DNA from: a virus
Virus record (IMG/VR): IMGVR_UViG_3300037838_000122
Location: 1 to 21,096 of that record
Direction: 5' to 3' (one strand)
Length of the DNA: 21,096 bases
Both the position numbers and the translations under genes were made by a program. A model generated the notes under the pieces. The model was given only the letters and a program-made list of their open reading frames with translations. It was not told the origin of the DNA and made no database searches. How positions within the stretch are numbered: position 1 is the stretch's first letter; each line of letters opens with the position of its first letter. Below are positions 1 through 21,096 of the stretch, one piece after another.

Positions 1-120
1 AATCCTCGTCGGGTGAACCTTCGTATTCATACCACCAGATAGGCTGTCGATCTCGAATGTCCCGATTGGAGAATCGAGCAGTTGAGATCTACGCTGGAAA
101 ACTCTGGGATCTACTGGCAT
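1..120 (-). CDS. Partial phage tail protein (N-terminal 40 residues)
   Basis: An ATG at 118-120 overlaps the TAA stop of the upstream adaptor gene (TAATG junction), and the frame stays open to the left window edge, giving 40 residues that begin MPVDPRVFQRRSQLL. The segment contains SGGMNTKVHPTRI, which resembles the 'GGLNT...P..I' opening seen near the N-terminus of several podovirus-type tail tube or tail stabilisation proteins. The position straight after a head-tail adaptor fits a tail completion or tail tube gene. Only the N-terminus is visible, so the call rests on one short motif plus gene order. It could be another virion protein. Confidence 0.55.
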   Translation of the reverse strand, partial: MPVDPRVFQRRSQLLDSPIGTFEIDSLSGGMNTKVHPTRI

Positions 121-1013
121 TAAACTCTCTCAGTCCGCTTGTTCATGTCAGGCATGAAGGCCCAAGTGCTATCAGATCCTAGCCTATCTCTAAGGAACCC
201 CTCAAGGAGAGTCTGATACCGCAACTCCTCTGCTTCTGCTTGAGCAAACTGACGAAGATTCCTGAGCAGGTCACTGAAAGCACCAATCACCAAGATATGC
301 TCACAGTCGAGGAGCAGATCGTCCTCGTCGTCGTCCAAGTCGCTGATCCTCGTAGAGTGCGTAATGTGCAAGGAGACAGAGGTAGGGACCGGGTGAAGCC
401 TGATAACAGCGTATCGGGCTACCTTCTCATCCCTTGACAGGCGGGCGTAAGTATCAGTGCCAAGGTCATTCGTCAAAGAAATCACACCTGAAGTGGGGGT
501 GCTTTTACTGAAATGAAGGACCGTGCTAAAGGAATGATCCAAAGATACACCAATAGGCTTCTCAGACTCTACTAGAAGACCATTAGAATCGTAGCCTCGT
601 ACTCGGTAAGTACCAGATTCGGAGCCAGCATCAGATATAGCCTTGAGATTAGATGCCGTTAAAGGTTGCTTGAAGACACCTCGATTGCCCAGACGAGAGT
701 AATACTGAGGGTTACCAGCACTCCCAATATCCTTGATATACCTCTCGGTAAGATCCTGGTCAGGCAGTGGCATGACTACTCGATTGTTGGTCCTGTCATA
801 GACCTTGATGATCTTAGCAACGCTCTGAGGAAGGCCCACTGTCTCAGTGGTAGCAGTTACGGTAGTCTCCTGAAGTAACTCAGGCCAGTTGTAGAACTGC
901 AGGATCTCCTTGTATCTCCTGTTTATGGCTTCCTTGACGACAGTTTCCTTATCCAAGTCTGTCCGGTTGGCGAAACGCAGAACCTCTCCGGCTATGTCTC
1001 CAAATGTCTTCAT
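120..1013 (-). CDS. Head-to-tail adaptor protein (SU10-adaptor-like)
   Basis: A 297-residue protein likely to sit under the portal and connect the DNA-filled head to the tail. The N-terminus (MKTFGDIAGEVLRFANR, then EAINRRYKEIL and YNWPELL at about residues 28-46) matches the helical opening of phage adaptor proteins of the SU10/gp10-like type: a short helix, an 'A(I/V)N..Y.ei' helix and a conserved W. A later C-terminal helical segment (about 235-275, HILVIGAFSDLLRNLRQFAQ) also fits this family, while the middle is beta-rich. The ATG lies one base past the TAG of the fibre gene, with AAGGA about nine bases upstream. The neighbours are tail genes on both sides. The family call comes from remembered patterns; the structural role is fairly safe. 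Confidence 0.6.
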   Translation of the reverse strand: MKTFGDIAGEVLRFANRTDLDKETVVKEAINRRYKEILQFYNWPELLQETTVTATTETVGLPQSVAKIIKVYDRTNNRVVMPLPDQDLTERYIKDIGSAGNPQYYSRLGNRGVFKQPLTASNLKAISDAGSESGTYRVRGYDSNGLLVESEKPIGVSLDHSFSTVLHFSKSTPTSGVISLTNDLGTDTYARLSRDEKVARYAVIRLHPVPTSVSLHITHSTRISDLDDDEDDLLLDCEHILVIGAFSDLLRNLRQFAQAEAEELRYQTLLEGFLRDRLGSDSTWAFMPDMNKRTERV

Positions 1014-1014
1014 G

Positions 1015-3915
1015 CTATTTTGTCCTTTGTCGGAAGGTTGAAAGCTGCCTGAATGCTTTAATCCCTAAATGGCAGCAGTTCATAACGGCATACTCGCTAA
1101 ACACTTCAACCGGAGTAGCCGCAAAATTAACTCCTGTTACCTCATAGGAACCAGTAACCGTTACTGTATTGCCCGCAAGGTTGAACCCGTATTCCCCAGC
1201 AATAGACACTTCATTGCCTGTTTGTATCCCGTAAGAACCAGTAGCACTTAACGGAGTCCCCTCCACTACTACTGCATACAAGCCTGTGGCGGAAGCCTCT
1301 CCAGATGTGCCTACAGAATAATCTCCTGGTGCAGTGGACGCTATCCCACTGGCCGATACTGCGTAGGAGCCTGTGGCTGTAGCGGCAGTTCCACTTTCAA
1401 TGAATGCGTAGGAACCCGTTGCGGGAACTGGAGACCCCGTAGATATGACCGCATAAAACCCCGTAGCCGTGGCGGTTCCAGCCGCATCCACCACATAAGA
1501 CCCGGTGGCCGCAGCAGTTCTTCCTGTTGTCAAAACCCTATAAGCACCCGTGGTCGCAACTGCTATGGCCGTACTTATAACGGCGTATGATCCCCCTGCC
1601 GAAGCAGCACCAGAGGAAATGTTAGACACATCATAAGAGCAATTAACTCGGGACTCTGTTCCTTCTATAATAACTGCATAAGAGCCTATGGATGTTGCCG
1701 GAAGGCCAGCGGTTGTTGAAGCGACATCGTAGGAACTTAATACCGCAACGACTGTACCTGCAGACACAACAGCGTATGAACCTGTAGCAGTGAGCGAGCC
1801 AGCGGTTGTTGAAGCGACATCGTAACTACCCGTTGCTATAACTGCGGGTCCAGTAGAGACAACTGCATAGTCACTTACAGCAGTTGCAATATCCCCTGTC
1901 GCCATGACTGCGTAAGTGCTTGTAGCCGTGGATACATTGCCGACACCTGTAACGGCATAGTTCCCTGTTGCGGTTACGGGAATAACTGCGGACACAACAG
2001 CGTATGATCCAGCAGCGGCTACTGGCAACCCGGTTGCTGCAACTGCATAAAAACCTGTTGCCGTTACAGAACCGCTGGTTGTCGAAAAGATATCGTAGGA
2101 ACTTAATACAGCAACAGCCGTTGCCGGAGAAGTAACGGCGTAAGTGCTAGTTGCTGTAGATTCTGTCCCTACCGAAACAACTGCATACTCACTCGAAACT
2201 GCTACACCAGTGGGAGCATAGGCAACAGCATAAGAACCTGTGGCTGGAACCGCAGTTCCTGCGGAAACAACTGCATAAAAACCTGTTGCTGTTGCAGAAC
2301 CAGCAGTTGTCGAAGAAACATCGTAGGAACTTGATACAGCAACGGCAACAGCCGTTGAAGTGACTGCATAAGCACCTGTCGAGGCTGTCACTGGCCCGAC
2401 CGATGTCACCGCATAGTCACCCGTGGCGGCTGCCGGAAGGCCGCTGGTTGTTGACGACACATCGTAGGAACTTAATACGGCAACTGATGTTCCTGTAGAG
2501 GTGACGGCATAGGAACCTGTGGCCGTGGACACGGTGCCACTTGTTGTTGCTTCGACATCGTAGGAACTCAATAACGCAACTGATGTTCCTGTCGAGGTAA
2601 CAGCGTAAGACCCGGTTGCTGTTGTCACCGTTCCTGTCGAAGTAACGGCGTAGGAACCTGTGGAGGTCTCTACCGTTCCTGTCGAGGCAACTGCATAAGC
2701 ACCCGTGGCAGTTGTGGCTGTTCCCGCAGAAGTAACTGCGTAAGAGCCTGTTGCGGTTGCCAGAGACCCCGTAAGCAAGATCGCATAAGCACCCGTTGCG
2801 GGTACGGCTGTCCCTGCAGAAGTAACTGCGTAATCACCCGTGGCAGACACCGAGCCACTTGTTGTTACTTCGACATCATAGGAACTCAATAACGCAACTG
2901 ATGTTCCTGTAGCAGTCACCGCATAGTCACTCGTGGCAGTCGTCGGGCTTCCAGTGGAAGTTACTGCATAGGAGCCAGTGGCAGTGACGGGGGTTCCTGC
3001 GGTGGTGCCACCAGACAACTCGGCAAAAAACATCGACATTGAAATGCCAGAGTTGGTGTCTGCTCCCGTATCCCAACCGTAGTAGGAAGAACCCGTGGAT
3101 GTCCAGTTCCCATTGAAGGCAGAAAAAGACCCTGCCCCGCTATACTTCTTGAAAAACCATGTGAGTTGATGCTTGGAAGCGATAATCGACTGTCCACCAA
3201 TGGTTGTCCCGCTGAGGTGCCAAGTAGCCGTCGAGTCAACGCTCGTCGATCCGGTGCCCACCGGGCTTGCTGTTGGATCTATCGCTGTCCCTCTTCTGAT
3301 TGCACAGAAAAAGACATTCATAAACTCGTTGCCGACAGTCCCCAGTCTCCATGCACCAGAGAGTCCATTGTTGTCGCTGGGTTGTCGCCACTCATAATCT
3401 GCTTGGTCCGGCATAATAAACGATGAAGACCTGCAAGCATCTCTCATGTCAGTTTCAAGGGAAGTATCCGCTCCCCTGACCACGAAGCACTTGAGTTGCC
3501 TTGGAGCGTTGCCACCGCCGGAAGCAGACGCATCGGAATATAAAACGGTCTGAGCAGTACCTCCCGATCCTGCAAGTGCGTGACTACTGGTTATGGGCAA
3601 GACCCAGATCCCCATCGCCTGTCGCCCACCATTACTGGTCGCTCTCTGATAGCCAAAATCCAAGAAGTCGGCGGTGGCAGTCCCCCCGGCACTTGTCGTG
3701 TAACTAGCAACTTGACCAGTCACATGGATTGGATACCCGCCAGCATTACCCGGATCGAGACTATTGCCGTTTCTTTCTTCGGTATGCTGAAGCACTAGAT
3801 AATCGCCAGCAACCAAGGCACCTGTTGCTCCAACTGAGTCGATTGTCAGGCTCAACGAAGCCGAAGTTGCTGCGGCCTGTAGGTTGCCTTGTAGATCCAG
3901 CACCTCAAGTGCCAT
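1015..3915 (-). CDS. Giant repeat-built tail fibre / adhesin
   Basis: A 966-residue structural protein. The frame is open further upstream, but I choose the ATG at 3913-3915 because it overlaps the LamG gene stop (TGATGGCACTT), the same junction used between the decoration and protease genes. Residues 1 to about 305 form a globular domain rich in G, S, T, W and Y (for example LTWFFKKYSGAGSFSAFNGN, SSYYGWDTG). From there on, about 42 tandem units of 14-17 residues follow, with consensus G-T-x-V-x-A-T-G-S-Y-A-V-x-S-T, ending in a short tail with a Cys pair (NCC) and a basic end. Such Thr/Ser/Gly/Val repeats usually make an extended beta shaft. The N-terminal domain probably attaches to the virion or the ligand. 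Cell attachment is inferred from its place among tail genes. No family is recognised for the repeat. Confidence 0.7.
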   Translation of the reverse strand: MALEVLDLQGNLQAAATSASLSLTIDSVGATGALVAGDYLVLQHTEERNGNSLDPGNAGGYPIHVTGQVASYTTSAGGTATADFLDFGYQRATSNGGRQAMGIWVLPITSSHALAGSGGTAQTVLYSDASASGGGNAPRQLKCFVVRGADTSLETDMRDACRSSSFIMPDQADYEWRQPSDNNGLSGAWRLGTVGNEFMNVFFCAIRRGTAIDPTASPVGTGSTSVDSTATWHLSGTTIGGQSIIASKHQLTWFFKKYSGAGSFSAFNGNWTSTGSSYYGWDTGADTNSGISMSMFFAELSGGTTAGTPVTATGSYAVTSTGSPTTATSDYAVTATGTSVALLSSYDVEVTTSGSVSATGDYAVTSAGTAVPATGAYAILLTGSLATATGSYAVTSAGTATTATGAYAVASTGTVETSTGSYAVTSTGTVTTATGSYAVTSTGTSVALLSSYDVEATTSGTVSTATGSYAVTSTGTSVAVLSSYDVSSTTSGLPAAATGDYAVTSVGPVTASTGAYAVTSTAVAVAVSSSYDVSSTTAGSATATGFYAVVSAGTAVPATGSYAVAYAPTGVAVSSEYAVVSVGTESTATSTYAVTSPATAVAVLSSYDIFSTTSGSVTATGFYAVAATGLPVAAAGSYAVVSAVIPVTATGNYAVTGVGNVSTATSTYAVMATGDIATAVSDYAVVSTGPAVIATGSYDVASTTAGSLTATGSYAVVSAGTVVAVLSSYDVASTTAGLPATSIGSYAVIIEGTESRVNCSYDVSNISSGAASAGGSYAVISTAIAVATTGAYRVLTTGRTAAATGSYVVDAAGTATATGFYAVISTGSPVPATGSYAFIESGTAATATGSYAVSASGIASTAPGDYSVGTSGEASATGLYAVVVEGTPLSATGSYGIQTGNEVSIAGEYGFNLAGNTVTVTGSYEVTGVNFAATPVEVFSEYAVMNCCHLGIKAFRQLSTFRQRTK
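1084..2997 (-). repeat. About 42 tandem 42-51 bp coding repeats (15-residue units)
   Basis: The C-terminal two thirds of the fibre gene is a tandem array averaging 15.2 codons per unit over 638 codons. There are two kinds: a common 14-15 residue 'TGSYAVTST' type and a longer 17 residue 'SSYDVSSTTSG' type placed irregularly among them. DNA divergence is uneven. Positions 2536-2592 and 2854-2910 match at 55 of 57 bases (differences at 2549/2867 and 2560/2878), and 1705-1731 equals 1798-1824 over 27 bases, which suggests recent internal duplication or conversion. Confidence 0.9.
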
Positions 3916-5054
3916 CAGGTCACCGTCAGTTCTACTGTCAGCGTTCCTGGACTCTGGCATTTGGTCACATAGAAGGTGATCTGCTCACCTTGGGCTGCAC
4001 TGTAACTGACGGACGGACTCACCCCATAAGTGCTTGCACAAGTGATGTCTGTTGCCAATAGATACGACGAAGCATAGGGGTCTGTCGATTTGTATGGGTG
4101 AGCCGCCGGTAGAGAGTTGGAAGCCCCTGACCCCCAGTATTTATGGGCTAGATATCCTTCGATCTTCTGCCTGATTTCAGTGGAGACTACACCCTCAAAG
4201 AAGATCAACTCAGAGATGGTACCGTTCAATCTCCGTAACTGCGGGGATCCGCCTCTATCTCTTCCGAGGACAGCCATCCCGTTGTAGGTCCAGCCTCCGG
4301 TCAAAGAGTTTATCGTGATAGACTGATCGGTATATAAAGCGGTGCCGTCAACCCACTCAGACAAAATGGATTTTGTACCGGTATCTTCCCCACACACCAA
4401 TACTCTCATTTCGTCGTTGCCGAGGTCTGGGTCTTGATAGTTAAATTCATTCCCTGAGTCGTTCCTCACTCTGAGGTCTCCCCCTTTGTGGCCCCAGGTC
4501 GAGTTCCAGGCAGTGTCCCCGATGTCGTATGTGCCAATTATTGGAGAATTGTTAGACGATGTGTAATCTCCGATCACTGCAAACACAGAGAAAGCCGCAT
4601 CGTAAGGAAGAGAGTAGGTTCCTAAGTAGCCAGTGAGGTACTGCGTTCCGTCGAAGTCGATGCCTTCGTTTGAGCCGGGACCAGTTACCGTCTTGTAAAG
4701 AGGCTCATCCCCTGAAGATGTCTGCCTGAAAACTGCCTGATCTTTATCCCACGACCTCCATACACTAACGGCATCTCCATCAGAGGCACCGGCAGGGGAG
4801 CCAACATCCTCGGCCCTGAAGTGCCAGAGCATTTCCCCATTGTCGTCGTAATCAGAATCATCCATGAGGGGGGCATTCGGTGTACTCATCTTCAGGTTGA
4901 AGGCAGCAGTACCCGAAGAAATCTTGGCTCGGACTCCAGTGATGGTCTTGCCGGAACCACGCCAAAGAGCTGTTGATCCAACGGCACCATGACTCGTCAA
5001 ACCGGGATGGCAGTTTTCAAAGGTGTACTCATAAACAGCCATTTCACCGCCCAT
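3915..5054 (-). CDS. LamG/concanavalin-like domain tail fibre protein
   Basis: A 379-residue virion protein with a laminin-G/concanavalin-A-like jelly roll in the middle (about residues 85-320). Visible marks are the 'LWHFRAEDV' opening, the 'GIDFDGTQYLTGYLG' strand pair, 'AAFSVFAVIGDY', and the closing 'ISELIFFEGVVS..RQKIEGYLAHKYW....LPAAHPYKS', a signature of LamG domains in fibre and surface proteins, which commonly bind carbohydrate. Residues 320-379 form a beta-rich tail. The start could be the ATG at 5054 or the one four codons later (5042, MAVYEY), and neither has a strong ribosome site. It lies just before the repeat fibre with a TGATG junction, so the two are probably co-translated and may form one appendage. 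Host receptor binding is inferred. Confidence 0.7.
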   Translation of the reverse strand: MGGEMAVYEYTFENCHPGLTSHGAVGSTALWRGSGKTITGVRAKISSGTAAFNLKMSTPNAPLMDDSDYDDNGEMLWHFRAEDVGSPAGASDGDAVSVWRSWDKDQAVFRQTSSGDEPLYKTVTGPGSNEGIDFDGTQYLTGYLGTYSLPYDAAFSVFAVIGDYTSSNNSPIIGTYDIGDTAWNSTWGHKGGDLRVRNDSGNEFNYQDPDLGNDEMRVLVCGEDTGTKSILSEWVDGTALYTDQSITINSLTGGWTYNGMAVLGRDRGGSPQLRRLNGTISELIFFEGVVSTEIRQKIEGYLAHKYWGSGASNSLPAAHPYKSTDPYASSYLLATDITCASTYGVSPSVSYSAAQGEQITFYVTKCQSPGTLTVELTVT

Positions 5055-5088
5055 CTTTCTCTTCTATAGCACTGGTTGTGAAAGATAG

Positions 5089-5128
5089 ATCCCCGGAGAG
5101 ATCGGAGGTGTAAAATCCCTCCGGGGAT
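5089..5128 (-). promoter_or_regulatory. Intercistronic hairpin between structural and fibre genes
   Basis: ATCCCCGGAG (5089-5098) and CTCCGGGGAT (5119-5128) form a perfect 10-bp inverted repeat with a 20-base loop, in the only sizeable gap (5055-5148) of the left block. A competing shorter stem is possible: CGGAG (5103-5107) can pair with CTCCG (5119-5123). On the minus-strand transcript the hairpin is followed by UCUAUCUUUC, a weak U-rich tract. It may act as a leaky terminator, an RNA-processing site or a stability element lowering fibre expression relative to capsid. Confidence 0.6.
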
Positions 5129-5148
5129 TGGCAAAGAAGATATCAAAA

Positions 5149-5562
5149 TCAGTTCAGGGTGAGTGTGAGGTTCCCCAGACTGATTTTTGCTTGGTCTCCA
5201 TTTCCGACAGTGACACTGCTGATCGCAGTGTGGAACAAGATTGTTCCAGCAGTCGTGTTCACTGTCCCAGTGTTACAAATTGCGATGTGGGTGATTGCCC
5301 CCCAGCTAGCAGTGGCAGTTGTCCAGGTGATGTCAGCATTAGAGGTCGCAACCCTCAGTGCTGGATTCACCGTGAATGCTCCCGCCAGTGCTTGCCTGGT
5401 GTATGCACTGGCGGTGGTGGTTACCTCATTTGCTGGGGTGCCGTCAGACCCTGGATCTCCAGTAAAGAGACCGATGTACAAGGCTCCCGCTCCTGTAACA
5501 GCATTCCCCTCGATCAGATAATCAAGGACATCACCAGCACCCGTGACAGTGAAATCAGTCAT
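5149..5562 (-). CDS. Gp80-like phage structural (tail/fibre-associated) protein
   Basis: A 137-residue protein matching a widespread phage structural family: N-terminal 'DVLDYLIEG', 'LYIGLFTGDPGSDG' (28-41), 'NEVTTTASAYTRQAL' (45-59), 'SNADITWTTATASWGAITHIAI' around 74-95, and a C-terminal 'GTILFHTAI....VGNGDQAKISLGNLTLTLN'. Family members (Gp80-like in cyanophage and mycobacteriophage-type genomes) are small beta-rich virion proteins of unsettled exact place, variously named tail or head fibre. The gene follows the capsid gene and has an exceptionally strong ribosome binding site, so high expression is likely. I am confident of the family pattern and less so of the role. Confidence 0.65.
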   Translation of the reverse strand: MTDFTVTGAGDVLDYLIEGNAVTGAGALYIGLFTGDPGSDGTPANEVTTTASAYTRQALAGAFTVNPALRVATSNADITWTTATASWGAITHIAICNTGTVNTTAGTILFHTAISSVTVGNGDQAKISLGNLTLTLN

Positions 5563-5563
5563 T

Positions 5564-5574
5564 GATCACCTCCT
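5564..5574 (-). promoter_or_regulatory. Extended Shine-Dalgarno for the Gp80-like gene
   Basis: The minus strand reads AGGAGGTGATC six bases before the ATG, counted from GGAGG. This matches 11 bases of the sequence complementary to the usual bacterial 16S rRNA 3' end, and it overlaps the capsid gene stop codon (TAG at 5573-5575). It predicts very high translation and coupling to the capsid gene. Confidence 0.8.
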
Positions 5575-6511
5575 ATGTGAGAACATTCTGGATGGCGTAC
5601 TGCCAGTAAGCAGTGCCGACATTCCGAGAAACCTTGACCCCGTACTGATGCATATCAGAGTTGAACTCGAGGTCAGATCCTTCAGCCAGTGCAGTGATCT
5701 GTGGAGCAGTCTCCTCCTGCAAGATGAATGACTTGCTCGGGGAGTCTGCACGGAACAGATAAAAGGTCACAGCATTTGTGAGCCTGGGATTCACCACAAA
5801 ACTCACATTGTATCCAGCCAGGTTCACTAGGGTATTCGTCCTGGAGGAACTGCCATCAACGATCACGGAGTCAGTCAATGCTGCTGCTGTAACAGAGAAC
5901 AGAGCTGCTGGAACCATACAAACAAAGTTCCGAGCCTCTGTGTTCATTGGCTCACCCTGATCATCTTTGAATCCAAGAGCCTGTTGGATAGCTGCGATGA
6001 CCGCAGATTCCATCTCAGCTGCTGTGGGAGTAGATCCAGCCATCGCTGGAACCAGAGCATTGTCCTGGGTTCCGCTGTCACCCTCAGTGTGACCAGTTCC
6101 GAAGAATGCAGTTCCATCGTAAGCATTCCCAGGAGTGACGATGAGATCAGTGAGAAGTTTGGTCCAGTGCTGCGATGCTCTGACTGCCAACTCCGAGATT
6201 CTCAGCTGGATCTGGTCGGTTTTGTCTCGACGAATCTCCTCGACAAGCACCTGCAAGGTACTCTCAAAACGCTTGTTTTGGATGGTGATTCCGTTGGTGC
6301 GGAATCCTTTGGCATTTCGACCACCCAGCCATTCTGTGAGTGGTGCGGTCATTCCGAGCCATTTGTATTCTTCGCTGGATTGATTGCTGGCGACACTCAT
6401 CGCAATCGCATCCACCCATCCTGGAGGAGAAGTTTCCTCCAGAGCTGTGGCCAGTCGTCCGATGATCGCTCTCGATCCGAGGGGAGCTGCTCCACCTGTA
6501 AAGTCTGCCAT
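5573..6511 (-). CDS. Major capsid protein, Mu gpT-like
   Basis: A 312-residue shell protein. The arrangement 'YKWLGMTAPLTEWLGGRNAKGF' (about 49-70), then 'NGITIQNKRFESTLQVLVEEIRRDK' and 'QIQLRISELAVRASQHWTKLLTDLI' (about 100-124), is the hallmark of the Mu-like major head subunit gpT family (HK97 fold). The family also typically has the 'YDGTAFFGTGHT' segment and the C-terminal 'GVKVSRNVGTAYWQYAI' seen here. The length fits Mu gpT (about 305). A preceding AAAGGG serves as ribosome site. It sits between decoration and tail-side genes, as expected. Capsid identity is strong by sequence pattern and synteny. Confidence 0.85.
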   Translation of the reverse strand: MADFTGGAAPLGSRAIIGRLATALEETSPPGWVDAIAMSVASNQSSEEYKWLGMTAPLTEWLGGRNAKGFRTNGITIQNKRFESTLQVLVEEIRRDKTDQIQLRISELAVRASQHWTKLLTDLIVTPGNAYDGTAFFGTGHTEGDSGTQDNALVPAMAGSTPTAAEMESAVIAAIQQALGFKDDQGEPMNTEARNFVCMVPAALFSVTAAALTDSVIVDGSSSRTNTLVNLAGYNVSFVVNPRLTNAVTFYLFRADSPSKSFILQEETAPQITALAEGSDLEFNSDMHQYGVKVSRNVGTAYWQYAIQNVLT

Positions 6512-6537
6512 CTTGATTTCCCTTTCAGTTCAAGAGG

Positions 6538-6954
6538 TTAACGGTTGCTGACTGCATCCGCTGAGAAGTAAACCTGGCAAGTGGTGCCAGTGACATGACG
6601 CAAGACCTTGCCGATTGGCAGGTTGTCGGTCGAAGTCAGAGTGAAAGTTCCATCGTCTGTTGCGTAGACCGCTACGCCAACAGAAGCAGCTGAGGCACCA
6701 ACCGCATCGATGGTCACCACTCCCTGGGAAACAACTCGAACCTTCTCACCACCAGAAGCAGTGGAGACAATACCCCGTAAGGCAAATCCACCAAATCCAG
6801 AGGTGCCGGTTCCGTCATAGGGTTGAGCCAACCCTGAAGCCAACTCAATGCATGAGCCTTCATAGGTGGTCGTACTCGCAACCGCTGTGATGTCATTGAT
6901 GACAGGCTCAATCCCTGCCTCATAGGTCCGTGCAGTGTCTGCTGCAAGTGCCAT
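6538..6954 (-). CDS. Head decoration protein
   Basis: A 138-residue Gly/Ala/Thr/Val-rich beta protein located between protease/scaffold and capsid, the position of decoration (gpD-like) genes. The sequence 'GSCIELASG.AQPYDGTGTSGFGGFALRGIV' followed by 'VRVVSQGVVTIDAVGASAASVGVAVYATDDGTFTLTSTD' and 'IGKVLRHV' resembles small capsid cementing proteins that accompany gpT-type shells (DUF2190-like set): a beta-barrel with 'GvavYatDDgtft'. It should stabilise the expanded capsid from outside. The start ATG overlaps the protease stop by one base (TGATG). Confidence 0.65.
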   Translation of the reverse strand: MALAADTARTYEAGIEPVINDITAVASTTTYEGSCIELASGLAQPYDGTGTSGFGGFALRGIVSTASGGEKVRVVSQGVVTIDAVGASAASVGVAVYATDDGTFTLTSTDNLPIGKVLRHVTGTTCQVYFSADAVSNR

Positions 6955-7397
6955 CAGATTCTCCCATCAGAGGGTTTGATCGATCCCCCAGAGATTCCTT
7001 TTTTGTAATTGATGTAGAACTTGGACTCTCCAAATTCTCCCTGGATGTTCTTGTCATTCTGGAACTCTGCAAGCCAACGATCCTCATCATTCATCGGAGT
7101 CTCTTCGACCTCGACTTCCATCCCAGCTGGTGCCGGAGATTCAGTGATGATGGTGGAGAGTCGATCTTCCATCCTGGACTTGACATCAGAAAGCAATGCT
7201 CCCTGTGCCTCTTCCAAACTGACTCCACTCTCGATGAGGTTCTTTGCCAGTTCATCTTGCCCGGTACATTTGGCACTCAGGATCTGGCTGATCCTTCCCC
7301 GCTCCTTCTCAACAGCAAGCTCTACATCGCTCTTTGTTGGGATTGCTTCTTCCGTGATCTCTGGTTCGAGATCTACTGGCTCGAGATTGTCGGACAT
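6954..7397 (-). CDS. Nested in-frame scaffold protein (internal start)
   Basis: An internal ATG at 7395-7397 (Met200 of the protease gene) is preceded on the minus strand by AAGGAGG at 7403-7409 with a five-base spacer, as good a ribosome site as any in the window. It would yield a separate 147-residue acidic protein, MSDNLEPVDLEPEITEEAIP to the common C-terminus, rich in E and predicted helix (about residues 22-80). This is the layout of lambda C and Nu3, where the scaffold is translated from inside the protease gene. The start is seen in the sequence; expression is inferred. Confidence 0.65.
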   Translation of the reverse strand: MSDNLEPVDLEPEITEEAIPTKSDVELAVEKERGRISQILSAKCTGQDELAKNLIESGVSLEEAQGALLSDVKSRMEDRLSTIITESPAPAGMEVEVEETPMNDEDRWLAEFQNDKNIQGEFGESKFYINYKKGISGGSIKPSDGRI

Positions 7398-7994
7398 CTG
7401 GTCCTCCTTGATGGTTGAAACTGTGTAGACCGAAGCCTCCACAGTTGATGTCTCATTTGAAAGAGACACCGCATGTGTATTCTCATCTGCCCCAAGAGCT
7501 GTGAATGTCACTTCTCTGAGCCAGGATTTCCGGAATATATGCCCTGGACCGTCCAGGGTGTTTCCGTTTACTTCTGCTGTTTTGCCTTCTGGCACTTTTT
7601 CGATGCTATCTGGTGGGATGTAGATCGAGGCTTGCCAGGGGAATCCTTCACGAGCCATCGCCAGAACTTCTCTGCCGTCCTCAGTGGTCTCAGTGAAGAA
7701 CCCTTCTGCAACTAATCCCTCAGGGGTCTTCTCAATCTTGTCTGTGAATCCAACCACCCTGCCTGGATCGTGATCTCTTAGTGCCGGTTTTCGTTGCCGA
7801 CCTATGCGGATTCCATCCATATCGATTGCGAAATTCTGCCAGAATGCGTGTTTCTCAATCACCCCTCCTGAGTTGGCTACCATCCGGAATCTTGGCTTGT
7901 CTCCTTCTGGCTCTGCCATTTCAAACCGGAACATATCCCCACCATCGCTCAACCGCAGTGCTTCAGTGGGGATGGTAATCTCTTCTTGCTTCAT
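6954..7994 (-). CDS. Prohead protease-scaffold fusion
   Basis: A 346-residue protein with two parts. Residues 30-180 resemble a phage prohead maturation protease: 'ALRDHDPGRVVGFTDKIEKTPEGLVAEGFFTET' (candidate catalytic His75) and 'REGFPWQASIYIPP' (candidate Ser123), then 'SWLREVTFTALGADENTHAV', the usual end of the U35/HK97-protease-like core. Residues 200-346 are acidic, helical and low in aromatic residues, as in scaffolds. The protease would process scaffold and capsid inside the prohead. It overlaps the portal stop by four bases (ATGA). The catalytic assignments are read from position in motifs, not from an alignment. Confidence 0.75.
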   Translation of the reverse strand: MKQEEITIPTEALRLSDGGDMFRFEMAEPEGDKPRFRMVANSGGVIEKHAFWQNFAIDMDGIRIGRQRKPALRDHDPGRVVGFTDKIEKTPEGLVAEGFFTETTEDGREVLAMAREGFPWQASIYIPPDSIEKVPEGKTAEVNGNTLDGPGHIFRKSWLREVTFTALGADENTHAVSLSNETSTVEASVYTVSTIKEDQMSDNLEPVDLEPEITEEAIPTKSDVELAVEKERGRISQILSAKCTGQDELAKNLIESGVSLEEAQGALLSDVKSRMEDRLSTIITESPAPAGMEVEVEETPMNDEDRWLAEFQNDKNIQGEFGESKFYINYKKGISGGSIKPSDGRI

Positions 7995-9532
7995 GGAGTC
8001 TCCTCAACTGTTGGGATGCCGAATTCCGCTTCCATTTCCTGAATCTTCCTCTTCTCGATGGCTCTCTGTTCCAGCAGGTCAGACCAATCCCTTCCCTGAC
8101 TAGCTGCCTCCTCTGCCAGCGTTGAAACTCCCAAATTGATGGCAGCCTCGCTTGCCTGGGCCTCTTTCAAGGGGTCCACCCATGCCCACCCTGGAGGAAT
8201 CCATCTGGTCTTGGTCAACTCCATCCTGGATTGATCGAAATCCACAAACGGAATCTCACCCTTTAGCCATGCTTCCTCGATGAGCATTTCATAGATTGGT
8301 TGGCAAAATCTCGAGCAGAGGTACTGCTGATGCCGTTTGAACATCCTTCTGGATTCCAGAAGAGCTGCCCTGGCACTGGAGTAGTTGGTTTTGGAAAAAT
8401 CATTTGTAACCAACTCGAGGGGGAGACCCAGAGAAGCACCGATGGCTCTCAGGTGCCGCTCGACAAATGGATCAAATGTGTTCCCCACATTGGTTGGATT
8501 TCCGAATTGGACAGTCTCACCAGGGGAGAGGTACTCAACCATCCCCGGTTCAATCTCATTGATCCGCTGGCCAGATCGAGTGGCATCCGCTCTCTGGAGT
8601 GCCGCTGAGTACGGATCGTCCTTCTGAATAAACATACTGAAACAACAGCTCACTCGCTCTTTTATCAGACTGGCTTCAAGAAAGCTGGACAGATCCCGGA
8701 AGGTTGCCAGTGCTGGACTGAGCATCGGTTCTCCCCGAGTTTGTCCAGGTCTCCTTCTGTTCATCAGATGGATGATATTCGGTCTCCCATTTGGAGCCTT
8801 GGATGAATATCTCCTCCACTTTCTCTTGCTGCTTCTCTCGTAGATTCCATCGCCTGGGTGACTGACCCTGATCCAATATGCGATGGGTTGTCCACGCTTC
8901 CCCAGCTCGATACCACTCCTGAGGTTGGTTCTTCCGTTTGGATGATCGATGTTGTTCTTGCTCTCACATCGATCAGCTTCGATCACTTCCAACGCCAACC
9001 CGTAAGGTCTCCCAGGATCCTGCACCATCGTTGGAATGATGAATACTTCACCATTGGTGAGCATCTGTTTTTGGATCAGAGCCTGAATCCCATAGAAGTC
9101 TTCCTGGTCAGTAGCATCGGCAAAGGCTACCCACTTGGACCAAACCTTCTCACAGGCTGATCTGACCTCTTCTGCTTGATCTCTCGTAAGCCCTAGACCT
9201 TCAGCATTGGCTAGGCTCTGAGGCTTGATCCCATTCCCGATGACATTATCAACAAAGGACTGGGAGATGCTCGCAGCATGAGGATCATTCCGGATCAGGT
9301 CTCTGGATCGTTCTCTCAGGGTGTCTAACTCTGGGAGCAGATCTGCATCTGCACTGCCTGGTGAGACGCTCCAATTGCTTCTGGGTCGATTGCTCGATGC
9401 TCCCTTGTATGAGGAGAATCGGTCTGAAGAGCTGACCGCATCCCTTGCAAGTCTTCTCCTCAATGCTCTCAGTGGTGAGAAGACCCCGATGGTGTTGTCG
9501 ACCAGGTTGGAGATGGTAGATGAGAGATTCAT
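7991..9532 (-). CDS. Portal protein, lambda gpB family
   Basis: A 513-residue dodecameric portal through which DNA enters and leaves the head. Family marks include 'ELDTLRERSRDLIRNDPHAASISQSFVDNVIGNGIKPQS' (about 68-106), the pattern of lambda-type portals (phage_portal_2), then 'IEADRCESK', 'GIELGKRGQPIAYWI' and 'VSHPGDG', 'IIHLMNRRRPGQTRGEPMLSPALATFRDLSSFLEASLIKER' (about 250-290) and 'PGMVEYLSPGETVQFGNP', 'LGLPLELVTNDFSKTNYSSARAALLESRRMFKR'. The length is normal for the family (about 500-530). The ATG overlaps the gpW stop by four bases, and the stop overlaps the protease start. Confidence 0.92.
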   Translation of the reverse strand: MNLSSTISNLVDNTIGVFSPLRALRRRLARDAVSSSDRFSSYKGASSNRPRSNWSVSPGSADADLLPELDTLRERSRDLIRNDPHAASISQSFVDNVIGNGIKPQSLANAEGLGLTRDQAEEVRSACEKVWSKWVAFADATDQEDFYGIQALIQKQMLTNGEVFIIPTMVQDPGRPYGLALEVIEADRCESKNNIDHPNGRTNLRSGIELGKRGQPIAYWIRVSHPGDGIYERSSKRKWRRYSSKAPNGRPNIIHLMNRRRPGQTRGEPMLSPALATFRDLSSFLEASLIKERVSCCFSMFIQKDDPYSAALQRADATRSGQRINEIEPGMVEYLSPGETVQFGNPTNVGNTFDPFVERHLRAIGASLGLPLELVTNDFSKTNYSSARAALLESRRMFKRHQQYLCSRFCQPIYEMLIEEAWLKGEIPFVDFDQSRMELTKTRWIPPGWAWVDPLKEAQASEAAINLGVSTLAEEAASQGRDWSDLLEQRAIEKRKIQEMEAEFGIPTVEETP

Positions 9533-9777
9533 AGTCCAGAACTCATATCAGTAGAGACTCCAGCTCCTGGGGAATCGAAATCCACATAGTTCCTGGAACC
9601 ACCACCACCAGCTGCCTTCTGCTTCAGGAGATCTTTTCGCAGTTCGATCAGCTCAGAGAGTTTGTACCTGGCAACAGATCTGCCATTGATCTCATATTCT
9701 CGAACCGCTCCACCTGTGATGATGGAGTCGATAGCATCGTCCAGTTGTTGGATTCTGGTCTCAATTGCTGTTGCCAT
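9529..9777 (-). CDS. Head-tail joining protein, gpW-like
   Basis: An 82-residue protein in the lambda W position, between terminase and portal. 'RIQQLDDAIDSIITGGAVREYEINGRSVARYKLSELIELRKDLLKQ' matches the small gpW/gp6-type family: an N-terminal helix, a beta hairpin carrying the 'G.avr.ye.nGRsv.Y' pattern, then a second helix. The Gly-rich C-terminus (KAAGGGGSRN) is probably disordered. gpW joins the filled head to the tail at the portal. The 3' end overlaps the portal start (ATGA). Confidence 0.85.
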   Translation of the reverse strand: MATAIETRIQQLDDAIDSIITGGAVREYEINGRSVARYKLSELIELRKDLLKQKAAGGGGSRNYVDFDSPGAGVSTDMSSGL

Positions 9778-9823
9778 GTACAGAGATGACTCTCTTCCCT
9801 GGAGGTTTTACAGGCAAAGGTCA

Positions 9824-10015
9824 TCAGTTTGGACTTTCAGCCTCGATGGATCTGAACTTCAGTTCACAGTCCCTGCACTGGTGATATCTCAGCCTCCCCT
9901 TTTTCCCGTAGGCTCGCTGGTTCCCAGAGTGGCATTCTGGACATCTGACCGGCAAGAAATGCACTGTGGGTCTGTAGTCATCTCCTCGAGCATTACTTCC
10001 ACTGATCCAGCTCAT
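9824..10015 (-). CDS. Small zinc ribbon protein
   Basis: A 63-residue protein starting MSWISGSNARGDDY. I take the ATG at 10013-10015 because it overlaps the terminase stop (ATGA); the longer open frame upstream lies inside terminase and is not credible. Residues 25-58 form a two-knuckle zinc ribbon: CPEC at 25-28 and CRDC at 47-50, separated by a basic stretch (GKKGRLRYHQ), with 'LKF' after it. This is the typical 'C..C....r.Gk.g.lRy.C..C...F' DNA-binding ribbon of transposase-linked and phage Ogr-like regulators. It may bind DNA at packaging or regulate late genes. No close named family is recognised. Confidence 0.7.
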   Translation of the reverse strand: MSWISGSNARGDDYRPTVHFLPVRCPECHSGNQRAYGKKGRLRYHQCRDCELKFRSIEAESPN

Positions 10016-11997
10016 TTCAACCACCCCCCTTCCCTCTTGTTTGATCTCGATTCCCCTGTCACCCAGCTTCCCCCTTGTGCCCTGGACCGATGCTGCCTGT
10101 CTGATATCACTGGAGATGTTGGATCGTGAACTGGAGAAGGCTCCTGGATCTCCTCCTTTAGTGTGTAGACCGCAATCATGTCTGCTGCTGCCATGGCGTA
10201 GACCTCGCAATCCAACCAGTGGTTTGGGCCTCCACCTGGCTTGGGAACCCATGCAGACTTGCTCAGGCCCGTCTTCCTGTCCCTCTTCAGCACCTTATGC
10301 TCTGAGGTTACCTGCCTCAGATACTCTTCATGAGGATCCCTGTGAATCCTCCAGGCTCCTGGTTGCTCATCAGAGGTATTCTGGAGCCTGACCAGCTTAT
10401 CCTTGAAGTGGGATGTATCGACATGCCAGAGCCTGATCGACCCCTTAAACGGAGTCCCTGAGAAGTCCCTGTCAATCTTGACTGCTCGTATTGGAACCCC
10501 GCTGATGGTTGCTTGACCCTTGATCGGTCTTGCGAGTTCCATCCACTCCCTGCAAGTGGTGTAGACCTCATCTGTCCTGTATCCAGAGTCAATGCAGGTC
10601 AGTCTGATCCTGTGCTTGGTCCCATCTTCTCCTGGGAAGGTGTTCTGGAAGAGGTGCCGCACGAGACCCTCCCAGGATTCAATCCTTCCAGCCTCGACCA
10701 ACCAGCTCCGCTCCCCGATCCCCCAGGCTCTGATGGAGTAGTAGAAGACATCCTGCTGGACATCCACTCCAGCTGTGAGAACCACTGCCCCCTTGGGAAC
10801 TGTTCCTCGATCATAGGATGCAGCTCTGGCAGCAATCGCCTCTGGACTGATCTTCTCAGCGACATCCTCCCAGATGTGACCAAGCCAACCATTCACAAAC
10901 CCGAGGAGAGCTGGAACATTATCCTTGGCTGCAAGGAACTTGGCTGCAACCTCTGAGAAGGTCAGCCAGGGAGAGTACAGAGCATTGAGCCTGAACCCTC
11001 GATGGGTTGTCGATTTCACACCCTGGACAGTTCCATCCGCTTCAACCTGCAAACCTTCTGGAACCCACACCCCTTGCTTGAGCATTCTTGGTTTGTCCTG
11101 GTCGGTAATCTCAGCCTCGCAGTGGATGCATTCATAATGTGCAAGCCTGTGATCTTTGATCCTCACAGGATCCCGCTCATCCTCTGGCCACTTGATCGAC
11201 CTGAACTCCATGACCTGAAACTGGAGACACTTTGGGCAAGGGACATGGTAGAGACTTCGATCCGACTTCTGGTACTCGCTCCAGATATATCCTTCTCGAT
11301 CTGTTGGAGTGCTGCACAAAATGATTTTCCGGTTGTGGAATGTTCGAGTTCTCTCCACTGCCAGGGTGATGGGGTCAGCTTCTCTCCCTGAAAATGCTGG
11401 ATACTTATCGACCTCATCGCAGAACAAATACCGGATGGGTCTCGACGCTAGATCCGCTGGAGAGCTGGCACCGGCAAAGTAGAGCATCGAACCTGCGAAC
11501 CTGATTTCCTTTTTCTTGTTGTCTGTTTTCCGCTCGCTCAAATGTCTTGCCAACCTGGGTGAAGACTCGAGCATCGGTCTCACTCTGCGAGTGGACATCG
11601 AGACTGTATCTTCTTCTCTTGGCATGACCATCAGGATTGGTCCAGGGTCTTGATCGATTGCGTACCCAAGACAGTTGAGGATGGTTTCTGTTTTGCCCAC
11701 CTGGGTAGAGCTGCAAATCGTGATCTGTTCCACCATAGGATCTGAAAACGAATTCATGATCCCTGCCAGGTATGGAGTTCTATCCGTGGTCCATTTCCCA
11801 CTCTCTGCTGATGTCAGATTCGACAATAGGCGATGCTTGTCGCTCCACTCTGAGACTGTGAGATCTTCTGGTGGTGCCCAGGCAATTCGTTCTCGCTCTG
11901 TCCATTGGACTGTGATGCTTGCTGTGACCCTTCCAGAGTTCCCCTTTTTTTGGCGTACCCGCAGAATACCCGAATAGTGCCCGAATTCACACAGCAA
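10012..11997 (-). CDS. Terminase large subunit, GpA family
   Basis: The ATP-driven motor and nuclease that cuts and packages phage DNA. Counting from the TTG at 11997 (661 residues): 'WAPPEDLTVSEWSDKH' (about 39-54), the N-terminal tryptophan motif of GpA; Walker-A-like SSTQVGKT (96-103); Walker-B-like FCDEVD (192-197); a zinc-binding pair CPKC/CIHC (254-257, 290-293); then the nuclease part with GVDVQQD (Asp412), CIDSGYRTDEVY (Asp470) and NHWLDCEVYAMAAADM (Asp596). The length fits lambda gpA (641). The start is unsure: the frame is open to 12234 across the divergent gene, no ATG or GTG lies close before the W motif, and no good ribosome site is seen. Confidence 0.9.
   Translation of the reverse strand: MLCEFGHYSGILRVRQKKGNSGRVTASITVQWTERERIAWAPPEDLTVSEWSDKHRLLSNLTSAESGKWTTDRTPYLAGIMNSFSDPMVEQITICSSTQVGKTETILNCLGYAIDQDPGPILMVMPREEDTVSMSTRRVRPMLESSPRLARHLSERKTDNKKKEIRFAGSMLYFAGASSPADLASRPIRYLFCDEVDKYPAFSGREADPITLAVERTRTFHNRKIILCSTPTDREGYIWSEYQKSDRSLYHVPCPKCLQFQVMEFRSIKWPEDERDPVRIKDHRLAHYECIHCEAEITDQDKPRMLKQGVWVPEGLQVEADGTVQGVKSTTHRGFRLNALYSPWLTFSEVAAKFLAAKDNVPALLGFVNGWLGHIWEDVAEKISPEAIAARAASYDRGTVPKGAVVLTAGVDVQQDVFYYSIRAWGIGERSWLVEAGRIESWEGLVRHLFQNTFPGEDGTKHRIRLTCIDSGYRTDEVYTTCREWMELARPIKGQATISGVPIRAVKIDRDFSGTPFKGSIRLWHVDTSHFKDKLVRLQNTSDEQPGAWRIHRDPHEEYLRQVTSEHKVLKRDRKTGLSKSAWVPKPGGGPNHWLDCEVYAMAAADMIAVYTLKEEIQEPSPVHDPTSPVISDRQHRSRAQGGSWVTGESRSNKREGGWLK
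11953..11985. repeat. Three imperfect 11-bp direct repeats at the TerL 5' end
   Basis: GCGTACCCGCA, GAATACCCGAA and TAGTGCCCGAA abut with an 11-bp period. The core is (A/G)CCCG(A/C)A. They sit at or just inside the uncertain start of terminase, next to the divergent gap, so they could be an operator with sites on one DNA face, or only chance coding similarity. Confidence 0.4.
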
Positions 11998-12095
11998 ACA
12001 GGGGTGCAGAAACCCGGTGAATAGGTAGACTAATGGTTCCGGTTGCGGTATCTTTATTGGTGTTGGACATGGGGTCTGACAGAACTGGAGGAAAC
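11998..12095. promoter_or_regulatory. Divergent intergenic region between TerL and the plus-strand module
   Basis: About 98 bases separate the likely TerL start from the first plus-strand gene. Promoters for both the late minus-strand operon and the plus-strand module should lie here. I see no convincing sigma-70 -35/-10 pair in either direction, which would fit phage-specific or activated transcription. Only the ribosome site CTGGAGG (12085-12091) before the ATG at 12096 is clear. Confidence 0.4.
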
Positions 12096-12494
12096 ATGAA
12101 GGACAGAATCGAAAAGCAAACAGAAGAGGATCAGGAAATGGATGAGTACACCCAGCATGAGGTGATCTCTGAGATGAGTGAAGAGGAGAAGGTCGAGAAT
12201 GACATCGCTGGTTGGGGTGATACACCTGAGACAACCGACACTCATCTTGTATGGGTCTTCAATGAGAACTGTTTGATGTCCGGCAAGCCTTGGATGACCA
12301 ACCTGAAAACCAGCGACTCATGCCCCATGTTCGTTCTCAATGAATGGCGATTCTCTCCGGAGCAGTTGGGAGACCTTGAAGACACCTTCAAAGATATCTT
12401 TGGAGACGATTTTCCTGCTGGAGATGTCCACTACTTGACTGGAACCAGAGAAGAACTGGAAGCCAAGATCTATGGAGAAGGAGAACAGGCATGA
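12096..12494 (+). CDS. Acidic hypothetical protein, first gene of plus-strand module
   Basis: A 132-residue protein of unknown function. I choose the ATG at 12096 (MKDRIEKQTEEDQEM) over the ATG of an upstream extension because CTGGAGG sits five bases before it. The first 40 residues are strongly acidic and probably helical or disordered (EEDQEMDEYTQHEV, EMSEEEKVEND). Residues 50-132 look folded: 'HLVWVFNENCLM', 'CPMFVLNEWRFSPEQLGDLEDTFKDIFGDDFPAGDVHYLTG'. No membrane segment or signal peptide is seen. The end overlaps the next start by four bases (ATGA), so the two are coupled. High acidity and small size recall DNA-mimic or anti-defence proteins, but that is only a suggestion. Confidence 0.65.
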   Translation: MKDRIEKQTEEDQEMDEYTQHEVISEMSEEEKVENDIAGWGDTPETTDTHLVWVFNENCLMSGKPWMTNLKTSDSCPMFVLNEWRFSPEQLGDLEDTFKDIFGDDFPAGDVHYLTGTREELEAKIYGEGEQA

Positions 12495-12991
12495 ACAACA
12501 GCAAGATCTGTGGAGATTCATTCCAAGAGACTGGAGCGAATTTCTATGACTCCTTTTCCTTGGCTAAAGTCCTCAGAAGAGCCAATCCAAGTGGGTACAA
12601 ATTCCCCGGAAGTTGGGGAGAGAGGGGAGAAGATTTCCCTCCTCTTAGTTGTCCCCCACCGGAAGTCCTCTCCTTGGATTGGTCCAAGGTGGATGGCTTC
12701 CTCGATTATGGATATGCATGGCTCGACTCTGACACTGACCGCATCACCGCACCGGACCCCCACAGGGACCACCGGGAGATGCTCAGGAATGCCAATGCTG
12801 ATGAAGTGATGAAGGTGCTTGTTGCTCACCTGGTGGAGTCTGTCAGGCAAGAATCCAAGAACAGAGCAGACCCTGAACTGGATGAGATCACCCATATCCA
12901 TGAATGGCAATCAGAGTCAATTGAGAGAACAAAGAACTGGATTATAGCACTCTGCAATGGTGCAGAATTCCCGAAAGCAAAGAGGAAGTGA
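12491..12991 (+). CDS. Hypothetical protein
   Basis: A 166-residue soluble protein, not recognised. It starts MNNSKICGDSFQET with AAGGAG seven to eight bases upstream inside the previous gene. Features visible: a Pro/aromatic-rich middle (GYKFPGSWGERGEDFPPLSC, then LSLDWSKVDGFLDYGYAWLD), a His/Asp-rich turn (DPHRDHREML at about 89-98), and a helical C-terminus with HIHEWQSESIERTKNWIIAL before a basic end (PKAKRK). The C-terminal helix is amphipathic. It overlaps the following gene by one base (TGATG). No catalytic motif is evident. Confidence 0.65.
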   Translation: MNNSKICGDSFQETGANFYDSFSLAKVLRRANPSGYKFPGSWGERGEDFPPLSCPPPEVLSLDWSKVDGFLDYGYAWLDSDTDRITAPDPHRDHREMLRNANADEVMKVLVAHLVESVRQESKNRADPELDEITHIHEWQSESIERTKNWIIALCNGAEFPKAKRK

Positions 12992-13161
12992 TGGGCCTGT
13001 TTGGATTCCTCAAAGATCTCATCCTCTTCCTCTGGTATGGGGAGGATGACGACCTGGACCTTGACTGGATCCCTGAGTCTCAGGAGGAGGCTGAGATTCA
13101 GGAGGAGATGAGTGCTGACTGGACAGAAAGACAACTCAAGAAAGGGAGGAAAGTGCAATGA
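12991..13161 (+). CDS. Small acidic protein with hydrophobic N-terminus
   Basis: A 56-residue gene, shorter than usual gene-calling limits. It begins MGLFGFLKDLILFLWYGEDD, a hydrophobic or amphipathic helix of about 17 residues, followed by a very acidic stretch (DDDLDLDWIPESQEEAEIQEE) and a basic end (RQLKKGRKVQ). The start is supported by AGAGGA five bases upstream and by the TGATG junction with the preceding gene, and the end overlaps the next ATG (ATGA). The N-terminus could lie on the membrane. Function unknown. Confidence 0.55.
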   Translation: MGLFGFLKDLILFLWYGEDDDLDLDWIPESQEEAEIQEEMSADWTERQLKKGRKVQ

Positions 13162-13328
13162 GCAGATCAGATTGGTCAAAGGCAAAGAAACGCAAGAAGA
13201 AAGGGAAGAAGAACAATTCTCCCAAGGACAGTGCTGCACAACTGACCGCTGACATCGAACAAGATTTCCCGTATGAATCGGACAACATCGACAATAGCCA
13301 TCACCGTGATCTAGACACGGACATCTAA
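13158..13328 (+). CDS. Small lysine-rich/acidic bipartite protein
   Basis: A 56-residue protein with a strikingly charged N-terminus (SKAKKRKKKGKKNN at about residues 7-20) and an acidic C-terminal half (ADIEQDFPYESDNIDN, DLDTDI). GGGAGG lies eight bases before the ATG, and the ATGA overlap with the preceding gene argues that it is real. The basic tail would bind nucleic acid non-specifically, while the acidic half may bind a partner. No family is recognised. Confidence 0.55.
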   Translation: MSRSDWSKAKKRKKKGKKNNSPKDSAAQLTADIEQDFPYESDNIDNSHHRDLDTDI

Positions 13329-13347
13329 ACAGAGAGAGAGGTACATC

Positions 13348-13761
13348 ATGACGATCTTTTACTGGTTCCTGTTGAGACCTATAGCGGGACATTGTGGGGC
13401 ATCTGAGTCCCACCTCTTCTGTCCCTTGCAGATGCGAGACCACACTGATTGGTTGAAGAAGAATCGAGGTGTGGTGATCGAGCCGGAGATCTGGAAAGAT
13501 CTGGCGGAAGGCCAATCGACGGAAGCGATTCCCTACGGTGGAGGACACGAAGTAGTAATTACCCGGAAAATCCAGGTCAAGAGAGAAGTCACAATCTTAA
13601 GGACAGGAACGACCGTTGGAGGTGAGGAGAGAGCCACACAGGTGGAGGTCTACTGCGGGGCGTGCGGTGACCAATTCTATGCCAATGGTGGAGATGAAGG
13701 ATTCTCCGATGCGGACATCCGAGCCCTTGCTGCCAACGAGCAGGGGTTGTGTCGCTGCTAA
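13348..13761 (+). CDS. Hypothetical protein with C-terminal zinc-binding-like cysteines
   Basis: A 137-residue protein starting MTIFYWFLLRPIAGHCG, with GAGAGAGAGG about six bases before the ATG. The first 28 residues are hydrophobic and look unlike the rest; a second possible start is the Met in PLQMRDHTDWLKK. The body has a beta-rich part with 'EVVITRKIQVKREVTILRTGT', then 'VEVYCGACGDQFYANGG' and a terminal 'QGLCRC'. The CxxC plus CxC layout suggests a small structural zinc site joining the C-terminal strand. Function unknown; the neighbours are small unknowns of the same operon. Confidence 0.6.
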   Translation: MTIFYWFLLRPIAGHCGASESHLFCPLQMRDHTDWLKKNRGVVIEPEIWKDLAEGQSTEAIPYGGGHEVVITRKIQVKREVTILRTGTTVGGEERATQVEVYCGACGDQFYANGGDEGFSDADIRALAANEQGLCRC

Positions 13762-13869
13762 GTAAGATAGGAGGAGGGGGCACACTTGGCAAGAAACACC
13801 GGGAGGAGATGAGGAGATGCACGGAATCCTTCCAACTCTCGAATATGTTTGCTGGTGATAATTAAAGGT

Positions 13870-13900
13870 GGGGGGAGGGGAACTGGAGACCCCTCCCCCC
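13870..13900. repeat. G-run/C-run perfect hairpin
   Basis: GGGGGGAGGGG (13870-13880) and CCCCTCCCCCC (13890-13900) are a perfect 11-bp inverted repeat with a nine-base loop, in the 170-base gap between the fifth and sixth plus-strand genes. No U-run follows in either direction, so it is not a textbook terminator. It may stall or attenuate transcription before the helix-turn-helix gene, or fold as a G-rich structure. The remainder of 13762-13931 holds only reading frames under 20 codons. Confidence 0.65.
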
Positions 13901-13931
13901 CTGCTCAAATGGAAGGAGATCAAATCCTACA

Positions 13932-14135
13932 ATGCAAACGATTGGAGCAACAGTGGAATTCATTTCAACACCGGAAGCAGCAGCACTCCTCAGCCTGACC
14001 GACAGAAGGGTCACCCAGCTGTGTAAGAATGGAACCTTTGGAACCAAGATCGGGGGGAGGTGGTTGATCACCAGGAACCAGGTCAAGAAGTATCAGAAGA
14101 AGAGGAAGGCTCCTGGTCGTCCTCCAAAGAAGTAG
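13932..14135 (+). CDS. Excisionase-type HTH protein with AT-hook-like tail
   Basis: A 67-residue DNA-binding protein. Residues 9-54 (EFISTPEAAALLSLTDRRVTQLCKNGTFGTKIGGRWLITRNQVKKY) match the winged helix-turn-helix of the excisionase/MerR-like HTH_17 group: 'eaA.lL.vs.rrV..l...G.....iGgrWlI....v'. The tail KKRKAPGRPPKK contains a GRP core flanked by basic residues, as in an AT-hook that grips the minor groove of AT-rich DNA. It could be a recombination directionality factor or a repressor/activator of the divergent promoters. No integrase lies in the window. GGAAGGAG lies upstream (13911-13918), rather far from the ATG. The 3' end overlaps the convergent HNH gene by 53 bases. Confidence 0.75.
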   Translation: MQTIGATVEFISTPEAAALLSLTDRRVTQLCKNGTFGTKIGGRWLITRNQVKKYQKKRKAPGRPPKK

Positions 14136-14724
14136 CAGACCCCTCCTCAGGCAACCCGGTTCTTCCCTGAAATGCATCGACCATTTCGAGGAGGAATCGG
14201 GTTCCATATTGCCCCCTCGCACAATTCCATGCCCAGATCACCACCCTGCAATTGTAGGGGGTGTACCCTTGTGAGAGATCATGCCGATCAATCGATGGAG
14301 CCAGTTTGTTCCTGCCTCCCGACATGACCAGATCAAATGCCATCCCGGTTTCTTGACAGACTCCAGATCTCAGCCTGTCCATTACCCATCGCTTGGTGAG
14401 GGTGAATGGGATCTCCTTCTCTCTCGCTCTCCTCTTGGCACTTCGCAACAACTCCACAGATCGACCTGAGATGGTTGCAAGTCTCTTCCTCCTGGTGGAG
14501 TCCTGAGATTGTCTCTTCCTCCCATGCTTGGCATATCGCTTCCTCTGCCTGTCCAGGATCTCCGCTCTGTTGCTCTCGTAGTATTCTGCATAGACAACTG
14601 AGATGCAGGATCTGCATCTCGTTTCTCTCCGGTTTGGGCCTTTCCTGCGGTACTGCTCAACATCTTTTATCTCTCCACATGATGAGCATTTCTTTGAACC
14701 CTCGCATCCGTCTGTGCTATTCAT
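14083..14724 (-). CDS. HNH-type endonuclease with N-terminal zinc finger
   Basis: A 213-residue nuclease-like protein. I place the start at the ATG at 14722-14724 because it overlaps the preceding gene's stop (ATGAATAG) and has AAGGGTG before it. Residues 10-43 are a zinc finger, CSSC (13-16) and CRSC (37-40). Next comes a long basic helix (NRAEILDRQRKRYAKHGRKR). The C-terminal half has 'CQETGMAFDL' and 'PSIDRHDLSQGYTPYNCRVVIWAWNCARG' (143-171), the 'sIDR.d...GYt..N.r.v....N.a' form of HNH nucleases in phages. The strict first His is replaced by D-R-H. It could be a homing or a packaging-associated nuclease. The acidic tail EDDQEPSSSSDTS overlaps the convergent gene. Confidence 0.7.
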   Translation of the reverse strand: MNSTDGCEGSKKCSSCGEIKDVEQYRRKGPNRRETRCRSCISVVYAEYYESNRAEILDRQRKRYAKHGRKRQSQDSTRRKRLATISGRSVELLRSAKRRAREKEIPFTLTKRWVMDRLRSGVCQETGMAFDLVMSGGRNKLAPSIDRHDLSQGYTPYNCRVVIWAWNCARGQYGTRFLLEMVDAFQGRTGLPEEGSATSLEDDQEPSSSSDTS

Positions 14725-14908
14725 CACCCTTCTGGGGGGTCTGGAAGACCATGGCTTCTCTGTCAAACTGCCAACCCGCTGGAACTTCCAGGGTATCTGC
14801 TATCCCCTGCACATAGGCATTGAGAGCCTGGGACTGCCTGTCCACCTCGACGATCCTTGCCGCTATACCATCTGCAAGATGGCTCGGAAGAGGGATACTC
14901 TCGCTCAT
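14717..14908 (-). CDS. Small phage hypothetical protein
   Basis: A 63-residue protein starting MSESIPLPSHLADGIAARIV with GGAG five bases upstream. The sequence 'RIVEVDRQSQALNAYVQGIADTLEVPAGWQFDREAMVFQTP' has the layout of a common small phage protein: a long helix rich in Q and A, then 'lgvP.gW..d' and a short strand. Function is not known. The stop overlaps the HNH gene start by eight bases, so it is co-translated with the nuclease. Confidence 0.6.
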   Translation of the reverse strand: MSESIPLPSHLADGIAARIVEVDRQSQALNAYVQGIADTLEVPAGWQFDREAMVFQTPQKGDE

Positions 14909-14998
14909 TCTCGCTCCAATTCTTTTTCTATGGGTTCCGAGAGTCTGGCCCTGACAGAGGAGAATTTGTGGACCAAATCCCCCGGAACCGGTGCCAGT

Positions 14999-15145
14999 TT
15001 ATTCCATCGTCACTGTTTGGTCAAATCCGGCGATCAACCAGGTGATCAACAGCCAACCCAGACCACAAGCTGCTGAGATGCAGAGAAGTTCAATCAATCG
15101 ATCCAGGATGCTGTTTACCAATCTCTGGAGTTTACCCTTTCCCAA
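14999..15145 (-). CDS. Small single-pass membrane protein (48 residues)
   Basis: A 48-residue frame too short for routine detection. It starts at TTG (15143-15145) four bases after a near-ideal GGAGGAGG (minus strand, about 15150-15157) and follows the methyltransferase stop closely. The protein reads MGKGKLQRLVNSILDRLIEL, then a hydrophobic segment CISAACGLGWLLITWLIAGF (one membrane helix), then FDQTVTME. The charge pattern (basic amphipathic N-terminus, acidic end) suggests the N-terminus inside the cell. It could be a holin-like or host-membrane effector. The next 90 bases up to 14909 hold no further gene. Confidence 0.5.
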   Translation of the reverse strand: MGKGKLQRLVNSILDRLIELLCISAACGLGWLLITWLIAGFDQTVTME

Positions 15146-15160
15146 TTTGCCTCCTCCAGT

Positions 15161-15886
15161 TCATCTCTGTGCAGTCTCTCCAGTCAGGGTCTCCCACCGC
15201 TCGACGATCACATCGCAGTATCTGGGATCGATCTCCATGCCGTAGCACTTCCGCCCCAGGTTGTCGGCGGCGATCAGCGTTGTGCCGCTGCCGAGGAAGG
15301 GGTCGTAGACCAGCCATCCACGCTTGCTCGAGTTCTTGATGCACCGCTCGATCAGTGGAATGGGTTTCATGGTCGGATGTTCTTTGCTCGCTGATGGCCT
15401 TGGGCATTCCCATACTGTTGTCTGGGTTCTGTCGTCGATAAAGTAATGCCCAGCACCTGGCTTCCAACCGTAGATGATCGATTCGTGTTGATAGTGGTAA
15501 TCTGCTCGTCCTAACACCATCCGATCCTTCACCCATGCGATTTGATGTTTAGGTGCAAGCCCTGCGATATCGATGCCAGTCCAAAATCTAGAATACGGCT
15601 CCCCAGGAGGTGCGAAGATGTAATACGCCGATCCAGGGGTGAGTGGTGCGATTGCCATCGAACTATTGATGATCAATTCGGTTTCATCCAATGTGAGGTT
15701 GTCATTTTGAACAATCAACCCATCTGGTCTTTTCGTGAATTCATCCCCTCGATAGGCGATCCCATATGGCGGATCCGTCACCATCAACTGGGCCACCTCC
15801 CCACCCATCAACCGCTCGACATCTTCCGCCTTTGTGGAGTCGCCGCAGAGTAGGCGATGGCGAGACCTGACCTGGAGGCTACCCAT
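15161..15886 (-). CDS. DNA methyltransferase, beta class (N6A or N4C)
   Basis: A 241-residue amino-methyltransferase that transfers methyl from SAM to adenine N6 or cytosine N4. The ATG at 15884-15886 overlaps the ParB-like gene stop (ATGGGTAG). Motifs: 'LLCGDST' (12-18), catalytic DPPY (38-41, motif IV), 'EHPTMKP' (169-175), SAM-binding DPFLGSGTT (195-203, motif I), GMEIDPRYCD (216-225). Motif IV before motif I marks the beta class. The length is that of the compact catalytic unit with no large target-recognition domain. It probably protects the phage from host restriction. In many phages this unit is fused behind a ParB domain; here it is a separate but coupled gene. Confidence 0.88.
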   Translation of the reverse strand: MGSLQVRSRHRLLCGDSTKAEDVERLMGGEVAQLMVTDPPYGIAYRGDEFTKRPDGLIVQNDNLTLDETELIINSSMAIAPLTPGSAYYIFAPPGEPYSRFWTGIDIAGLAPKHQIAWVKDRMVLGRADYHYQHESIIYGWKPGAGHYFIDDRTQTTVWECPRPSASKEHPTMKPIPLIERCIKNSSKRGWLVYDPFLGSGTTLIAADNLGRKCYGMEIDPRYCDVIVERWETLTGETAQR

Positions 15887-16478
15887 CGCAGCACTCCTCC
15901 CCGACTCTGGCTGGATCGTAATCCTGCCGCTTGCCACACGCATCACACTCGAGGTATGCCCCGAAGAGAATCAGATCGCCAGGCTTCGTGATCGGCTCCA
16001 CTGGTGGCTCCGGGATTGGGCCTTCTTCTTCTGGTTCTTGATCTCTTGGGATGTCAGAGAATAAATCTTCAAGATCATCGTCATCAAATCCGACATCCTC
16101 TATCGTGAACCCTGAATCCTCATGAAGAGAATCAACCAGCTTCTTCAATGCCGGTGTATCCCACTCTGCTAGTTCAGCTGTTCTGTTATCTGCGATGGCA
16201 TAAGCTGTGGCAGTCACATCGTCATCATCAATGATCAGTGCTGCAATACGAGTCCACCCCAGAGACCTGGCAGCTTCCCATCTCGCATTCCCTGCCCTGA
16301 TCACCATGTTGGACTTCTGGACAACCACAGCAGCTCTCTGGCCAAATCGATTCAGGCTCCTCTTAACAGCATCCAGGTTCTTGGTCCCGTGCAATCTGGC
16401 ATTTGCTGGGTCAGGATTCAGAGAATCCAAATCAACTGCTAGATGCCGCAACCCTTCCATGATGTGGGTGTCTGACAT
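15879..16478 (-). CDS. ParB/Srx-type N-terminal domain protein with Cys-rich tail
   Basis: A 199-residue protein. The ParB-like fold covers about 10-110: 'VDLDSLNPDPANARLHGTKNLDAVKRSLNRFGQRAAVVV', then 'VIRAGNARWEAARSLGWTRIAALII' (59-83) with the conserved G-N-x-R box, then 'AYAIADNRTAELAEWD' (92-107), typical of phage ParB-methyltransferase proteins. After an acidic linker and Pro-rich 'EEEGPIPEPPVEP' comes 'ITKPGDLILFGAYLECDACG', a point where homologues run straight into the methyltransferase; here it becomes a CDAC...CC tail and stops. It lacks the true ParB partner-binding helices and probably acts with the methyltransferase. The start overlaps the SSB stop (TAATG). Confidence 0.8.
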   Translation of the reverse strand: MSDTHIMEGLRHLAVDLDSLNPDPANARLHGTKNLDAVKRSLNRFGQRAAVVVQKSNMVIRAGNARWEAARSLGWTRIAALIIDDDDVTATAYAIADNRTAELAEWDTPALKKLVDSLHEDSGFTIEDVGFDDDDLEDLFSDIPRDQEPEEEGPIPEPPVEPITKPGDLILFGAYLECDACGKRQDYDPARVGEECCDG

Positions 16479-16882
16479 TAGAAGGGAACCTCCTCACTGG
16501 GCACTGGACTGGATTCCGCAGATCTTCCGCCAGCTGGTGTATCGCCCTGGTCACCCTTTGACATGAAATGAACCCGATCCGCAACAATGCTCAACTTCGA
16601 CCTGGGATTCCCTTCCTTGTCTTGCCACTTGTCGAACTTCAATCGACCCTCCACAACCACTCCTCGACCTTTGGAGAGGTACTCATTGCAGACCTCACCC
16701 TGCCGACCCCAGACCGTGATATCTGTGAAACAGGTTTCCTCCTGGGACTCATCCTCACCCTTCCTGGTGAATCTCCTATTTGTGGCCAGTCCGAAACCGC
16801 AAACAGCAACACCTGAACTGATATTCTTCAGCTCTGGATCCCTGGTCAAGTTTCCCGCAATGATCACTTTATTCAACTCCAT
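16478..16882 (-). CDS. ssb: Single-stranded DNA-binding protein
   Basis: A 134-residue SSB, covering single-stranded DNA during replication and recombination. The OB fold is clear: 'MELNKVIIAGNLTRDPELKNISSGVAVCGFGLATNRRF' (1-38), 'CFTDITVWGRQGEVCNEYLSKGRGVVVEGRLKFDKWQDKEGNPRSKLSIVADRVHF' (51-106). A short disordered Gly/Ser/Pro linker ends in EEVPF, close to the usual acidic-Pro-Phe tip (DDIPF) by which SSB recruits partner proteins. The length fits a short phage SSB. It overlaps the SNase gene upstream by 14 bases and the ParB gene downstream by one base. Confidence 0.93.
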   Translation of the reverse strand: MELNKVIIAGNLTRDPELKNISSGVAVCGFGLATNRRFTRKGEDESQEETCFTDITVWGRQGEVCNEYLSKGRGVVVEGRLKFDKWQDKEGNPRSKLSIVADRVHFMSKGDQGDTPAGGRSAESSPVPSEEVPF

Positions 16883-17237
16883 GAGGATACTTCCAATCTA
16901 TTCTGAGATGGTCTGTCAGATAACCCTGAGCAGTTCTTCCATCATCGTCCTCCGGTAAGTTCACGAAAATTCGACCCAACCATCTCCCGTACTTCCCACT
17001 CTTCTGAGTGGTGATGAAGAATGGTCCAGGATGCATATCAAACCAAACTTGTGCCTTTGACTTGTATCGCAGTCCTTCCTTCTTGGTCTTCCCCCTTGGT
17101 TCAGGTGCATTGAAATCTGCAAGCCTGACAGTCAGATCAATCTGGATCTTGAATCCCAGATCCACTCGCAGGACAACTGTATCCCCATCGATCACCCTGA
17201 TCAGAATGCATCTGTAGGTGTAGTCTGGTTGGAACAT
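16869..17237 (-). CDS. SNase-type thermonuclease-like protein
   Basis: A 122-residue nuclease of the staphylococcal nuclease fold, which cleaves DNA or RNA with calcium. The catalytic set is visible: VIDGDT (16-20, with Asp17), 'VRLADFNAPE' with Arg38, Asp41 and Glu46, and 'KYGRWLGRIFV' with Arg85. The core strands 'DTVVLRVDLGF' and 'IDLTVRLADF' fit. There is no signal peptide, so it should act in the cytoplasm, unlike secreted relatives. It may trim DNA or degrade host nucleic acid. The ATG has AAGGAG further upstream. It is the first gene after a 200-base intergenic gap and overlaps the SSB gene. Confidence 0.85.
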   Translation of the reverse strand: MFQPDYTYRCILIRVIDGDTVVLRVDLGFKIQIDLTVRLADFNAPEPRGKTKKEGLRYKSKAQVWFDMHPGPFFITTQKSGKYGRWLGRIFVNLPEDDDGRTAQGYLTDHLRIDWKYPHGVE

Positions 17238-17262
17238 CGATCCCTCTCCTTTCTCAAAGATC

Positions 17263-17316
17263 CTCCCCCCCCCTGAATGATCAGCTCACTGGGGAACCCT
17301 CATTGCCAGGGGGGAG
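17263..17316 (-). terminator. C-run/G-run inverted repeat in the gap before the SNase gene
   Basis: The gap 17238-17406 holds CTCCCCCC (17263-17270) paired with GGGGGGAG (17309-17316), 8 bp with a 38-base loop, and a small GGGTG/CACCC stem (about 17321-17336). These may slow or end minus-strand transcription before the SNase/SSB group, or sit in a promoter region. No U-run follows, so termination is uncertain. No other gene is seen in this gap. Confidence 0.3.
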
Positions 17317-17406
17317 AGGTTGGGTGAAGTCCCACCCTCAACCAAACCCACTCAAATTACGCCGCACCCATCAAGTGGTGCAGGAACATCCTGCATGGTT
17401 GTTTTT

Positions 17407-17490
17407 TCATTGAATCAATGCCAACCCGATGAAGATCACCAGCTCAATTCCCAGGAGGATCCACAGCAGCTGGACCACTCTCCGGAACAT
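17407..17490 (-). CDS. Possible 27-residue membrane peptide
   Basis: An ATG at 17488-17490, directly after CTGGAGGAG, opens a frame overlapping the end of the 78-residue gene in another phase: MFRRVVQLLWILLGIELVIF then IGLALIQ and TGA. It is one hydrophobic helix after two arginines, the layout of a tiny membrane toxin or regulator. The ribosome site is only two bases from the ATG, closer than ideal, so this is a weak call. Confidence 0.3.
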   Translation of the reverse strand: MFRRVVQLLWILLGIELVIFIGLALIQ

Positions 17491-17680
17491 CTCCTCCAGT
17501 TGTTGCAGCTCGCTCTTTTTCTTCTTCAAGGGCCTCCATCAGATCTGCAACTGCTGGATGCGATGGGTGAACTGTCTTCCACCCTTCTGACCTGTGGAGG
17601 AATAATATCTCAACAATCCGACCCTCCAACCTTTTGATTCTGTACTCGACTTCCCAGATGATGGGATATTTCTCGTTCAT
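17444..17680 (-). CDS. Small coiled/helical hypothetical protein
   Basis: A 78-residue protein. I choose the ATG at 17678-17680 (MNEKYPIIWEVEYRIKRLEG) over an earlier TTG because it overlaps the preceding stop (ATGA) and has AGGAA seven bases upstream. Residues 10-30 and 45-65 are helical and charged (EYRIKRLEGRIVEILFL; AVADLMEALEEEKERAA). A Gly/Pro-rich, likely disordered tail (TTGGDVPESGPAAVDPPGN) ends it. No family is recognised. It is the last gene before a 200-base gap. Confidence 0.55.
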   Translation of the reverse strand: MNEKYPIIWEVEYRIKRLEGRIVEILFLHRSEGWKTVHPSHPAVADLMEALEEEKERAATTGGDVPESGPAAVDPPGN

Positions 17681-17985
17681 TTCTTTTTCCTTCTCTTTTG
17701 GCAACTCTCAACTTTCCTGATCTCCAGAACCACTCCAGTTGGAATGCAATTGCAGTTCCCCCAGGTATCTGGGTCATCTGTTGACCAGGTTCCAGCTATC
17801 GTGATGTGATGTCTAGTTTTGCTCACCACCCTCCCCACTGAAGTCATCTCCAGTGGTTTCATCTCCTTGACTTCTTCTCTCGAGATCCAGGCTGAATCAT
17901 GCCCGATGATATCTTGCCACCTCAGGATGACGATATCTCCAACCCTGATCAGGTCTTTGGTATCTCCCTGCTGTAATCTTGGCAT
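17677..17985 (-). CDS. Small beta-rich phage hypothetical protein
   Basis: A 102-residue protein whose core 'IRVGDIVILRWQDIIGHDSAWISREEVKEMKPLEMTSVGRVVSKTRHHITIAGTWST' follows a pattern common in small phage proteins of unknown role: 'vgDiv.v.W.Da....W.s.ee.......p....svG.vv......i.va'. It resembles a small SH3-like barrel. The C-terminus is basic (QKRRKKK). It overlaps the small-terminase gene by 37 bases, more than its neighbours; AGGAG lies three bases before the ATG. Function unknown. Confidence 0.6.
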   Translation of the reverse strand: MPRLQQGDTKDLIRVGDIVILRWQDIIGHDSAWISREEVKEMKPLEMTSVGRVVSKTRHHITIAGTWSTDDPDTWGNCNCIPTGVVLEIRKVESCQKRRKKK

Positions 17986-18539
17986 ATTCTCCTGGCTTCC
18001 TTCCCGATCTCATTCTCTATCTCTCTGGCATTCATGCCCAGGAGCCTGGGAGCTAGTCTCCTGCCCAAGCTCAGAAGATTCTGCTTCACCTCCCTGGCTC
18101 GATCTGCAAATGTCTCCTCAACATCTCGCCGGTTAATCAGATCTTTTTGGAGCTGCCGCACTGTCAGGATCTCTCTGATTGCTCTGGCCTTACGATACTC
18201 ATTTGACCAATTTTTCTCTTCCTCGAAATCCTGATCATCTGTGGCAGGGGAGATGTCAGAAATCACCCCACCCCTGGCCAGCTCAACTTCCTCGCTTTTG
18301 ATCCTCTGCTGGTTGTCCTCCTTGATCTCCATCTGAGGTCTACGCTTGGCCATCCTCTCCTTCTTCTTGGTCTTGACCCAGATCCTCACCTCACCCGGAT
18401 CAAACCTGCCATCGCTCCCCCTGAGATCCTCGAGTCCTGTCTGCTTCCATTTGTATACACAGGACTTGGAGACCCCTAGAAATGTGGCCAGCTCCATGAA
18501 GGTCTTTGGGTAATCGGATCTATCCAGGGTCATGGTCAT
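17949..18539 (-). CDS. Terminase small subunit-like protein (Nu1 type)
   Basis: A 196-residue DNA-recognition protein. I start at the ATG at 18537-18539 (MTMTLDRSDYPKTFM) with AGGA seven bases before; a TTG 11 codons upstream is an alternative. Residues 11-60 form a Nu1-like winged helix-turn-helix: 'KTFMELATFLGVSKSCVYKWKQTGLEDL...RFDPGEVRIWVKTK'. A basic/acidic linker follows. Residues 112-192 are helical, 'EYRKARAIREILTVRQLQKDLINRRDVEETFADRAREVKQNLLSLGRRLAPRLLGMNAREI', the usual C-terminal pattern of Nu1-like subunits. It should bind cos and recruit TerL. Unusually, it lies about 6 kb from TerL and in the other operon. It might instead be a HTH regulator. Confidence 0.65.
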   Translation of the reverse strand: MTMTLDRSDYPKTFMELATFLGVSKSCVYKWKQTGLEDLRGSDGRFDPGEVRIWVKTKKKERMAKRRPQMEIKEDNQQRIKSEEVELARGGVISDISPATDDQDFEEEKNWSNEYRKARAIREILTVRQLQKDLINRRDVEETFADRAREVKQNLLSLGRRLAPRLLGMNAREIENEIGKEARRICQDYSREIPKT

Positions 18540-18636
18540 CCCGAATTCCTGCGAGTCTGCACCAGCTGACAACTCGCCTCGATGCTGCCTGGGGAATCAA
18601 CCGGCACCTGGCAGGATGCTCTACCCCATATGAGTC

Positions 18637-18653
18637 CACAAATCGGAATTGTG
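18637..18653. promoter_or_regulatory. Possible operator: CACAA-N7-TTGTG
   Basis: A dyad CACAA (18637-18641) and TTGTG (18649-18653) with a seven-base centre lies in the 130-base gap (18540-18669) upstream of the small terminase. Next to it is a second short palindrome, CGAAATTCG. A regulator or the small terminase itself could bind here. The gap has no convincing reading frame, and lambda-type cos sites lie in this position relative to Nu1. Confidence 0.35.
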
Positions 18654-18669
18654 TACGAAATTCGCTTTT

Positions 18670-19020
18670 TCATCGGTAGGTGCCGCTAACCCCTTGGGGG
18701 GGTGCCCCAGAGGGACCCGCTGCAGCCTCACTCCTCCTGATCCTGTACAGGAGCCCGAAGACCCCTCCTGCCGACCCTAGGAACTCACCCACCCTCAGTG
18801 GTCCAGCCGAATCAGCGTCGACTGGCGAGGCTCCTGTGGCCTCTGGTGGACAGCAGTCAGGGAAGATACCAAACTCTGACCGATCCAGGGGGGGTGGCCC
18901 GATGTCCTCGACCATCTGCTGATAGGATGACTTGGCACTCTCGATCTCCAGTGAGTCCCCGCTGTGCAGTGCGTCCTGGCACAGAGCGTAGACATCGAAC
19001 CATCTTTGTAGCTGGCTCAT
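18670..19020 (-). CDS. Hypothetical protein
   Basis: A 116-residue protein, not recognised. The N-terminal half is helical ('MSQLQRWFDVYALCQDALHSGDSLEIESAKSSYQQMVEDIG'). The C-terminal half is Gly/Ala/Pro/Ser-rich and probably flexible ('GASPVDADSAGPLRVGEFLGSAGGVFGLLYRIRRSEAAAGPSGA'). The ATG overlaps the preceding stop (ATGA). The GC-rich end, with runs of G and C around 18695-18715, can fold into a hairpin that may end transcription. Codon use in the second half differs from its neighbours, so part of this may be non-functional. Confidence 0.5.
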   Translation of the reverse strand: MSQLQRWFDVYALCQDALHSGDSLEIESAKSSYQQMVEDIGPPPLDRSEFGIFPDCCPPEATGASPVDADSAGPLRVGEFLGSAGGVFGLLYRIRRSEAAAGPSGAPPQGVSGTYR

Positions 19021-19340
19021 TGGTCTCCCTCCCCGTCCTCCTGCTCAGGGATCTCGAGGTGGTTGTCACCATTGACGATCACATCCACCGAAGCTGCAAC
19101 CTTGACAGATCCTGCCGAGGGTGCAGCCTTGTGCAGTTCTTCTGCAATGCTGGGCGTGACCAGGTTGGTTGGCTTCAGCAGTCCCTTAGCCCTGGCCGAT
19201 GCCAGTGCTATCTGTCTCAGAGTCTTCAGGTCTGTCAGGTCTGTGACCTCAGACTCGAGCATCACATACAGCAGAGAGGTTGACTCGATCAGTGCTGCCT
19301 CTGCCTTCATCTTGGCTCTGTTTAAACTATCCGCATCCAT
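19017..19340 (-). CDS. Hypothetical protein
   Basis: A 107-residue protein beginning MDADSLNRAKMKAEAALIES. The first 60 residues are predicted helical ('LLYVMLESEVTDLTDLKTLRQIALASARAKGLL'). The tail is acidic (NHLEIPEQEDGEGDQ). The gene follows the ERCC4 gene with no spacing (TAA directly before ATG) and overlaps the next gene by four bases. No motif is recognised. Its place beside a structure-specific nuclease suggests a partner role, but this is a guess. Confidence 0.55.
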   Translation of the reverse strand: MDADSLNRAKMKAEAALIESTSLLYVMLESEVTDLTDLKTLRQIALASARAKGLLKPTNLVTPSIAEELHKAAPSAGSVKVAASVDVIVNGDNHLEIPEQEDGEGDQ

Positions 19341-19835
19341 TTAGCATTCCTCCAATGTCTTGAGTGTGTTTCGTGCTTGCTTGTATCTCCGACGCCATGC
19401 CAGGTACAGAAACTCCTTGGTGATGATCTGTGCCTGTTGCCGGTCTCCTGCTATCGATATCGGTAGACCCTTCCCCATCCACCCGAGCAGACTATTCCTT
19501 ACCGCATTGGGTGAGATCCTCGATCTCCACTGCCCCATTTCGATCTGTGACCAACTCCCCTCCACCACCAATAGGCGTGACTGAATCCCCATGAGCCTGA
19601 GGATCTGTCTCTCGAACCGCTCTCTATCTGTCCCGCAACACGAGACCAGATCTGCCAGAGACTTCCTCTCCACTGCTACCTCATTGGGGAAGTCTGCCAG
19701 CTGGTAGTCCCCCACATCACATTTTCCAACTTCACTCCTCAACGGATCCAAGGAGAATGGAAGTTGCTCCCTGGAATCTACAACTACTTTGCACCACTCA
19801 AGGGGTGCTTTACTTGGCAAGGATGATCTTAACAA
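19341..19835 (-). CDS. ERCC4/XPF-type nuclease
   Basis: A 164-residue protein carrying only the ERCC4 nuclease core, which cuts branched or flapped DNA. Marks: 'VVVDSREQLPF' (17-27), 'CDVGDYQL' (39-46), 'EVAVERKSLADL' (52-63), together the V-D-x-R-E / G-D-y / E-R-K-x-x-x-D metal-site set. The C-terminal part ('NAVRNSLLGWMGKGLPI', then 'ITKEFLYLAWRRR') is helical. It has no helicase domain and no clear helix-hairpin-helix, as in other phage versions. It is the first gene downstream of the iteron array, next to recombination genes. The start is a TTG with GGGGAG close before it, so the start is less certain. Confidence 0.85.
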   Translation of the reverse strand: MLRSSLPSKAPLEWCKVVVDSREQLPFSLDPLRSEVGKCDVGDYQLADFPNEVAVERKSLADLVSCCGTDRERFERQILRLMGIQSRLLVVEGSWSQIEMGQWRSRISPNAVRNSLLGWMGKGLPISIAGDRQQAQIITKEFLYLAWRRRYKQARNTLKTLEEC

Positions 19836-19853
19836 ATCTCCCCAAATTCATCA

Positions 19854-20100
19854 GGACAGTAGGCGAAATCTACTGTCCAGGCTTTAAGTCTTACCCCCGC
19901 TGGACTTTAGCAAGAACACTGGACAGTAGGACAGTAGATTCCTAATTACCCTATACTTTCATCATCTTTCTATTTGCTCTTCCTCTTTAGACATCTACTG
20001 TCCTACTGTCCAAGATGAGTAGTAAGAACAATAGATGTAAAGACTTACCCCCTGGACAGTAGACAATTTCTACTGTCCATTTAGGGTCGGTCTACTGTCC
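19854..20100. repeat. Symmetric iteron array; candidate replication origin or operator
   Basis: Nine perfect copies of GGACAGTA (or TACTGTCC) occur. The layout is: palindrome GGACAGTAG-N7-CTACTGTCC at 19854-19878; 42 bp; tandem GGACAGTAGGACAGTAGA at 19921-19938; 55-bp core; its reverse complement at 19994-20011; 42 bp; the palindrome again at 20054-20078; and a ninth copy at 20092-20100. All but the last are mirror-symmetric about 19966, and TAAGTCTT boxes (19885-19892, and reverse at 20040-20047) are mirror-symmetric too. The 55-bp core is AT- and pyrimidine-rich. Iterons next to a primase-helicase and SSB suggest an origin; an operator for both genes is the alternative. Confidence 0.85.
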
Positions 20101-20247
20101 ATTTGTCTCAACTTTCACCGGCACTGAGAAGAATGGATTTCGTTCTGCCTGGTTCACCAGGTCAAGAAATCCATCGATCTTCCTTTTGATCTCATCTATC
20201 TCGTATTCAATCTCAACCATTGTCATGTCTCCGATAGGTTTACTCAT
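20092..20247 (-). CDS. Small hypothetical protein
   Basis: A 51-residue protein. The ATG at 20245-20247 overlaps the preceding stop (ATGA). Sequence MSKPIGDMTMVEIEYEIDEI is followed by an amphipathic helix 'KRKIDGFLDLVNQAERNPFF' and a short end, SVPVKVETNGQ. Its last codons (AAT GGA CAG TAG) lie within the ninth iteron copy, so coding and repeat are superimposed. No family is recognised. It is the last gene before the array. Confidence 0.55.
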   Translation of the reverse strand: MSKPIGDMTMVEIEYEIDEIKRKIDGFLDLVNQAERNPFFSVPVKVETNGQ

Positions 20248-20570
20248 TTCCCCTGCCTCGCTTTTTCTTCCTCGATTGCACATCTGATGACCATCCTGGC
20301 CCACCTCTCGAGCAGCTCAGGAGTCGCTTCAGATCCTGGGAGCCGGTGAGATATCACGACCAGATCTTCCTTGGAGAATCTTGGGCTGATCACGACTTGA
20401 CCACGCTCCTCGAGGAGTTTCCTTCTGCGAGCCTGGTATCCATCTCTCAAATGATCTCGCAACCGTTTTGCTTCTGCTCGCTGTTGCTCAGTGGTTGGGA
20501 TTCGGACTACATACCGTGACCTCTTTGTAGCCTTCTTCTTTGCAGTCTTCTTCTTTGTAGCCTTCTTCAA
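20244..20570 (-). CDS. Lys-rich-tailed small protein, paralog of its neighbour
   Basis: A 108-residue protein. It opens with MKKATKKKTAKKKATKRSRY, a tail resembling histone H1 or HU-type lysine/alanine tails. A second region has 'RAEAKRLRDHLRDGYQARRRKLLEERGQ', and the C-terminal 'FSKEDLVVISHRLPGSEATPELLERWARMVIRCAIEE' is clearly similar to the 65-residue neighbour (KEEL/KEDL, EAT, PEL, EW/RWA). The basic tail should bind DNA without sequence preference; the shared domain may join partner proteins. It overlaps both neighbours by four bases. Confidence 0.6.
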   Translation of the reverse strand: MKKATKKKTAKKKATKRSRYVVRIPTTEQQRAEAKRLRDHLRDGYQARRRKLLEERGQVVISPRFSKEDLVVISHRLPGSEATPELLERWARMVIRCAIEEEKARQGK

Positions 20571-20764
20571 CTTGGTCCTTTCGGTTCACCAGGCGTGTAC
20601 TCCTTCTGGTATTCAGCAGTTGTATCCAGTGCCTCCCTGAGGATCTTCTTTGACCACTCGATCAACTCTGGAGCAGTGGCCAAGCCAGTGGCCTCCAATC
20701 CCTTGAGATCCTTCTTGATCGTCCTCAGCTCTTCCTTGGTGAGGTTTGGCCAGATCCTTCTCAT
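20567..20764 (-). CDS. Small helical protein, paralog of its neighbour
   Basis: A 65-residue protein, MRRIWPNLTKEELRTIKKDL then KGLEATGLATAPELIEWSKKILREALDTTAEYQ and a Pro/Gly-rich end. It consists mostly of two helices. AAGGAGG at the proper distance precedes the ATG, among the best ribosome sites in the window. Its core aligns with the C-terminal domain of the next gene, so the pair appears to come from duplication. It lies twelve bases after the primase stop. Function unknown. Confidence 0.6.
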   Translation of the reverse strand: MRRIWPNLTKEELRTIKKDLKGLEATGLATAPELIEWSKKILREALDTTAEYQKEYTPGEPKGPS

Positions 20765-20776
20765 CGCTTCCTCCTT

Positions 20777-21096
20777 CTAGAATGGGTACTCAGGCATCTC
20801 TGTTTTGGTTTGGATTCCCTGTCGCACTCGGATTCCACCTGTCTTGGATGCTGGATATCCCCTCCTGCCAAGATCCTTGCTGAACCGTGCAGAGTTCATC
20901 TGCTTGATGAATCTGCCATGCCCCTCTGTGTCTGCCCACTTGACAAAACTTTCCCAGAGTTCCTTGACCGGTGTTGACCCGGATCCAACAGAACACTGCT
21001 CATCGATCCAGCCACCGATGACATCCTCACTGGCTCGATAGTCTGAGGTCAGCTCCTCCACCGCAGGACATGATCCGAGACCATCCTTGAAGTATG
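20777..21096 (-). CDS. Partial D5/P4-type primase-helicase (C-terminal end)
   Basis: The frame is open to the right window edge and gives about 106 C-terminal residues. 'YFKDGLGSCPAVEELTSDYRASEDVIGGWIDEQC' followed by 'PVKELWESFVKWADTEGHGRFIKQMNSARFSKDLGRRGYPASKTGGIRVRQGI' matches the C-terminal end of phage/plasmid P4-family primases with a D5-type helicase: the 'a...yR.e.D....fi...c' linker and the winged-helix 'vk.l...Y..Wa.......f...L...G' unit. A GTG at 21061 opens a shorter version, but the upstream residues fit the family, so it is treated as partial. This is the replication initiator or helicase candidate for the nearby iteron array. Confidence 0.75.
   Translation of the reverse strand, partial: YFKDGLGSCPAVEELTSDYRASEDVIGGWIDEQCSVGSGSTPVKELWESFVKWADTEGHGRFIKQMNSARFSKDLGRRGYPASKTGGIRVRQGIQTKTEMPEYPF

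Follow-up and report, generated by a model that had tools for sequence, protein, structure and literature searches.

Scaffold genes that start in frame within a prohead protease gene are known from several tailed phages. In the Mu record, Z is annotated as a scaffold that starts inside I, after AGGAG, and adjoins gpT. Passages on gp28/gp29 of the Mu-like phage KS10 describe an in-frame scaffold start in the protease gene (PMC2628397), and those on PaMx73, also Mu-like, report that such an internal site was sought and found (PMC4378225). Mu I/Z, KS10, and PaMx73 share three traits with the locus described here, namely an in-frame scaffold start after a ribosome site, a C-terminus common to both products, and a gpT-type capsid gene that follows. 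A scan for ATG starts in eight Mu-like I genes identified, past the protease, an ATG preceded by a site of four to seven bases in five of them (Mu, L112, L114, L115, and L116) and no such site with an ATG in the other three (L110, L111, and L113). In phage lambda, C and nu3 are also nested, and the genes from portal to capsid follow the order B, C/nu3, D, E.

The herpesvirus UL26/UL26.5 genes are described as encoding a protease, a linker, and a scaffold, with a further gene, nested in frame, for the scaffold alone (PMC4498786; PMC12474303). The short herpesvirus form comes from its own promoter and transcript according to a study cited in PMC4498786, whereas a ribosome site within one message is proposed for the locus described here. 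In T4, the protease gp21 and the scaffold gp22 are separate genes, which sets T4 apart from this locus; the T4 record also annotates an internal start near the beginning of gene 21 (L109:2449-3087), which is a different use of internal initiation. Fusions of protease, scaffold, and capsid are described for MD8-like phages, with a ClpP-like protease in the fusions of MD8 and F10 (PMC8508860). A fusion is also reported for Microbacterium cluster EE phages, in passages that mention no internal start (PMC7302621). Given the descriptions for Mu, PaMx73, MD8-like phages, and Microbacterium phages, the nested or fused arrangement is already known.

The window, meaning the whole 21,096-nucleotide stretch of viral DNA that was analyzed (IMGVR_UViG_3300037838_000122), contains a head gene cluster (Table 1) that is transcribed in the order terminase, joining protein, portal, protease/scaffold, cement, and capsid. 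The true start of the terminase probably lies downstream of the TTG given in the open reading frame (ORF) list. The 21,096-base record showed no end repeats, and no tRNA genes were found in the window. Downstream of the capsid gene there is a 981-residue ORF (1015-3960, minus strand) that consists mostly of degenerate ATGSYAVTSTGT-type repeats. The protease-scaffold gene sits between the portal and decoration/capsid genes, as nested protease/scaffold genes do, and overlaps both neighbors, its ATG with the portal stop (ATGA) and its TGA with the cement ATG (TGATG). An initial annotation of this DNA had placed an AAGGAGG, an ATG at codon 200, and a 147-residue frame beginning with MSDNL within this gene, and all of these coordinates are correct on the minus strand. 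The spacer between AAGGAGG and the ATG is ACCAG (5 nt), and the nested frame ends at the same TGA (6956-6954, minus strand) as the full-length gene.

Table 1. Head genes of the window and features of the protease-scaffold gene (positions in the window; energies refer to anti-Shine-Dalgarno pairing).
Feature	Position	Strand	Basis or remarks
Terminase large subunit, gpA type	10012..12234	-	PF05876, PF20454
Head-tail joining protein, gpW-like	9529..9777	-	phrog_5774, phrog_118
Portal protein, lambda family	7991..9532	-	PF05136
Ribosome site of full-length protease, GAGGAG	8000..8005	-	5 nt before ATG, -9.3 kcal/mol
Protease-scaffold gene, 346 aa	6954..7994	-	phrog_3244 head maturation protease, E 3.3e-22, residues 39-184
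Protease domain, residues 33-177	7464..7898	-	model
Linker, residues 178-217, contains Met200	7344..7463	-	pLDDT <50 at 180-182 and 192-217
Internal ribosome site, AAGGAGG	7403..7409	-	-11.4 kcal/mol; kept in relatives
Internal in-frame ATG	7395..7397	-	codon 200 of 346-codon gene; kept in relatives
Nested (putative scaffold) frame, 147 aa, 16.2 kDa, net charge -16, pI 4.3	6954..7397	-	begins MSDNL
Predicted scaffold helices, residues 221-285	7140..7334	-	model
Predicted C-terminal helices, residues 303-336	6987..7088	-	model
Capsid cement/decoration protein	6538..6954	-	PF09956
Major capsid protein, Mu gpT-like	5573..6511	-	PF10124

The window resembles lambda in its nested arrangement and in the gene order from portal to capsid. 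It differs from lambda in both the protease and the capsid, as lambda C has an S49 peptidase annotation, whereas the window protease is predicted to have the T4 gp21/assemblin fold and the capsid protein is gpT-like. The initial annotation had treated the neighboring Mu gpT-like capsid as a departure from the nested scheme, a contrast that is misplaced because Mu itself has the Z start within I, adjoining gpT. The differences from Mu are instead the cement gene between scaffold and capsid and the lambda-type portal and terminase, which are features of the window, as well as the protease, which has no detectable profile similarity to Mu I. A search of the window record at E 1 found no member of the Mu-like protease I family (PF10123), and membership in the Mu I family was rejected after an hhalign comparison of 62 relatives with eight Mu I-like proteins (probability 0.3%, E 0.19).

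An AlphaFold model of the full-length protein, based on 62 aligned sequences, has a mean pLDDT of 82; an earlier model from 14 sequences was poor (mean pLDDT 55) and was set aside. The best structural match of the protease model is T4 gp21 (5jbl; Z 11.0, rmsd 2.7, 129 residues), and the top match among herpesvirus assemblins is the varicella-zoster protease (Z 9.4, rmsd 2.7, 111 aligned). Foldseek also matched the model to the herpesvirus protease fold (E 4.9e-5), all 16 PDB chains that it found at E ≤ 0.001 are herpesvirus proteases by title, and the predicted viral structures that match the model are prohead proteases. The modeled fold of the window protease is thus that of T4 gp21 and the herpesvirus assemblins, a type that groups the S21, S77, and S78 proteases. 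Ser123 is invariant and His75 is at least 90% conserved among the 62 sequences, and both residues may be catalytic. The window protease itself has no match in Pfam, including PF04586 (Peptidase S78, HK97-type prohead protease), although 19 of the 62 aligned members match PF04586 at E ≤ 0.05 (best 1.5e-5). An S49/ClpP-type domain was not matched in Pfam either and is absent from the fold list, which in itself is no proof of absence, and a search of PDB sequences with the alignment returned chance matches only (best E 1.7). The likeness to herpesviruses seen here is one of the modeled protease fold and the gene plan. According to the initial annotation, Met200 lies exactly where the protease ends. 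Met200 is indeed past the protease, but the modeled protease ends at about residue 177 and Met200 is located within the linker.

The window by itself is suggestive and does not settle whether the internal site exceeds chance. The minus strand carries four copies of AAGGAGG and the plus strand none, and two of the four copies precede an ATG, at 7397 and at 20764 (the start of another ORF). The pairing at the internal site is the second strongest among 63 in-frame internal ATGs in eleven window ORFs, and it is stronger than at the starts of the protease, cement (-7.3 kcal/mol), and capsid (-5.3 kcal/mol) genes. The strongest pairing among these internal ATGs is at 15784, within a methyltransferase-like ORF, and is probably due to chance, which shows that chance sites do occur. 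The ORF in question (15161-15946, minus strand), named by eye from a DPPY motif, directly follows a ParB-like ORF and has two strong sites, one ahead of ATG 15886, where the ORF probably begins, and one ahead of ATG 15784 in the motif region. Synonymous shuffling of the window gene generated a match of at least six bases in 32% of shuffles because the linker encodes Lys-Glu-Asp, and a match of at least five bases in 52%. A seven-base site at this position, which the initial annotation regarded as unlikely by chance, is less improbable than was supposed. Moreover, the RNA openness at the internal start of the window is only at about the 90th percentile. As the window is only suggestive, the case for a site beyond chance is carried by the comparative data.

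The composition of the linker also bears on a different origin of the scaffold, in which the scaffold part is freed only by protease cleavage of the full-length protein and the site match simply follows from the acidic Lys/Glu character of the linker ahead of a Met, as Lys-Glu-Asp encodes the motif in frame. In P2 gpO, the scaffold part is released by protease cleavage of the full-length protein. P2 is also named, in passages on MD8-like phages, as having protease and scaffold in one gene (PMC8508860), and the absence of the site from about a third of the relatives (18 of 59 junction ATGs in the first set and 18 of 57 in the second set, described below) would agree with release by cleavage. 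We consider this origin unlikely in view of the comparisons that follow.

Virus contigs and genomes were scanned together with the window and one phage record, and a protease match was obtained in 103 of 105 sequences. The protease was located by profile; a fixed-motif anchor had missed 57 loci. The non-redundant set retained 64 loci (≤95% identical over the protease end), of which four with short tails (L015, L024, L050, and L102) were left out, so that the first set comprises 60 loci including the window. Class A has a protease and a tail of ~130-210 residues (n = 31, window included), and class B has a protease and a tail of ~290-560 residues (n = 29, with some tails truncated where the contig stops). 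In the four class B members that were scanned, this tail terminates in a capsid domain, either gpT-like or PF25209. A further 168 loci came from two scans with profiles and three with single proteins; of these, two truncated loci (L123 and L220), 104 redundant loci, and one locus with a short tail (L167) were dropped, leaving a second set of 61 loci that are ≤90% identical to the earlier ones. The allowed spacing of the ribosome site was 3-10 in the 60- and 61-locus counts and 3-12 in the initial scan. Some relatives (L006:4554-6059, L007:4608-6068, L008:4548-6059, L009, and L010) have an N-terminal extension of ~100-160 residues (MPYPNEHSARL... or similar), which is absent from L011-L014 and the window and which contains a CxxC zinc-ribbon-like stretch in L006-L008.

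An in-frame ATG is located 5-30 codons past the protease in 30 of 31 class A loci and in all 29 class B loci (59/60 in total), whereas of the 26-codon control windows, taken at 23,451 positions, 38% contain one. A ribosome site of at least five bases accompanies this junction ATG in 16 of 30 class A loci and 25 of 29 class B loci (41/59), compared to 10 of 532 other in-frame ATGs (Fisher P 2e-39); this and similar P values treat the loci as independent and are overstated, the loci being related. Where a locus has several junction ATGs, the best one was scored, which introduces a slight bias toward the junction. The sites also outnumber those expected from synonymous shuffling, with 16 versus 8.3 in class A (P 8e-5) and 25 versus 14.6 in class B (P 5e-8). 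In the second set, a junction ATG is present in 57 of 61 loci, and a site of at least five bases is present at 39 of these 57, compared to 18 of 355 control ATGs (P 5e-27). Shuffling predicts 16.6 sites for the class A loci of this set, where 36 of 51 have one, and 2.5 for its six class B loci, where three have one. These data confirm, at the level of sequence comparison, that the internal site is more than chance.

The initial annotation had proposed the internal site in relatives as a check, and no loss was found in close homologues. The site is kept in L004, which is 93% identical to the window protein, in altered surroundings (TAAGGAGG), and AGGAGG is kept in L029 (63% identical). In the more distant L031 (46% identical), a GTG with GGAGGT is located four codons past an ATG that has no good site. 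A junction ATG is missing from five of 121 loci (1/60 and 4/61), and in the one from the first set (L025) a GTG with AAGGAG is found instead. Eleven class A loci form a group without a good site; when they are aligned, the Met column is invariant, whereas the rest of the linker varies. The idea that siteless loci belong to viruses using few ribosome sites was not supported, since their other genes show no clear deficit (29% versus 40%).

Compared with other parts of the same genes, the RNA folds more weakly at the internal start (-7.6 versus -13.9 kcal/mol; 59 loci, P 1e-10), and the open RNA was found again in 53 of 57 loci of the second set. It is also more open in the eleven loci without a good site (-9.4 versus -16.2 kcal/mol, P 5e-4).

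A natural split of the gene was identified in an Omnitrophota contig (L024), where the protease (5016-5540) and a 99-residue scaffold ORF (5537-5836) are separate and AAGGAGG is located 7 nt upstream of the scaffold ATG. Over 170 residues, the L024 protease shares 46% identity with the window protein, and the L024 scaffold ORF is 41% identical to the nested part of the window over 37 residues (E 4e-7). Unless the two ORFs are joined by a frameshift, the scaffold in L024 begins like any ordinary gene. The two genes overlap (ATGA) with a six-A run at the joint (L024:5500-5560), and slippage there could yield a protease-scaffold fusion. L050 was considered as a second natural split and was not counted because breaks interrupt its gene at more than one point. 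The retention of the ATG in both sets, the frequency of sites above that of other in-frame ATGs and above the synonymous expectation, the open RNA at the internal start, and the scaffold of L024 starting as its own gene all argue against release by cleavage alone.

We estimate a probability of about 0.87 that one reading frame yields two proteins, a protease-scaffold and an internally initiated scaffold, in a manner similar to lambda C/Nu3. This reading builds on the site, its conservation, the domain layout, the protease fold, and the gene order, as observed or predicted here; by analogy with lambda, Mu, and herpesviruses, the short protein would be made, in excess, and would function as a scaffold. 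The proposal of the initial annotation, a nested scaffold start like that of lambda C/Nu3, is strongly supported by the conservation of the start, while the product and its scaffold role are extrapolated from known systems. Initiation at 7994 would produce the 346-residue protease-scaffold fusion in a small amount, and initiation at 7397 (AAGGAGG-ATG) would produce the 147-residue acidic helical scaffold without the protease, probably in excess because the internal ribosome site is the stronger of the two. The scaffold and the gpT-like capsid protein would then co-assemble into a prohead, with the C-terminal helices (residues 303-336) as the candidate capsid-binding end. As both products carry the same C-terminal part, the fusion would enter the prohead with the scaffold through this shared part. 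Once the shell is complete, the enclosed protease would cut the scaffold and itself, allowing DNA to enter. In herpes simplex virus, the protease-bearing form is reported to contribute only around 10% of the scaffold (PMC12474303), which is the kind of ratio that a weaker first start and a stronger second start may produce.

The internal start could also be used to make a protein other than the main scaffold, one that regulates the protease, acts as a decoy for it, or belongs to an internal core. The C-terminal part matches no named scaffold family (phrog_4523 only, E 0.028), and its sequence varies among the relatives, as might be the case for such a protein. However, the position and size of the nested product match those of Nu3 and Z, the window has no other scaffold candidate between portal and capsid, and in 29 relatives the corresponding part sits between protease and capsid within a single chain, as a scaffold domain would, so that a non-scaffold product appears quite unlikely. 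An even more remote proposal is that the RNA openness and ribosome site serve inter-domain ribosome pausing or coupling to the cement gene, which would fit the open RNA at loci without a good ribosome site but not the conservation of a correctly spaced ATG, which pausing does not need.

With an internally initiated scaffold as the preferred reading, the window gene is an ordinary example of its kind, with good support, and belongs to a wider pattern. A literature search, which had most subscription journals outside its coverage, found no description of internal starts in the window-type protease family, of the wide conservation of the start, or of its persistence in capsid fusions. Gene finders call one protein at this locus, and the scaffold is therefore missing from the annotation of the virus family of the window. 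Comparison alone can reveal nested scaffold starts of this kind, and the present case connects phage proteases of the assemblin type with the logic of nested genes seen in herpesviruses.

The phrog_4523-type fusions of class B resemble the window in their homologous protease, their internal ATG (29/29), and their ribosome site (25/29), and they differ from it in that the capsid is in the same chain. With an internal start, L062, L067, L095, L101, and the remaining 25 loci of class B would produce scaffold-capsid as a free chain. Protease-capsid fusion genes, for which the protease dose has been unexplained so far, are thus predicted to make a shorter capsid chain as well. A broader and rather doubtful extension would be that a large undescribed lineage uses the UL26/UL26.5 plan, with an assemblin-fold protease and a nested scaffold dosed by an internal site, and that the capsid fusions keep the site and thereby make rare protease-scaffold-capsid chains and abundant scaffold-capsid chains. 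Such a scheme could amount to a general rule of protease dose in tailed phages, possibly derived from a common ancestor of phages and herpesviruses.

Fusions with a ClpP-type protease also have candidate internal starts; F10, mEp043, and one Paenibacillus phage were examined. In F10 (L106:1388-3469), an ATG with AGGAG is located at codon 220, and in mEp043 (L108:1451-3466), an ATG with AGGA is located at codon 211, in both cases right past the protease part. One Paenibacillus phage has an internal ATG with AAGGAG at codon 204. The F10 and mEp043 genes suggest that the same solution is used with an unrelated protease.

Follow-up and report, generated by a model that had tools for sequence, protein, structure and literature searches.

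A mirror-symmetric iteron array downstream of a phage D5-family primase-helicase gene, a candidate replication origin

INTRODUCTION

In the database record of Streptococcus thermophilus phage Sfi21, the origin of replication is annotated as a 302-bp noncoding region at the end of a putative primase gene, and this 302-bp element is reported to function as an origin in its own right when the phage infects (PMC6356513). The record of Lactobacillus phage A2 likewise places its rep_origin directly at the end of the primase gene. In the SaPIs, the C-terminal domain of Rep recognizes iterons directly downstream of its own gene, apparently as two hexamers, and the C-terminal domain of the SCCmec protein Cch2 binds its direct repeats (PMC7581432). 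The archaeal plasmid pRN1 has its origin, in the form of a stem-loop, just downstream of the gene for a primase-SF3 helicase-winged-helix protein (PMC4234260). The loading of D5-family helicases onto DNA, whether in phages, satellites, or large DNA viruses, is understood only in part.

Here, we analyzed a 21,096-nucleotide stretch of viral DNA (IMG/VR record IMGVR_UViG_3300037838_000122, positions 1 to 21,096; "the window" below). An earlier reading of the letters without database searches (the sequence-only reading) had singled out a repeat array in the window as a candidate phage replication origin and knew of no described system with such a geometry. Our analysis upholds the candidate, on grounds set out below; the second claim fails, as the layout recurs at the annotated Sfi21 and A2 origins.

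RESULTS

The array extends from position 19854 to position 20100, in the noncoding gap between an ERCC4-type nuclease gene and a small open reading frame (ORF) at positions 20092 to 20304, and contains nine exact copies of the 9-mer GGACAGTAG/CTACTGTCC. These iterons start at positions 19854 (plus strand), 19870 (minus), 19921 (plus), 19929 (plus), 19995 (minus), 20003 (minus), 20054 (plus), 20070 (minus), and 20092 (minus). The sequence-only reading had correctly counted nine perfect copies in 247 bp but had taken the unit as 8 bp rather than 9; similarly, its 18-bp tandem pairs are 17 bp long, each made of two 9-mers that share one base and repeat with a period of 8. No further exact copy of the 9-mer was found outside the array in the whole 21-kb window. 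With one mismatch allowed, the window held 14 matches compared with 4.8 expected, and the nine exact ones were all in the array.

Eight of the nine sites form an exact mirror about position 19966, as had been claimed; the two start positions add up to the same value in each of its four pairs, so the symmetry is exact. When nine oriented sites were placed at random 200,000 times, four exact pairs never arose, and three arose in 356 placements. The sites lie 33, 41, 92, and 108 bp from the axis. On the left, a 25-bp palindrome (positions 19854 to 19878) is formed by iterons 1 (plus) and 2 (minus), with arms of 9 bp and a spacer of 7 bp, and is followed by a 42-bp spacer and by a plus-strand tandem pair, iterons 3 and 4 with a period of 8, pointing at the core (positions 19921 to 19937). 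The right half mirrors these elements, with a minus-strand tandem pair (iterons 5 and 6, positions 19995 to 20011), a second 42-bp spacer, and a second 25-bp palindrome (iterons 7 [plus] and 8 [minus], positions 20054 to 20078). The palindromes and spacers are as first described. Between the tandem pairs lies the core (positions 19938 to 19994), a likely unwinding element, which is indeed AT rich (68% A+T, compared with 57% for the region), although it measures 57 bp rather than the 55 bp first given; it is purine rich on the gene-sense (minus) strand. The ninth iteron (positions 20092 to 20100, minus strand) is not part of the mirror and overlaps the end of the small ORF.

All annotatable genes near the array are on the minus strand. 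Past the array is the ERCC4-type nuclease gene (positions 19341 to 19835; Pfam ERCC4, 7e-9; PHROG 3490, 4e-12). On its other side, the array lies downstream of a D5-family primase-helicase gene and on the same strand, 677 bp past the primase stop codon. Three small minus-strand ORFs intervene, at positions 20567 to 20764, 20244 to 20570 (with a Lys-rich N terminus), and 20092 to 20304 (70 amino acids, ending at the array). The window ends inside the primase-helicase gene and holds the C-terminal 105 residues (positions 20777 to 21094, minus strand); the missing part is seen in a closely related contig, L018, where the full protein of 714 amino acids is encoded at positions 15818 to 17962.

This protein gave clear matches to D5_N (4e-20) and to the SF3-like DUF5906 and weak matches to a DnaG-type Zn ribbon and a T7-like primase. 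An AlphaFold model of the last 434 residues (pLDDT of 84) matched the SaPI5 primase-helicase (PDB 7om0) with a Z score of 26.7 over 363 residues at 4.9 Å (model residues 3 to 428) and also matched D5-type helicases of large DNA viruses, with matches at the sequence level as well; Pfam Pox_D5 was matched by 15 of 22 aligned primase relatives. By our reading of the model, residues 363 to 425 would form a winged helix, which falls in the part of the protein encoded within the window and is likely the reader of the iterons. D5_N, an SF3 core, and this predicted C-terminal winged helix together are the features of a self-loading D5/SF3 initiator.

A GC-skew minimum at position 19966, proposed as a check on the origin, is absent; the skew continues across the array and tracks the gene strand. 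At positions 12033 to 14135, a short block of plus-strand ORFs, closed by an HTH_17 protein (positions 13932 to 14135), breaks the minus-strand operon and flips the skew. Elsewhere on the minus strand, two overlapping ORFs (positions 15161 to 15946 and 15879 to 16478) correspond to the C- and N-terminal parts, respectively, of the ParB_N plus N6_N4 methyltransferase model PDLC03229; this looks like a gene split by a frameshift or naturally two genes. The ORF at positions 1015 to 3960 (minus strand) encodes a 981-residue protein without a Pfam match, which consists largely of short ATGSYAVTSTG-type repeats and is likely a repetitive virion protein.

Searching for the 25-bp palindrome, a check suggested by the sequence-only reading, yielded two IMG/VR contigs (L010/L018 and L011/L019) that hold it and are 98% identical to the window in the overlap. 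Both have the gene order PD-(D/E)XK exonuclease, RecT, D5-family primase-helicase, three small ORFs, and array. Each carries all nine copies with identical spacing and none elsewhere in its sequence (19.3 and 15.3 kb). Differences from the window fall at positions 19892, 19901, 19902, 19910, 20013, 20014, 20017, 20048, and 20049; changes affect 0 of 79 iteron nucleotides and 0 of 57 core nucleotides versus 10 of 111 spacer nucleotides (Fisher P = 2.7e-4, iterons plus core versus spacers). Two further features of the sequence-only reading, the TAAGTCTT boxes and a direct similarity between the two 42-bp spacers, are present in the window but fared less well here: the boxes are changed in the close relatives and were rejected as a second conserved motif, and the spacer similarity is not kept. 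Just past the primase stop, L019 has about 200 extra bases (L019 positions 1752 to 1957, compared with window positions 20747 to 20775), with a 29-bp stretch repeated at their two ends; the other relative and the window are without it.

Relatives sought with the ERCC4 nuclease or primase peptides comprised nothing beyond these two near-identical contigs, and there was no DNA similarity to named phages over positions 18500 to 21096. The tandem, also suggested for searching, gave single 17-bp matches in other viral contigs (L012 to L015), at about the level of chance by our estimate; these contigs had no BLAST similarity to the window.

An alignment of seven primases of this kind was used to fetch 80 viral loci, to which 11 loci of named phages were added. 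Enough downstream sequence was available for 87 loci, forming 56 nonredundant clusters of relatives of this primase (approximately 25 to 35% identical). The zone searched was the 450 bp that span and follow the primase stop, in which we counted 8-mers recurring within 300 bp. An 8-mer present at least four times was found downstream of the primase in 45% of clusters, compared with 2% upstream, 1.5% elsewhere in the same loci, and 0.2% of dinucleotide shuffles; for at least five copies, the values were 30%, 0%, 0.5%, and 0%, respectively. The layout was scored as two same-direction copies of a single 7-mer, 8 to 12 bp apart, with an opposite copy facing them 45 to 110 bp away. It was found downstream in 25 of 56 clusters; the controls gave 0 of 53 (upstream), 2 of 1,394 (elsewhere), and 6 of 1,680 (shuffles). 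A pair on both sides was present downstream of the primase in 6 of 56 clusters and in none of the controls. Neighboring sites no more than 13 bp apart in the relatives ran in the same direction 64 times and in opposite directions twice; pairs in one direction, 8 to 12 bp apart, are the rule. The core was richer in A+T than its region in all 22 arrays compared; a purine bias of the core was seen in 11 of the 22, which is no bias. Where relatives carry an array, it mostly lies directly after the primase stop; in L044 it is displaced by 1,150 bp.

The iteron words vary among these phages (GTGAATAG, GTGACGGA, TGGGACAC, TTAGACGA, and others). In L075, with the word GTGAATAG, nine sites have the order ++-++--+-, identical to that of the window in the gene sense, and the gaps between sites are 21, 20, 58, 10, 77, 10, 50, and 18, compared with 22, 16, 51, 8, 66, 8, 51, and 16 in the window. 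Therefore, given this order and spacing and the recurrence of the layout, it is the geometry that recurs and not repetition alone, which is the kind of conservation that the sequence-only reading had asked for. Since L075 has a site at the same point of its order, the ninth iteron of the window may not be accidental.

Single or irregular copies in related genomes had been named as an outcome that would tell against the origin; the close relatives and many distant ones show the opposite, although about half of the distant ones are without the layout. This half, among the 56 clusters, was scored by exact matching; many of the layout-negative relatives have three copies of a word, so the true share with the layout may be higher. 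A mirror test with 1-bp tolerance was significant in only a few single relatives (L035, L090, L093, and L101), because the other layouts are near-mirrors only. For some extended arrays (e.g., L056, L080, and L110), the axis was set wrongly by the automatic procedure, and their offsets are unusable.

Similarity between iterons tracked similarity between winged helices (Mantel P = 0.0025); covariation of the two beyond general relatedness was not significant (partial P = 0.09). Two relatives have arrays of particular form. Approximately 1,075 to 1,340 bp past the primase stop, L044 has an array of GTGTAGTAA and, next to it, three AGCCTACAC copies in a run of their own; this putative origin may thus carry two distinct binding words. 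From 0 to 310 bp past its primase stop, L093 has thirteen GTGGCGCA sites (at most one mismatch) with five mirror pairs, a larger symmetric array than that of the window.

DISCUSSION

We conclude that the array is very probably the phage's origin of replication, read by the phage's own self-loading D5/SF3-type primase-helicase. Origin activity is inferred from the position of the array by replication genes, the conservation of its iterons and core, and the occurrence of the same layout at the Sfi21 and A2 origins and in the relatives. We propose that the C-terminal winged helix of the primase-helicase would bind GGACAGTAG and that the inward-facing inner tandem pairs and the outer palindromes would nucleate two hexamers, face to face across the 57-bp core. 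ATP-driven remodeling could then melt the AT-rich core, leaving one strand in each ring; the N-terminal Zn-ribbon primase part would make primers, and replication would proceed in both directions from the core. Two equal rings in a head-to-head arrangement would be consistent with the exact mirror. Several observations weigh against this reading: the 677-bp distance from the primase stop, unlike the position in most relatives with an array; the absent GC-skew signal; the relatives in which the layout was not found; and the nonsignificant covariation of iterons and winged helices beyond relatedness. The product of a small ORF could instead be the protein that binds the iterons.

Other functions for the array were weighed against an origin. 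It might be an auxiliary region like crr of P4, holding initiator sites required in cis, while strands open at another origin of the phage. P4 offers a precedent: type I repeats are found at its ori and also at its crr, and of these two regions it is crr that directly follows the alpha gene. We regard this as improbable here: no second cluster of the word was found in the window or the two close relatives, which together make up most of a genome; the core is AT rich and unchanged; and in Sfi21 and A2 it is the region directly after the primase that is annotated as the origin.

We think it quite improbable that the array is an operator at which a repressor or activator, perhaps the product of a small ORF, controls the operon starting at the ERCC4 nuclease gene. 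In favor of an operator, the array directly precedes the ERCC4 gene and, on the same strand, the terminase and head genes; a dimeric regulator would be well matched to symmetric 9-bp sites; and three small genes of no assigned function adjoin the array. However, the single promoter-like match is weak, on the opposite strand, and within chance; an initiator is the better fit to nine sites around an AT-rich core that does not change; and the layout is found after the primase gene even where the gene context is unrelated, as well as at annotated origins. A role in DNA packaging, partition, or site-specific recombination is highly improbable, since the layout follows primase genes in the relatives, the 57 bp between the arms hold no recombinase or transposase, and the ParB_N-like ORF 3.4 kb away resembles the N-terminal half of a methyltransferase, even though a gene resembling that for a terminase small subunit is 1.3 kb away and mirror repeats can resemble recombination or transposon ends.

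The ground plan shared across distant phages is more interesting than the single array. We consider a broader proposal about as likely as not: that the mirror plan (outer sites, an inward tandem pair, an AT-rich core of about 45 to 90 bp, and the mirror image of these) is general for origins of D5-family self-loading primase-helicases, is kept though the words change and no more than roughly one-third of residues are common to the initiators, and physically determines how two helicase rings are placed head to head. A putative origin with an exact mirror and an unchanging core, taken together with about 25 natural variants that have different words and a similar plan, provides a substrate series for studying whether two rings load head to head and what spacing they need. 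An inward-facing pair 3′ of a D5 primase gene also gives a rule for finding origins in the genomes of uncultured phages.

The array does not fit the classical iteron origin of RepA plasmids and lambda O, in which direct repeats in one orientation lie beside an AT-rich region and are bound by a Rep or O initiator, because its iterons are mirrored in both orientations and the sole initiator-like neighbor found is the primase-helicase. In P4, the type I repeats are 8 bp long, some of them form same-direction pairs that point inward, and crr lies just downstream of the alpha gene; unlike in the window, the repeats are divided between two regions, ori and crr, the latter of which contains a 120-bp direct duplication. 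The SaPI5 Rep and Cch2 proteins are D5_N/Primase_Cterm helicases, as the window's protein appears to be, and the fold match is to the SaPI5 primase-helicase; however, they belong to satellite and cassette elements, and the Cch2 site consists of three 5-nucleotide iterons. The SaPI origin is likened to the array by its published description only.

The closest likeness is to Sfi21 and A2. Like these origins, the array is noncoding, lies 3′ of a D5-type primase-helicase gene in a replication module, and has a short word facing inward on both sides of an AT-rich core. Sfi21 shares with it a primase of this family and two inward tandem pairs with a period of 8, whose distances from the axis are 40 and 48 bp rather than 33 and 41; it differs in its word (TTAGTTAC), in beginning directly at the primase stop, and in its less regular outer sites. 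The Sfi21 origin is backed by experiment, whereas the array is known from its sequence. In A2, sites lie 38, 46, 102, and 114 bp to the right of the axis of an AT-rich core and are nearly mirrored on the left, but the word is ACGGGAGG, the outer sites are tandem rather than palindromic, and the origin is not set off from the primase. This geometry may already have been described in print, for example, in the older phage literature. Read as an origin, the array is thus a primase-linked origin of a kind already known, with an unusually exact mirror.
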